From: JAYEMH01 sp034717985 [NCBI: Candidatus Ratteibacteria bacterium] | Lineage (GTDB): Bacteria; CAZDME01; JAYEMH01 | NCBI GenBank assembly: GCA_034717985.1 | Contig: JAYEMH010000005.1 | Coordinates: 1-52,660 of the forward strand | Reading direction: 5' to 3' | Length of the DNA: 52,660 bases | In this document: in pieces, positions 1-52,660 of the stretch | Numbering within the stretch: the stretch's first letter is position 1 | How the letters are laid out: each line of letters opens with the position of its first letter | Notes under the pieces: model-generated | The model's input: only the letters and a program-made list of their open reading frames with translations | Told to the model about the DNA's origin: nothing | Databases searched by the model: none | Translations under genes and position numbers: made by a program

Positions 1-107
1 TTAGGAATTGGAAATATTGCCTCATCCTAAGCGGCTTAAAATTTCTTCGAAATTTTTACGCCAGAATGAGGCATGGATTTCCCTGCCATAATGACAGGGA
101 AATCTTA
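1..107. other. Chromosomal flank left of the integrated element
   Basis: No gene is visible. A perfect 8 bp stem (TTTCCCTG at 78-85, CAGGGAAA at 95-102) lies just outside the att repeat. Before integration this DNA would have followed the 3' end of the tRNA-Ser gene, so the hairpin may be the old tRNA terminator (inference). A looser outer inverted repeat (gcctcat near 20, atgaggc near 66) encloses AT-rich sequence. Confidence 0.5.
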
Positions 108-127
108 TGGCGGAGAGGGAGGGATTC
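108..127. repeat. Distal attachment-site copy of the integrated element
   Basis: The 20 bp TGGCGGAGAGGGAGGGATTC is identical to 7725-7744, which is the 3' end of the intact tRNA-Ser(CGA) gene read on the plus strand. Identity stops on both sides (a versus t before, t versus g after). This is the displaced tRNA 3' end expected after site-specific integration into a tRNA gene. Confidence 0.9.
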
Positions 128-263
128 TGTTAGAATGATTTCCCCATTTCTCCGTCGACAAATATGCTAAAAAGTAGTCCCTTTCTGAGCTTATTAAGGG
201 GTCAGGTAAATCTGGATATTTCCCGATTCTTCCCTTTCTTTCTCTATGTTTTTGACTTAAATA

Positions 264-279
264 GGCACCGTTTGGGCAA
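264..279 (+). promoter_or_regulatory. Putative integrase arm-type site, distal end
   Basis: GGCACCGTTTGGGCAA closely resembles GGCACCACTTGGGCAT at 7635-7650 near the other end of the element (13 of 16 positions match). Matching sites just inside both att ends suggest arm-type binding sites for the integrase or excisionase. Inference from position and similarity only. Confidence 0.4.
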
Positions 280-291
280 CAAAAAAACTTA

Positions 292-320
292 TTGACAAGA
301 GAGGTTTTGTAGTGTATATT
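292..320 (+). promoter_or_regulatory. Strong sigma70-type promoter for a short transcript
   Basis: TTGACA at 292-297, a 17 bp spacer and TATATT at 315-320. The hexamers are the same as in the integrase promoter at 7666-7694. Transcription would begin near 327 and run into the two hairpins described next. Confidence 0.7.
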
Positions 321-326
321 TATTAT

Positions 327-391
327 GTAAATGACTAAAGCCCCGAAACTTCGGGGCGAATGGGAACTGCTACGGCAGTTCCTTCTTTTTT
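327..391 (+). ncRNA. Candidate small RNA of about 60 nt
   Basis: Downstream of the promoter at 292-320 lies a perfect 8 bp hairpin (340-357, gccccgaa/ttcggggc) and then an 8 bp hairpin (362-381, ggaactgc/gcagttcc) followed by a run of T, which is a good intrinsic terminator. Almost nothing else fits between promoter and terminator. The 3' half is antisense to the end of the NYN nuclease gene (stop at 370). The 72-codon reading frame that starts at 331 ignores the terminator and is not convincing. It could be an antisense regulator of the NYN gene or an element copy-control RNA. Function unknown. Confidence 0.55.
331..357 (-). terminator. Intrinsic terminator of the NYN gene
   Basis: Read on the minus strand, the hairpin at 340-357 (8 bp stem, 2 nt loop) is followed by CTTTAGTCATTT, a weak U-rich tail, 13 nt after the NYN stop codon. 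The same hairpin is the 5' stem of the candidate small RNA on the other strand. Confidence 0.5.
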
Positions 392-945
392 TCTACCAGA
401 GCTCTAATATCTTGAAAAAATACCTTCCGATTAGCTGTAATCGCAAGATTACTATTCAATCTATCCTTATGTGCGACAATAGTCACTTTTTTATGCTTAC
501 CCTTAATATACTTTGCCAACTTAATGAAGTCTCCATCACCACTGCATAAAACCAACTCTTCATATTCTTGTAACCTATCTATAGCAGAAATAGTTATCTC
601 AACATCAAAATTACATTTTCTTTTATAATCTCCTTCTGTGCTGTCATATACACTTGTCACTGGTTTAGTTCTTACTTTATATCCAATGTTTTTTAACTTC
701 CTTAAAAATGATTTTCTGTCCTTTTGGGCTTTAACAAATCCACTAATAGTATGGGCAGGGTGTCTATCAAAAAAAGTCTTTTTTGAAATTATTCCCCCAA
801 AGAAAAAAATGTCAATCGGGTTAAATTCTTTCTTAAGCCAGAGGTAAAACTTCTCGTAATCTAATTTCCTTTCCTGAAATTTAAACCCATAGTAAAGATT
901 ACTGTCATCTATGAGCACTAAGGCTTTTTTGTGTTCTTTCTCCAT
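370..945 (-). CDS. NYN-domain (LabA/DUF88-like) nuclease
   Basis: A 191-residue single-domain protein of the NYN family, a PIN-like fold that uses a cluster of acidic residues and a metal ion to cut RNA. Visible motifs are IDDSN (residues 12-16, acidic D13/D14), KCNFDV with D114, and SGDGDF with D137 and D139, in the order and spacing of LabA-like NYN proteins. ATG start with a purine-rich stretch (ggaaag) upstream. It is the last gene before the distal att site and ends against a convergent candidate small RNA. In an element, such a nuclease may process element RNA, act as a toxin or attack foreign RNA; the sequence does not discriminate. Confidence 0.8.
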   Translation of the reverse strand: MEKEHKKALVLIDDSNLYYGFKFQERKLDYEKFYLWLKKEFNPIDIFFFGGIISKKTFFDRHPAHTISGFVKAQKDRKSFLRKLKNIGYKVRTKPVTSVYDSTEGDYKRKCNFDVEITISAIDRLQEYEELVLCSGDGDFIKLAKYIKGKHKKVTIVAHKDRLNSNLAITANRKVFFQDIRALVEKKKELP

Positions 946-1032
946 AATTGCTTTCCGGTAATTTTGAAATCTTTTTGGATATGGTTTAGAGGCAGTCTAA
1001 CACTAAAAGAAGAAAAGCTCAAGAATTATTTG

Positions 1033-1230
1033 CTAAATAGGCATTTTATAGGTAGGTCTTCCCTTTTTTCTTCGCATTTTCAACCATTTTTCAATTTCTG
1101 ACGCTTTAAACCGCACCCCTTTAGGAAGCTTAAAATGAGGTATAAAGCCGGTATGAGTCCATTGATAAAGTGTCTTAGGGCTTACCTGGATTAAGTCGCT
1201 TAATTGGTCAACTGTCAGTAGTTTTTCCAC
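1033..1230 (-). CDS. Excisionase-like MerR-type HTH protein
   Basis: A 65-residue protein of the helix-turn-helix domain 17/excisionase type: LTVDQLSDLIQVSPKTLYQW forms the HTH, followed by the wing (GFIPHFKLPKGVRFKASEIEKWL) and a basic tail. Such proteins bend DNA at att sites and promote excision, or act as AlpA-like regulators. The GTG start has only a weak ribosome binding site. Upstream lie a 17 bp palindrome (1276-1292) and TGGGCA-type sites (1303-1330) that resemble the putative arm sites at the element ends, which supports a recombination-directionality role. Confidence 0.75.
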   Translation of the reverse strand: MEKLLTVDQLSDLIQVSPKTLYQWTHTGFIPHFKLPKGVRFKASEIEKWLKMRRKKGRPTYKMPI

Positions 1231-1275
1231 TGGTTTAGAATACTTTACTCTCCGCCCCTGTAGCTTAATCTATCT

Positions 1276-1330
1276 TAAAATAGACTATTTTAGGCTTTAG
1301 AATGGGCATCTGGTGCCCAAAAATTGCCCA
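1276..1330 (-). promoter_or_regulatory. Operator-like palindrome and TGGGCA sites upstream of the excisionase-like gene
   Basis: A perfect 17 bp palindrome, TAAAATAGACTATTTTA (1276-1292), is followed by an inverted pair TGGGCA (1303-1308) and TGCCCA (1314-1319) and a further TTGCCCA (1324-1330). The TGGGCA/TGGGCACC motif recurs at the putative arm sites near both ends of the element. Together they could bind a repressor and the integrase/excisionase. Inference. Confidence 0.4.
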
Positions 1331-1338
1331 AAATCTGC

Positions 1339-1593
1339 TTATTTCTCTTTTTCAGGGCTATGTTTAATCACCTTATAACCGGATTCTTTTAGTATCTTCT
1401 GTCCTTCTTCAGAAGAACCCTCTATGCTTCTGTGGGTGGTCGTTTCAGTAATAATAATATCTTTGTGTCTTGTTCCATCCTTTTCAAATTCTACGCCCCG
1501 CAGGTTTGGTGTATAGCGAGTTATAAATATATATTCCAGCTCTCCGGGAACACATTTTCCCTCAATTTTCTTCAACCTTGTTTCAATGCTCAT
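1339..1593 (-). CDS. Small protein, tandem paralog 2 (unknown function)
   Basis: Not recognised. A protein of about 84 residues starting MSIETRLKKIEGKC and ending in SEEGQKILKESGYKVIKH. Both blocks are shared with the adjacent upstream gene, so the two arose by tandem duplication. A TTG nine bases upstream (1602) is possible, but the ATG at 1593 aligns with the paralog's start and has agggaagg upstream. The middle contains short beta-type stretches (YIFITRY, DIIITET). No signal peptide or membrane segment. Confidence 0.7.
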   Translation of the reverse strand: MSIETRLKKIEGKCVPGELEYIFITRYTPNLRGVEFEKDGTRHKDIIITETTTHRSIEGSSEEGQKILKESGYKVIKHSPEKEK

Positions 1594-1598
1594 CTTTT

Positions 1599-1886
1599 TC
1601 AACCTTCCCTTTCCTCATTATTTTTGTTTGCCTGAATTTTTCTAATTACCTTATAACCGAACTCTTTTAGTATTCGTTGCCCTTCTTCAGAAAAAACATC
1701 TACATCCACCCATTTATTTCCTGTCCGCCAAAGTAAAATATCCGCATATCTCTTTCCACCTTTTTCGCATATTACCTCTTTGGGTTGATAGTTTTTAATA
1801 GGAATTCCGGATAAAAGGAACATATATCCTTCATTATCCACCCCGCATTTTTCTTCAATTTTCCTTAATCTTCTTTTAATGCTCAC
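1599..1886 (-). CDS. Small protein, tandem paralog 1 (unknown function)
   Basis: Not recognised. 95 residues. The N-terminal block MSIKRRLRKIEEKCG and the C-terminal block SEEGQRILKEFGYKVIRK match the next gene, while the middle has diverged. The GTG start overlaps the stop of the HTH gene upstream (GTGA), implying translational coupling. Two adjacent divergent copies suggest a heteromer or selection for diversification, but no role can be assigned. Confidence 0.75.
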   Translation of the reverse strand: MSIKRRLRKIEEKCGVDNEGYMFLLSGIPIKNYQPKEVICEKGGKRYADILLWRTGNKWVDVDVFSEEGQRILKEFGYKVIRKIQANKNNEEREG

Positions 1887-2266
1887 CTGTAAGATTTCCT
1901 TTCAAAAACTATCTTTTCCACCTTATCTAACCTTTCCTCTATATGCTCAACTTCAATACTCTTTAAAGTATGATTGATAATATCATTACAAGCCAAACGT
2001 CTAACTTCTTCTCTTTCAGCCCCCATTAGCTTAATCAATTCTTCAACTGCTGTAGTTATAGAAGATTTAAGCCTCTCTAAAGCAATCCTGATAACCTCAT
2101 CCCTTTGCCTCTTTAGCTCCATCCGAAAATCTTCATCTTTAAGCCAAAGATAGATTGTATTTCTGCTAACCCTTGCCTTTTGGGAAGCTTTTTCAATGGA
2201 AGGAGAACCAATTAAATGCGATATTGCTAATAACTGCCGGTTAGATAGTTTATTGTCTTTATCCAT
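1883..2266 (-). CDS. Helix-turn-helix protein of the phBC6A51/terminase-small-subunit type
   Basis: 127 residues. LSNRQLLAISHLIGSPSIEKASQKARVSRNTIYLWL contains an HTH, followed by a long amphipathic helix (residues about 45-75) and a second helical segment. This layout is typical of phBC6A51-like HTH proteins, which resemble small terminase subunits and are common in integrated elements. ATG start with AAGGGG upstream. It opens the block of four small genes ending at the excisionase-like gene. It may recognise element DNA for regulation, replication or packaging; which one cannot be told. Confidence 0.7.
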   Translation of the reverse strand: MDKDNKLSNRQLLAISHLIGSPSIEKASQKARVSRNTIYLWLKDEDFRMELKRQRDEVIRIALERLKSSITTAVEELIKLMGAEREEVRRLACNDIINHTLKSIEVEHIEERLDKVEKIVFERKSYR

Positions 2267-2348
2267 TTTTACCCCTTAAATTTGTCCTAAATTGCTAAAT
2301 TTCGTCATTTTTTCTCTGCTTCTGATATTTACCCTACCGTTTAACTCA

Positions 2349-3632
2349 CTATATTTCCTCTTGAGAAATAGTGAGTGGGGTGGTAGGGGAGATAAGTATT
2401 TTCCTTTTGTCAGTAGGATCGGCTTCCTGAATTATTAACCCTGCTGTCTCAAGCATAGGAATAATCTGCTGTCTCAACACCCAATCAGCTACCGGTCTAT
2501 TGTAAATCCTAAAATACCCCTGCATTATCGCCTTTCTGCTTAATCCTGTCTCTTTTTCCTGATAAAGAGGTAAAATTACTTCTTTAAACATCCTGTAGAT
2601 ATATGGCGGAAGATTTAATTCCTGACTAAATGATATTTCTTCCCAGATTCTAAAACCCGCCTCTATATCCTCATCAGAGGTCAATATAATATCTAATCCC
2701 TCTGCTTCTCTATGCCAGAGATTAAGAAGGGTAAAACTTTTAATAATAGAAACCAACCTTTTTATATCTCTCTGATGACGGGGTTTTAGAGCTTTATGCT
2801 TTTCAAAAAACCATTCTCTTATTTTATCCGGATTATGGATTTTTATTGCTGTAATATTTTCTTCTTTTATGCCTTTAATTCTATTTATTAAAAGCTGTCT
2901 TTGAGGATTATTGTTTAGCTTTGCAAGATAAGCTTCTAAATCTGCCTCTTTGTTCAAAGCTTCATCAATCCCTTGTTTAATTTTTCCCTGGTTGGTTTCC
3001 GGAGAAAGAAGCAGAAATCTTGTAGCTTCCTGCTCATCAATTTTTAACCCGGCGCTACAAAATATAACTGAAAGAAATCCCTTAATAACTATGTTCTTGG
3101 TCTTTAAACCATATTTCTGGCTTTTATCGGTAATCTTTATATTGATTTCCTTTTCATCGTGGGAAAGAAGGGGTCTCAGGTGCTGTAAAAGCAAAGTATG
3201 GGGCTGGTCAAGGAAAATCAGAATCTTCCGCTCTAAATCCACGAAATAGCCCTCTTGTTCTTTAACAAACTTTCCCTTATCATGAAAGAAAGCCGTTGGT
3301 GAACAATAGCCCACTTTTATAACATCTTCTTTAGGAAACAAGGAAGCTATCTCTATCGGAATATAAGACTTGCCGGTAGAAGAAGGGGCGTTGAAACTTA
3401 TATTAAACTGGGAGCTTTCTGTATAAGCGGATAGACAGCAAAGAAAGGTTATAAGCTTATTTACTTTATCCTCTTTAATCGTTAATCCCAATATCTCTAA
3501 TAGCCCACTGATAGATAAAGGTAAAAAAATCTCCTTCCTGTTTTGCCGATTTTGAAGTCTTTCTTCTTTTTGCTCAATCTCAACCTCAACCTCTTGAACT
3601 GTTCTTTCTACAACATCTCCATCTCCCTTCAT
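2349..3632 (-). CDS. P-loop ATPase, probable element replication helicase
   Basis: 427 residues. Walker A is APSSTGKS (residues 82-89), Walker B ILIFLD (137-142), then a sensor-like VIFCSAG and an arginine-bearing EQEATRFLLLSP, as in AAA+/SF3-type ATPases of small replicons. The C-terminal 90 residues look like a winged-helix region (SRKAIMQGYFRIYNRPVADWVL). The start has a full GAGGAGGT ribosome binding site. It follows the CHC2 protein by 5 bp, forming a zinc-finger plus helicase pair as in satellite and plasmid replication modules. No primase (TOPRIM or PriCT) domain is seen. Family assignment beyond P-loop ATPase is inference. Confidence 0.7.
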   Translation of the reverse strand: MKGDGDVVERTVQEVEVEIEQKEERLQNRQNRKEIFLPLSISGLLEILGLTIKEDKVNKLITFLCCLSAYTESSQFNISFNAPSSTGKSYIPIEIASLFPKEDVIKVGYCSPTAFFHDKGKFVKEQEGYFVDLERKILIFLDQPHTLLLQHLRPLLSHDEKEINIKITDKSQKYGLKTKNIVIKGFLSVIFCSAGLKIDEQEATRFLLLSPETNQGKIKQGIDEALNKEADLEAYLAKLNNNPQRQLLINRIKGIKEENITAIKIHNPDKIREWFFEKHKALKPRHQRDIKRLVSIIKSFTLLNLWHREAEGLDIILTSDEDIEAGFRIWEEISFSQELNLPPYIYRMFKEVILPLYQEKETGLSRKAIMQGYFRIYNRPVADWVLRQQIIPMLETAGLIIQEADPTDKRKILISPTTPLTISQEEI

Positions 3633-3637
3633 TGTCT

Positions 3638-4228
3638 TTACCTCCTCGTTAAATATTCAACCGCTTTTTTAAAACTATATTCAAAATACAGCTCTACAAA
3701 CTTAATTACATCACCACCTTTAGCGCATCCAAAACAGTAAAAACTATTGCTGTCCGGATAGATAAAGAAACTTGGGTGTTTTTCTTGATGAAAAGGACAG
3801 AGGGCTGTATGGTTCTTTCCTTGCTTTCTTAATTTCAAAAAAGACTGGGCTATTTCTAAAATGGGGGATAATCTTGCCTGTTCAATTTTCTCCTGAGTAA
3901 GCATTTTGGGGCTTGGAAGTTTGCCTTTAGAGAAAAGAAATAGTCTCTTTAACCTCTGTGTTTGCCTATTATTCTCCAATACTTCATCGGCTATTTCCAT
4001 TTTCACCACCTCTCGCCAGAACCAGCGGGAAAACTCATCTTTTACCCTATTTCTCACTATCTTTAAGTTATGCCTAATGACTCCCTTAATTTCTTTTTCT
4101 GTTTCTTCCCGCTCTTTTAGCTTTTCCGGGATGACAGCTTTTGCTTCAGGAAATATATTAAGAAGTTCTCTTTCAGTAAGCCGGGGAGCTTGGGATGGGG
4201 AGTATAGATTAGTGGATATTTTCGTCAT
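3638..4228 (-). CDS. CHC2 zinc-finger (DnaG-like N-terminal) protein
   Basis: 196 residues. The C-terminal third is a primase-type zinc ribbon: C144-P-F-H147 ... C165-F-G-C168, within ALCPFHQEKHPSF and FYCFGCAKGGDVIKF. In DnaG this domain recognises template sites for priming. Here it is C-terminal and no TOPRIM catalytic domain follows, so the protein may recruit a host primase or serve as an origin-binding factor for the neighbouring ATPase. The N-terminal 130 residues are charged and helical. It overlaps the SpoVG-like gene by 20 bp and is 5 bp from the ATPase gene. Confidence 0.8.
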   Translation of the reverse strand: MTKISTNLYSPSQAPRLTERELLNIFPEAKAVIPEKLKEREETEKEIKGVIRHNLKIVRNRVKDEFSRWFWREVVKMEIADEVLENNRQTQRLKRLFLFSKGKLPSPKMLTQEKIEQARLSPILEIAQSFLKLRKQGKNHTALCPFHQEKHPSFFIYPDSNSFYCFGCAKGGDVIKFVELYFEYSFKKAVEYLTRR

Positions 4229-4532
4229 TTAAAAAGTCCTCCTTTATCCGTTCTTTTTCTGCCCTTTCCATCAATTCTTCAAACTTCCCTATCACTGCCT
4301 TTTCAATCGTCTTTGATACCTCTTTAGTAATCGGATGAAAGCAATTTACCTTTGCCCCATTTGCTAAAACTTTTATAGGATAAACAAGTCTGTAACCTTC
4401 TTGATTTAACCGGGAATAAAGCGCTATATCGCCAACATAAAAAGAATCATTTAAGACAAAAGTAACAAAGGCAAGTAGTCCGTTGCGTGGCTTACAAGGA
4501 ATTATCTGTATTTCGGAAAGGTCTATTTTCAT
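4209..4532 (-). CDS. SpoVG-like DNA/RNA-binding protein
   Basis: 107 residues from the ATG at 4532, which has AAAGGAG upstream; a start at 4562 would add ten residues with a weak site. The core (IQIIPCKPRNGLLAFVTF, VGDIALYS, then FHPITKEVSKTIEKAV) matches the SpoVG fold, including the HPI-TKE turn and the following helix. SpoVG proteins bind nucleic acid and regulate gene expression in Gram-positive bacteria, and divergent copies occur on mobile elements. As first gene of the replication block, regulation of the element is a reasonable guess. Confidence 0.75.
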   Translation of the reverse strand: MKIDLSEIQIIPCKPRNGLLAFVTFVLNDSFYVGDIALYSRLNQEGYRLVYPIKVLANGAKVNCFHPITKEVSKTIEKAVIGKFEELMERAEKERIKEDFLNDENIH

Positions 4533-4575
4533 ATTCTTGCTTTCTCCTTTCTCTATCATCACATTCTTAACCTAA

Positions 4576-4608
4576 ATAAAAAAACCTGTAAGTATTTCTA
4601 CCTACAGG
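4576..4608 (-). terminator. Intrinsic terminator of the cargo unit
   Basis: Read on the minus strand, a 10 bp stem with one mismatch (cctgtaggta/tacttacagg, tetraloop) at 4585-4608 is followed by TTTTTTTATTTA. It lies about 40 nt after the stop of the 300-residue cargo protein and separates the cargo from the replication block. Confidence 0.75.
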
Positions 4609-4647
4609 CTAACATATTTCCTAAATTTGCGATATTACAGCAAGTCG

Positions 4648-5550
4648 CTATTTGCTACTATACTTCTTTACATACTTTTTTTGCCTCCATTTATAAAGAT
4701 TCTTTCTATCATAGTCTAAATCTCTAAGTTCTTCAATTTTCACATCATTTATGGGATTAGCATTTGCATCAAAAAACGATTTGTCAGTATCAACAAATTC
4801 CATTGCATAGAAATTTTTACATCTAAATAACTGCCCCCCCTTAATTTTGTACTTTTCGATAAGTTTACCAATATCAATTTTTTCAACATGCTTTCTTTCA
4901 GTATCAGCATATACTTCAATCCATATTACTTTAACCCCTTCCGGGCTACAAATTTTTATCTTATAATAGCTCTTCTCTTTACACATAGGATAGTTTTTGA
5001 CTTTATATTCTTTCCTAACCTTTCTAACGGTCTTCCATGAATCTCTTATATGCTTTTTTTTGGTGTCCCCATATATTTCAATAAATATTCTTTTTTTACC
5101 CTTGTCCTCAAAAACTTTAATCAAACATGGGTAATCATTTGCAGAATATAAAAGCCAGCGGTTATATATTACAAATGTAGTCAAAGGCATACGGAACCTT
5201 TCAGGCAAGTTAGAATAATGCAAAAGGTCTGTAATTTTCTCTTGAAATGCGGCCTTTCTGCTTTTTCCTATTTGGTAACCACGCTTTCTTAAATCGTAAT
5301 CATAATAAGAAATACGTTCTAAGTTTTTGAACTTTTCCATATTACGCTTTTCTTTATCTTTATTGATTTCCGTTACACGCATAAATCTTTTTACCCCAAG
5401 AGCAGGAATACCAAACTTATCTCTAATCTGCCAAATTTGATTAACAAATTCTGAATCCCCAAGCAAATACTTGAGTTGTTTAATATATTTTCCGGATCGC
5501 TTTTCAAGTTCCTCTATAGTACCAGGTATCCATGTTGCAATCTCTCTCAC
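4648..5550 (-). CDS. Cargo protein with internal duplication (unknown function)
   Basis: Not recognised. 300 residues, basic, no signal peptide or membrane segment. Residues about 142-200 and 198-252 are a divergent duplication: IFIEIYGDTKKKHI versus IWIEVYADTERKHV, then EYKVKNYPMCKEKSYYKIKI versus KYKIKGGQLFRCKNFYAMEF. The N-terminal 130 residues are helical and contain RSGKYIKQLKYLLG. The GTG start overlaps the stop of the exported coiled-coil gene (GTGA) with ggaag upstream, so translation is coupled. The shared promoter and terminator suggest the two products work together, for example as effector and partner. No catalytic motif is visible. Confidence 0.8.
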   Translation of the reverse strand: MREIATWIPGTIEELEKRSGKYIKQLKYLLGDSEFVNQIWQIRDKFGIPALGVKRFMRVTEINKDKEKRNMEKFKNLERISYYDYDLRKRGYQIGKSRKAAFQEKITDLLHYSNLPERFRMPLTTFVIYNRWLLYSANDYPCLIKVFEDKGKKRIFIEIYGDTKKKHIRDSWKTVRKVRKEYKVKNYPMCKEKSYYKIKICSPEGVKVIWIEVYADTERKHVEKIDIGKLIEKYKIKGGQLFRCKNFYAMEFVDTDKSFFDANANPINDVKIEELRDLDYDRKNLYKWRQKKYVKKYSSK

Positions 5551-6422
5551 TTCTTCCTCATTTCAAATGCAGGGACAGTCCCACTGGGTCTTGCGGTAGA
5601 AGGCTTTCTACCTAACCCCCCGCTAAGTTCCAATACTCCATCCGCAGTTCTTCGTCCGGTAATAGGTGTTTCGGTTCTACTATATCCCCTTGGTGTAGGA
5701 ATGGGAGCAACCCATTCAGGCATAACTCCAGCTTGGCGCACTTCCTCCGGAGTATAACCACAAGCAGATATATAAAGTTCTATCTCTGATGATGGTGCTC
5801 CCATCCTCGCCATTTTCTGAACATTTCTTTTAACCCGCAATAAATCAGCAGTCGTTATATCTCTGGGTTGTTTGGATCTTTTTGCTCGTGCTGAATTTTC
5901 TGATTTCCTAAACTCTATTTTACTATCCTCATCTGCGGATTCAGCATCATTGGCTGACGACTCGGCATTCTCAGCTGCGGATTTAGCATCATTGGCTGAC
6001 GACTCGGCATTCTCAGCTGCGGATTTAGCATTATTGGCTGACGACTCGGCATCCTCAGCTGCGGATTTAGCATTATTGGCTAACGACTCGGCATCCTCAG
6101 CATCAGACATTGCTTTTTTAGCGTAATATTGAGCTTCTTCAAGGGTATCAGCCATATATGCTTTTCTTGCATAAGTATAGGCATCACTTGCATAACTTGC
6201 AGCGTCATTTGTATAATTTGCGGCACTGCTTGCATAAGTTGCAGCATCCTTTGCATAATTTGCGGCACTGCTTGCATAAGTTGCAGCATCCTTTGCATAA
6301 CTTGCGGCACTGCCTGCATAAATTGCAGCATCATTTATATCTCCATAAGCAAATACAAATCTTCTGCTACACAAAATTAGAATACAAAATCCAAGTAAAA
6401 TAATAAGTGATTTTTTTCTCAT
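5547..6422 (-). CDS. Secreted alanine-rich heptad-repeat coiled-coil protein
   Basis: Not a recognised family. 291 residues. A Sec signal peptide (MRKK, hydrophobic core about 5-17, possible cleavage after FVFA) is followed by two heptad-repeat zones: residues about 30-90 with a YAxDAAx pattern (SAASYAK, DAATYAS, SAANYAK), then about 105-165 with a DAES/NAKS pattern (SANNAKS, AAEDAES, AAENAES). Alanine at core positions with small polar residues elsewhere recalls Lpp-like alanine zippers, so a long extracytoplasmic coiled coil is likely. The C-terminal 120 residues are basic and proline/glycine-rich. Strong AAGGAGGT site 7 nt before the ATG. A consensus promoter lies at 6499-6527. First gene of the cargo unit. 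Confidence 0.85.
   Translation of the reverse strand: MRKKSLIILLGFCILILCSRRFVFAYGDINDAAIYAGSAASYAKDAATYASSAANYAKDAATYASSAANYTNDAASYASDAYTYARKAYMADTLEEAQYYAKKAMSDAEDAESLANNAKSAAEDAESSANNAKSAAENAESSANDAKSAAENAESSANDAESADEDSKIEFRKSENSARAKRSKQPRDITTADLLRVKRNVQKMARMGAPSSEIELYISACGYTPEEVRQAGVMPEWVAPIPTPRGYSRTETPITGRRTADGVLELSGGLGRKPSTARPSGTVPAFEMRKK
5930..6325 (-). repeat. 42 bp tandem DNA repeats inside the coiled-coil gene
   Basis: Two imperfect tandem arrays with a 42 bp period (two heptads). One at about 5935-6085 is built on gctgcggatttagcat and gctgacgactcggc; the other at about 6185-6320 is built on gcggcactgcttgcataa and gttgcagcatc. Near identity at DNA level implies recent expansion and likely copy-number variation between strains. 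Confidence 0.8.
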
Positions 6423-6498
6423 TTATGAACCTCCTTAAACACAATTAGAATTGACTTATTTTTTGTCCATTTTCTACCAGTCCATATTGGGAGCTTTC

Positions 6499-6527
6499 AT
6501 TTTACTGCTTATATAGCCCGGTGTCAA
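6499..6527 (-). promoter_or_regulatory. Cargo-unit promoter
   Basis: On the minus strand TTGACA (6522-6527), a 17 bp spacer and TAAAAT (6499-6504). It lies between the end of the integrase gene and the coiled-coil gene, about 75 bp before the start codon, so the cargo can be expressed independently of the integrase. Confidence 0.7.
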
Positions 6528-6561
6528 TCCTGAATGCATATCTTTATTAAACCGATATATT

Positions 6562-7590
6562 CTAAAACTCCAATTTTTCTACGGCCTTATCTATATGCTC
6601 ATCGGCAAGATGTGAATATATCATCGTTGTCTCTATATCTGCATGCCCCATCAGCTTCTTTACCGTAGGTAAATCCACCCCTTTCATAACCAGATGACTG
6701 GCAAAGGTATGGCGAAGGGTATGTAGCTTTGTAACATCCGGGAAACCAGAACGTTTAGTCAATCGCATAAGCCTTTTTCTTAATCGGTTATTCTCGATGG
6801 GATTCCCTTTGCCATCGTGAAATACTAAATTGCCTTTTTTGTTTTTCTCCTTCTGCTTTTTGAGAAGGTTAAATAATCCGTTGTTTAAAGGTATTTGTCT
6901 TTCATCCGTTTTAGGACTCCAGCCCTTCTTAACGGCTATTTTGATTTTTCTTCTATTTAAGTCTATATCTGTCCACTCAAGGTTTTGCAATTCACTTTTT
7001 CTCATCCCGGTATTTAAGAAAGTATAAAATATTGGATATTCCCATTCATTACAATTCTCTAATAAGATTTTACATTCTTCCTCTGAAAGAAATCTTGGGG
7101 CAATATGGTTTGTAATCTTTAACATTTTGACACTTTCGGTGGGATTTTCTTTCGTATAGCCCCAGGTTTTGGCCAGATTAAACACTGCCCGCAAGGTCTG
7201 CAACTCCATATTTATAGTTTTGTTTTGTGCCCTCTGGTCAAAACGAAATTTTTTATAATCTTCAAATGTTTTAGGGTTAAGATGGGATATCTTGGCAATA
7301 AAAGGGTGATGGGCTAAAAATCTCTTAAAATTATCTACAATAGCCCGGTATCTTTTTTGCGTGGAGGGGGTATGATTAGTTTGTGAATAAGAGAAGAAAT
7401 CGCTGAATAACTTATTTAGATTTTCGTCTTTTTTTTCAAAACCTGCTTCACCTTTGGCAATTTTAACTTCTACATCTTTTAATGCCAATTCAGCGATTTT
7501 TTTTGAAGCGCCTATTATTTTTCTGATTCGCCTACCGTTTATCCGGAAGTCAATAAAATACTTCCCATTCTTTTTCCGAAGAGTTGCCAC
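6562..7590 (-). CDS. Tyrosine recombinase/integrase of the element
   Basis: 342 residues. Residues 1-50 form an arm-binding-like domain (MATLRKKNGKYFIDFRI), about 60-155 the SAM-like core-binding domain, and about 165-340 the catalytic domain. Catalytic residues are R197 (NTGMRKSEL), probably K227, H290 and R293 (LHTLRHTF), H316 (LMGH) and the nucleophile Y325 (TMIYSHL), so the enzyme looks intact. GTG start with GAGG upstream. It lies next to the intact tRNA-Ser and presumably catalyses exchange between the 20 bp tRNA-end sequences. The promoter at 7666-7694 and an arm-like site at 7635-7650 just upstream suggest autoregulation. Confidence 0.95.
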   Translation of the reverse strand: MATLRKKNGKYFIDFRINGRRIRKIIGASKKIAELALKDVEVKIAKGEAGFEKKDENLNKLFSDFFSYSQTNHTPSTQKRYRAIVDNFKRFLAHHPFIAKISHLNPKTFEDYKKFRFDQRAQNKTINMELQTLRAVFNLAKTWGYTKENPTESVKMLKITNHIAPRFLSEEECKILLENCNEWEYPIFYTFLNTGMRKSELQNLEWTDIDLNRRKIKIAVKKGWSPKTDERQIPLNNGLFNLLKKQKEKNKKGNLVFHDGKGNPIENNRLRKRLMRLTKRSGFPDVTKLHTLRHTFASHLVMKGVDLPTVKKLMGHADIETTMIYSHLADEHIDKAVEKLEF

Positions 7591-7634
7591 ATTTTCCTCA
7601 CTTCTTCAACTGCCCCTAAGCCCTTTAAATTATG

Positions 7635-7650
7635 GGCACCACTTGGGCAT
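7635..7650 (+). promoter_or_regulatory. Putative integrase arm-type site, integrase end
   Basis: GGCACCACTTGGGCAT, similar to the site at 264-279 near the other end. It lies between the integrase promoter and start codon, where bound integrase could repress its own transcription. Inference. Confidence 0.4.
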
Positions 7651-7665
7651 TAAGCCTTTGAGAAA

Positions 7666-7694
7666 AATATAGCATATCCATAACTCCTTGTCAA
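7666..7694 (-). promoter_or_regulatory. Integrase promoter
   Basis: On the minus strand TTGACA (7689-7694), a 17 bp spacer and TATATT (7666-7671), about 75 bp upstream of the GTG start. The hexamers are identical to those of the small-RNA promoter at the far end of the element. Confidence 0.7.
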
Positions 7695-7724
7695 TCAAAA
7701 AGTTATGATACTGTATTATTGCAT

Positions 7725-7744
7725 TGGCGGAGAGGGAGGGATTC
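7725..7744. repeat. tRNA-side attachment-site copy
   Basis: Second copy of the 20 bp repeat also found at 108-127. It comprises the CCA end, discriminator, 3' acceptor strand and part of the T arm of tRNA-Ser(CGA), so integration restores a functional tRNA. Confidence 0.9.
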
Positions 7745-7813
7745 GAACCCCCGTGACTTTTCAGTCAAGACGATTTCGAGTCGTCCCCGTTATGACCACT
7801 TCGGTACCTCTCC
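7725..7813 (-). tRNA. tRNA-Ser (anticodon CGA)
   Basis: 89 nt including an encoded CCA. The acceptor stem is GGAGAGG/CCTCTCC, the anticodon stem GACGA/TCGTC encloses loop CTCGAAA (anticodon CGA, reads UCG), a long variable arm (TGACT/AGTCA) is present as required for class II tRNA-Ser, and the T arm has GGTTCGAATCC. It is the integration target of the element to its left. Confidence 0.95.
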
Positions 7814-7851
7814 ATATCGTCTGCTTACTATATCACAAATCTATCGGGAAA

Positions 7852-8370
7852 TCAAAGGAAGTCGGTTTCTAATCCTTTGGCCATAAGATATCCTCTTGCT
7901 CTTTCAGCCAATCTGTATCGAGACACAATCTTCCAGAAAGCTCTGCTATGATTGGGTTCGATTATATGCGCCATCTCATGGAAAACAACATAATCCCTTA
8001 CCCAGGGCGGCATCTCGAGAAGACGATGTGATATCCGAATAGTCCTTGCCTCATAATTACAACAGCCAAACTTTTTATGCTGGTCGGTGACATACTCTAT
8101 TCCTTTAATCTTTAACCTGCCGCCAAAGTATCTTTCGTTTAACCTTTCCGCTATATCTCTCAGGTCTTCCTTGGCATTGAGCTCCTTCTTGAGTGTTCTC
8201 CTTTCAAATCGTTTCTTAAAATTATTAATAACCTTCTCAAGTCTAACCTCTGATATATCGGCTGGGGCATTGATATACATTGTATCCTCAACAAAACGCG
8301 CGCCAATTGTTTTCCGCCGCTTACTACTTCGGCTAATTTTTACTTCCATTATTCTCTCGCATCTATTCAT
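7852..8370 (-). CDS. YgjP/SprT-like zinc metallopeptidase
   Basis: About 172 residues. The catalytic helix VVFHEMAHIIEPNHSRAFW gives HExxH with a third ligand in NHSRAFW, as in YgjP (DUF45) family proteins. The reading frame is open further upstream, but that part overlaps the pcm gene, so a start at ATG 8370 (MNRCERI) or 8349 (MEVKISRSSKRRKT) is preferred; neither has a strong ribosome binding site. Substrate unknown. It follows pcm by about 20 bp and is probably cotranscribed with it. Confidence 0.8.
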   Translation of the reverse strand: MNRCERIMEVKISRSSKRRKTIGARFVEDTMYINAPADISEVRLEKVINNFKKRFERRTLKKELNAKEDLRDIAERLNERYFGGRLKIKGIEYVTDQHKKFGCCNYEARTIRISHRLLEMPPWVRDYVVFHEMAHIIEPNHSRAFWKIVSRYRLAERARGYLMAKGLETDFL

Positions 8371-8390
8371 CACTCCGGACAAAAGCGGCT

Positions 8391-9143
8391 TTAGTAATCG
8401 GAGACCCCTTGACCGGTCATCGGCACAAACCTGACCGGAATAATACTTTTGGTTTTTATCCGGCCATTTAGCTTTTCTACCAACTTTAATTCCTGCCAAT
8501 GAACACCCAGCGGAACAACCATCCTCCCCCCTTCGGCCAATTGTTCAATAAGGGGTTGAGGTATATCCGGCGGGGCGCAGGTGATAATAATTGCCTCAAA
8601 AGGTGCATATTCCTCCCAACCGAGATATCCATCGCCACACTTGACCTTAATATTTTCATAACCCAATTCCTTAAGGAGTTTTTCTGCTCGCTTGGCTAAT
8701 GGCTCTACTATTTCAATGCTGTATACCTCTTTTGTCAGTTCAGCTAATATAGCCGCTTGATAGCCGGAGCCGGTCCCGATTTCTAAAACCCTCTCATCGC
8801 CTTTCAATCTCAACAGGTCAGTCATCAAGGCGACAATATAGGGTTGGGAGATTGTTTGACTTTCGCCGATAGGCAAAGGTTTATCCATATAAGCAAGGTG
8901 GCGATATTGGGGTGGCACAAATAGATGCCTCTTTACCCTGCGCATTGCCTTTAACAAGGCTCTATTTTTAATGCCCCTTGCTTCGATTTGCGAACTGACC
9001 ATTTCTTCGCGCCGGTTATTGAAATCCAAATCCGACCGGGTAGAGACTTCAGCAAAACCAATTTTGCCAATCAAAATCAATAAAAATAAAATTAGTCCCC
9101 AGAATAAATTCTTATTTCTTAAACTCCAGCTTTTGCTTAGCAT
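8391..9143 (-). CDS. Protein-L-isoaspartate O-methyltransferase, exported form
   Basis: 250 residues. It transfers a methyl group from SAM to abnormal L-isoaspartyl residues, starting their repair. The SAM-binding motif VLEIGTGSGYQAA and the family sequences FVPPQYRHLAYMDKPLPIG and TISQPYIVA are present. Residues 10-31 form a hydrophobic segment ending GFAEVS, a likely cleavable signal peptide, so the enzyme would act in the periplasm, as some Pcm paralogs do, although SAM supply there is unclear. The ATG start overlaps the flavodoxin gene by 7 bp. Confidence 0.9.
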   Translation of the reverse strand: MLSKSWSLRNKNLFWGLILFLLILIGKIGFAEVSTRSDLDFNNRREEMVSSQIEARGIKNRALLKAMRRVKRHLFVPPQYRHLAYMDKPLPIGESQTISQPYIVALMTDLLRLKGDERVLEIGTGSGYQAAILAELTKEVYSIEIVEPLAKRAEKLLKELGYENIKVKCGDGYLGWEEYAPFEAIIITCAPPDIPQPLIEQLAEGGRMVVPLGVHWQELKLVEKLNGRIKTKSIIPVRFVPMTGQGVSDY

Positions 9144-9625
9144 AATTGACTATATTTAATTTTTATCTGCTCTTTCACTAAATTTTGCTTATCAACCTTT
9201 GATTCCTGAATAGAAAATTTAAAAACTCTCTTTGCTCCCCTGTCTTTTACTTCTTTTTCCATTATGTCTAAACAACGTCTTACCCCCACCCCGCTCCCAT
9301 AAGTAACAAATAAAATAACATCTTTACCCTCTATGCCTTTACATTCATTTAAATATCTATTCATCGCCGGAACCGGTGCAAAAGCCCAAACCGGCGTTCC
9401 CAGACAAATAAGAGCGTATTCCGAAAGGTCTGTCTTGGCCGCTTTGAGTTTCGCTTTTGCTCTTCTAAATGCCCGCACCGCTTGAGTAAAAAAGGCATTT
9501 GGTTCATCAATGGCCTCTAATTTAATTACCTCAACAAAGCCGTCTTCTTTAATATGTTCACTTAATATTTCGGCAACCCTGGCCGTATTCCCTGTATGAG
9601 AGTAATAAATAATAATTGATTTCAT
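9137..9625 (-). CDS. Flavodoxin family protein
   Basis: 162 residues from the ATG at 9625, which has GGAGG five bases upstream. The FMN phosphate loop IIIYYSHTGNTARVAE is at the N terminus, followed by LICLGTPVWAFAPVPAMNRYL around the isoalloxazine and a VTYGSGVGVRRC segment. This is the long-chain flavodoxin/NAD(P)H-dependent reductase-like type. Likely a cytoplasmic electron carrier or quinone reductase; partner unknown. Overlaps pcm by 7 bp. Confidence 0.85.
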   Translation of the reverse strand: MKSIIIYYSHTGNTARVAEILSEHIKEDGFVEVIKLEAIDEPNAFFTQAVRAFRRAKAKLKAAKTDLSEYALICLGTPVWAFAPVPAMNRYLNECKGIEGKDVILFVTYGSGVGVRRCLDIMEKEVKDRGAKRVFKFSIQESKVDKQNLVKEQIKIKYSQLC

Positions 9626-9702
9626 TCCATCCTCCAATTTTTGTTTATTAAATCCTGTGAATTACACCTGCCGGGCGGTGGTATTACAATGTTAACGCGG
9701 AG

Positions 9703-11127
9703 TTAGCGTAATCGTTGAATATCTCTTTCTACAACTAAATTATCTGTCATTCTTAACCATTCGATTACAAGCTTTTTATATGACATATTGTGTAGTATCT
9801 TATTGAAACGATTATTGTCAAAAACATTCACTGCATCAATATAATCGTTGAGCGTTATTTTCCCAAATGAATAATTCTCCGTTTCATCTTTCAAAACTGA
9901 TTTTGCGAGGGCGATTTTTTCTTTGGCAATACTCAAAAGCTCTTTTTCGCTCTCCATCCCAATAGATAAATTTTTAATATCTGTGTATAGTTTAAAATGC
10001 GTGCCGACGGCAGATAGTTTTGTCTTCTCCAAGGCGATCTTCGCGGTTTCGTATTCAGCCTTCTCTACCTGTCCAGGAAACGGCCACTCTATTGATAAGC
10101 CCGCATAAGCCGTATTATCTTCATTTTTTATGCCCCAATCTTTTCCTTTAACCTTGCAGCCTAAAAGCAAATCTATCGACGGCAAAAGAGCATTGGCATC
10201 TTCATTAACCTTTAATGAGCTTTTTTCTTCCAACAGATTAAGCATCTTATAGGTTCGGCTTTCTTTCTCGAAAACTCCGTAATCCTCGTTAAATGAAATT
10301 GTAATCTCATCATAGAGATAAGGTTCTTTTGGTATTATTTCCTCGTTCCCTTCCAAGCGAATCGCTTTCTTAACAAAGTTAAGGGCCTTGTCGTATTCTT
10401 TTTTAAGTTCAATAAGCTTTTCCCTTTTAGCCAAAACCTGCAAACTGATTTTATTGACATCGATAGGAAGCGCTATACTAGCCTTCCGGCGTTCTCTAAT
10501 ATTACCTAATAATTTCGTGTTTTCCTGATAAGAGGACTCACCTATCTTTAAATTTTCATATGCTTGGTACCAATCGTAGTAACCCGCGATGAGAACGGCT
10601 AAATAGTCTTCATAAGCCTCAACGATTTGATGCCTGGCAACGTCAATTTCAATACCGATAATTTTATCTTGCAGTTTAGTAGCCTTACCAAAGGCGTTTT
10701 TCGCTATTGGCTGGGACACCTCAAATGTAAATTCGGACGTGCTTTCTGTTGATGTATAGGACGGTGTTACATCATACCCGGCCGTGAGGGTCGTGTCCAC
10801 GGAAGGGAATAATTTGCTAAGTGAGACACCGGCCTCTGTCTCTTCTCTATCCTGGCTTAGAATAAAATCATATTGGCCCTTAACCGAAAACACTATATCC
10901 CGGGCTGGAAGCCCTAAGTCTTTTTCATACTGCAATGAAAGCTCATTAATTAGAATTTTTTCGAATTCAGTATCTTTCCTTGTGGACAGATCGATGAACT
11001 CCCTGATTGAAAGCACAGTATTATTGTTTTGCTTTTGTATTTTAGGACCTTCTTCTGCAGCTAATTTTATTGAAACAAAAACAATCATTAAAACGACAAT
11101 TAATATTAGAACCTTTCTTTTTTGCAT
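9703..11127 (-). CDS. TolC-family outer-membrane efflux channel
   Basis: 474 residues. A signal peptide (RKVLILIVVLMIVFVSIKLAAEE) is followed by two halves of long helices interrupted by strands, the TolC/OEP pattern. It contains the family-like stretches FTFEVSQPIAKNAFGKATK and AYAGLSIEWPFPGQVEKAEY. It starts 3 bp after the RND pump gene, so the two form an operon and should work together in efflux across both membranes. The sequence is divergent from classical TolC. No adaptor gene is nearby. Confidence 0.8.
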   Translation of the reverse strand: MQKRKVLILIVVLMIVFVSIKLAAEEGPKIQKQNNNTVLSIREFIDLSTRKDTEFEKILINELSLQYEKDLGLPARDIVFSVKGQYDFILSQDREETEAGVSLSKLFPSVDTTLTAGYDVTPSYTSTESTSEFTFEVSQPIAKNAFGKATKLQDKIIGIEIDVARHQIVEAYEDYLAVLIAGYYDWYQAYENLKIGESSYQENTKLLGNIRERRKASIALPIDVNKISLQVLAKREKLIELKKEYDKALNFVKKAIRLEGNEEIIPKEPYLYDEITISFNEDYGVFEKESRTYKMLNLLEEKSSLKVNEDANALLPSIDLLLGCKVKGKDWGIKNEDNTAYAGLSIEWPFPGQVEKAEYETAKIALEKTKLSAVGTHFKLYTDIKNLSIGMESEKELLSIAKEKIALAKSVLKDETENYSFGKITLNDYIDAVNVFDNNRFNKILHNMSYKKLVIEWLRMTDNLVVERDIQRLR

Positions 11128-11130
11128 ATT

Positions 11131-14100
11131 TTAAATCCTTATAAGATTGGACAATTTATGTTCCAAGTCTTTTGAAAAAGAGTAAGCGCACGGAATAAGT
11201 ATTAAGGTAATAAGTGTTCCAAAAAGAAGCCCCCATGTCAATGCCAGCATCATCTCTGCAAGCATGGCGTCGTATCCGGTAAATCCATATGTGGTTGGCA
11301 GAAGACCCGCGACCGTCGTAAGCGTGGTGAGTATAACTGCCTTTAACCTGGTCTTTGCTATGGAAGAAATTTGTTCATCTGAGCCTTCTTTTCCCCGGGT
11401 CTTATCGAATTTCTTTTCTAATTTTACAAGCATGATAATAGAATCATTAACAACAACGCCTGCCAATCCTATCGCTCCAATAGCCGCAAAAAAGCCAAAC
11501 AAGACTTTACCGTGCAGCCAGAAGGCAAGCACTATCCCCACAACACCGAATGGAATTGCCAGCATGATAATAATAGGCTTGGTCAATGAGTTTAATAACA
11601 GAACCAGAACTATATATATAAATAAAACTGCCATAATTACAGCATTGGTAAAATCCCCTTTGGATTCACGCGTATCTTTCACTTCTCCTTCGAAATTAAG
11701 AAGGGTCGTAGGGTATTTAGATAAAATTTCGGGAAATTCCTTGTTTTCAAAATCTTCAGCTATTTCAACAGGGGTTAAATCCGCCCCGGCCTTTATATCG
11801 GAAAAGACTGTTGTAATCCTTTTGGCGTCTTTCCTTTCAATAGAATTAGGGGTGGAGGTTTTCTTAACATCAACTATATCCCTTAAAGGAACCAGATAAT
11901 TCCTGGTATTCTCTATCGGGATATCAAGAATTTTCTCGATATCGACTTTTGCCTGCTCAACAATAGTAAAACGAACGTCTATTTCTTCATCACCTTGCAG
12001 CAACTCGTAAATAACCGTTCCTTCAAGGGCGGCTCTTAAAGTAGAGGCAACATCACCCGAATTTATAGACAAGCTTTTAATCTTTTCGCGGTCGAGGCTG
12101 ATTTTATATTCCGAGTTTTGCAAAGGGCGGTCTATTTCAACATTTTCAAGTGCGGGATGCTGTTTCATTGACAGGGCAAGCTGTTCAGCTATCCCCTCTC
12201 TTATTTCATTATCATTTTCCTGGATAATTAGCTCTATCGGGCTTCCGCTGGCATGACCCCATCTGCTTTTGACGGCTTTTACCTCTTTAAGATCTTTAAT
12301 ATCTGTAAATTGCTTTTCCCACTCTTTAATAAGCCAGTCTGCTGACTTCCTGCGTTTTTCCTTGGGCAGAATTTCAATTCTCATCCGGAATTTATTCTCT
12401 TCAATCGCTCTGCCCCATCTGTTTCTAGCAATCCGTGTTCTAAAACCTATTACTTCTTTTCCGAGATACGGGGCAATGATATCCTCAACCTGCTTTGTCA
12501 GTTCGGCAGTTTCATGTCTGTCTGCCTGGGGAGATGCCTCGCCGGTTAAACGAATTTCCCTTGTTTCTTCACGCGGAAACATAACATACTTCATCTTTGT
12601 TTTGACGATATATCCGGAAAAAATAAAGAGTACGATAAAAGCTGTAAATATAAACAATTTGAAAGGCAGAATCTTCTTTAGAATCTTCCCGTAAGAATCT
12701 TCAACTTTATTAAACCAGTGTGCTTTCTCTTTCTTAGGCATTGTCTTCCTGTGTTTACCTGAAAGTTTACTGAATATCGGGAAATCCAGGTGCATATGTC
12801 CGGGAAGTATCAACAGTGATTCAAAAAGGCTCGCCCCGAGCATACAAAATATAACCGGTGGAATATATACAAGCATCTTGCCAAACCGGGCGCGAAAGAA
12901 GAATAGAGGGACAAAAGCAATGCATGTAGTGAGAATACTTGCGACTATGGGAGTAAAAACAAATGCTGTCCCTTTAACGGTAGCTTGTTCGGATGACAGG
13001 CCTTCCGAACGCAATCGAGTTATATTTTCCGACACCACAATAGCATCATCAACGATCATGCCTAAAACTATAATAACGGCGGCGAGGGTTATATTGTTTA
13101 TCGTGTAGCCTATCATTACCATGCAAATCATCGAAAAGCAAAGCGTAAAAGGTATACCCACTGCCACCCAGACAGCGGATCTGAAATTCAGGAAAACAAA
13201 GAGCATAATGAGTATCAATATGAATCCTATAGAACCGTTCGTTACAACAAGAGATAACCTGTTTTTTAAATCCACAGATTCATCATCAAGGGTAGTAAGC
13301 TCAATCCCCGTATCCTTGAGACTGTTCTTTTGGAAGTCCTTAATTTGCTTTTTTACAGCTTCAAGCGCCTCGAGTATCCCGTAAGAAGTATTTTTAACTA
13401 CTCTTAGCATTATTCCTTCGTGGCCGTTAACCTTGATTATCGCCTTATTCTTCTTAAAGCCGCGATTAATATCAGCTACTTCTTTGAGTCTTACAACCTG
13501 ACCCTCAAAACCTCCCTGTATTATAAGGTCTTCCAATTTATCAACTGTATCAAGCTCGGAGAGTAGTGTTACTTTCGGTTCGCTTTTTGTTTCTATATTT
13601 CCGGCAGGCTGACGAACATGGTTGTTTTTAACTTCCTCCATTACAGTATTAAAAGGTATATTGAATTTCCTCAATTTCTCCGGCCTAACCATTATCCGTA
13701 TCTCTTCCTGCAGATAACCGGATTTTTCAATGCTGTTTATTTCGGGCAGATTCAGAAACTGCTGCTCCAGAGTATATGCATACTGCTGCAGCCGTTTGCG
13801 TGATTTAGTATCAAGAAGATGTCTTTGTGTATCGATTAAAGCTACATCTATAATAGCCATTTTTGTAGTCTTCCATACATGTACCTCTGGATCATCGATG
13901 ACATCATCAGGAAGATTTACATCCAGCGCCGCACTTCTTAGTTCCATCAAGGCTTCATCAAGATTAGAATAGTCCTGTTCAAACTCTACAGTTATATTAG
14001 CACCTCCGTCGGTGGAAGTGCTTGTAATCCTGTAAATACCATCAATACCTCTTACCTGTTCTTCGAAGGGTTTGGTAACAAAATGTTCGACTTCTTCGGC

Positions 14101-14271
14101 AGTTGCGCCAGGATAACTTGCTGTTATGTTCGCATGGTCAAAGTCAATATCCGGCATTTCCTCCTTGCCTGTGTTGTTCCAGGCAAATATACCACCAATC
14201 AAAACAGCGATTAGGATAAGATTGGTAAGAAGATGTCTTCCGGCAAAATAAGCTATTATTTTCTCTATCAT
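11131..14271 (-). CDS. RND efflux transporter permease (AcrB-like)
   Basis: 1046 residues, normal RND length. N-terminal TM1 is followed by PDIDFDHANITASYPGATAEEVE, a large periplasmic loop, TM2-6 with the proton-relay DD in GMIVDDAIVVSENI (TM4), a second loop and TM8-12 (GVVVNDSIIMLV, LTTLTTVAGLLP). It uses the proton gradient to expel substrates and is probably a trimer in the inner membrane. It resembles the divergent efflux RND permease group rather than classical AcrB. Cotranscribed with the TolC-like gene. A periplasmic adaptor gene is missing from this locus. Confidence 0.9.
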   Translation of the reverse strand: MIEKIIAYFAGRHLLTNLILIAVLIGGIFAWNNTGKEEMPDIDFDHANITASYPGATAEEVEHFVTKPFEEQVRGIDGIYRITSTSTDGGANITVEFEQDYSNLDEALMELRSAALDVNLPDDVIDDPEVHVWKTTKMAIIDVALIDTQRHLLDTKSRKRLQQYAYTLEQQFLNLPEINSIEKSGYLQEEIRIMVRPEKLRKFNIPFNTVMEEVKNNHVRQPAGNIETKSEPKVTLLSELDTVDKLEDLIIQGGFEGQVVRLKEVADINRGFKKNKAIIKVNGHEGIMLRVVKNTSYGILEALEAVKKQIKDFQKNSLKDTGIELTTLDDESVDLKNRLSLVVTNGSIGFILILIMLFVFLNFRSAVWVAVGIPFTLCFSMICMVMIGYTINNITLAAVIIVLGMIVDDAIVVSENITRLRSEGLSSEQATVKGTAFVFTPIVASILTTCIAFVPLFFFRARFGKMLVYIPPVIFCMLGASLFESLLILPGHMHLDFPIFSKLSGKHRKTMPKKEKAHWFNKVEDSYGKILKKILPFKLFIFTAFIVLFIFSGYIVKTKMKYVMFPREETREIRLTGEASPQADRHETAELTKQVEDIIAPYLGKEVIGFRTRIARNRWGRAIEENKFRMRIEILPKEKRRKSADWLIKEWEKQFTDIKDLKEVKAVKSRWGHASGSPIELIIQENDNEIREGIAEQLALSMKQHPALENVEIDRPLQNSEYKISLDREKIKSLSINSGDVASTLRAALEGTVIYELLQGDEEIDVRFTIVEQAKVDIEKILDIPIENTRNYLVPLRDIVDVKKTSTPNSIERKDAKRITTVFSDIKAGADLTPVEIAEDFENKEFPEILSKYPTTLLNFEGEVKDTRESKGDFTNAVIMAVLFIYIVLVLLLNSLTKPIIIMLAIPFGVVGIVLAFWLHGKVLFGFFAAIGAIGLAGVVVNDSIIMLVKLEKKFDKTRGKEGSDEQISSIAKTRLKAVILTTLTTVAGLLPTTYGFTGYDAMLAEMMLALTWGLLFGTLITLILIPCAYSFSKDLEHKLSNLIRI

Positions 14272-14442
14272 AACTATTAGTATATGGTTTTATGCCTGTA
14301 ATTGAAGGGAAGGAAGCGCCGGTTTCGTAGCGAGTATGTCCCTATATTCTTATTGGAAGTATACCCCCTCGCCTAAACATTCAAAAAATCTCTACGATAT
14401 TTTTTAAATAGGCTTCGGGATAGTTTTCCTTCGCAAAACTTA

Positions 14443-14532
14443 TGGCGGAGGAGAGAGGATTCGAACCCCTGAGAGTCTTTCGACTCTAACGGTTTTCAAG
14501 ACCGCCGCCTTCAACCGCTCAGCCACTCCTCC
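14443..14532 (-). tRNA. tRNA-Ser (anticodon TGA)
   Basis: 90 nt with encoded CCA. Acceptor stem GGAGGAG/CTCCTCC, anticodon loop CTTGAAA (anticodon TGA, reads UCA/UCG), a long variable arm (AGAGTC/GACTCT) and T loop GGTTCGAATCC. It is adjacent to serS, whose product charges it. Confidence 0.95.
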
Positions 14533-14564
14533 GTACTTCCCGTTTGCCAGTTTGCCTGTTCTCC

Positions 14565-14628
14565 TGTTAACCGGTTAACTGGTTAACTGGTTAACTGGTT
14601 AACTGGCCAGCCGGACAACTGGTTAACT
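14565..14628. repeat. GGTTAACT octamer microsatellite
   Basis: Four head-to-tail GGTTAACT units (14573-14604), a degenerate spacer and a fifth unit at 14621-14628, which runs into the serS stop codon. It looks like slippage expansion; GTTAAC is itself palindromic. Confidence 0.85.
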
Positions 14629-15916
14629 ATTTATTCTTCTCTATCTTCTCCATCCCATCCATATACGGGCAGAGGACTTCGGGAATGGTAATTGAGCCGT
14701 CTTTATTCTGATAATTCTCAAGCAGGGCAATGACGGTGCGCGCCAGGGCGACACCCGAACCATTTAAGGTATGAACATATTCCGTATTCCGTATTCCGTA
14801 TTCCGTATCTCGTCTGTATTTAATATTCGCCCGGCGGGCCTGGAAATCTTCAAAATTACTGCAGGAAGAAATCTCTAAATACCTTTCCAGTCCGGGCGCC
14901 CAGGTTTCGATATCATAACATTTGGTCCCGGCAAAACTCAAATCGCCGGTTGACAACAAAGATATCCGATAGGGCAGGCCTAAAAGCTGGACTATTTCCT
15001 CGGCGTCCACCAGCAGTTTTTCCAGCTCCTCATACGAACTTTCCGGCTTGACCAACTTGACCAATTCAACTTTATTAAACTGATGCACCCGGGTTAAGCC
15101 CACGGTATTCTTTCCGTAAGAACCGGCTTCCCTGCGAAAGCAGGCCGTATAAGCGGCATAAGAACGAGGTAAGTCCTTCTCCTCAAGAATTTCGCCGGCA
15201 TTGATATTAGTCAGGGGCACCTCGCCGGTGGGAATGAGAAAATAATCATCCCGGCGGAGGCGATACATATCATCTTCTAATTTCGGCAGCTGTCCGGTAT
15301 TTATCATACTCGCTCGATTGACGAGATAGGGAGGAAAAACCTCGATATAGCCGTGTTTCCCGGTGTGTAAATCCAGCATAAAATTTATCAGGGCGCGTTC
15401 CAGCCTGGCCCCCTGGCCGATATAAAGAGGAAAAGCCCGTCCGGTAATTTTTGCCCCCCGGGCAAAATCAATAATCCCCAGGGAATCAGCTAAATCCATA
15501 TGGGTTAAAGGTTTAAAATCAAACCGTCGGGGTTCACCCCGGCTTTTGACCACTTTATTAGAATCGGAACCAGCTCCGACGGGGACTGATTCATGGGGAA
15601 TATTAGGAACAGTCAAAAGAAGCGTATCTAATCTTTCGGCAATTTTTAGCAGTTTATTATCTAAAGATTTAATCTCGTCAGTCAGTTTTTTCGTCTCGTC
15701 AATTTTCTTTTCTGCTTTTTTCTTTTGTCTCAGCAAATCTCCGATTTCACGGGATACAACATTTTTTTCGCTTTTTAATTTTTCTACCCGGCTGATTACC
15801 TTTCGGCGTATCTCATCCAATTTTAGAATCTCATCCAGATCAACTTTTTCTTTTTTATCTTTAATCGCCTGTTTAACCTTTTCTGCGTTTTCACGAATAA
15901 ATTTTAAATCTAACAT
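14627..15916 (-). CDS. serS: Seryl-tRNA synthetase
   Basis: 429 residues, usual length. The N-terminal antiparallel coiled coil (about 30-110) that holds the tRNA-Ser variable arm is followed by the class II catalytic domain, with [34 protein letters not shown] (motif 2) and [20 protein letters not shown] (motif 3). It charges both tRNA-Ser genes seen here. The loop before motif 3 contains [11 protein letters not shown], encoded by an ATTCCGT heptamer repeated four times (14779-14806), a microsatellite within an essential gene. Confidence 0.97.
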
Positions 15917-15936
15917 TTTTTAATTCCTTTTATCAC

Positions 15937-15963
15937 GGGCTGGGCATACCCAGCCCCTACACA
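15937..15963. repeat. REP-type palindrome (GGGCTGGG/CCCAGCCC)
   Basis: Perfect 8 bp inverted repeat with a short loop followed by CTACA. It belongs to the TGTAGGGG...CCCCTACA family that recurs near 32331, 34131, 40625, 46326 and 46454. Confidence 0.7.
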
Positions 15964-16011
15964 TATATTAGAATTCTTTTTACCTATCACCTACTACCTA
16001 TTACCTACAAC

Positions 16012-17469
16012 CTAACCTTTAACTACTCCCATAGGCTTCATCTTAGCCACTTTCCTGGAAATTCCCGCTTGCTGGACGATATTAACCACATCATTAATGT
16101 TTTTATAAGCATCCGGGGCTTCCTCAGATAAAGTGCCGCGGGATTTCGCCCGCACCATTATATTTCGCCTGGCAAGCTCTCTATTTAACTCAGCCACCGG
16201 AAACCTGCGGATGGCTTCTTTTCGGCTCATCAGCCGGCCGGCACCATGACAGGTAGACCCAAACGTTTCCTTCATCGCTCCCTCCGTGCCTACTAATAGA
16301 TAAGATGCCCGGCCCATATCACCGGGGATAATCACCGGCTGGCCAATTTTCCGGTATTTCTCGGGTATCAGGGGATGATTTGGTCCAAAGGAGCGGGTAG
16401 CTCCCTTGCGGTGAACACAGAGTTTTACTTTTCTGCCTTCAAGAACGTGCTCTTCAATTTTAGCAATGTTATGGCAAACATCATAGATTAATTCCATGCC
16501 CAACCCGCCGCCGGAACGTTTAAATATCTTTTTAAATACCCCGCGGGTCCAATGCATAATACATTGCCGGTTAGCCCAGGCATAATTGGCGGCACAGGCC
16601 ATCGCCGAGAGGTAATCCTGCCCTTCGGGGGACATTAGAGGGGCGCAGGATAATTGCCGGTCGGGAAGCTTGATGTCATATTTATTTACCGCCCCCATCA
16701 TCCGGTGAAGATAATCATCACAGACCTGGTGACCAAGCCCGCGAGAACCGCAGTGAATCATAAAAGTAATCTGGCCTTTTTGCAAACCAAAAGCCGAAGC
16801 CAATTCTTTATCAAAGATTTCTTCCACATACTGAATTTCTAAAAAATGATTGCCTGAACCCAAAGTTCCCAACTGATTTGCGCCTCTTTGACGCGCCCGC
16901 TGGCTGATTTTATCCGGATTCGCCCCCTTAATACAGCCTCCATCTTCTGTTACCGCCAGGTCCTCTTGCCAGCCAAAACCGCGGGAGACCGCCCAGGCCG
17001 CCCCTTTAAGGAATACCTCATCTTCTTCCCGGGGAGAAAGCTTTATCGTTCCTTTGGAACCAACGCCGGCGGGAATTTGATAAAAGAGGCCTTCAATAAG
17101 ACTTTTTAATTTATCTTTAAGGTCATCCCGGAATAAATTAGTTTTTCCCATTCTGATCCCGCAATTTATGTCGTACCCAACTCCACCGGGTGAGATAATA
17201 CCGTCTTCCAGGCGAAAAGCGGCCACACCGCCGATAGGAAAGCCGTACCCCCAGTGCATATCAGGCATCGCCATCGAGGCCTTAACAATGCCGGGAAGGG
17301 CGGCTACATTAGCCACCTGGTCAGGGCTTTTGTCCTGAAGAATTTTACTGAGCAGTTTTTCGTCAGCATAAATAATGCCGGGAACGCGCATCCCCGGCTT
17401 ATAATCTCTGGGAATTCTCCAGCGATAATCATCTATCTTCTCTAAATGCCCGACCCATTTCTCAGACAT
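16012..17469 (-). CDS. rtcB: RNA-splicing ligase RtcB
   Basis: 485 residues. It joins 2',3'-cyclic phosphate (or 3'-phosphate) ends to 5'-OH RNA using GTP and Mn2+. Signature segments are GGVGYDINCGIR (with metal-binding D100 and C103), GSGNHFLEIQ, MIHCGSRGLGHQV and the late STCHGAGR (guanylylated histidine region). AAGGATGAGAG precedes the ATG. Its cofactor archease is encoded 1.7 kb upstream in the same direction, with only the DUF4139 gene between. Confidence 0.95.
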   Translation of the reverse strand: MSEKWVGHLEKIDDYRWRIPRDYKPGMRVPGIIYADEKLLSKILQDKSPDQVANVAALPGIVKASMAMPDMHWGYGFPIGGVAAFRLEDGIISPGGVGYDINCGIRMGKTNLFRDDLKDKLKSLIEGLFYQIPAGVGSKGTIKLSPREEDEVFLKGAAWAVSRGFGWQEDLAVTEDGGCIKGANPDKISQRARQRGANQLGTLGSGNHFLEIQYVEEIFDKELASAFGLQKGQITFMIHCGSRGLGHQVCDDYLHRMMGAVNKYDIKLPDRQLSCAPLMSPEGQDYLSAMACAANYAWANRQCIMHWTRGVFKKIFKRSGGGLGMELIYDVCHNIAKIEEHVLEGRKVKLCVHRKGATRSFGPNHPLIPEKYRKIGQPVIIPGDMGRASYLLVGTEGAMKETFGSTCHGAGRLMSRKEAIRRFPVAELNRELARRNIMVRAKSRGTLSEEAPDAYKNINDVVNIVQQAGISRKVAKMKPMGVVKG

Positions 17470-17485
17470 CTCTCATCCTTTTTTA

Positions 17486-17504
17486 AAGGAGGTTTAGCCT
17501 CCTT
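17486..17504 (-). terminator. Hairpin between the DUF4139 gene and rtcB
   Basis: AAGGAGG/CCTCCTT, a 7 bp stem with 5 nt loop, followed on the minus strand by TTTAAAAAAGG. A second GC-rich stem (tgcaccc/ggtgcgg) lies between it and the DUF4139 stop. The U-run is poor, so it may be an attenuator or shield the rtcB ribosome binding site. Confidence 0.4.
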
Positions 17505-17531
17505 CAACCCTGCACCCAACGTGGTGCGGGG

Positions 17532-18938
17532 CTACCATCTGCTTCTTACCGTATAGGTAACAACCGTTTCCCGGTCTTTTACGACATCAACCGTAAATTC
17601 AATCGTATAGGCATCTTTGTTAATGTAGTCATGCGTCGTCCGGGTAATCCGCCATTCTCTGCCGCCGGGGATATGCTCCACCACCAGAATTTCCACATCA
17701 CTATCTTTATGATTACGCAGTTTAATTTCATAGGTATCATCCTGTATCCGCTTGCTGATGCGCTCGGTTTTAACGCGCTTTCTTTCTCCGACCAGATCAA
17801 AGGCATCGCCCACATAGAGGCGGAACTTTTCATCCTTGGGGGTATGTTCAATTAAATCCTCCCCGACAAATTGGAGGCTGCCTTCCTGGTCAGCTTTATA
17901 AACTCTGACCTTCCCTTTGGGTAAAGCCATACCCAGGCCAAGTTCCCGGCGATTTTCCAGCTCCAGTTTTACGTTAATTTTTTTCTTTCGCCGGGCAATT
18001 ATCCAGCCATATGGACCGGACATATCAAAAACATAAAGTTTTTTGACCGCAACACCCGGCGCCGATAACAGGGTGATTTGCTTAATCTGGTTATCCTTAA
18101 GAGTAACCAGGCGCGGCAGGCTATACAGATGATATTCAAAAAAGGGCATCTCTTTAAAACCTTCTTTCCCCATTCTTGCCGTTTTAAGTTCTCCCCCGAA
18201 TACCAGAGAAGGCTTTTTCCCGGCCAAATGTATCTCGCCGGCTACCAATTTAAGTTTGGCGTTTTGATAAGCGGCACCGCTTCGGTTATCAATGCTCACC
18301 CAGCCGGATAAATCCAGTTTGGTGTCATCGTTGTTTACCACCGCCACATAATCTGCTTGCCAGTTAATCCCTTCGGTAAGATAAGAAACCTCGATGGTTT
18401 GCCCGCCGGCCTTCTGAGCCATTACCTCCCATGCCAGGGTGGGTTTGGTGATTAAACCTTCGGGCAAAACCGGAAAAAGGATAGTTTGGATATTATCGTT
18501 ACGATGAATAAGATTAATTGTGCCGCTTTCCCTGCCGGAGCCCAGAATGATTTGTCCCTGGTCAAAGCTTAAAAGAAACCCTTCATAGGTTTTGCCGTCT
18601 TTGGTTTGCACCCGAATCTTTCGGTCAACATATTTCTGGAGGAGTTTACCGCCGCTTAGCAGGTCATACTCATAATTTTGTTCCCGAATAGAGCAGGCCT
18701 CCGGGTCACTGATAGATTTGAAATGGACGCTGGTCGGGTCAATAAGAGAGGCGACTTCCTTTAAAGAGACGCGATTTAATCCCTTTTTAAAAGGCATTAA
18801 GCGTCTGTCCTTGACCAAGGCCAGATTCTGGTTATAGACGGTTAGCTCCAGCCTCGGCGACTTTTCTTGGGCCCAAATTTCAAAAGTTAGCATTAAACCA
18901 ATGGTGATAATTCCAAAAATAAAAAATAATTTTTTCAT
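17532..18938 (-). CDS. DUF4139-domain exported protein
   Basis: 468 residues from the ATG at 18938 (AAAGGAGAGGAAG upstream); the open frame continues upstream into a repeat and is unlikely to be translated there. Signal peptide MKKLFFIFGIITIGLMLTFEIWAQ. The N-terminal part (LTVYNQNLALVKDRR, SLKEVASLIDPTSVHF) and C-terminal part (NHKDSDVEILVVEHIPG ... YTIEFTVDV) match DUF4139-type proteins of unknown function, mostly beta structure, in the periplasm or on the surface. Role unknown. Confidence 0.8.
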   Translation of the reverse strand: MKKLFFIFGIITIGLMLTFEIWAQEKSPRLELTVYNQNLALVKDRRLMPFKKGLNRVSLKEVASLIDPTSVHFKSISDPEACSIREQNYEYDLLSGGKLLQKYVDRKIRVQTKDGKTYEGFLLSFDQGQIILGSGRESGTINLIHRNDNIQTILFPVLPEGLITKPTLAWEVMAQKAGGQTIEVSYLTEGINWQADYVAVVNNDDTKLDLSGWVSIDNRSGAAYQNAKLKLVAGEIHLAGKKPSLVFGGELKTARMGKEGFKEMPFFEYHLYSLPRLVTLKDNQIKQITLLSAPGVAVKKLYVFDMSGPYGWIIARRKKKINVKLELENRRELGLGMALPKGKVRVYKADQEGSLQFVGEDLIEHTPKDEKFRLYVGDAFDLVGERKRVKTERISKRIQDDTYEIKLRNHKDSDVEILVVEHIPGGREWRITRTTHDYINKDAYTIEFTVDVVKDRETVVTYTVRSRW

Positions 18939-18961
18939 CTTCCTCTCCTTTGTCATACAAT

Positions 18962-19162
18962 CGGTGCTGCCAAAAATATCTATTAAATCACCGACACCCA
19001 AGATACAAGATACAAACAAATTCCAATCACCAATAATCAATCACCAAACCTATCAGTTTATTACTAATTTTTTTATATCTTTTGGTTATTGGAATCTGGG
19101 TATTGGGTATTATTTGGTTATTGTCTCTTGGTTATTGTATCTTGGGCATTCTATCTTGGTTA
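18962..19162 (-). repeat. Low-complexity inverted-repeat element, copy C1
   Basis: About 200 bp of CCAATCACCAATAA-like sequence facing its own complement (TTGGTTATTGG, TGTATCTTGG). The end near 18970 reads aaaatatctattaaatcacc, the same terminus found in the opposite orientation in copies C2-C4 near 38700, 45760 and 49920. It sits directly upstream of the DUF4139 start. Confidence 0.75.
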
Positions 19163-19597
19163 TCATACATCAAAAATAATCTCTACCGAACAAATCCCGC
19201 CGTTGTTTTTTTTTATGGTTAAGTTATGGTAGGTAACGGCCTTAATCTCGCGTTTAAGAGGGGTCTTATTATACTCGATTTTCTGCCCTTTTACTGCGGC
19301 CGTCAAAAAAAATTTATTTTCTCTTTCGCCGAGGGAAGAAATGTCAAACTCTATCCCCAGCCAGCGCTCCTCCGTCAGCTTATACAGCAATTCACCCAGC
19401 CAGCTGACTAACAACTCCTCGACGCTTAAACCGGAAACCTTAATCCTCGTTTCTTCCCGGGGAGTGAAATCATTTAGGTCATCCAGCACCAGGCTCAACA
19501 TCCCCCTGGCCGCAGTAGAAAAAAGCTCTTTTAAATCCCGGCCAAAAACGCGTAAGCCAATATCAGCCGTATGGGGAATTATTTCATACCTTGCCAT
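19163..19597 (-). CDS. Archease
   Basis: 144 residues from ATG 19597 ([19 protein letters not shown]). Family features are the N-terminal HTADIG with metal-binding Asp, [14 protein letters not shown], the [12 protein letters not shown] helix and the [10 protein letters not shown] segment. Archease helps RtcB through multiple catalytic cycles by promoting its guanylylation. It overlaps the gyrA end by 14 bp and is near rtcB, so the two are probably expressed together. Confidence 0.92.
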
Positions 19598-22049
19598 TGG
19601 CATCTTGTTCGTAACTGAACACCGGGGCAATCGCCCTGACTTGATCGCCGGATTTCAGGGTGATTAAACGCACCCCCTGGGTGCTGCGGCCCATCACCCG
19701 AATGGGCTTGATGGGAATACGAATTATCATTCCGTGGGCGGTGATAATCATTACCTCATCTTCGTCTTTAACCGATTCAATCCCCACCACGCTGCCTTTG
19801 CGCTCCCCCACTTTAATATTAATCACCCCGCTGCCCCCGCGGCTCTGAGAGCGATAGGCCTTAAATTGCGTTCGTTTCCCGTATCCCTGATTGGTAACGG
19901 TCAGAAGAGCCATCTCTTTCTGGACAATTTTCATGCCGACCACTTTATCTTCTTTGGTCAGCCTGATTCCTTTAACCCCTCTGGCGGCCCGGGCTATCGG
20001 CCGAACATCTTTCTCAGAGAAGCGGATACATTTGCCCTGGCGGGTTGCCAGGAGGATTTCTTCCTTACCGCTGGTCAGGATAACGTTAACAAGTTTATCT
20101 TCCTCATCTATCTTTATCGCCGCAATTCCCCCTTTGCGCGGGCGGCTATAAGCCTCTAAATTAGTTTTTTTAACCACGCCCTTTTCGGTGGCCATCAACA
20201 AAAAGTGCCGGCTGTCAAACTTTCTAACCGGGATAGTGGCCGAAATGCTTTCCTGGCTGTTCAGCCGGAGCAGATTAACGATGGCTTTTCCTTTGGAAAG
20301 ACGCCCGGCTTGAGGAATTTCGTAAACCTTAACCCAATAAACCCGGCCCCCATCGGTGAAAACCAGAATATAGTCGTGGGTGGAGGCAATGAAAAAATGT
20401 TCGATAAAATCTTCCTCTTTAGTTCCGGCGCCGGTGACGCCCTTGCCCCCCCTTGCCTGTCTTCGGTAGGTGCTGACCGGGAGCCGCTTGATATATCCGG
20501 TGTGGGATATGGTAATAATCATATCTTCCTCGGCGATTAAATCCTCTATGGCTAACTCTTCTTCCTCTTCGACAATCTCTGTCCTCCGGGGATCGCTATA
20601 TTTATCCTTGATTACTAATAATTCCTCTTTAATTACCTCCCAGACCTTTTTCTCGCTGCCTAAAATAGCCTGAAGCCGTTCGATATTCTTAATTAGCTCC
20701 AAATATTCAGCGTCGATTTTATCTCTCTCCAGGCGGGTGAGACGCTGTAAGCGCATATCAAGAATAGCCTGGGCCTGTTCCCGGCTCAACTTAAAATTAA
20801 TCATCAATTTCTCGCGGGCTGCCTCCGGGCTTGAGGCACTGCGAATTGTTTTAATGACCGCATCGAGATTTTTTAAAGCAACCTTTAATCCTTCCAGAAT
20901 ATGGGCCCGTTTTTCGGCTCCCCGGAGCTCAAATTGACTCCGCCTGACCACCACCACCCGGCGATGGTCCAGATAGTGATGGAGCATCTGTGAAAGATTG
21001 AGAACCCTGGGCTGGCCGTGAACCAGGGCCAGTAGAATTATCCCGAAAGTGCTTTGAAGCTGGGTGTGCTTATTCAGTTGATTAAGGACCGTCCGGGGTT
21101 CAGCGTCCCGTTTCAACTCAACAATAATGCGTATCCCATCTTTATCTGATTCATCCCTGAGGTCGCTCGCTCCTTCAACCCGCCCGCTTCGGATGAGTCC
21201 GGCAATAGATTCAAGCAAAGAAGATTTGTTGACCTGGAAAGGAATTTCGCTGATGACAATATTTGCCTTGCCGCTTTTTATTTCTTCGATATTCGTCCGC
21301 GCCCTCATTTTTATAATCCCCCGCCCGGTCCGATAGGCGGTTTTAATCGCCTTGTTTCCCAAAACAAAGGCTCCGGTAGGAAAATCCGGCCCGGGAATAT
21401 GCTCCATTAGTTCCTCAACCCCGGCCTCTGGATTATCAATCAGGTAAAGCAGGCCGCCAATAACCTCACCCAAATTGTGCGGCGGGATGTTACAGGCCAT
21501 ACCCACGGCAATCCCTGAAGAGCCGTTAACCAAAAGGCTGGGTATGCCCGCCGGTAAAACACGCGGCTCCTGAAGGGATTCATCAAAATTGAGGGAGAAA
21601 TCAACTGTTTCTTTTTCAATATCATGAAGCATCTCTTCGCTTATCGGCGCCAGCCGCGCCTCGGTATATCTCATCGCCGCCGCCGCATCTCCGTCAATCG
21701 AACCCCAGTTTCCCTGGCCGTCAATGAAGGGATAGCGCGAGGCAAACTCCTGAACTAAACGGACCATGGTGTCATAAACAGCCATATCGCCATGCGGGTG
21801 ATATTTCCCTAATGTCTCTCCCACGATGCGGGCGGATTTCTTATAAGGTTTATTGGCCGTCATCCCCATATCATACATCGCATAGAGAATCCGTCGGTGG
21901 ACGGGCTTTAATCCGTCACGCACGTCAGGAAGGGCCCGGCCCACAATTACGCTCATTGCATAATCAAGATAAGACTTCTGCATCTCATCTTCAATATTTA
22001 CGGGAATAATCTTTTCTCTCCGTTCAGCTTTTTCTTTTTGTTCAACCAT
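19584..22049 (-). CDS. gyrA: DNA gyrase subunit A
   Basis: 821 residues. Catalytic tyrosine in [25 protein letters not shown] at the N-terminal winged helix, coiled-coil tower in the middle and a C-terminal beta-pinwheel with GyrA box QARGGKG (in [13 protein letters not shown]), which is diagnostic for gyrase rather than topoisomerase IV. It pairs with GyrB from 25944-28373 to introduce negative supercoils. Confidence 0.97.
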
Positions 22050-22088
22050 TTAAAACTCCTTTTAAGTCTCCGTCTTTTTTCTAAATTC

Positions 22089-22112
22089 TATGGAAGCCCG
22101 ACTTCGATAATC
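22089..22112. repeat. Small hairpin repeat E1 (CTATGGAAGCCCGACTTCGATA)
   Basis: Imperfect palindrome ggaagcccgacttcga with arms ctat/ata. The same unit occurs upstream of dciA/gyrB (28516-28540) and of tolB (47989-48014), always in spacers. Confidence 0.7.
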
Positions 22113-22167
22113 ATTTTTCCCAAAACCAATCTGTTTTAGTATCCCATAAAAAAAAAGAGAAGTCAAT

Positions 22168-22199
22168 AAAAAAACCCCGTCGTAAAACGGGGTTTTTTT
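22168..22199 (-). terminator. Bidirectional intrinsic terminator
   Basis: AAAACCCCGT ... AAACGGGGTTTTTTT: a GC stem at 22175-22192 flanked by A- and T-runs, so it can end transcription from either side. It lies just after the stop of the 22234-22947 gene and separates the riboswitch-controlled locus from gyrA. Confidence 0.85.
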
Positions 22200-22233
22200 C
22201 TCCATTCCATCATTTAGCAGGGAGAGTTCTGGT

Positions 22234-22947
22234 TCAGCGCTTTAATCCTGTAAACCTCGTTAGAGAATCCCTTTTGCCTCTGTCACTTCTTTCCAGATAC
22301 TTTTGCGCATCATTGTTTCCCTTAACATCCTTCTCTGACGGGGTAAATCCTGTCCGAAATTCTTTTTTTGGTCTAAACCTTTCGCGGCCCGGGTCAAATA
22401 GATTCTTTTTCGCCCTCAGGCGAAGTTTTGGTGCTGTCCCTTCCCGAGTAGGCGGTGCTTTTACGAACTCCCGGCCATTTTTGGCAAATTCTTTTACTTT
22501 AGCAAATAATAATTCTTTGAGTTCTCTTCTCTTTTCGGCCGTTTTGATTTTTTGAGTTATCTTTTTCACTATTTTTATACTGGCAGATACGGTCTTTTTT
22601 CCAATTTTGCTTTCGGCCCATCCCCTTAGCTTCTCCATATCCGCCTTAAACGCCGATAAATCAAAATCAGGTTTAGGAAAATTGTTGAAAAGGCGGGTTC
22701 CCCGGGCCGGGGGGGTAACCGGGCCCGAGGGTTTGGGGATAAAGGGGTTAAATTGGGCTTTAGCGTTGGGGATATGGGCGCGGGCAAAAACTTTCTCGTT
22801 TATCTCTCTAAAATAGATTCTTTGGTCAAGGGTTTGCTTTATGTTTTTAAATGAATTGGGTATGTTTATACCCCAGGCAGCATTGGATTGAAACAAAACT
22901 CCAATTATAATAATAGATATGAATAACTTTTTCTTACTTCTTTTCAT
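22234..22947 (-). CDS. Secreted basic protein downstream of a c-di-GMP riboswitch (unknown function)
   Basis: Not recognised. 237 residues from the ATG at 22947 (MKRSKKKLFISIIIIGV); further upstream codons lack a better site. A clear signal peptide is followed by proline-rich FNPFIPKPSGPVTPPARG, a central helical segment and a very basic C-terminal half rich in K, R and F. It overlaps the preceding small gene by 14 bp and ends at a strong terminator. The charge and export suggest binding to polyanions (cell surface, polysaccharide or DNA), consistent with c-di-GMP-linked surface attachment. Inference. Confidence 0.75.
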   Translation of the reverse strand: MKRSKKKLFISIIIIGVLFQSNAAWGINIPNSFKNIKQTLDQRIYFREINEKVFARAHIPNAKAQFNPFIPKPSGPVTPPARGTRLFNNFPKPDFDLSAFKADMEKLRGWAESKIGKKTVSASIKIVKKITQKIKTAEKRRELKELLFAKVKEFAKNGREFVKAPPTREGTAPKLRLRAKKNLFDPGRERFRPKKEFRTGFTPSEKDVKGNNDAQKYLERSDRGKRDSLTRFTGLKR

Positions 22948-23170
22948 TCCCAACACCACTTTGTTTAATTACCAACCCCGGCTTGACAATGTGGGCAATA
23001 GATGTATGCTTTCCGGCCTTTTTCAAAACAAGAAACTCAGTAAAGGGTGGAGCGGAACTAACAAACATCAAGCAGAGGAAAAAAGCGCTTCCTTTGAGCA
23101 ATGCCTGGTTGATACACCTGTCAGCCGAACGACACAGGGTAATTACCGCTTTCTGCCTCTCGCTCAACAT
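22934..23170 (-). CDS. Small membrane-associated protein, first gene after riboswitch 1
   Basis: Not recognised. 78 residues starting MLSERQKAVITLC at ATG 23170, with AAGGAG nearby upstream. One hydrophobic stretch, ALLKGSAFFLCLMFVSSAPPF (about 23-43), may be an anchor. It follows the riboswitch 1 terminator and overlaps the next gene, so it is the first cistron of that c-di-GMP-controlled unit. It could be a leader peptide or a chaperone for the exported partner. Confidence 0.55.
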   Translation of the reverse strand: MLSERQKAVITLCRSADRCINQALLKGSAFFLCLMFVSSAPPFTEFLVLKKAGKHTSIAHIVKPGLVIKQSGVGNEKK

Positions 23171-23217
23171 TTTCCTCTCCTTCTTGGTTTTCAAAATCCC
23201 TGTCTATCCGTGTTAAC

Positions 23218-23265
23218 AAAAAAGCCGAACTCCCAAAGTTTCTTTATCCTCCGGCAGCCCGGCTA
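23218..23265 (-). terminator. Expression-platform terminator of riboswitch 1
   Basis: On the minus strand AGCCGGGCT, the 3' side of the aptamer, can pair with AGTTCGGCT (9 bp with two G-U pairs), followed by TTTTTTG. Because the terminator uses aptamer bases, folding of the aptamer should prevent it: ligand binding would turn expression on. Confidence 0.65.
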
Positions 23266-23361
23266 TCCTTCGATAAACTCAGGATCCGTGGCTTTGCTTG
23301 CCCTGAACCCTACGTTGGTTCAGGGCGTCCCTGCCTTACGGCAGGTTTGCCTTTTTCGGGA
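23249..23361 (-). promoter_or_regulatory. c-di-GMP-I (GEMM) riboswitch 1, with palindrome insertion
   Basis: On the minus strand GGCAAACCTGCC, GNRA loop GTAA, GGCAGGGACG, then a roughly 29 nt hairpin insertion (built on CCTGAACC/GGGTTCAGG), then CAAAGCCACGGA, P3, and GGATAGCCGGGCTGCCG. The G before CAAA (position 20 in Vc2 numbering) and the middle A of CAAAG (A47) are kept, which favours c-di-GMP over cGAMP. The insertion splits the conserved GGGACGCAAAGCC core. It lies between the 756-residue protein's stop and the small gene, and no separate promoter is evident. Confidence 0.8.
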
Positions 23362-23385
23362 TTTTCTCACCCTCGAAAAACCCTG

Positions 23386-25656
23386 CTAACGAGACTTTAT
23401 CGGGTTGAAAATGCTGCGTTGAGACTCTTTCGGCTTATATCCTCCAGAATAACCACCATTCCTGGAAGATTTCTTAACTGCGACAGGGATGCTGCTTCGT
23501 ATAGTTGTGCTTGGCAGCTTAATTTTATTACCTCCGCGCCTTCTCACAGCTTTCTTCTTTATAGCAAAGGCATCTGCCGGAATGGGTCCAAGCCTCTCCA
23601 TCCGTATTCCCCTCGCCGCTTCTTTCTGAGCACGTCTCTTTTTATACTCTTTTTTTCTTGCTTCTTTCTTGGCCGCGTTCTCCGCTTGTTCCTTTGCTCG
23701 TCTTTTTTCTATCTTTTCCATCCGTGCTTTTCTTGCCGCTTCTCTCTTGGCCAGCAATTCAGCGCGTCTCTTTTCTCGCTCTTCTCTTTTCGCTTTCATC
23801 TCCGCTTCTTTCTTGGCCGCGTTCTCCGCTTGTTCCTTTGCTCGTCTTTTTTCTATCTTTTCCATCCGCGCTTTTCTTGCCGCTTCTACCTTGGCCTTTC
23901 TCTCAGCCCGCAATTCAGCGCGTCTCTTTTCTCGCTCTTCTCTTTTCGCTTCCATCTCCGCCCGATAAGCAGCAAGTTTTTCCTTATGTTTTTCTATCCT
24001 GGCTCTAAAAGCCGCTCTTCTTGCTTCTTTCCTGCCCTTTCTCTCCTCCTGAGCAGCAGCAATTTTCTCTTTACGCTCTTTCCTTCTCGCTTCCATTTCC
24101 GCCCGATGAGCGGCAATCTCGGCCTGATAAAGAGTGTTCTTCTCTTTGTGCTCTCCTCTTTCGACCTCTCTTTCAGCCCGATCTACCGTATGTTTCTCCT
24201 TAAGCTCCGCAATTTTCGCTTCCATCTCCGCCCGATAAGCAGCAAGTTTTTCCTTATGTTTTTCTATCCTGGCTTTAAAAGCCGCTCTTCTTGCCTCTTT
24301 CCTGGCCTTTCTCTCAGCTCGCATTGATGTATATTTCTCTTTAAGCTCTTCTTTTTTCGTTTTTATTACCTCTTTCGCAGTTTCCTTAGTGTCCCAGATG
24401 GACCCCTGCTTTTCCTCGATGGTGTCGAGGTCGTTTGCGATCGTGCTGGTGTCAACCGTTGCTGGCGTTGTAGTGTTACCAATGACAATCTCTTCTCTTG
24501 CCTCGCCTCCAATGACAATCTCTTCCCTTGGATTACCACCTATTTCCACTGCTTCCTTATCTGTTACGATGGTTTCAGGTTGAGTGTTTATATTAACCAG
24601 ATAATTCTTTGCTATCTGCAGCTTCTCTATGTTAGAAGGATCCGATTCTCTTTCCATCTGCCTTTCTATGGTGCCAATCATTCCTTGTATGCTTTTTAGA
24701 TAGTCATCCTCTGCCTCGGGAGTGATAACTGTTGTCCCTGCTGGATTCAGGACAGTAATTTCTCCGGTTACAAGGTCTAAGGTGCTTATTCCAAATCCTC
24801 CCGAAGCTCCACTTTCTTCTGTCTGAAGTTTATCGTCCGTGGCTATAGTTGCTCTTTTAGCTACTGCAACTCCACTAGGGAGTTCATCTAAAGTAACTAT
24901 ATCCATTTCCGGTAGTACTGTTCCCGGCTCTTCTGGAGCTGGCTCGTCCGCCCCACCAATGACAATCTCTTCTCTTGCCTTACCACCAATGACAATCTCG
25001 TCCCTTGGCTCGCCACCAATGACAATCTCTTCTCTTGGTTCACCACCAATGACGATTTCTTCCTCCCTCGGTGTAAGGAGTTCATCCTCGGGGTCGGTAA
25101 CCGTGGCATCAGTGTCCCAGCTGGACCCCTGCTTTTCCTCGATGGTGTCGAGGTTGTTTGCGATCGTGCTGGTGTCAACCGTTGCTGGCGTTGTAGTGTT
25201 ACCAATGACAATCTCTTCTCTTGGCTCGCCTCCAATGACATACGCTTCCGCTGGCACTGTAGCCGCATCTTCAGATGTATATTTCTCTTTAAGCTCTTCT
25301 TTTTTCGTTTTCCTCTCCGCCCGAGCTGCAACCTTCTCTACATGTCTTCCTTTTGTCTCTTTGAAATCGGCTCGAGTATCCAATGGTTGCTCTTTTGCCA
25401 AATCGTCATTTTCTTTCCATGTGTAATAAAGCTCTATCTCTTTCTCTGTCAACGGTGTAATCACCTGGGCGTAGAACATACCCGGCTCATGAATGCCCCG
25501 TCCGGCATCCCGCCAACATAATTGTCCATTTTCAACAATTACTCGAGACCAATCAGGCTTCAGGGTATCATCGGCAAATGCCTTATCAACTCCCAGAATT
25601 AAAAACATCCCTGCTACCACTAATACTATTAATCCTGCTTTACTTATTCTAATCAT
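23386..25656 (-). CDS. Large exported repeat protein controlled by c-di-GMP riboswitch 2
   Basis: Not a recognised family. 756 residues from ATG 25656 (AGGAAGGG upstream). Signal peptide MIRISKAGLIVLVVAGMFLI...AFA. A first zone has 10-residue repeats GGEPREEIVI (about eight variants) and a duplicated NTTTPATVDTSTIAN/DTIEEKQGS module. Then comes a region of about 300 residues extremely rich in E, K, R and A (EKHKEKLAAYRAEMEAK, KARMEKIEKRRAKEQAENAA), predicted to be a long charged coiled coil or single alpha-helix. The C-terminal tail is basic and glycine-rich (RNGGYSGGYKPKES). The build suggests a fibrous or surface protein such as an adhesin or matrix scaffold; c-di-GMP control fits a biofilm role. 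Function is inference. Confidence 0.85.
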   Translation of the reverse strand: MIRISKAGLIVLVVAGMFLILGVDKAFADDTLKPDWSRVIVENGQLCWRDAGRGIHEPGMFYAQVITPLTEKEIELYYTWKENDDLAKEQPLDTRADFKETKGRHVEKVAARAERKTKKEELKEKYTSEDAATVPAEAYVIGGEPREEIVIGNTTTPATVDTSTIANNLDTIEEKQGSSWDTDATVTDPEDELLTPREEEIVIGGEPREEIVIGGEPRDEIVIGGKAREEIVIGGADEPAPEEPGTVLPEMDIVTLDELPSGVAVAKRATIATDDKLQTEESGASGGFGISTLDLVTGEITVLNPAGTTVITPEAEDDYLKSIQGMIGTIERQMERESDPSNIEKLQIAKNYLVNINTQPETIVTDKEAVEIGGNPREEIVIGGEAREEIVIGNTTTPATVDTSTIANDLDTIEEKQGSIWDTKETAKEVIKTKKEELKEKYTSMRAERKARKEARRAAFKARIEKHKEKLAAYRAEMEAKIAELKEKHTVDRAEREVERGEHKEKNTLYQAEIAAHRAEMEARRKERKEKIAAAQEERKGRKEARRAAFRARIEKHKEKLAAYRAEMEAKREEREKRRAELRAERKAKVEAARKARMEKIEKRRAKEQAENAAKKEAEMKAKREEREKRRAELLAKREAARKARMEKIEKRRAKEQAENAAKKEARKKEYKKRRAQKEAARGIRMERLGPIPADAFAIKKKAVRRRGGNKIKLPSTTIRSSIPVAVKKSSRNGGYSGGYKPKESQRSIFNPIKSR

Positions 25657-25734
25657 TTTATTTCCCTTCCTTTTTTTCCGCTTTGGTTGTTTTGCCTCTT
25701 TGTTTATCATTTCCATTTCACCTACATCCTCACT

Positions 25735-25772
25735 AATAAAAAATCCGGATTGCCTTCCCTTCGGCAACCCGG
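25735..25772 (-). terminator. Expression-platform terminator of riboswitch 2
   Basis: On the minus strand CCGGGTTGCC pairs with GGCAATCCGG (9 of 10) followed by ATTTTTTATT. The 5' arm is the conserved 3' end of the aptamer, so terminator and aptamer exclude each other, as in a transcriptional ON switch. Confidence 0.75.
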
Positions 25773-25841
25773 CTTTCCTTCGATAAACTCAGGATCCGTG
25801 GCTTTGCGACTCCACCTTGCGATGAATTAGCCTTTTTCGGT
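25759..25841 (-). promoter_or_regulatory. c-di-GMP-I (GEMM) riboswitch 2
   Basis: On the minus strand AAAAAGGCTAATTCATC, GNRA loop GCAA, GGTGGAGTCGCAAAGCCACGG, a P3 closed by CCTGAGTTTATCGAAGG, then AAAGCCGGGTTGCCG. The CGCAAAGCCACGG core and the GCCGGGTTGCCG end match the GEMM-I consensus. The base before C-U-A-A is G, as in c-di-GMP-binding members. A consensus promoter precedes it by about 20 bp and the large exported repeat protein follows. Confidence 0.88.
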
Positions 25842-25860
25842 CTTTTTCGATTTCATTGTA

Positions 25861-25889
25861 AGTATAGCATAAAATCTGCCCTTTGTCAA
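25861..25889 (-). promoter_or_regulatory. Promoter of riboswitch 2 transcript
   Basis: On the minus strand TTGACA (25884-25889), 17 bp spacer, TATACT (25861-25866). The predicted start, near 25854, is just before the aptamer. Confidence 0.75.
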
Positions 25890-25943
25890 ATTTTTTTTGT
25901 TTTTTTTGGGATTCCCCTTCCAACCAGCACGGATGGACTGGGA

Positions 25944-28436
<2,493 letters not shown>

Positions 28437-28515
28437 TTACGGGAAACGGTAAACGTAAGAAGGGAAAAGGCCATCTCCCTTCTCTCGTCTCCCGTCTACC
28501 ATTTACCACAATAGA

Positions 28516-28540
28516 ACTATGGAAGCCCGACTTCGATAGT
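28516..28540. repeat. Small hairpin repeat E2
   Basis: ACTATGGAAGCCCGACTTCGATAGT, a near-perfect palindrome also at 22089-22112 and 47989-48014. It lies between gyrB and dciA. Confidence 0.7.
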
Positions 28541-28551
28541 ATTGTTTTTCG

Positions 28552-28857
28552 CTATTCTCTGCCAAGCTTGCCTAACTTAAAATGGATATCGCGAATAAGC
28601 GGCTCTTCGGCTTCCTGATTGAGCTTATCCAAAATATCTATTTTGTGATGGAGTGTCAATTGATAAACCCAATTGGAGTTATCCACTTGAACAAAAAGCT
28701 TTTTCCTTTTTATGCCCAACGGCTGGGCGTGCCTGGCAATCTGTTCGCCCACCAGCTTGTCCCATGCCCCCAAAACCCGGCCTTCTTTAAGCCTTTTTTC
28801 CATCCCCAGATTCTCAAAGGCTCTCTTTAAGACTTTATCAATTTTTTCTACACTCAT
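28552..28857 (-). CDS. dciA: DciA-like (DUF721) protein
   Basis: 101 residues. The conserved KH-like DUF721 pattern is visible: VLGAWDKLVGEQIARHAQPLGIKRKKLFVQVDNSNWVYQLTLHHKIDILDKLN. DciA loads the replicative helicase DnaB in bacteria that lack DnaC/DnaI. The position between dnaN and gyrB in the dnaA cluster is typical. ATG start. Confidence 0.88.
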   Translation of the reverse strand: MSVEKIDKVLKRAFENLGMEKRLKEGRVLGAWDKLVGEQIARHAQPLGIKRKKLFVQVDNSNWVYQLTLHHKIDILDKLNQEAEEPLIRDIHFKLGKLGRE

Positions 28858-28863
28858 TTTTTT

Positions 28864-28972
28864 ATCTCGTATATAGTATCTGGTGTCTGGTATCTCGTAT
28901 TTAGTATTTCGTATCTCGTCCGAATTCTGATTCGTTTTTTGCGATTCACGAGATACGAACGACGAGATACGG
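28864..28972. repeat. GTATCTCG-type low-complexity palindrome
   Basis: Tandem variants of GTATCTCGTATTTAG face the complement CACGAGATACGA across a short loop, forming a long imperfect hairpin between dciA and dnaN. The heptamer array inside serS (ATTCCGT) has a similar composition. Confidence 0.7.
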
Positions 28973-28975
28973 CCT

Positions 28976-30100
28976 TTAGTTGAGCCGCATGGGCATAATT
29001 ACACAGATATAGTTTTCGTTCTTATCTGCGGGCTGAATCACCCCCGGGCTTAAAGAATTGCTTAAACCTATATTAATTTCTTCGCTTTCTATATTCTTTA
29101 AAACATCAATTAAAAAATGCGGGTTAAAAGCGATGTTTAACTCTTCTCCTTTATATACCGTATCCATTTCCTCTTTAGACTCCCCCACCTCAGGAGTGTT
29201 AGCGGAAATGATTAATTTTCCCTGTGGGGTAAAACTAAATTTGACTGAATTGGCTTTTTCGCTGGTAAGAATAGCCGCTCTTCGAGTAGCGGTCAGGAAT
29301 TCCTCCCGCTTAATTTTTATCCTTTTCTCTATTTCCTTGGGGATAACTTGTTCATAATTTGGGTATGTCCCTTCAATTAAGCGGCTGGTTAGGTTAATCT
29401 CGCCTAACCCAAGCGAAGATGGTATTTTACAAGAAACCTGATTCTCTCCAACCTTTAAAACCACTTCACTTTTTTCATCCTGTAGAATCTGTGATAACTC
29501 CTGAATGGCTTTGATAGGGATAATAAAACTAAAGGATACACCTTTAGTCTCTTTAAGCTTTACCGAAACACAAGATAGTCTTCTTCCATCGGTTCCTACC
29601 ACATTTAAAATTCCTTTATCAATTTTAAAATAAAGACCGTTTAAAACATAGCGGGTTTCGTTATAAGAAACAGAAAAATTGGTTTTTTTTATAATTGTTT
29701 TAAGAGTGTTCTGGGATAAAGAAATTTCTTTATCTTCTTTAAAAATAGGAATTTTAGGAAATTCTTCCTTGGGTAAACCGAATATTTTAAAAAAGCTTTT
29801 ACTACACTTGATTTCAATTTGATTTTTGATAACTTCTAACGAAATTTCCTTATCAGGTAATTCCTTTATGATATCCCCTGTCTTTTTTACCGGAATGGAT
29901 ATACTGCCCGGCCTTATGACCTCAGCGGAAATAGTTGTGTTTATCCCTAATTCAAGGTCTGTGCAGAATAAATTAAGGCGGTTTTTTTGTGTATCAAGTA
30001 AAAGATTGGATAGAATTGGTAAGGTGCTTTTGGGAGATACGGCATTTTGGACAGTTTGGATTCCTTTTAAAATACTTTCTTTTTCCACTTTAACTTTCAT
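28976..30100 (-). CDS. dnaN: DNA polymerase III beta subunit (sliding clamp)
   Basis: 374 residues, standard clamp length, three repeats of the clamp fold. Recognisable segments are LPILSNLLLDT at the end of the first helix, ETRYVLNGLYFKI, TDGRRLSCV and the C-terminal PGVIQPADKNENYICVIMPMRL, which closes the protein-binding pocket. Dimer around DNA, tethering polymerase III. Downstream of dnaA in the same direction. Confidence 0.97.
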   Translation of the reverse strand: MKVKVEKESILKGIQTVQNAVSPKSTLPILSNLLLDTQKNRLNLFCTDLELGINTTISAEVIRPGSISIPVKKTGDIIKELPDKEISLEVIKNQIEIKCSKSFFKIFGLPKEEFPKIPIFKEDKEISLSQNTLKTIIKKTNFSVSYNETRYVLNGLYFKIDKGILNVVGTDGRRLSCVSVKLKETKGVSFSFIIPIKAIQELSQILQDEKSEVVLKVGENQVSCKIPSSLGLGEINLTSRLIEGTYPNYEQVIPKEIEKRIKIKREEFLTATRRAAILTSEKANSVKFSFTPQGKLIISANTPEVGESKEEMDTVYKGEELNIAFNPHFLIDVLKNIESEEINIGLSNSLSPGVIQPADKNENYICVIMPMRLN

Positions 30101-30310
30101 TATTTTCTCCTTTTATTTTTACTAATTATATAGTTATTTAAGTAGTAGTATTATTAAGGGTTGTGGATTTGTGTATAATTTAAAATCAATCTTAAAACTC
30201 CTAAAAACAAGAAGCACAACCTGTGTATAACTCATTAATAAATATCCACAAAATCCACAACCAACCTTTCCTGCTTTTTATCCTATCAAGAAGTCAATAA
30301 AAAAACAACC
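30101..30310. other. dnaA-dnaN spacer: candidate oriC with DnaA boxes and DnaA-trio-like tract
   Basis: Two boxes match TTATNCACA (as TGTGTATAA at 30170-30178 and 30222-30230), with near matches at 30161-30169 (TTGTGGATT) and 30242-30250 (ATATCCACA). Next to the first box, AT-rich 30125-30160 holds AGTAGTAGTA; read 3' to 5' away from the box this is GAT-GAT-GAA, the DnaA-trio pattern on which DnaA melts DNA. Box, short spacer and trio tract in this order resemble the basal unwinding system of bacterial origins. Strong candidate, but the regions at 31.7-32.0 and 37.4-37.6 kb compete. Confidence 0.55.
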
Positions 30311-31654
30311 TTATTCTTTTTCGCTTATCTTCCCTTTTAGCTGGTCAAGCAGTTTTTGCAGGTTAATATCGGTTTTACGATGATTCTCAACAACGTTTAT
30401 GGCGTGAAGCACGGTAGTGTGGTCCCGGCCGCCAAAAAACTCCCCTATTTCAGGCAAAGAACACTCGGTTAGTTCACGAGCCAGAAACATAGCTACCTGG
30501 CGGGGAAAAACAACAGTTTTTGTCCTTTTTTTTATTTTCATATCAGAAACACTTAAATCGAAATACTCACAAACTTTCCTTTGAATCAAATCTACCGAGA
30601 CATGCCCGACGGCCTGGTTGTGGGCAAATAGATCTTTAAGGGAGTCTTCGGCCAGAGCAATAGTTATCGGCGGCCCGACAAGGCTGGCATAAGCCACCAA
30701 GCGGATTAAAGCTCCCTCCAGTTCCCGGATATTACAGCGGATTTTTGACGCCAGAAAATCAATGACTTCTGCCGGAATGGGGATTGCCTCTTTTTCTGCT
30801 TTCTTTCTTAAAATTGCAATGCGGGTTTCTAAATCCGGGGGCTGAATGTCAGTTACCAGGCCCCATTCAAACCGCGATATCAACCGTTCCTCTAAACCAG
30901 GAATCTCCTTAGGGGGAGAATCAGAGGAAACTACTATCTGTTTATGGGCGTCATAAAGGGTGTTAAAGGTATGAAAAAATTCTTCCTGAGTGCTTTCTTT
31001 TCCGGCCAGAAACTGAATATCATCTAAAAGGAGGATATCAACCTTGCGATATTTATTTCGAAACCTCAGGGTGGTCTGGTTCTGAATAGCATCTATCAGT
31101 TGATTGGTAAATCTTTCACAGGACCCATAAAAAACATTTAAGGATGGAGCGGCCTTTTTGGCCAGGTGTCCGATGGCCTGCAAAAGATGAGTTTTTCCCA
31201 ATCCTACTCCGCCATAGATAAAAAGGGGATTGTACGCCTTGGCCGGCGATTGGGCCACGGCTAAAGAGGCGGCGTGAGCAAAGCGGTTGCCGGGACCGAC
31301 CACATAGTGTTCAAATTGATATTTCGGATTAAGATAGGTGTCTTCCGGGGATAGAATGTTATTTCTAAAGGCATAGACCGGTTCGGCGGCCAGCTTTACT
31401 TCCTGAGCAGACTTTCTTATTGCCACCGAAGTCTCAGGAGTTGCCAGCATGGTTACTACGGCTAATAGCTGCTCCAAATAATGCTCCCTGACCCAATCTT
31501 CAATAAAAGCATTGGGGGCCTCCAGAAGAAGCCGGGAGTTTTCCAGACTCAAAGCCCGCAAAGGCTTCAACCATGTTTCAAAACTTTGCCCGGGAACAGC
31601 TTTTTGGAGCTCTGCCAGGGCTTGCTGCCAGAGAATGGCGGCCGAATCAGACAA
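30311..31654 (-). CDS. dnaA: Replication initiator DnaA
   Basis: 447 residues. Domain I is at the N terminus ([24 protein letters not shown]), the AAA+ domain has Walker [12 protein letters not shown] and Walker B LLLDDIQF, and domain IV carries the DNA-binding signature [14 protein letters not shown] start at 31654 with GGGGAG upstream gives MSDSAAILW. It binds the boxes on both sides and opens the origin. Confidence 0.97.
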
Positions 31655-32247
31655 AATCGTCTCCCCAAAGGCTTAAAAACAACCGGTTAGACAAAAAAGA
31701 ACGGTTTTCCAAAGACAATCCACAAATTATCCACAGCCAACTTAATAGACTGAACCTGTTAGACTTGTAAAGAAAACCGGCGACAGTTCTTCGCTGTTTG
31801 ACTTGATTAAGAAAATTCATTTTTGGCGAGAATGTTTAAAAATATGTATAAGTCCAACAAAATCAGAGAGTTGTGAAAAACTAAACTGCGCGTTCGGCGA
31901 CAAGACCGCCTCTGTTTACCCAAAACAGCAGGCCGCTCTGCGCCGCCCTCGAAACGACTTTCCTCAAGTTGCCCAGAAAATATTAACAACTTATCCACAA
32001 GAACAAAACTTTTCGCAAAGGGGAGGATACTTTACCATATTTCCGGCAGGATAGCAAAGAAATTTTACCAAAAATTCTTTTTTTGTCAAATTTTTCAAGA
32101 AGAGGTCTCTGAAAAAACTCAGAGCCCTCTGATTACACAGATTTCTAAAACCTGCCTGCCGGCAGGCAGGGATTACACAGATACTCTTCCGACGAGAACT
32201 TAATCTGGTGGTCAAAATCAACGATGGCGGATAATCTTTAGCCGGCA
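31655..32247. other. Intergenic region at the strand switch (no gene)
   Basis: Two perfect DnaA boxes TTATCCACA at 31727-31735 and 31991-31999, the first in the dnaA leader, plus near box CAATCCACA at 31716-31724. From 32040 on come repeat-like sequences: a CTCTGA/TCAGAG hairpin near 32107, GATTACACAG repeats on both sides of the palindrome CCTGCCTGCCGGCAGGCAGG (about 32152-32171). No convincing coding sequence. All genes to the left run left and all to the right run right, so this is a natural place for replication to start or for origin regulation. Confidence 0.6.
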
Positions 32248-32249
32248 AT

Positions 32250-32265
32250 TGTTTCACGTGAAACA
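32250..32265. promoter_or_regulatory. parS site 1
   Basis: Perfect TGTTTCACGTGAAACA, the chromosomal parS consensus, extended to a 20 bp palindrome by AT on each side. Binding site of ParB (38726-39568). Confidence 0.95.
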
Positions 32266-32372
32266 ATTTAAAAGGGACAAATACCCCGTTATGCCTAACC
32301 ATGCACACGCGATAATTATTATTCAAAATATTGTAGGGGTCGACCCCCGTGTCGACCCGAGTCTCTTTTTCG
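32262..32372 (+). pseudogene. Decayed RAYT (REP-associated tyrosine transposase) fragment 1
   Basis: Translation includes VMPNHAHAIIIIQNIVGVDPRVDPS, the HUH motif region of TnpA_REP/IS200-like transposases (typically VMPNHxHGIIxI). Only this short piece remains, running into the REP palindrome at 32331-32360 and then GTCT-rich repeats. About 97 bp (from aacaattt to gtcgac) are repeated nearly identically at 34063-34160. Confidence 0.7.
32331..32360. repeat. REP-type palindrome in RAYT fragment 1
   Basis: TTGTAGGGGTCGACCCCCG followed by TGTCGACCCG; GGGTCGAC/GTCGACCC form the stem. It lies where the linker after the RAYT HUH motif would be encoded. Confidence 0.65.
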
Positions 32373-32466
32373 TCTTTCGCCTTTGGGTTTTTGTTTTTTG
32401 TCTTCTGCCTTTTGTCTATGGTCTATGGTCTGTGGTCTGTGGTCTCTATGATTTCGAGGAAAGCTC

Positions 32467-32495
32467 TTGACAAGCCACGGTAATTAAATTATAAT
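32467..32495 (+). promoter_or_regulatory. Consensus promoter for rpmH-rnpA
   Basis: Perfect TTGACA (32467-32472), 17 bp spacer, perfect TATAAT (32490-32495). Predicted start near 32502, about 60 nt upstream of rpmH. Confidence 0.85.
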
Positions 32496-32560
32496 CTCTT
32501 AACACTTATCAGAGCAGGCATAATCCATTTTATACCAGAAGATAATACCCGGAGAAAAAA

Positions 32561-32695
32561 TTGAAAAGAACCTATCAGCCCTCTAAAAGGAGCCGCAAGA
32601 CAACGCACGGATTTCGCCGCCGCCGCCTGACCAAAGGCGGCCGGAAATGTTTAAATCGTCGACGGAAAAAGGGCCGAAAGCGGTTGGCAGCTTAA
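32561..32695 (+). CDS. rpmH: Ribosomal protein bL34
   Basis: 44 residues from a TTG start (GGAGAAAAAA upstream): [20 protein letters not shown] then [20 protein letters not shown] and RLAA, a complete bL34. Component of the large ribosomal subunit. Adjacent to rnpA as usual, downstream of a perfect consensus promoter. The stop codon is followed directly by a CCCCGTTAGAG palindrome. Confidence 0.97.
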
Positions 32696-32696
32696 G

Positions 32697-32764
32697 CCCC
32701 GTTAGAGATAGGTTGCCCGGGGCAACCGACGACAGACACCTTCGGTGTCTTACCTCTAACGGGG
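32697..32764. repeat. Stop-adjacent palindrome A1
   Basis: 68 bp bounded by CCCCGTTAGAG and CTCTAACGGGG, with inner stems ggttgcc/ggcaacc and agacacc/ggtgtct. It begins one base after the rpmH stop codon. Nearly the same 67 bp follow def (A3). Confidence 0.9.
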
Positions 32765-32850
32765 TAAGCCCCGATAGAGATTAGGAAGCAAGAAAATAGC
32801 GGTAAAAAGCCGGCTATTAAGGGGTAGTGTCAAACAAAGCATGAAAGAAC

Positions 32851-33315
32851 ATGATTAACGGGGTAAACCCAAGCTTAAAACATGCCTTCCCAAAAGAAGA
32901 AAGGCTCCGCAAGAAAAAAGAGTTTACGGCGCTTTTTAAAGAAGGCCGGGTTTATACGGGCAGAGATTTACAGCTTTTCGTTCTCCCCCGCCCTGACGGG
33001 CTGCGGAAAGCGGGTTTTGTTTTCAGCCGGCGGATAAAATCCAGTGTTCAGCGAAATCGGCTCCGCCGGCTCCTCCGCCAGGCTTATAGACAGAATAAAG
33101 AGAGGTTTTTCGAAGGATACAGCCTTCTCGTAAGGGTAAACCGCCCTCTGAAAAGGGTCAGTTTTTCCCTGGTTGAAGCGGAATTTTTGGATTTAACCAG
33201 GCAGGCGGAGATACTGCGGCGCCAAATTGTTTCACGTGAAACAATTTACCCTGGGACAGACGAAAGACGAGAGACGATTGACGAGAGACGAGAGACGATT
33301 GACGAGAAACAATAG
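32851..33315 (+). CDS. rnpA: Ribonuclease P protein component
   Basis: 154 residues. The RnpA core is clear: LRKKKEFTALFKEGRVYTGRDLQLFVLP, then the RNR signature in VQRNRLRRLLRQAYRQN. It assists the RNA subunit in tRNA 5' processing. Both ends look repeat-derived: the N terminus MINGVNPS comes from TAACGGGGTAAACCC-like sequence, and the C terminus is encoded by a perfect parS site (QIVSRETI) followed by tandem DERRETI repeats. Without these it would have the usual length of about 115-120. Confidence 0.95.
   Translation: MINGVNPSLKHAFPKEERLRKKKEFTALFKEGRVYTGRDLQLFVLPRPDGLRKAGFVFSRRIKSSVQRNRLRRLLRQAYRQNKERFFEGYSLLVRVNRPLKRVSFSLVEAEFLDLTRQAEILRRQIVSRETIYPGTDERRETIDERRETIDEKQ
33228..33243. promoter_or_regulatory. 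parS site 2, inside rnpA
   Basis: Perfect TGTTTCACGTGAAACA within the 3' part of rnpA, read as VSRET. ParB binding site in coding sequence. Confidence 0.95.
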
Positions 33316-33580
33316 GCAAAAACAAAAGGCATAAGACTATAGACGAAGGATAAAGACTAGAGACTATAGACAAAGTCTAATGTCTAAAAGCTGAAGTCTG
33401 AAATCTAATGTCTGGAGACTGATGTCTGAAGTCTCAACAAAAGATAGACAATAGATAATAGACTATAGACAAAGCCTGATGTCTAAAGTTTAAAATCTGA
33501 AGGTTAATGTCTATAGTCTGCTTTTTTGGAGGTTCTATAGGGATTTTACCTCCAAGTGTCTCTGTGTTCTCTATGGATAA
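33257..33580. repeat. GTCT/AGAC low-complexity repeat D1
   Basis: Begins with tandem gacgagagac units that encode the RnpA tail, then many variants of agtctatagac, tctaatgtct and tctgaagtct in both orientations, closing with ggaggttctatagggatttt and gtgtctctgtgttctctatgg. The 3' portion is closely repeated at 52020-52140 (copy D2). No gene between 33316 and 33625. A RAYT-like vestige (cgttatgcctaaacagac) follows at about 33590. Confidence 0.75.
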
Positions 33581-33625
33581 ACATATCGTTATGCCTAAAC
33601 AGACACAAGTGCCCGCCCCTACGAC

Positions 33626-33838
33626 ATGATAAAAAAAACGGTTTTACGGCTAATTTCTCTCTATCGGCGCTTTATATCGCCAATTTTGCCTCATAGCTGC
33701 CGCTTTTACCCGTCCTGTTCAGAGTACGCCCGCCAGGCCATAGAGAAACACGGGCTCATTCGAGGCGCCGGGCTTGGATTGAGCCGGCTTCTCCACTGCG
33801 GGCCATGGAGTCCGGGTGGATATGACCCGGTAAAGTAG
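33626..33838 (+). CDS. yidD: Membrane protein insertion efficiency factor YidD
   Basis: 70 residues. Family signature: LYRRFISPILPHSCRFYPSC, then SEYARQAIEKHG and LHCGPWSPGGYDPV, complete with three conserved cysteines. Peripheral inner-membrane helper of YidC, encoded between rnpA and yidC as in most bacteria. Confidence 0.95.
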   Translation: MIKKTVLRLISLYRRFISPILPHSCRFYPSCSEYARQAIEKHGLIRGAGLGLSRLLHCGPWSPGGYDPVK

Positions 33839-33929
33839 CTCATTGTTTATAGCGCATAGCTGTTAGCGTATGGCTGATGGTTCATAGGTAAAAACCTATG
33901 AGCTAAAAGTTAAGAGCTGTGAGTTGAAT

Positions 33930-33945
33930 TGTTTCACGTGAAACA
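33930..33945. promoter_or_regulatory. parS site 3
   Basis: Perfect TGTTTCACGTGAAACA, flanked by AAT/ATT. Third ParB site within 1.7 kb. Confidence 0.95.
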
Positions 33946-34062
33946 ATTTTAGGTAGTGGCAAAAATTAAATAAAAGAAAATGAAAAGAACCACAAAGGGC
34001 ACAGAGAAAAAATAACCACAGAAAAAGAGATTAAACCACAGAAAAACACAGGTGAACACAGA

Positions 34063-34160
34063 AACAATTTCAAAAGGACAAATGCCCCGTTATGCCTAAC
34101 CAGGCACAGGCGATAATTATTATTCAAAATATTGTAGGGGTCGACCTCCGTGTCGCCCCG
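34063..34160 (+). pseudogene. Decayed RAYT fragment 2 (duplicate of fragment 1)
   Basis: Near-identical to 32262-32360. It translates as VMPNQAQAIIIIQNIVGVDL, in which the HUH histidines have become glutamines, so it cannot be catalytic. It runs into a REP palindrome like fragment 1. Confidence 0.65.
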
Positions 34161-34277
34161 GGACTAAATAATAATAAGATATCGGTTAACGGGCGGACAC
34201 AGGGGTCCGCCCCTACAAAATTATCGTTATCGTCTATCATAAAACGCGTTAAACCATAACACCAGAAAAGGATAATT

Positions 34278-35882
34278 ATGGACAAAAAGTTGTTAATGGC
34301 TTTTGTTTTATCGGTTGTGGTTTTATTGACCTTTAATTACTATAACGCCAGGATAGCCCCCCAGCCCGGGCCGGTTCAGGAGGAAGAGCTAATAACCCAG
34401 GCATCTCCTCAGCCAGCCGCCTTATTGCCCGCTCAAGAGGCGCGGCCGGAAATAGTTTTAACCGCCGGGGAGTCCCGGGTGGAAACCGCTCTCTTTGAGG
34501 CGGATGTCAATCTCAACGGCGGGGGATTAGCCTCCTTTACGCTTAAGGAATACACGGATAAGGATGGGAGCTTGATTAATCTGGTTCGCCCCGAGAGGCA
34601 AGCTTCAAGCCTCCCTTTAAATAGCTATTGGCCGGAGGCGCCTGTTTTAATCTTCCATGGAGACAAAGACCTGAGCTTATCTGAGGGACGGTCCCAGGGG
34701 GAACTCCTTCTCCGGGCCAGGGGAGAAGACTGGGATGTAAGCAGAAGGTTGTCGTTTGACAACCAGCAATACCTGCTCTGGCTTGAGCTCAACTGGGAAA
34801 ATCTTTCCTCGCAAAGACGGCGCCTGCCTGACTATTACCTGGTTTGTACCCCCGGTTTTGGTTCCCGGGATAAGGAAAACCGGCAATACGCCGAGGTGAG
34901 AGCCGGTATCTTCCAGGGCGATCGGGTTAAAACCAACCGCTGGAAAATTAATTCACTGGTCAGACAGCTCATAAAGAGGTCCCGGGAGACGAATATTGTT
35001 TCCCGGCTGGATAAGGAAATACCGGGGGAGGTTAAATGGATAGCTTACAGGAATAAGTATTTTGCGGTGATTGTTAAGCCTGAGGGCGAAACCAAAGGGG
35101 TGCTTTTTTCAGGTCTGGGAGAGGATGAGGTTCTTTGCCGGCTTAAAATGCCCGGAGGGGAGCTTGAGCCGGGAGAAAAACTCAGCCAGCGCTTTGCCGT
35201 TTATCTCGGGCCGGTAGATTACCACCAGCTCCAGGGCTTAAATCTGGGTTTTGAGACAATTTTTGACAGCGGGGGACTGGCACCTTTAAGAAGGCTGGTA
35301 ATGGTCGTTCTGAGGTTCTTCTATCGGCTGGTAGGGAACTGGGGTGTGGCCATCATTCTTTTAACCATTGTGGCCAAAATCATTCTTCTTCCGCTTACCC
35401 AGAAAAGCTTCCGTTCAATGAGGGAGATGCAAAAATTACAGCCGCAGATAACCAGCCTCCGTCAGGTTTATAAAGAGAGCCCCCAGAAGCTGCAAAAGGA
35501 GATTATGGATCTCTACCGCCGGCATAAGGTGAATCCCATGGGGGGCTGTTTCCCCATGCTCCTTCAAATGCCGATATTTATCGCCTTGTTTACCGCTCTG
35601 AGAAGTGCCATCGAACTGCGGCAGGCGCCATTTATTTTCTGGATTCATGACCTGTCAGCCAAAGACCCCTTTTATGTTCTGCCTATTCTTATGGGCGGGA
35701 CGATGTTCTTACAGCAAAAAATGACGCCTCAAGCGGACCCGCAGCAGGCCCGCCTGGGGATGATTATGCCCATATTCTTCACCTTTATATTTATGAATTT
35801 TCCCAGCGGCCTGGTTCTCTACTGGCTGCTTAACAGCGTTCTTTCTTTAGGTGAGCAGTGGCGGATAAAAAAGGGAAAATAG
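34278..35882 (+). CDS. yidC: Membrane protein insertase YidC
   Basis: 534 residues, Gram-negative type. N-terminal TM (LLMAFVLSVVVLLTFNYY), large periplasmic beta-domain (about 60-330) and a conserved five-TM core beginning GNWGVAIILLTIVAKIILLPLT with the cytoplasmic coiled-coil loop (MREMQKLQPQITSLRQVYKE) and MGGCFPMLLQMPIFIALF. Inserts membrane proteins with or without SecYEG. ATG after AAAAGGA. Confidence 0.97.
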   Translation: MDKKLLMAFVLSVVVLLTFNYYNARIAPQPGPVQEEELITQASPQPAALLPAQEARPEIVLTAGESRVETALFEADVNLNGGGLASFTLKEYTDKDGSLINLVRPERQASSLPLNSYWPEAPVLIFHGDKDLSLSEGRSQGELLLRARGEDWDVSRRLSFDNQQYLLWLELNWENLSSQRRRLPDYYLVCTPGFGSRDKENRQYAEVRAGIFQGDRVKTNRWKINSLVRQLIKRSRETNIVSRLDKEIPGEVKWIAYRNKYFAVIVKPEGETKGVLFSGLGEDEVLCRLKMPGGELEPGEKLSQRFAVYLGPVDYHQLQGLNLGFETIFDSGGLAPLRRLVMVVLRFFYRLVGNWGVAIILLTIVAKIILLPLTQKSFRSMREMQKLQPQITSLRQVYKESPQKLQKEIMDLYRRHKVNPMGGCFPMLLQMPIFIALFTALRSAIELRQAPFIFWIHDLSAKDPFYVLPILMGGTMFLQQKMTPQADPQQARLGMIMPIFFTFIFMNFPSGLVLYWLLNSVLSLGEQWRIKKGK

Positions 35883-37297
35883 GCAAACCCGCCGGAAGAA
35901 AGAAGCGCCCGGCTCGAAATGGCCGCGATACCATAGCGGCTATTGCCACCTCCGAAGGTGTTGGGGGAATCGGAATTGTTCGCTTAAGCGGTCCGCGGGC
36001 GATCTCCATTGCGGCCGGGATTTTTCGTTTGAACCCGAAGCGGAATATTACGAAACTTCCCAGCCATACCCTCCATTATGGTCTGGCAGTCTCCGGAAAA
36101 AAGACCGTTGATGAAGGCCTCCTGGCCGTTATGCGGGCCCCACATTCCTATACCCGGGAAAATGTGGTGGAAATACAAGCCCACGGCGGGATGTTTCCCC
36201 TGCAGAAGATTCTGGGGGCGGCCGTTAAAAAGGGAGCCCGGCTGGCGGAGCCGGGAGAATTTACCCGGCGGGCATTTATTAATGGGCGGCTGGATTTAGC
36301 TCAGGCCGAGGCGGTGGTGGATTTAATCCGGGCCAGGACCGAGACGGCTTATGAAACCGCCCTAGGACAGCTCTCCGGAGGCTTATCCGAGCGGGTGAAG
36401 GACTTACGCCGGAGGCTCAGAAAGAGCTTAACCGGGCTGGAGGCGCAAATTGACTTTCCAGGGGAAAGCGGGGTGGTTCCGGGTAAATCTTTTTCACGCT
36501 CGCTTAAAGCCATCCTGGAAGAGATAAGAGAGTTGGAGGGTAGCGCTGATAAGGGCCGAATTATCCGGGAAGGCATTAAGGCGGTTATAATCGGCCGGCC
36601 TAATGTCGGCAAGTCCAGCTTGATGAATGCCCTTCTCCAGGAAAAAAGGGTAATTGTCACCCATCTTCCCGGCACTACCCGGGATGTAATTGAAGAAACG
36701 GTTAATATCCGGGGCATCCCGGTAAGAATTGCCGATACCGCCGGCTTCGGCCGAAGCCGCAATCTTATTGAAATCCAGGGGGCAGCCCGGGCGCGGGTTT
36801 ATTTGGAAATGGCCGATTTAGTCATTCTGGTGCTGGACGGTAGTCAGGGGATAAAAAAAGAAGATCGGGAGATTATAAAGCTGGCGGGGGAAAGCCAAAA
36901 AAAGGTGCTGGCAGCCATTAATAAAAGCGATTTGCCTGCCATGTGGAAACCTGAGGCGGTCAAAAGATTTTTCCCTGCCCGCCAAATAGTTCGAATTTCG
37001 GCCAAGACCCTTTTGGGGATTCCGGCCCTCCGGCGGAAATTAGCCGTTCTCCTGGGGATTAAGCAAGCTGAGACTAAAGAGGGTGTTTTGGTCAGCCGAT
37101 TAAGGCACCGGCTGGCCCTGCAAAGAGCGGCGGAGAATTTAAATAACGCTCTGGCGGCGCGGCAAAAGGGTTTCTCGGGTGAGTTTGTTGCTTTTGATCT
37201 CTGGCAGGCGGTTGAATCCCTGGGGACAATTTTAGGATTGAATTATAAAGAAGATGTGCTGGAGGAGATTTTCAGTGAATTCTGTATCGGGAAATAG
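35858..37297 (+). CDS. mnmE: tRNA modification GTPase MnmE
   Basis: 479 residues from a GTG that overlaps yidC by 25 bp. N-terminal folate-binding domain (DTIAAIATSEGVGGIGIVRLSG), helical domain with an inserted G domain: G1 GRPNVGKSSL, G2 TTRD, G3 DTAGF, G4 NKSD, and the C-terminal CIGK. With MnmG (not in the window) it makes the 5-aminomethyl-type modification at U34. The first 20 residues are an unusual Lys/Arg-rich extension (KKGKIGKPAGRKKRPARNGR). Palindrome A2 starts one base after the stop. Confidence 0.97.
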   Translation: MADKKGKIGKPAGRKKRPARNGRDTIAAIATSEGVGGIGIVRLSGPRAISIAAGIFRLNPKRNITKLPSHTLHYGLAVSGKKTVDEGLLAVMRAPHSYTRENVVEIQAHGGMFPLQKILGAAVKKGARLAEPGEFTRRAFINGRLDLAQAEAVVDLIRARTETAYETALGQLSGGLSERVKDLRRRLRKSLTGLEAQIDFPGESGVVPGKSFSRSLKAILEEIRELEGSADKGRIIREGIKAVIIGRPNVGKSSLMNALLQEKRVIVTHLPGTTRDVIEETVNIRGIPVRIADTAGFGRSRNLIEIQGAARARVYLEMADLVILVLDGSQGIKKEDREIIKLAGESQKKVLAAINKSDLPAMWKPEAVKRFFPARQIVRISAKTLLGIPALRRKLAVLLGIKQAETKEGVLVSRLRHRLALQRAAENLNNALAARQKGFSGEFVAFDLWQAVESLGTILGLNYKEDVLEEIFSEFCIGK

Positions 37298-37298
37298 A

Positions 37299-37409
37299 CC
37301 CCGTTAGAGAACTTTGTTCTCTAACCCTAATCCTAAAGGATAGCCCTTTCTGTTCCTCTTTGAGGAAGGAGCTAACGTCTTGCGCTGACAGTGGCTTTCT
37401 CTAACGGGG
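37299..37409. repeat. Stop-adjacent palindrome A2
   Basis: 111 bp between CCCCGTTAGAGA and TCTCTAACGGGG, with inner stems (agagaac/gttctct, ttcctc/gaggaa) and TTGCGCTGACAG. It starts one base after the mnmE stop codon. Confidence 0.9.
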
Positions 37410-37703
37410 TAGAACAAATTTACACATATTTATACACATTTAGACATAGTTGCACAGAGTTTTTTTGAGGAGAATCCAGTCAACCCTGTGGATAAGACCC
37501 TTCCTTTAAGAGGAATAGGAAGGTCTATCTTTGTGGATAAGATCCCTCCTTCAAGGGAATTAGGAGGATCTATCCCTGTGGATAAGATGATGTTTCTGTG
37601 GATAACCTAAGACAGTTATGGACAAGTTTGGGCGGGGAAAGATAATTATAAACAAATTTACACAGTTTTGCACACTTCTGCACAAGAATCGGGGATTTTG
37701 TAA
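37410..37703. other. DnaA-box array upstream of parA: alternative oriC candidate
   Basis: TTATACACA at 37430-37438 and four perfect TGTGGATAA boxes at 37487-37495, 37532-37540, 37577-37585 and 37597-37605, all in the same orientation; the first three are spaced exactly 45 bp apart. The spacers are hairpins (acccttcct/aggaagg and atccctcct/aggaggat), so a 45 bp unit has been repeated. A related unit (agacccttcctt ... ggtttatccctgtggga) occurs inside palindrome A5 in the TonB-like gene, without a complete box. Further cacag/cacat-rich sequence follows to 37690. Either a true initiator array or DnaA titration sites built from a repeat. Confidence 0.5.
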
Positions 37704-38468
37704 ATGTCAAGAATTTTTGCGGTGGCCAACCAAAAAGGCGGTGTGGGTAAGACAACTACCGCCGTTAACCTGGCGACCTGTTTTGCCTTAGCCGGGCAAA
37801 AGGTGCTGGTGGTCGATTTTGATCCCCAGGGACAGGCTACTTCCGGGCTGGGGCTGGAAAAAAAGAATCTGCCGCGGACAATTTATTCCAGTCTTTTCAA
37901 TCTAAACTCCCCGGTGGAACTGATTCAGGAAACGGGTATCCAAAACCTCCGGATTATTCCGGCCAATATTGAGTTGGCCGGGGCGGAAGTTGAATTAGTT
38001 GAGGTTTCCCAGCGGGAAAGCCGCCTGCGGCGTATTCTGGAAAATGTCCGCAAACGCTTTGATTTTATCTTGATTGACTGCCCTCCTTCGCTGGGCATAT
38101 TGACCGTTAATGCCCTGACGGCCGCCGACAGCATTATTATTCCGGTCCAGTGTGAATACTATGCCCTGGAAGGATTGAGCCAACTGGTGACATCCGTCAA
38201 TTTAGTCCAGGCCGGGCTTAATCCTCATCTCTCCATTGAGGGGGTGGTCTTGACTATGAACGATATTCGCACCAATCTTTCCCAGCAGGTGGTAAATGAG
38301 GTGAGGAACTTTTTTCAGGACAAGGTTTTCCGGACGGTTATTCCCCGCAATATTCGTTTAGCGGAGGCGCCCAGCTTTGGTCAGTCAATCATTCAATATG
38401 ATATTCGCTCAACCGGCGCCGAGGCTTATACCCGATTAGCCAGGGAAATCTTAAAAAGATATGAATAA
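37704..38468 (+). CDS. parA: Chromosome-partitioning ATPase ParA/Soj
   Basis: 254 residues. Deviant Walker A NQKGGVGKTTTAVNLA, Walker A' VLVVDFDPQGQATSGLG, Walker B FILIDCPPSLG and the C-terminal PRNIRLAEAPSFGQSI. It binds DNA as an ATP dimer and moves ParB-parS complexes; it may also regulate DnaA. ATG at 37704 (MSRIFAVANQKGGVGKT) after GGGGA. Start region abuts the DnaA-box array. Confidence 0.97.
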   Translation: MSRIFAVANQKGGVGKTTTAVNLATCFALAGQKVLVVDFDPQGQATSGLGLEKKNLPRTIYSSLFNLNSPVELIQETGIQNLRIIPANIELAGAEVELVEVSQRESRLRRILENVRKRFDFILIDCPPSLGILTVNALTAADSIIIPVQCEYYALEGLSQLVTSVNLVQAGLNPHLSIEGVVLTMNDIRTNLSQQVVNEVRNFFQDKVFRTVIPRNIRLAEAPSFGQSIIQYDIRSTGAEAYTRLAREILKRYE

Positions 38469-38715
38469 CCAAGATACAAAAGACAAAATACCCAAGAAAC
38501 AAGATACCTGCCTCGCCGGCAAGGCGGGCAATAACCAAACAATGACCAATAACCAAATTCAAATAACCAAACAAAAACAATGAGAGAAAATCGCAAGACA
38601 AGAAGAGAAGGGAAAGAAAGTCTTCAATGTTTGGTGATTGGTTATTGAATATTGGTAATTGTTTGTATCTTGTAACTTGGTGATTGGTGATTTAATCGAT
38701 ATTTTTGGCAGTACA
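38462..38715. repeat. Low-complexity inverted-repeat element, copy C2
   Basis: About 250 bp with aataaccaagatacaa-type sequence, the palindrome cctgcctcgccggcaaggcggg, caataaccaaa units, then complementary gtttggtgattggttattg and ttgtatcttgtaacttggtgattgg, ending gatttaatcgatatttttgg. It ends about 15 bp before the parB start codon and overlaps the parA stop. Confidence 0.8.
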
Positions 38716-38725
38716 GGAGAAAAAA

Positions 38726-39568
38726 ATGGCTAAACAGGTTTTGGGCCGGGGTTTAAGCGCGCTTATCTCTCGCGAAGGGACAGAACGAAAAGAATCGGTC
38801 CGCGAATTAAACGTTAAGGATATCATGGCTAGCAAGTTTCAGCCGCGGAGAGATTTTGATTTAAAACAGCTTAAAGAGCTTATGGCTTCCATCAGAGAAA
38901 AAGGTGTGGTGCAGCCGATTTTGGTGCGTCCCAGCGGAGATAAATATGAACTGGTGGCCGGAGAGCGGCGCTGGCGGGCGGCCAAAGAGCTGGGCTGGAA
39001 AAAGATTCCGGCCATGCTCCGGGATGCCTCTGATACCGAGGCTTTAGAGTTGGCCTTGATTGAAAACCTGCAAAGACAGGATTTGAATCCTATGGAAGAA
39101 GCTTATGCTTACCAGCAGTTAATCCAGGAATTCAAACTTACCCAGGAGAAGCTTTCCCGACAAATCGGCAAGGAGCGCTCTTCGGTGGCTAATACTTTGC
39201 GGCTGCTTAAATTGCCCGCCTCGGTTAAAGAAGAAATCTCGCGGGGAAATCTTTCGGCCGGACAGGCCCGACCTCTGCTGGCCCTAAAGAATCAACGCAA
39301 ACAAGAAGAACTGGGCAAAAAAATTGTAAAGACCGGTTTGTCAGCGCGCGAAGTCGAAAACCTCGTTCAGAAAATTCTTTCTCCGGTTCGTTTTCAGCCG
39401 AGACACTTTAAAAAGAATGTCCAGCTCCTTGAAATTGAAGAAAAACTTCGACATATCTTTGGCACCCAGGTGCGGATTAAGCAAAAAGGAAACAAGGGCC
39501 GGATAGAAATTGAATTCTATTCTGCCGAAGACTTAGACCGCATTCTTGAAGTCGTCAAGACGAAATAA
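38726..39568 (+). CDS. parB: Chromosome-partitioning protein ParB
   Basis: 280 residues from ATG 38726 (MAKQVLGRGLSALI), with AGGAG 7-8 nt upstream; a TTG at 38705 has no site. CTPase/nuclease-like domain with GERRWRAAKELG, HTH in KLSRQIGKERSSVANTLRLLKLP and a C-terminal dimerisation domain. It binds the three parS sites 5-6 kb upstream and slides as a CTP clamp. Confidence 0.97.
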   Translation: MAKQVLGRGLSALISREGTERKESVRELNVKDIMASKFQPRRDFDLKQLKELMASIREKGVVQPILVRPSGDKYELVAGERRWRAAKELGWKKIPAMLRDASDTEALELALIENLQRQDLNPMEEAYAYQQLIQEFKLTQEKLSRQIGKERSSVANTLRLLKLPASVKEEISRGNLSAGQARPLLALKNQRKQEELGKKIVKTGLSAREVENLVQKILSPVRFQPRHFKKNVQLLEIEEKLRHIFGTQVRIKQKGNKGRIEIEFYSAEDLDRILEVVKTK

Positions 39569-39634
39569 GAAATTTCTGAAACACTCAATTTTGCACAGAT
39601 GTGATAAAGAAAATTTTTCAGGAACCCCGATAAA

Positions 39635-40654
39635 ATGCCTATTCCAAACCGGCTCTTGACCAAAATTGGCACCAAACGGCATTTAGGTAAAATTCCCCGG
39701 ATTCTAAAAGAGCTTAAACTTCACACGGTTTGTCAGGAAGCCCGTTGTCCTAATATTGGCGAATGCTTCGAGCGGGGGACGGCCACCTTCTTGATTTTGG
39801 GAAACCTTTGCACCCGAGACTGCCGGTTCTGCGGGATAAAAAAGGCGGCCGGGTCTCTTTTAAATTTGGACCGGAAGGAACCGGAACGGGTGGCCAGAAC
39901 GGTCAAACAGCTTGGCCTTAGACATGTGGTGGTTACCTCAGTGACCCGGGATGACCTGCCCGAAGGAGGGGCGGAACATTTTGCCCAAACCATCAGGGAG
40001 ATAAGAAAACTTACCCCCGAAGTTTCCATAGAAGTTTTAATACCCGATTTTTCGGGTAATCCGGAGGCTTTAAAGCTCGTCATTAAAGAAAAGCCCGAGG
40101 TTATTAATCACAATATAGAGGTGGTAGAGCGTCTTTATCCGGATTTCCGCCCTCAGGCAGATTATCGGCGTTCGCTTTCGGTTATAAGGAAAATAAAGGA
40201 GTTGGCTCCGGGGATTTTTAGCAAGTCGGGATTAATGCTGGGAGTAGGGGAAGAAGAAAAGGAAGTTTTAGCCGCCCTTAAAGATTTACGGAAGGCAGGC
40301 GGTGAGATTTTAACCTTGGGTCAGTACTTCCAGCCGACCGGCCGTCAGCTGGCGGTGAGGAAATATCTTACCCCGGAGGCATTCGCTTCTTTTCAAAGAG
40401 AGGCGGAAAGTTTAGGCTTTCTTTTTGTCGCCGCGGGGAGTTTCGTTCGCAGTTCTTATCGGGCCCGGGAGGCATATCAAAAGGCCGTATCTCGCTGCTC
40501 GCATCTGGCGAAGCGGGGAAAAGAAATAAAAATAACCACGAAGAGCACGAAGAAAAAAATAAAAAGACAAAAAGAGGCAACCACAGGTGAACACAGGAAA
40601 AGAAACAAAATCAACCCGAAATTTTGTAGGGGACGGGCATGCCCGTCCCTCTAA
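39635..40654 (+). CDS. lipA: Lipoyl synthase
   Basis: 339 residues. Radical-SAM enzyme that inserts two sulfurs into octanoyl chains. Auxiliary cluster cysteines C33, C38 and C44, radical-SAM cluster C59-xxx-C63-xx-C66 and the C-terminal serine of SFVRSSYRA are all present. The family normally ends soon after this; residues about 296-339 (KITTKSTKKKIKRQKEATT and on) are encoded by spacer repeats (accacgaag, ccacaggtgaacacag) and by a REP palindrome that supplies the end of the frame. A repeat-derived tail, possibly a lost stop codon. Confidence 0.95.
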   Translation: MPIPNRLLTKIGTKRHLGKIPRILKELKLHTVCQEARCPNIGECFERGTATFLILGNLCTRDCRFCGIKKAAGSLLNLDRKEPERVARTVKQLGLRHVVVTSVTRDDLPEGGAEHFAQTIREIRKLTPEVSIEVLIPDFSGNPEALKLVIKEKPEVINHNIEVVERLYPDFRPQADYRRSLSVIRKIKELAPGIFSKSGLMLGVGEEEKEVLAALKDLRKAGGEILTLGQYFQPTGRQLAVRKYLTPEAFASFQREAESLGFLFVAAGSFVRSSYRAREAYQKAVSRCSHLAKRGKEIKITTKSTKKKIKRQKEATTGEHRKRNKINPKFCRGRACPSL

Positions 40655-40720
40655 TATAGAGTAAATAGACCAATATACAACAGTGTTTACCCGTGTTTAT
40701 CTGTGGTTTTTGCACCACCA
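40525..40720. repeat. ACCACGAAG / ACACAGG spacer repeats with REP palindrome
   Basis: aaataaccacgaagagcacgaag, ccacaggtgaacacagg, the REP palindrome GGGACGGGCATGCCCGTCCC (40630-40649), then gtgtttacccgtgtttatctgtggtt, complementary in type to the first part. The unit overlaps the lipA 3' end. Confidence 0.7.
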
Positions 40721-40742
40721 ATTGTAAAAAAAGGAAAAGACA

Positions 40743-41243
40743 GTGGCAAAATTGCCGATTTGTAAATATGGGGCGCCGGTATTGCGGCGGAGGTGTCCGG
40801 AAGTAAAGGAAATTACCGGAGATATCCGGAAAATTCTGGAGGATATGCGACAGACGATGTATGAGGAAGACGGGGTGGGATTGGCCGCTTCGCAGGTTGG
40901 AGAGGCGAAACGTTTAATTGTCTTGGACGGGGGAGGGGGGCTCTGGCAGTTGATTAATCCCCGAATTATTTCTCGGCGGGATGAAGGTGCTTCATTAGAG
41001 GGATGTTTGAGTCTGCCGGGCGTTACGGTGAAGATTAATCGTTCCCAAGAGGTTACCGTGGAAGCTTTGAATAAAAAAGGAGAGAAGATAATTGTGGAAG
41101 GGAAAGGCTTGTTGTCTTATATTCTCCAACATGAGATTGACCATCTTAACGGCATTCTGATTATTGATTATCTGGATAAAAAAAAGAAAAAGAAAACAGA
41201 GGAAAAGCTGAAGAAATGGATAAAAGAAACCCCAAAGATGTAA
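40743..41243 (+). CDS. def: Peptide deformylase
   Basis: 166 residues from GTG 40743 (AAAAGGAAAAG upstream). All three motifs are intact: GVGLAASQVG, EGCLSLPG and QHEIDHLNG, giving the Cys and two His metal ligands and the catalytic Glu. Removes the N-formyl group of nascent proteins. The C-terminal tail is lysine-rich. Palindrome A3 starts two bases after the stop. Confidence 0.96.
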   Translation: MAKLPICKYGAPVLRRRCPEVKEITGDIRKILEDMRQTMYEEDGVGLAASQVGEAKRLIVLDGGGGLWQLINPRIISRRDEGASLEGCLSLPGVTVKINRSQEVTVEALNKKGEKIIVEGKGLLSYILQHEIDHLNGILIIDYLDKKKKKKTEEKLKKWIKETPKM

Positions 41244-41244
41244 G

Positions 41245-41311
41245 CCCCGTTAGAGATAGGTTGCCAGAGGCAACCGACGACAGACATCTTCGGTGCTTAC
41301 CTCTAACGGGG
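41245..41311. repeat. Stop-adjacent palindrome A3
   Basis: 67 bp, CCCCGTTAGAGATAGGTTGCC ends one arm region and CTCTAACGGGG the other; almost identical to A1 after rpmH. It follows the def stop codon by a single base. Confidence 0.9.
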
Positions 41312-41348
41312 TAAATCTGTAAGTTCTCGGAAACGACGGTTAAAACTG

Positions 41349-41879
41349 ATGATAAAAGGCAAGGGAGTTTTTGTATTATTTATTTTATCGATTTTTCTTT
41401 TATGTATCTTCGGCCGCGCCCAGGCGATGGAGAGGATGCGGCCCGGAAGATGCCATGGGCAGGTCGGGGAAACAGTCCCCCGGATTATACTCCCCCGGCT
41501 TGACGGGAAATTCTTCGCCTCCTCTGAGCTTCAAGGCAAGGTGGTAATCTTTGATTTCTGGGCGACCTGGCATCCGCCCTGCCGGTCGGCTATCCCGGCT
41601 TTTATCGAACTTTATAATAAATACGGGGAGGAAAAATTTGAAATTATCGGTATTTGTCTGGATAAAGATATGCCGGCCTTAAAACAATTTGCTCACGAGA
41701 TACAAATTAACTATCCGATTGCCATTGGCAGTAAAAGCATTGAGCGGAGCTTCGGCGGCATAAAAGCTTTACCCACCACTCTTTTAGTGGATAAAAGGGG
41801 GAGAATCCGCTTCCGCTTCACCGGCTATACACCCAAAGAAGTTTTTGAGGAGAAAATTAAATTTCTTCTTCGGGAGTGA
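41349..41879 (+). CDS. TlpA/ResA-like thioredoxin-fold protein with HPPC in place of CPPC
   Basis: 176 residues. Signal peptide or anchor (VFVLFILSIFLLCIFGRAQA), then a thioredoxin fold of the AhpC/TSA-Redoxin type: GKVVIFDFWATWHPPCRSAIP, IIGICLDKDMPALKQF, and the cis-proline region GIKALPTTLLVDKRGRI. The usual WCPPC is WHPPC: H75 replaces the first catalytic cysteine and C78 remains. Another cysteine (C35) precedes the fold. Normal disulfide exchange via CxxC is therefore unlikely; it may be a heme or metal chaperone-like or non-redox variant. Periplasmic. Confidence 0.85.
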   Translation: MIKGKGVFVLFILSIFLLCIFGRAQAMERMRPGRCHGQVGETVPRIILPRLDGKFFASSELQGKVVIFDFWATWHPPCRSAIPAFIELYNKYGEEKFEIIGICLDKDMPALKQFAHEIQINYPIAIGSKSIERSFGGIKALPTTLLVDKRGRIRFRFTGYTPKEVFEEKIKFLLRE

Positions 41880-41967
41880 GGGAGAATAAAAAATAAAGAG
41901 CCGCCGTCCCTATTTAATTGCCGCTTTTATCCTGACCGGGTTCACCGCGACGGTAACCCAGGTCCTG

Positions 41968-44181
41968 TTGGTTCGCGAATTAATCGTCGTTTTTTGGGGC
42001 AATGAATTATCGCTGGGAATTATCTTTTCAAGCTGGCTTTTTTGGATTGCCTGCGGCAGTTTGTTCCTGGGCCGGTTTGTTGACCGGCTTAAGGATAAGT
42101 TAAAGGCTTATATTAGCTGTCAGATTTTATTCTCCCTGTTTTTACTCCCGACCGTCTTAGGGATAAAAGCCATCAGGGCGCTCTGGAATATTCCGCCCGG
42201 AGAATTAATCGGCCCCTTCCCTTTTTTAATCTCTGTTTTTTTACTACTGGCCCCGGGTTGTCTTATTCTTGGTTTCCAATTTGCCCTGGCCTGTGGTCTT
42301 TATGCCGGGGAGAAAGCCCGCCCGGACTTCCGGGATACACCCATGGCCGCCGGAAGGGTTTATCGCCTTGATGCCCTGGGAGATATGCTGGGGGGAATAG
42401 CCTTTGCCTGCCTTTTGGTCAACATTTTCTATTCTTTCAAAACTCTTTTCACCCTGGCTATTTTAAACCTTTCTTTAGCCTTAATGACGGCCCTGTTATT
42501 TTTGAAGAAAAGGACTATCGCCTTTTTTTGTTTTTGCCTTCTTATAATTTTTGCCGCTGTTTTAAATACCTCTTTAGTTGACAAATTGAATAGTTATGCC
42601 GGCCGGCTCGAATGGAAAGGCATGCCTCTTCAGGCGGCTGCTTTCTCTAAATATGCCGATTATGCGGTGATTAAGGGTGCGGGAAGTTTCTATATTTACG
42701 GCAACGGGCAGCTGCTTTTTAGCCTGCCGGATGAGGCTTTGGCCGAGGAGATAATTCATCTGAGTTTTTCTCAAATCAGAAAACCGGAACGCATTCTTTT
42801 AATCGGCGGGGTTTTAAGCGGCGCGGTTACGCAGGCATTAAAATATTCCGGTTTAAAAGAAATTATTATTCTTGAGAAGGACCCCGGGCTTATCCGCCTG
42901 GGGCAAAGGTATATAAGTTCCCGGGAGAGAAGGTCTTTAGCCGCCTCCGGCAGCCGCATCGTTATTGGCGACGGCCGGTGGTTTGTAAAAAATTACCAGG
43001 GGGAAAATTTTGACGGCATTATTTTAAACGTTATCAATCCTTTAACCGCCGAACGCAACCGCTTTTATACCCTGGAATTTTTTAAAGAGGCCAAGAAAAT
43101 CCTAAAGCCGGAGGGAATATTTTTTTTGGGGATTGACTCGCACGAAAACTATCTCTCACCGGAGATGAGAAAATTTAACGGCTGTATTTACCGGACGCTA
43201 AAGGAAGTTTTTCCCCGAATTGTTCTTTTCCCCGGGAGTACCCTTTATCTGGCGGCCTCTTCTCAGAGCGGCTTTTTAACCGACAACCCCGCGATTTTAT
43301 CCCGGCGGCTGGCCGGGCGCCGGATTTTTGCCCGGTACATAAACGAATATACTTTGCCCCATCGCTTGAGTCAGGAAAGAATCTCTTATATCCGGGGAAT
43401 TTTATCCTCCGAGGAGAAAGAGAGCCGGAGATTAAACCGCGATTTTCATCCGATTAGCTATTATTACAACATAATTCTCCGGGGAAGCAAAATTTTCCCC
43501 CAAAAGGCGGCTCAGGTTTTCTGGCGGCTTTCCCGGATGAAAATCAGATCCGTAGCCGGCGGTCTTATCCTTGTCAGCCTGGTATTAATTGCCTGGCGGC
43601 GAAGATTAAGAAAAGGCTTTGTTCCTCTGGCGGTTTCTATCGGGGGGATGGCCGGAATTTCTCTGGAATTAATTTTGATTATCGGGTTTCAAATTATTTA
43701 CGGCAACCTTTATTTTATGATTGGCGTCATTGTGGCTTCGTTTATGATGGGACTGGTTATTGGGGCAGGCCTTATTACCCGCTCCATGGGAAAATTTAGA
43801 AACGAGCGTTTAGCCCTCGGCCGGATTGAACTGGCCCTGGGGATTTATGCTTTATTTGTCGCCTTCATTCTTTTAATCCTGGCCCGCTGGCGGGGGGTGC
43901 CTTTTTTAATAAGCACCCGGGTTTTATTCCCTTTTTTAACCATCCTGGCCGGCTTATGGGTGGGAATGATTTTCCCTTTAGCCAACAATATATGTTCGGC
44001 CGGGAGAGACAGAATAGGGGAAACAGCCGGCAGGCTTTATGCTTTTGATTTGTTGGGCGCCTGTTTCGGGGCACTGGTGACGACGGTATTTCTTATCCCT
44101 CTCTTCGGCCTTATCCAGACCTGTCTTTTAATCGGCTTGGTCTGCGGTTTAGGGTTCGCGGTTTTATCAGTCCCAAATTAA
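41968..44181 (+). CDS. Spermidine-synthase-like protein fused to membrane segments
   Basis: 737 residues from the first canonical start (TTG 41968). About six TM segments, then a methyltransferase-like spermidine synthase domain (ILLIGGVLSGAVTQALKY, IIILEKDPGLIRLGQ, DGRWFVKN, FDGIILNVINP), then six further TMs. This is the fused MFS-like/spermidine synthase group, whose substrate is unknown. The family's first TM is encoded upstream: the frame from 41893 reads KSRRPYLIAAFILTGFTATV followed by TQVLLVREL, but contains no ATG, GTG or TTG. With GAGGGAG just upstream, ATA 41893 is a possible non-standard start. Confidence 0.8.
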   Translation: MVRELIVVFWGNELSLGIIFSSWLFWIACGSLFLGRFVDRLKDKLKAYISCQILFSLFLLPTVLGIKAIRALWNIPPGELIGPFPFLISVFLLLAPGCLILGFQFALACGLYAGEKARPDFRDTPMAAGRVYRLDALGDMLGGIAFACLLVNIFYSFKTLFTLAILNLSLALMTALLFLKKRTIAFFCFCLLIIFAAVLNTSLVDKLNSYAGRLEWKGMPLQAAAFSKYADYAVIKGAGSFYIYGNGQLLFSLPDEALAEEIIHLSFSQIRKPERILLIGGVLSGAVTQALKYSGLKEIIILEKDPGLIRLGQRYISSRERRSLAASGSRIVIGDGRWFVKNYQGENFDGIILNVINPLTAERNRFYTLEFFKEAKKILKPEGIFFLGIDSHENYLSPEMRKFNGCIYRTLKEVFPRIVLFPGSTLYLAASSQSGFLTDNPAILSRRLAGRRIFARYINEYTLPHRLSQERISYIRGILSSEEKESRRLNRDFHPISYYYNIILRGSKIFPQKAAQVFWRLSRMKIRSVAGGLILVSLVLIAWRRRLRKGFVPLAVSIGGMAGISLELILIIGFQIIYGNLYFMIGVIVASFMMGLVIGAGLITRSMGKFRNERLALGRIELALGIYALFVAFILLILARWRGVPFLISTRVLFPFLTILAGLWVGMIFPLANNICSAGRDRIGETAGRLYAFDLLGACFGALVTTVFLIPLFGLIQTCLLIGLVCGLGFAVLSVPN

Positions 44182-44357
44182 TCCTGTCAGGAGATAGCAA
44201 TAATGTTGTTCAGGTAGGTACGGCTTTTGATACCGCTTTGGAGGCTTTTTTAGCTAAGGATGGAAAAGGCATTTTTGAAATCACCGAATTACAGGAAGTG
44301 GCTGAAGAACATAAATCCTACATTAAAAATGTGCGTGACATCACCGGCGCCAATTAG
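44170..44357 (+). pseudogene. Coding remnant without a start codon
   Basis: An open frame of about 60 codons with coding-like composition, ending TAG at 44355-44357: SGDSNNVVQVGTAFDTALEA, then KGIFEITELQEVAEEHKSYI and KNVRDITGAN. It has no usable start; AGGAG near 44191 precedes an ATG (44203) in another frame that stops after four codons. Probably a gene broken by a frameshift or the end of a lost gene. Family not recognised. The rest of 44360-44520 is repetitive (gtgtcaaggtgtcagggtgtcag, accaatttaaaa). Confidence 0.4.
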
Positions 44358-44522
44358 TGATAAATTGAATCCCTCCGTTACAAAAAGCAGCCATTAAAAG
44401 TGTCAAGGTGTCAGGGTGTCAGAGGAAAGAAAGTTATGGAAAAGAGGACATTGCGAATGTATGAAATGATAAAGGGAAAAAGCATAAAGGAAAACCAATT
44501 TAAAAACCAATTTAAAAAACAT

Positions 44523-44551
44523 TTGCCAAATTACAGTTCATAGTGTATAAT
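44523..44551 (+). promoter_or_regulatory. Promoter of the LysM/M23 peptidase gene
   Basis: TTGCCA (44523-44528), 17 bp spacer, perfect TATAAT (44546-44551). Predicted start near 44558. Confidence 0.75.
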
Positions 44552-44594
44552 GTGAAACATCTAGGGTTATCTCTACATGAAAGGGAATTGTTGT

Positions 44595-45533
44595 ATGCGT
44601 TTGCCCAGGCGATTTTCAATCTATCTTATCCTGCTGGTCGGAGTTTTAGCCCTTCAGATTGGCGGTTTCTTTAAATCCGAGACAGATAATTCTATCGCCA
44701 ATCCTTTAGCCGCTGAAGAACAAGTCCGGTCCGAAGAAGTTTTACCGGAAAGTTTCGCCGGTAAAGGCGGACCAAAAGAGCCGCCTCTTCAATTAAGCCT
44801 TTTTCCCTATGAAGTGCAGCCCGGAGATAATCTCTGGGAGATAGCCAGGAGAGAAAATCTTGATTTAGATACCTTGATCAGCGCCAACTGTCTTCAGCGG
44901 GCAAATTTAATTAATATCGGCGACATTCTTCATATCCCCAATCAAAAAGGAGTATTTCATAAAGTCAGAAAAGGCCAGACTATCTCGGAAATTGCTAAAG
45001 CCTATAAAACAGCCGTAGAAGAGATTCTGGCGATAAATGACATAGCGCGGCCCGACACCATAAGTGTCAATAAACAATTATTCATTCCCGGGGCTAAGCT
45101 TCTTTCTGAAGAAAAAGAATACATTTTAGGCTGGGGATTTATTAAGCCCTGCCGAGGTTGGGTTTCTTCCCGTTACGGCTGGCGGCGGGACCCTTTTACC
45201 AGACGGCGGCGTTTTCATCGCGGGATAGATTTTGCCGCCCCCAGGGGGACACCGATTTATGCGGCGCGGGACGGCAAGGTAATCTTGTCGGGCTGGTCGG
45301 GAGGATATGGAAGATTAATTGTTATTAAACATACCCGGGGTTATTCTACCCGCTATGGTCATAATTCAGTTAATCTGGTCAAAAGAGGGCAAAAGGTGAG
45401 ACAGGGCCAACTCATTGCCCGGGTTGGCAATACCGGGCGTTCTACCGGTTCCCACCTCCATTTTGAAATTCGCCGCTGGGGGCGTTCACTTAATCCAGCC
45501 CCTTTAATCAGGCGTTATGCCCGCCGGAAGTAA
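44595..45533 (+). CDS. LysM-M23 murein hydrolase or activator (NlpD/EnvC-like)
   Basis: 312 residues from ATG 44595 (GAAAGGGAA upstream); ATG 44577 in the same frame would add six residues. N-terminal signal anchor (FSIYLILLVGVLALQIGGFF), two LysM domains for peptidoglycan binding (VQPGDNLWEIARRENL; VRKGQTISEIAKAYKT), then a LytM/M23 domain with HRGIDFAAPRGTPIYA and GSHLHFEIR. Zn ligands H-x3-D and HxH are kept, so it may cut peptide cross-links at the cell envelope during division. Next to the tol-pal genes. Confidence 0.9.
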   Translation: MRLPRRFSIYLILLVGVLALQIGGFFKSETDNSIANPLAAEEQVRSEEVLPESFAGKGGPKEPPLQLSLFPYEVQPGDNLWEIARRENLDLDTLISANCLQRANLINIGDILHIPNQKGVFHKVRKGQTISEIAKAYKTAVEEILAINDIARPDTISVNKQLFIPGAKLLSEEKEYILGWGFIKPCRGWVSSRYGWRRDPFTRRRRFHRGIDFAAPRGTPIYAARDGKVILSGWSGGYGRLIVIKHTRGYSTRYGHNSVNLVKRGQKVRQGQLIARVGNTGRSTGSHLHFEIRRWGRSLNPAPLIRRYARRK

Positions 45534-45535
45534 TA

Positions 45536-45770
45536 AAATAACCAAGATACAAGAAACCTGCCTCGCCGGCAAGGCGGGCAATAACCAAATAATGACCAAT
45601 AACCAAATTCAAATAATCAAACAAAAATAACGAGAGGTTTTGATTTAGAAAAAAGAACTACCAATATTGATAAATCACAATAATGTCTGGTAATTGGGTA
45701 TTGAATATTGGTAATTGTTTGTATCTTGTAACTTGGTTATTGGTGATTTAATAGATATTTTTGACAGCAC
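45536..45770. repeat. Low-complexity inverted-repeat element, copy C3
   Basis: Same build as C2: aaccaagatacaagaaa, palindrome cctgcctcgccggcaaggcggg, caataaccaaataatgaccaa, a loop, then tggtaattgggtattg, ttgtatcttgtaacttgg, ending gatttaatagatatttttgaca. It ends directly upstream of the pal leader. Confidence 0.8.
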
Positions 45771-45794
45771 CCTAAATTGAGAAAGGAGGAGCAA

Positions 45795-46325
45795 ATGCGT
45801 AAGAATTTTTGGTGGGGAGCAGCGGCAATTCTAATTTTGGCTATGTTAGCCGGCGGTTGTGCCGGCAAGCGGCCGTTCTGGAAAAAGAAAGCAGGCGAAG
45901 GAAGGTTAGGCGCCGGATTAGCCGAGATATCCGAAGAGGCCATCCCGACGGAACTTTCGGCGCGAGGCAAGGAGTTTGTGGATACCGAATCTCTTGGTGA
46001 TGTCTATTTTGACTATGATAGATATAACATCCGGGCCGATGCCAGGAAAGAGCTGGCGAAAAATGCCAGGTGGCTTACGCGCTATGGCGGGGTAGAAATT
46101 CAGGTTGAAGGTCATTGCGATGAACGAGGCACCAGCGAATACAATATGGCTTTGGGGCAGCGCCGGGCAGCCAGCGTCCGAAATTATCTTGTTTCGCTGG
46201 GGGTTAAGCCGGAGCAGATTTACACCATTAGCTACGGCGAAGAAAAACCCTTTGCCATGGGCCGCAGCGAAGATGCCTGGGCTCAGAACCGCCGCGGGCA
46301 TTTCTTGATTAGAAGGAAAAAATAG
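45795..46325 (+). CDS. pal: Peptidoglycan-associated lipoprotein Pal
   Basis: 176 residues from ATG 45795, preceded by AAAGGAGGAG. Lipobox LAGGC with lipidated C22. The C-terminal OmpA-like domain has VYFDYDRYNIRADARKEL, EGHCDERGTSEYNMALGQRRA and the SYGEEKP turn, which bind the peptidoglycan peptide. Anchors the outer membrane to murein and is the docking partner of TolB. Confidence 0.95.
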   Translation: MRKNFWWGAAAILILAMLAGGCAGKRPFWKKKAGEGRLGAGLAEISEEAIPTELSARGKEFVDTESLGDVYFDYDRYNIRADARKELAKNARWLTRYGGVEIQVEGHCDERGTSEYNMALGQRRAASVRNYLVSLGVKPEQIYTISYGEEKPFAMGRSEDAWAQNRRGHFLIRRKK

Positions 46326-46352
46326 ATTGTAGGGACAGCCCTTGTGGCTGTC
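46326..46352. repeat. REP-type palindrome after pal
   Basis: TTGTAGGGACAGCCCTTGTG followed by GCTGTCC; stem ggacagcc/ggctgtcc. It starts one base after the pal stop. Confidence 0.7.
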
Positions 46353-46356
46353 CGAA

Positions 46357-46578
46357 GGTATTCCACGGAAAATCAAAAATCCGCACGTCGCATTGGATGA
46401 ATTCGCCGTTACGCCAATCATATACATGGAATATTGATTATCGATAACAATAAACGGGAGGGGGCAAGCCCCTCCCCTACAGTATCAAATATCATCGGTT
46501 CATTTAAATCAAAATGTTCCGCCGCATATTTAAATTACATAAAACAGAGCAATTTAAATACGTCTCTTATTAAACAAC
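46357..46578 (+). pseudogene. RAYT (REP-associated transposase) pseudogene fragment with frameshift
   Basis: Frame one reads GIPRKIKNPHVALDEFAVTP; a one-base shift (ccaatcat for ccaaatcat) gives NHIHGILIIDNNKREGASPS, then IIGSFKSKCSAAYLNYIKQS. These match successive parts of TnpA_REP/Y1 transposases: the HUH motif NHIHG and the FKSK helix. A REP palindrome (46454-46479) encodes the linker between the two. The catalytic tyrosine part and N terminus are missing. It lies between pal and cpoB. Confidence 0.8.
46454..46482. repeat. REP palindrome inside the RAYT fragment
   Basis: GGGAGGGGGCAAGCCCCTCCC followed by CTACA would exceed the arm itself; the stem is ggagggg/cccctcc with the TGTAGGGG-type end seen at the other REP copies. 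It sits at the linker position of the transposase reading frame. Confidence 0.75.
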
Positions 46579-46584
46579 ATAGAA

Positions 46585-47286
46585 ATGTTTAACAACGCGT
46601 TGCTAAAATACTCTTTACTGATATGTTCGGTTTTTTTATCGGGCTGCATGGCCACCTTAGGAAGTGAAGAGCTGGCCCGTCTGCAGTATGGTTTGGCTCG
46701 AGTGAACAAGCAAAATAAAGCGGCCGTGGAAAAACTTGAGAAAAAAGAAGTGGCGCTGGAGAAGAAAATAGCAGTTTTGGAGGAAGAAGTCCAGGATTTA
46801 AAGAAGGAAACCGCGGCTAACCGGGAGGCTATCGGCAAAATTGAGCCGGGAGCGCTTGCCGGAAAAGACTGGATTTTACCCCGGGAAAAGGACGGCCAGT
46901 TATTCCAGTCCGCCCATAACGATTATCTCAAAGGGCAGTATTCTTTAGCCATTATGGGTTTTCAAGAGTATCTCCGTCTTTATCCTGAAGGTTTGCGGGC
47001 GGCTGAAGCGCAGTACTGGCTGGCTGAATCCTGTTTCAGCCAGAAGGATTTCAAATCTGCCGTCGAGGAATTTGATAAATTGCTCAAGACTTATCCAAAA
47101 AGCCGCTGGTTTTCTCCGGCTCTATACAAAAAAGCGCTGTCTCTGGCCCGGGAAGAACGGCCGGCTGAAGCCCTGGTAATTACCGAGGAAATCATAGAGA
47201 GGTTTCCGGAAAGCAAAGAAAACAAATTAGCCCGGGAATTGAAGAAGGAATTAGAAAACCAGATTTCTAAAGACCCGCCCCGTTAG
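46585..47286 (+). CDS. cpoB: CpoB/YbgF-like Tol-Pal system protein
   Basis: 233 residues. Lipobox-like FLSGC (C21), so a lipoprotein rather than the usual soluble form. A coiled coil (about 45-85, KLEKKEVALEKKIAVLEEEVQDLKK in part) precedes TPR-like repeats (AHNDYLKGQYSLAIMGFQEYL, YWLAESCFSQKDFKSAVEEF, ALYKKALSLAREERPAEAL). CpoB coordinates Tol-driven constriction with peptidoglycan synthesis. No clear ribosome binding site, since the RAYT remnant reaches to just before the ATG. The last codons (PPR, stop) lie within a CCCCGTTAG sequence of family A. Confidence 0.85.
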   Translation: MFNNALLKYSLLICSVFLSGCMATLGSEELARLQYGLARVNKQNKAAVEKLEKKEVALEKKIAVLEEEVQDLKKETAANREAIGKIEPGALAGKDWILPREKDGQLFQSAHNDYLKGQYSLAIMGFQEYLRLYPEGLRAAEAQYWLAESCFSQKDFKSAVEEFDKLLKTYPKSRWFSPALYKKALSLAREERPAEALVITEEIIERFPESKENKLARELKKELENQISKDPPR

Positions 47287-47304
47287 AGAGAAAAAGGGGT
47301 GGGA
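47278..47304. repeat. Partial family A sequence at the cpoB stop (A4)
   Basis: CCCCGTTAGAGAGAAAAAGG and following GGTGGG: only the left arm of the family is kept, and the TAG inside it is the cpoB stop codon. Confidence 0.55.
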
Positions 47305-47979
47305 CTTTTGTTAGCCGGAAAAACCACCTCTAAAACGATGGGTCTTTTTACTGAAGCAGTTTATTTAAAAAAAGCCTTGCTGGCTTCTTTGGCGGTTCAT
47401 CTTTTTTTTATCTGGGCGGCTTCGAGCCTCCCTTTTTTTCAGCGGCGGATTACCTACACCGTTCCCCTGTTCGTTGATATAGTAAAAATACCCCCTCCCC
47501 CCTCCAAAAAGGCGAAGAAGAAAAGCATTGTCTATAAGAAACCTAAAAAGAAAAAGCCTAAAAAAAAGACCACAAAAAAGGTTAAGAAGAAACCCAGGGA
47601 AATAACCAAGAAGGCGCCCGATAAAAAAACAAGGCCTCCGGAGAAGACGGCTAAGCCGGTTGTTCAGGGCAAGATATCGGTTGAGGGGACTAAATTTCCT
47701 TTTACCTATTACCTCACCATTATTCAGAGTAAAGTTACCGGGGGCTGGGAACCCGGAGGCGGGAAAACAGGAAAAAAAGAAGTCGTAGTTTATTTCCGCA
47801 TTTTAAAAAGCGGAGAAATAACTTATACCCGGATAGAAAAAAGTTCCGGCAGCAGACCGCTTGACCTGTCGGCTTTAAGGGCGGTTGCCCTGGCCAGTCC
47901 TTTACCGCCGCTGCCGGATGAATTTGAAGAGAGCTTTCTGGGAGTGCATTTTGGGTTCAGGCTTGAGGTGCAAGGATAA
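47299..47979 (+). CDS. TolA/TonB-like energy transducer 1
   Basis: Up to 226 residues (GTG 47299); the ATG at 47338 (MGLFTEAVYLKKALL) may be the true start, as neither has a strong site. N-terminal TM with a membrane His (ALLASLAVHLFFIWAASSL), a proline/lysine-rich spacer (KKPKKKKPKKKTTKK) and a C-terminal TonB/TolA fold (TIIQSKVTGGWEPGG, VVVYFRILKSGEITYTRIEKSSG). Transmits ExbBD/TolQR force to the outer membrane. Between cpoB and tolB, so TolA is the likely role. Confidence 0.85.
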   Translation: MGLLLAGKTTSKTMGLFTEAVYLKKALLASLAVHLFFIWAASSLPFFQRRITYTVPLFVDIVKIPPPPSKKAKKKSIVYKKPKKKKPKKKTTKKVKKKPREITKKAPDKKTRPPEKTAKPVVQGKISVEGTKFPFTYYLTIIQSKVTGGWEPGGGKTGKKEVVVYFRILKSGEITYTRIEKSSGSRPLDLSALRAVALASPLPPLPDEFEESFLGVHFGFRLEVQG

Positions 47980-47988
47980 AAAAGCAAC

Positions 47989-48014
47989 AACTATCGAAGC
48001 CCGACTTCGATAGT
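47989..48014. repeat. Small hairpin repeat E3
   Basis: ACTATCGAAGCCCGACTTCG then ATAGT, a perfect palindrome, third copy of family E. Lies in the tolB leader. Confidence 0.75.
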
Positions 48015-48063
48015 CTATAGTTTTGGATAGTTTTCAAAATAATTTTTGAATTGGGGGAACAGA

Positions 48064-49497
48064 ATGAAAAAGTTAGTTTTTTTATCATATAGGAAAGGAT
48101 ATCATCCCCCCTTGATTTCTCAGCCTTCTCCACAAATTTGTTTACACAAATTTAATCGTGGAGACGGGTCGGCTTCGAAATCAAAGCAGGGGGGACGGCG
48201 AAAATCGCCAAAAGGTTATCGCGAAGCGATTTTCTTGGGTTTAATTTTGGCAATACTTGCCTTTTCCATCAATCTCTGGGCGGTGGATGTCTATCTTAAT
48301 ATCGTTAAGGGCCAGGGGAGAAAAGTAAGAATCGCCGTTCCTGCCTTTATCGGGCAGAAAGGGGATTTTTCACAAATACTTTCTCAAATTGTCCAGGATG
48401 ATTTGCGCCAATCCGGATATTTTCGTTTGGTTGAGGCGTTAGAGATAATGCCGGGGAAGATGAGCCTTGGAGAAAAGTTTCAAGAATTAAAGAGCGCCGG
48501 GGCGGAAGTGATGGCGGACGGACAATTCTCTCTTAAGGGAGAAAAAATGGTTCTTAACGGCCGCCTCTATGATTTAACTAATAATCGGCAGATTACGGGG
48601 AGGGCTTATCGGGGGAAGAAAAATGATTTCCGCCAGATTGCCCACCGCTTTTCCGATGAAATTGTTTATCGCTTTACCGGGATAAAAGGCATCGCCCACA
48701 CCAAGATTGCCTTTGTTCATCAGGAAGGAAAGAACAAGGAGCTTTATCTGGTGGATTATGACGGGCATAATTTGGAGAAACTTACCTTTGATTATTCCCT
48801 GGGGCTTTTCCCGGCCTGGTCCCCGGACGGTAAAACGCTCCTCTATACCACTTTTAAAAAAGGAAACCCGGATTTGTATCTCATTGATTTTGTCAGTCGG
48901 GAGGCGCGCGGGCTTCTGACCTTTCAGGGATTAAATATGGGGGCAAAATTTTCTCCCAACGGCAAAGAAATAGTTTTGGTAATGAGTAAAGACGGCAATC
49001 CGGAACTTTATCTTTATTCGTTAAGGAAGAAAAAATTGAAGCGGTTAACCTATTATCGGGGTATTGATTCCGATCCAACCTGGTCTCCCAACGGCCGGGA
49101 AATCGCCTTTTCTTCCGATCGTTCAGGCACGCCCCAGATTTATATAATGGATAAGGAAGGCGGTAATCTTCGGCGGTTAACCTTTAAAGGAGGGTATAAT
49201 ACCTCGCCTGATTGGTCTCCCCGGGGTGATAAGATTGTTTATGCCGGAATGAAAGGCGGCAGTTTCGACATTTATACGGTTGGCGTCCACAGCCGAAAGA
49301 TAGAAAGATTGACCGATAGTTTATTCGAAGGCGGAGGCAGTGAAGACCCCTGCTGGTCGCCCGACGGCAGATATCTCGTTTACACCGTTACCCGGGGGGG
49401 GGAAAAAGAGATTTTTATTATGAGGGACGGCGGAACAAACAACAGAAAATTAGTCAGCCTCCAGGGAAACTGTTTCAGTCCGGCCTGGTCACCCTGA
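48064..49497 (+). CDS. tolB: TolB beta-propeller protein
   Basis: 477 residues from ATG 48064 (GGGGGAACAG upstream). The N-terminal TolB domain (VRIAVPAFIGQKGDFSQILS, ESGYF-like SGYFRLVE) is followed by a six-bladed propeller with repeated PAWSPDGKTLLYT, PTWSPNGREIAFSS and PDWSPRGDKIVY units. Periplasmic partner of Pal. Unusually, about 45 residues lie between MKKLVFLSY and the signal-peptide core FLGLILAILAFSINLWA (57-73); they are encoded by a nested palindrome and a second hairpin (48106-48234). Translation might instead begin nearer the core, but no suitable codon with a site is seen. Confidence 0.92.
   Translation: MKKLVFLSYRKGYHPPLISQPSPQICLHKFNRGDGSASKSKQGGRRKSPKGYREAIFLGLILAILAFSINLWAVDVYLNIVKGQGRKVRIAVPAFIGQKGDFSQILSQIVQDDLRQSGYFRLVEALEIMPGKMSLGEKFQELKSAGAEVMADGQFSLKGEKMVLNGRLYDLTNNRQITGRAYRGKKNDFRQIAHRFSDEIVYRFTGIKGIAHTKIAFVHQEGKNKELYLVDYDGHNLEKLTFDYSLGLFPAWSPDGKTLLYTTFKKGNPDLYLIDFVSREARGLLTFQGLNMGAKFSPNGKEIVLVMSKDGNPELYLYSLRKKKLKRLTYYRGIDSDPTWSPNGREIAFSSDRSGTPQIYIMDKEGGNLRRLTFKGGYNTSPDWSPRGDKIVYAGMKGGSFDIYTVGVHSRKIERLTDSLFEGGGSEDPCWSPDGRYLVYTVTRGGEKEIFIMRDGGTNNRKLVSLQGNCFSPAWSP
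48106..48234. repeat. Nested palindrome inserted in the tolB signal-peptide region
   Basis: Outer arms CCCCCCTTGATTTC (48106-48119) and GAAATCAAAGCAGGGGGG (48177-48194, GC bulge), inner arms tctccac/gtggaga and aaatttg/caaattt. A second hairpin follows (gaaaatcgc 48200-48208, gcgattttc 48226-48234). The whole block is in frame with tolB. Confidence 0.85.
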
Positions 49498-49568
49498 GAC
49501 ACCGTGTTCAAAAAATTCTTGCAATAGCCTATAGCTTATGTTAATATCCTATGGGTGGAGAGAAGATA

Positions 49569-49930
49569 AAATAACCAAGATACAAGAAACCTGCCTCGCC
49601 GGCAAGGCGGGCAATAACCAAATAATAATCAATGACCCAATCACCAATGACTGAAACAATACTACATCCGTTTGATTATTGACCATTGGTGATTGCCCTC
49701 TGCAATTCGTAGAATTGCGAGGATTTAGTCCCGGAAATTCTTTGAATTTCTCGGGAGAATTTATTTGCCCTCTGGAATTTTCCCAAAAGGAAAATTCCGA
49801 GGATTTAGTCCCCGCAATCTTTCAGATTGCAGGGGATATCTTGTATCTTGATTATTGGTAATTATTTGTAACTTGTATCTTGGTGATTGGTGATTTAGGT
49901 AATTGGTGATTTAATAGATATTTTGAACAG
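49569..49930. repeat. Low-complexity inverted-repeat element, copy C4, with hairpin module
   Basis: Starts aaccaagatacaagaaacc and the palindrome cctgcctcgccggcaaggcggg, ends gatttaatagatattttgaacag, as C2 and C3. The 49498-49957 spacer holds no gene. Within it, 49695-49836 contains two tandem modules, each with two hairpins joined by GAGGATTTAGTCCC: stems gcaattc/gaattgc and gaaattc/gaatttc in the first, ggaattttcc/ggaaaattcc and gcaatc/gattgc in the second. Confidence 0.8.
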
Positions 49931-49957
49931 TACCCAGTATATAAGGGGGAGGAATAA

Positions 49958-50587
49958 ATGATTCATAACATTGCCGGCACATTTGGGTTTATCGCCAAGG
50001 GCGGAATATTAATGATTCCCATCATTCTCTGTTCGGTGCTTGCCCTGGCCATTATTATTGAACGGTTTTATTCTCTTCATCGCGCCCAGATTAATACCCA
50101 GGCGTTTATGGCCCGGATCAGAGAGGTTCTGAAGCGAAATAAGATTATGGAGGCGATTCAGGTTTGTGAAGATACTCCCGGTCCGATTGCCCAGATTCTT
50201 AAGGCCGGCATCCTTAAGTACGACCGGGGCAAAGAAGAAATTAAAGAGGCTATTGACGACGCCGGGCGGCACGAAGTTCCCCTCTTAGAAAAATATTTTA
50301 ATGTTCTTGCCACCATTATCGCCGTAGCTCCCCTCTTGGGTTTTCTGGGAACGGTTTCGGGTATGATTCGCGCTTTTATGAATATACAGGAAAAAGGCGG
50401 GGCGGTCAATCCGGGGGATTTAGCCAGCGGTATCTGGGAGGCTTTATTAACTACCGCCGCTGGTTTAAGCGTGGCCATTCCCATCCTGGTGGTTTATAAT
50501 TATCTGGTCAGCCGGGTGGACGGGTTTGTTTTAGATATGGAGAAAAGTTCGACAGATTTGGTGGAGATACTTTCGGAAGAAAAATAA
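49958..50587 (+). CDS. TolQ/ExbB proton-channel subunit
   Basis: 209 residues. Three TMs: GGILMIPIILCSVLALAIII, then VLATIIAVAPLLGFLGTVSG and ALLTTAAGLSVAIPILVVYN, the standard MotA/TolQ/ExbB layout with the conserved LGTVSGMI and threonines of TM3. AGGAATAA and GGGGG upstream of the ATG. Forms the proton channel with the next gene product. In this cluster, TolQ of the Tol-Pal system is the likely identity. Confidence 0.92.
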   Translation: MIHNIAGTFGFIAKGGILMIPIILCSVLALAIIIERFYSLHRAQINTQAFMARIREVLKRNKIMEAIQVCEDTPGPIAQILKAGILKYDRGKEEIKEAIDDAGRHEVPLLEKYFNVLATIIAVAPLLGFLGTVSGMIRAFMNIQEKGGAVNPGDLASGIWEALLTTAAGLSVAIPILVVYNYLVSRVDGFVLDMEKSSTDLVEILSEEK

Positions 50588-50598
50588 CGGGATAAGCG

Positions 50599-51003
50599 AT
50601 GAGATTCAAACGGCGCACCAAAGTTTTAAGAGGAATAGCAACGACTACGCCGCTGGTGGACGTAGTCTTTAATCTTTTGATTTTTTTCATGCTTTCCTCC
50701 TCATTTATTGTCCATCCGGGAATAAAAATTAAATTGCCGCAGGCTTCTATAAAAGAAACCGAACGGGAGGCGAAATTAAACGTAACCATTACCCGGGACA
50801 AGCGTATTTTCCTAAACGATAAGAGAGTGCGTCTCAAAAATCTTCCCCGGGAGATGAAAGATTTTGTAAGCACAGAAAGGGAAGAAGTTCTTTTTATCAA
50901 AGCAGATTCTGACGTTCGCCATGGATTGGTAGTAGAGGTTATGGATATTGCCAAAAGAGCGGGGGTTGAACGCCTGGCCATTGCGACGCAGCCGAAAAAA
51001 TAA
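50599..51003 (+). CDS. TolR/ExbD proton-channel subunit
   Basis: 134 residues. A single TM with the proton-carrying aspartate in TTPLVDVVFNLLIFFML, followed by the periplasmic domain (INVTITRDKRIFLND-like KLNVTITRDKRIFLNDKRV; VLFIKADSDVRHGLVVEVMD). 11 bp after tolQ, same operon. Confidence 0.92.
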   Translation: MRFKRRTKVLRGIATTTPLVDVVFNLLIFFMLSSSFIVHPGIKIKLPQASIKETEREAKLNVTITRDKRIFLNDKRVRLKNLPREMKDFVSTEREEVLFIKADSDVRHGLVVEVMDIAKRAGVERLAIATQPKK

Positions 51004-51015
51004 AGGAGAAAGGCA

Positions 51016-51780
51016 TTGTTTAAAAAGCGGCTATCTTTAAAAGAGGCTATAGCGATTGCCTTTGGCATCCACGCTCTGGTTTTTGTCTTTTTTTCCATAG
51101 CTGCCGTTAAAGAATTTTATCCTGAATCCAGGTACCTTAGGGTCTCCCTTGTTTCTCCGTCGGCTATTAAATATACCGGAAGAGATTTTCCTCTGCCCAT
51201 AGAAAAGGCAGGTTTTCAATCAAACGCTCATATCCCGGCGAACTTTTTCTGCCGGGTCAGGAGGGCTTCTTTAGAGATTTCCTTAACTCATCCCCGGGGA
51301 ACAACAGGGCAAGTGAACCCCGTTAGAGAACTTCGTTCTCTAACGACCTACGCTGACGGGGGCTTTAAACTACCGTCAGCTTCAAGCGATGATGACCACC
51401 GATTAGACCCTTCCTTAACAGCAGGTATAGGAAGGTTTATCCCTGTGGGATTAAAATCGGGGGCTTTCTCTAACGGGGTGAAGTTACCCCGAAAGGGATG
51501 GCTTCGCTTACCCGGTCTGCCAGAGAGTTCTTCCGGGTTGGTTTTGCCTGTTGACGATAAAGACCTGAGGAAGGTTTTACATATTGCCACCCCCGAATAT
51601 CAGTATTGGATGCGGAAAATTGCCGTTGAGAAAGAAATCAAACTAAAGGTTCATCTTACTCCTGATGGGCGGGTAAGCTGGATAGAATTAAATACTTCTT
51701 CCGGTGATCCAGCGCTGGATGCGTTAATAAAAACAGCGGTCTCCCGGTGGCAATTTGGGACATCGTATCAGAATGATTAA
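51016..51780 (+). CDS. TonB-like energy transducer 2 with in-frame palindromic insertion
   Basis: 254 residues from TTG 51016 (AAAGGAGAAAGG upstream). N-terminal TM (AIAIAFGIHALVFVFFSIAA, with the membrane His of TonB/TolA), a linker and a C-terminal TonB-like domain (IAVEKEIKLKVHLTPDGRV, SGDPALDALIKTAVSRWQF). Residues 101-155 (NPVRELRSLTTYADGGFKLP onward to FSNGV) are encoded by repeat element A5, so the linker contains a recently inserted palindrome. Third gene of the tolQ-tolR operon; it could be TolA or TonB, complementing the copy at 47299. Confidence 0.85.
   Translation: MFKKRLSLKEAIAIAFGIHALVFVFFSIAAVKEFYPESRYLRVSLVSPSAIKYTGRDFPLPIEKAGFQSNAHIPANFFCRVRRASLEISLTHPRGTTGQVNPVRELRSLTTYADGGFKLPSASSDDDHRLDPSLTAGIGRFIPVGLKSGAFSNGVKLPRKGWLRLPGLPESSSGLVLPVDDKDLRKVLHIATPEYQYWMRKIAVEKEIKLKVHLTPDGRVSWIELNTSSGDPALDALIKTAVSRWQFGTSYQND
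51318..51478. repeat. Palindromic element A5 inside a coding sequence
   Basis: 161 bp bounded by CCCCGTTAGAGAAC and TTTCTCTAACGGGG, with inner stems (agaacttcgttct; tgacgggggcttt/aaactaccgtca; cttcctt/aggaagg). It reads through without a stop in the tonB-like frame. Confidence 0.9.
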
Positions 51781-52045
51781 ACTTCCGTTTTCAGCTGCCG
51801 TTGCCCTGTATATTCTGCTTATCCTGGGGATAATATTTGCCTGCTGGATATATTCGGAGATAAAAAGAAGGCGGCGGGTTTCGTCCGACAAGAAAATCTT
51901 ATGGGAATGTCCCATCTGTGCCAGGGTTTATTGGCTGGATTCGGACAGGCAAATTTCACAATGCCCTCATTGTCAGAGTTTTAACAAAAAAGGCGATAAA
52001 GCGGGTATCAACAACAGACAACAGACCACAGACCAGAGACCATAG
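51773..52045 (+). CDS. Small membrane zinc-ribbon protein
   Basis: 90 residues from ATG 51773, overlapping the tonB-like gene by 8 bp. One TM (FSAAVALYILLILGIIFACW), then a zinc ribbon CPICARVYWLDSDRQISQC-PHC (CxxC ... CxxC). The last dozen residues (NNRQQTTDQRP) are encoded by the D2 repeat. Function unknown; the overlap suggests it belongs to the Tol operon. Confidence 0.7.
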   Translation: MIKLPFSAAVALYILLILGIIFACWIYSEIKRRRRVSSDKKILWECPICARVYWLDSDRQISQCPHCQSFNKKGDKAGINNRQQTTDQRP

Positions 52046-52140
52046 ACAAAGCCTGACGTCTAAAGTCTGAAGTCCAGTGTTTGAATCAGAGATTCTATAA
52101 GTGTTTTATTTTTAAGCATCTCTGCGGTCTCTGTGGTTAA
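52020..52140. repeat. GTCT/AGAC low-complexity repeat D2
   Basis: caacagaccacagacc, agagaccatagacaaagcc, tgacgtctaaagtctgaagt, then gattctataagtgttttatt and gcatctctgcggtctctgtgg. It matches the 3' part of D1 (about 33460-33580) in content and order. Confidence 0.75.
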
Positions 52141-52179
52141 GTATTTGACAAAACCGTAATTATACCAGGGAGAATAAAA

Positions 52180-52660
52180 ATGAATATCGGGTTATTGACC
52201 GGCGGCGGTGATTGTCCGGGATTAAACGCAGTTATTCGCGCCGCTATTAGAAAGGGACTTCAATTCGACTTCAAAGCAATCGGGTTTTGTCGGGGTTGGG
52301 CCGGTTTGATTGACGGAGATTCTATACCTTTGGGGCTGAATGACTCCTCCGGCATTTTAGCCCGCGGGGGAACTATTCTGGGGACTTCGCGCACCAATCC
52401 TTTTAAGGTCGAAGGCGGCCCGGAGAAGATTTTAGCCAATATTAAAAAGTTTGACATTGGGGCTTTAATTGCTATCGGCGGCGACGATACCCTGGGCGTG
52501 GCCCAAAAATTATATCAGGAAAGGGGAGTCAAGCTCATCGGGGTGCCTAAGACTATTGACAACGACCTATCGGCCACCGATTACACCTTTGGTTTTGATA
52601 CGGCGGTAACGATTGCTGCCGAGGCAATTGACCGGCTGCATAGCACTGCTGAGTCGCACC
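52180..52660 (+). CDS. 6-phosphofructokinase, pyrophosphate-type by motif (3' end outside window)
   Basis: First 160 residues of a PfkA-superfamily enzyme: GLLTGGGDCPGLNAVIRA at the nucleotide site, RGGTILGTSRTNPF, IGGDDTLGVA and GVPKTIDNDL with the catalytic TIDND. In ATP-dependent PfkA the corresponding segments are GGDGS and PGTIDND; Asp in GGDDT and Lys in PKTIDND are the known marks of pyrophosphate-dependent enzymes. It would phosphorylate fructose 6-phosphate reversibly in glycolysis. CAGGGAG precedes the ATG. The gene runs off the window end. Confidence 0.9.
   Translation, partial: MNIGLLTGGGDCPGLNAVIRAAIRKGLQFDFKAIGFCRGWAGLIDGDSIPLGLNDSSGILARGGTILGTSRTNPFKVEGGPEKILANIKKFDIGALIAIGGDDTLGVAQKLYQERGVKLIGVPKTIDNDLSATDYTFGFDTAVTIAAEAIDRLHSTAESH

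What the first reader, a model, noticed from the sequence alone, without database searches (positions are those of the whole stretch)
23249..25889. Two c-di-GMP riboswitches in tandem loci controlling exported repeat proteins
Each aptamer overlaps the 5' arm of an intrinsic terminator, predicting transcriptional ON switches. The controlled genes are a 756-residue secreted coiled-coil protein and a small-protein/basic secreted-protein pair. Together this looks like a c-di-GMP-induced surface or matrix system unlike known adhesin operons.
Basis: partly seen in the sequence, partly recalled or inferred. Interest (0 to 1): 0.8.

Follow-up and report, generated by a model that had tools for sequence, protein, structure and literature searches.

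The report
Two c-di-GMP ON riboswitches in series
In an uncultured Omnitrophota-like bacterium, two RNA sensors for the signal c-di-GMP appear to sit one after the other on a single message, so that genes for exported proteins would be switched on step by step when the signal rises; related bacteria use the same type of sensor in front of giant genes.

Summary
Both RNAs pass Rfam's c-di-GMP-I thresholds (59.6 and 43.1 bits). A model built from 30 ON-type relatives, window excluded, scores them 70.3 and 52.4 bits; in 1.04 Mb of control DNA nothing but one training member exceeds 12.3. Each terminator's 5' arm is the aptamer's 3' strand: ON switches by anatomy, ligand-free RNA favouring the terminator by about 6 kcal/mol. 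G20, A47 and C92 predict c-di-GMP, despite Rfam's 'GGC' label for the first.

'Tandem loci' is better read as one operon: switch 1 has a near-perfect promoter; switch 2 starts 24 nt after gene A's stop without the promoter signal that 106 of 132 relatives have. Gene A would need one open gate, genes B and C two. Switch 2 carries a 29-nt hairpin insertion beside the pocket and may be impaired. Gene A's helix lacks coiled-coil periodicity. A, B and C have no convincing family match.

Survey: 35 of 135 sites are ON-type; 32 of 33 examined precede an ORF with an N-terminal hydrophobic segment, and 14 of 35 a family that includes giant ORFs.

The parts
25861..25889 (-). sigma-70 type promoter of switch 1: TTGACA-17-TATACT with TG before the -10
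   Evidence: 11 of 12 matches; score 11.5 against a shuffled mean of 7.7
25759..25841 (-). switch 1 (RS1): c-di-GMP-I class aptamer; GCAA tetraloop; G20, A47, C92 kept
   Evidence: 59.6 bits RF03167; 70.3 bits
25745..25772 (-). RS1 intrinsic terminator; its 5' arm is the aptamer's 3' strand
   Evidence: -19.7 kcal/mol, z -4.6
23386..25656 (-). gene A: 756-aa probably exported protein without convincing relatives; eight or nine IVIGG-type repeats, acidic first half, long E/A/K/R helix (residues 420-684), basic tail
   Evidence: SD GGAAGG before ATG read from sequence
23250..23361 (-). switch 2 (RS2): c-di-GMP-I aptamer 24 nt after the gene A stop; GUAA tetraloop; G20, A47, C92 kept
   Evidence: 43.1 bits RF01051; 52.4 bits
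23298..23326 (-). 29-nt hairpin insertion in RS2, here placed between GAC and GC of the P1b internal loop (10-bp stem; the exact ends are ambiguous by two bases)
   Evidence: sequence; fold; P1b-to-A47 spacing 33 nt against 4-5 nt in 128 of 131 parsed relatives
23223..23264 (-). RS2 intrinsic terminator; its 5' arm is the aptamer's 3' strand
   Evidence: -23.4 kcal/mol, z -4.9; not in the list, whose loop limit is 8
22934..23170 (-). gene B: 78-aa basic small protein (86 aa if read from TTG 23194), no family
   Evidence: SD AGGAGAGG read from sequence
22234..22947 (-). gene C: 237-aa basic, probably exported protein (pI 10.7 after a presumed signal peptide), no family; start overlaps gene B by 14 nt

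Best explanation
One operon, P-RS1-A-RS2-B-C, sits between gyrB and gyrA in an Omnitrophota-like genome, with two c-di-GMP-I ON switches in series. Without c-di-GMP each nascent aptamer is invaded by its terminator: the aptamer's 3' strand becomes the terminator's 5' arm, and transcription stops. With c-di-GMP the aptamer holds that strand and RNA polymerase reads on. RS1 gates gene A. RS2, lying between cistrons without its own promoter, gates B and C again, so A output follows f1 and B/C output f1 x f2: a steeper response and a lower ceiling for B and C. RS2's terminator also ends the gene A message at low signal. Shown by computation: aptamer class, key bases, mutually exclusive folds, a promoter signal for RS1 only, operon geometry. 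Inferred: c-di-GMP binding, readthrough, series coupling, and an exported surface role for A and C.
For: Class and background. Key bases: G20, G21-C46, A47, C92 kept in both (alignments; roles from passages of PMC9049102); A47 is A in 135 of 135 relatives. A GNRA loop without the 11-nt receptor is normal here: 78 of 80 relatives with a GNRA loop other than GAAA lack it. Mutually exclusive folds: terminator favoured by 5.9 and 6.1 kcal/mol at full length, the aptamer fold equal to the minimum or within 0.8 at each shorter length tried. Relatives: 35 of 135 have the same overlap, including two with compensating arms (G008:C34, G012:C82). Series: 24-nt gap; RS2 promoter score 7.0 against 11.5 for RS1 and at least 9 in 106 of 132 relatives; one parallel case, G019:C17, has switch, exported gene, 23 nt, switch, exported gene and a promoter score of 6.0 before the second, but the OFF layout. 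RS1 and RS2 share 44 of 47 bases in their 3' halves, so probably arose by local duplication.
Against: RS2's 29-nt insertion stands where 128 of 131 parsed relatives have 4-5 nt, and could break the aptamer; only one relative (G031:C12:18262) has a true insertion at the same spot. The promoter scan is sigma-70 consensus only. gyrB ends 54 nt upstream of the RS1 promoter with no terminator listed between, so it may also feed the operon. Series precedent is 1 of 135. The RF03167 score of RS1 is only 0.6 bits above threshold. Eight of the 50 genomes searched have no c-di-GMP-I match, among them three of the highest in GyrB identity to the window (G001, G005, G011). Whether this organism makes c-di-GMP could not be tested (no genome held). 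The proteins have no homologue that supports a function.
Confidence: 0.6

Rival explanations
1. RS1 works, but RS2 is a decaying duplicate: the hairpin insertion spoils the pocket and its terminator is constitutive, ending the gene A message; B and C are barely expressed.
For: 29-nt insertion against an otherwise near-invariant spacing; RS2 scores lower than RS1 with both models; the 44 of 47 identity of the 3' halves fits a recent duplication.
Against: The pocket bases, the GNRA loop and the terminator are intact; one parse puts the insertion in the internal loop, above the G21-C46 pair; B has a strong SD and overlaps C, with open frames kept; a relative carries an insertion at the same spot in an ON-type switch before a 706-aa ORF with an N-terminal hydrophobic segment.
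Confidence: 0.25
2. Two independent loci: RS2 has its own promoter of a type the scan misses, inside the end of gene A.
For: Most relatives have a promoter signal just upstream of each switch; promoters of other sigma factors are not covered by the scan; 26 of 132 relatives score below 9 as well.
Against: RS1 in the same locus and 106 of 132 relatives show a recognisable sigma-70 type promoter; RS2 scores 7.0, near its shuffled mean of 6.6; one search lists no - strand promoter between 25861 and 22166.
Confidence: 0.2
3. The aptamers answer another dinucleotide (cGAMP, or the ligand of the 'GGC' variant).
For: RF03167 (c-di-GMP-I-GGC) is the best Rfam label for RS1 and for 18 of 20 switches scanned before the giant-gene family.
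Against: At the column where the RF03167 consensus has G, the window and 135 of 135 relatives have A; position 20 is G, whereas a change at one pocket position marks cGAMP-sensing variants (passages of PMC9481103; that it is G20A is recalled).
Confidence: 0.1

Closest known systems
pilM cGAMP riboswitch of Geobacter metallireducens (GEMM-Ib)
   Same: Homologous aptamer class; aptamer and terminator mutually exclusive; transcriptional ON switch (passages of PMC9262584).
   Different: Position 20 here is G, predicting c-di-GMP; target genes unrelated; here two switches in one operon.
Tandem c-di-GMP-I riboswitches (347 doublets, 12 triplets; Bacillus thuringiensis Bc3-5)
   Same: Several identical-ligand switches in cis giving a more digital response (passages of PMC9481103; abstract start of PMC4759541; passages of PMC12452182).
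   Different: Those stand together in one leader; here a whole gene lies between, so the first gene gets one gate and the later genes two.
Desulfobacca acetoxidans array of seven riboswitches in 7 kb
   Same: Several c-di-GMP-I switches separated by ORFs (PMC9481103 passages).
   Different: Described there as three independent logic devices with AdoCbl partners; no intercistronic gate without a promoter is described in the passages seen.

Membership tests
c-di-GMP-I riboswitch (RF01051/RF03167 clan) | covariance-model score above the gathering cut-off | tested here: met
   59.6 vs 59 (RF03167) and 43.1 vs 35 (RF01051); own model 70.3 and 52.4 bits
c-di-GMP-I riboswitch (RF01051/RF03167 clan) | pocket bases G20, G21-C46, A47, C92 | tested here: met
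   alignments, mapped by eye; A47 column of relatives; roles from PMC9049102 passages
c-di-GMP-I riboswitch (RF01051/RF03167 clan) | GNRA loop on P1b, with or without receptor in the other arm | tested here: met
   GCAA and GUAA; receptor absent as in 78 of 80 relatives with a GNRA loop other than GAAA
c-di-GMP-I riboswitch (RF01051/RF03167 clan) | uninterrupted P1b-to-A47 junction | tested here: inconclusive
   RS1 met (parsed spacing 3); RS2 not met (33 nt against 4-5 in 128 of 131), though one relative has an insertion there too
c-di-GMP-I riboswitch (RF01051/RF03167 clan) | binds c-di-GMP | not testable with these tools
   needs in-line probing or ITC
c-di-GMP-I-GGC variant (RF03167) | G in place of A47 | tested here: not met
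   RS1 has A at that column; so do 135 of 135 relatives. That 'GGC' names positions 20/47/92 is my inference from the consensus.
transcriptional ON riboswitch | aptamer and terminator mutually exclusive | tested here: met
   overlap 14-19 and 15 nt; energies
transcriptional ON riboswitch | ligand-dependent readthrough | not testable with these tools
   needs transcription assays
tandem riboswitch (shared leader) | contiguous aptamers in one intergenic region | tested here: not met
   a 756-codon gene lies between RS1 and RS2
known adhesin or matrix protein family (genes A, C) | Pfam, NCBIfam, PDB or phylum homologue | tested here: not met
   none for A and C in Pfam and NCBIfam, none for A in the PDB (C not tried); 0 of 285 genomes for the A N-terminus and for C. 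A has one PHROG hit (tail tape measure, E 9.6e-5, residues 193-680, about half of it the low-complexity helix), which I take as compositional.

The most novel reading that the evidence does not exclude
The window's switches belong to a group-wide ON-type c-di-GMP-I regulon of the Omnitrophota that turns on large exported proteins, among them giant ORFs of ten to over fifty thousand residues thought to act in attachment or predation; in this genome the switches are wired in series, so one second messenger releases a first exported protein and, at higher dose, a second set.
Probability: 0.4. Interest if true: 0.82.

Novelty: new variant of a known kind. Interest (0 to 1): 0.6.

Why it matters
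If true, one small molecule would control a graded, two-gate surface programme in an uncultured phylum, through a wiring (gate, gene, gate, genes) that differs from the tandem switches in the passages I read. The survey also gives a testable hypothesis for how some Omnitrophota giant ORFs are regulated. Their roles are called poorly understood in Seymour et al. 2023, which reports three-fold more giant-protein peptides in attached cells; a word search of its main text finds neither 'riboswitch' nor 'c-di-GMP'. The RNAs are short and can be tested in vitro without culturing the organism.

Tried and rejected
Coiled coil for gene A: power at period 3.5 is not above shuffles (563 of 2000 reach it for ILVMF, 984 of 2000 for ILVMFAY). 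At 3.6 the ILVMF signal is reached by 39 of 2000, the best of ten tests. Gene B as a member of the small RHH-like family found behind other c-di-GMP-I switches: hhalign probability 0.1%. The RS2 insertion as a copy of a dispersed repeat: single copy in the window with up to 3 mismatches, no exact match in 210 loci. Conserved position between gyrB and gyrA: only 1 of 54 gyrB loci has a strong R1 hit, and there it lies after gyrA. The permutation test of terminator arms (0 of 5000) is biased because the class was chosen by pairing; I do not lean on it. One of the 35 'overlap' calls (G031:C12:23013) is doubtful and was dropped from the model; so were four below 48 bits, leaving 30. First-gene calls left 15 of 35 ON-type loci empty; one search replaced them with a longest-ORF rule. 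AlphaFold of gene A is single-sequence (mean pLDDT 56.4, pTM 0.22): only the long helix is used.
Full report
OBSERVATION. cmscan finds two c-di-GMP-I class aptamers on the - strand at 25841-25759 and 23361-23250, the only riboswitches in the window at gathering thresholds (the other two hits are tRNAs). To test them against relatives I fetched 80 gyrB loci (GyrB identities of the best segment 54-63%; by my count 68 of 80 titles say Omnitrophota or Omnitrophica) and searched 50 of the genomes behind them with RF01051: 42 of 50 have a match, none of 14 control genomes does. The 8 without include three of the highest in GyrB identity (G001, G005, G011). Of the 142 listed hits above the cut-off I fetched and analysed 135; 7 were not fetched. 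A model (R1) built from 30 ON-type relatives scores the window's two sites at 70.3 and 52.4 bits; nothing else in the window exceeds 12.8. In 54 of the 80 gyrB loci (1.04 Mb) only a training member (L008) scores well, then 12.3 bits.

LIGAND. Rfam labels RS1 'c-di-GMP-I-GGC', by 0.6 bits over threshold. At the column where that model has G (read here as position 47), RS1, RS2 and 135 of 135 relatives have A. G20, G21-C46, A47 and C92, conserved or key residues according to PMC9049102 (passages), are kept in both. I therefore predict c-di-GMP; binding is not shown.

SWITCHING. The 5' arm of each terminator lies within the aptamer's 3' strand: 14 nt for RS1 (19 with weak flanking pairs) and 15 nt for RS2. 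Terminators fold at -19.7 and -23.4 kcal/mol, z -4.6 and -4.9, none of 200 shuffles as good. With the six P3 pairs next to the pocket enforced, the full-length RNA loses 5.9 (RS1) or 6.1 (RS2) kcal/mol, but at each shorter length tried the aptamer fold is the minimum or within 0.8 of it. So the decision would fall in the last few nucleotides. The pilM ON switch likewise has mutually exclusive aptamer and terminator (passages of PMC9262584). RS1's aptamer alone is not more stable than shuffles (z -0.7, 48 of 200 as good), RS2's is (z -5.1), largely through its inserted hairpin (the reason is my reading).

RELATIVES. Of 135 sites, 35 have the overlapping (ON) layout, 90 an independent terminator (probably OFF), 10 none (a simple finder of mine, with at least one doubtful call). 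ON-type sites come from 24 of the 40 genomes represented. For 33 ON-type sites examined (2 too short downstream), the longest ORF starting within 900 nt has an N-terminal hydrophobic segment in 32; 27 of the 33 ORFs reach 386 codons or more, many running off the fetched DNA. For the independent type it is 55 of 88 (2 too short); the 10 'none' were not examined.

SERIES. RS1 has TTGACA-17-TATACT with an extended -10. RS2 starts 24 nt after gene A's stop; its best promoter score is 7.0, shuffled mean 6.6. Among 132 relatives with enough upstream DNA (3 dropped), 106 score 9 or more (26 of 34 ON, 74 of 88 independent, 6 of 10 none). Among 15 relatives with an upstream stop within 60 nt, G019:C17 is the one with a score (6.0) as low as RS2's; it repeats the geometry with a 23-nt gap, but in the OFF layout. 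In the passages read, published tandem c-di-GMP-I switches stand together ahead of one gene or operon (PMC9481103; PMC12452182). A full-text search for c-di-GMP, riboswitch and intercistronic lists two papers, neither on this subject by title and abstract start. gyrB ends 54 nt before the RS1 promoter and one search lists no terminator between, so some transcription may enter from gyrB.

RS2 INSERTION. The spacing from P1b to A47 is 4 nt in 120 and 5 nt in 8 of 131 parsed relatives (4 of 135 not parsed); in RS2 it is 33. The extra 29 nt form a 10-bp hairpin. Parsed as an insertion between GAC and GC it leaves the pocket bases in place; whether the RNA still binds is open. G031:C12:18262, also ON-type, has an insertion at the same spot (my reading of its sequence) and stands before a 706-aa ORF with an N-terminal hydrophobic segment. 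RS1 and RS2 match at 44 of 47 positions from CAAAGCC on, and their shared 17-nt P3 tip has no exact match in 210 other loci: a local duplication is likely.

PROTEINS. Gene A: N-terminal hydrophobic segment, acidic residues 28-430 (pI 4.3), eight or nine IVIGG-type repeats, a modelled helix 420-684 (charged 57%, ILVMF 12%), basic tail. No 3.5-residue periodicity; i to i+4 acid-base pairs are mildly enriched (35 of 2000 shuffles reach the count), a weak hint of a single-alpha-helix rod. B is basic, C strongly basic (pI 10.7). None of the three matches Pfam or NCBIfam; A alone matches one PHROG, a phage tape-measure profile (E 9.6e-5), probably by composition; A has no PDB sequence match. The A N-terminus and C have no relative in 285 Omnitrophota genomes (the tool warns that an empty answer without a positive control shows nothing); B was not searched in genomes. 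An acidic-plus-basic surface assembly is speculation.

GIANT ORFS. Several ON-type switches precede one protein family whose frames run on: at least 19,916, 18,762, 13,294 and 12,627 codons, all still open at the end of the DNA read, in four of six stretches. A profile of its N-terminus (8 rows, all from behind ON-type switches, so biased) matches 74 of 285 genomes, with open frames up to 57,756 aa. Of 77 places listed I examined 70. R1 finds a switch in 23 of the 30 best (9 of the 23 are R1 training sites; 14 of the 21 others) and in 4 of 40 weaker ones (67.5, 50.3, 25.1 and 18.2 bits; some of these stretches are short). Rfam agrees for 20 of 20 scanned of the 23. Rfam scans of the 7 best loci without an R1 hit and of 33 of the 40 weaker ones find only L253, the 50.3-bit one. 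By regular expression 14 of 35 ON-type and 0 of 100 other sites precede the family. So the link is strong among close members and absent in most distant ones. Giant ORFs in Omnitrophota are known; a word search of the main text of Seymour et al. 2023 (PMC10066038, passages seen) finds no riboswitch and no c-di-GMP, and no paper in the library holds Omnitrophota or Omnitrophica with riboswitch. One paper holds 'giant protein', riboswitch and c-di-GMP, on Staphylococcus by its title. Subscription papers and preprints were not searched.

VERDICT. The RNAs are ordinary in class and ON in design; the series wiring and the insertion are the unusual parts; the group-wide context, above all the giant genes, is the more interesting result.

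Noticed in passing
L223-L252 (e.g. L234, L236, L228) and G045:C4, G274:C2, G146:C9: ON-type c-di-GMP-I switches stand before a family that includes giant ORFs (open frames up to 57,756 aa): 23 of the 30 best family matches, 4 of 40 weaker ones.
   Followed up: partly
G013:C5, G018:C15, G031:C9, G031:C98, G006:C132, G025:C6, G028:C19, G014:C81, G039:C28, G047:C66, G010:C5 (of 135 sites): c-di-GMP-I switches with an independent terminator precede IS200-like (Y1_Tnp) transposase-type genes at about 11 sites, judged by sequence pattern; two of two tested pass Pfam. A second messenger may restrain these genes (inference).
   Followed up: partly
e.g. L101, L109, L107; 15 of 135 sites: A conserved small protein (about 85-100 aa, ribbon-helix-helix-like by eye, motif DFLDKLGKDALFSTG) lies behind c-di-GMP-I switches, 14 of 15 with an independent terminator, in some followed by an overlapping exported-protein ORF; two tested have no Pfam family above cut-off.
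   Followed up: partly
L111 (G019:C17:8630-7936): Two near-identical OFF-layout switches flank an exported gene of about 146 codons, with 23 nt between its stop and the second switch: the only other series arrangement I found.
   Followed up: yes
window 6562-7590 and 7728-7813: Phage-type integrase gene beside a tRNA gene (probably Ser, by eye): possible integrated element.
   Followed up: no
window 28860-28975: Short repeats of the kind ATCTCGTAT with an inverted copy between the 101-aa ORF 28552-28857 and the ORF 28976-30100 (dnaN-like by eye).
   Followed up: no
G031:C12:18262-18402 (L119): ON-type switch with extra hairpins inserted at the same junction as RS2.
   Followed up: partly
Rfam RF03167 hits: window RS1 and L223-L248: RS1 and 18 of 20 switches scanned before the giant-gene family are best labelled 'GGC' by Rfam. 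RS1 carries A at that column, as do the 135 surveyed sites: the label may mislead in this phylum.
   Followed up: partly
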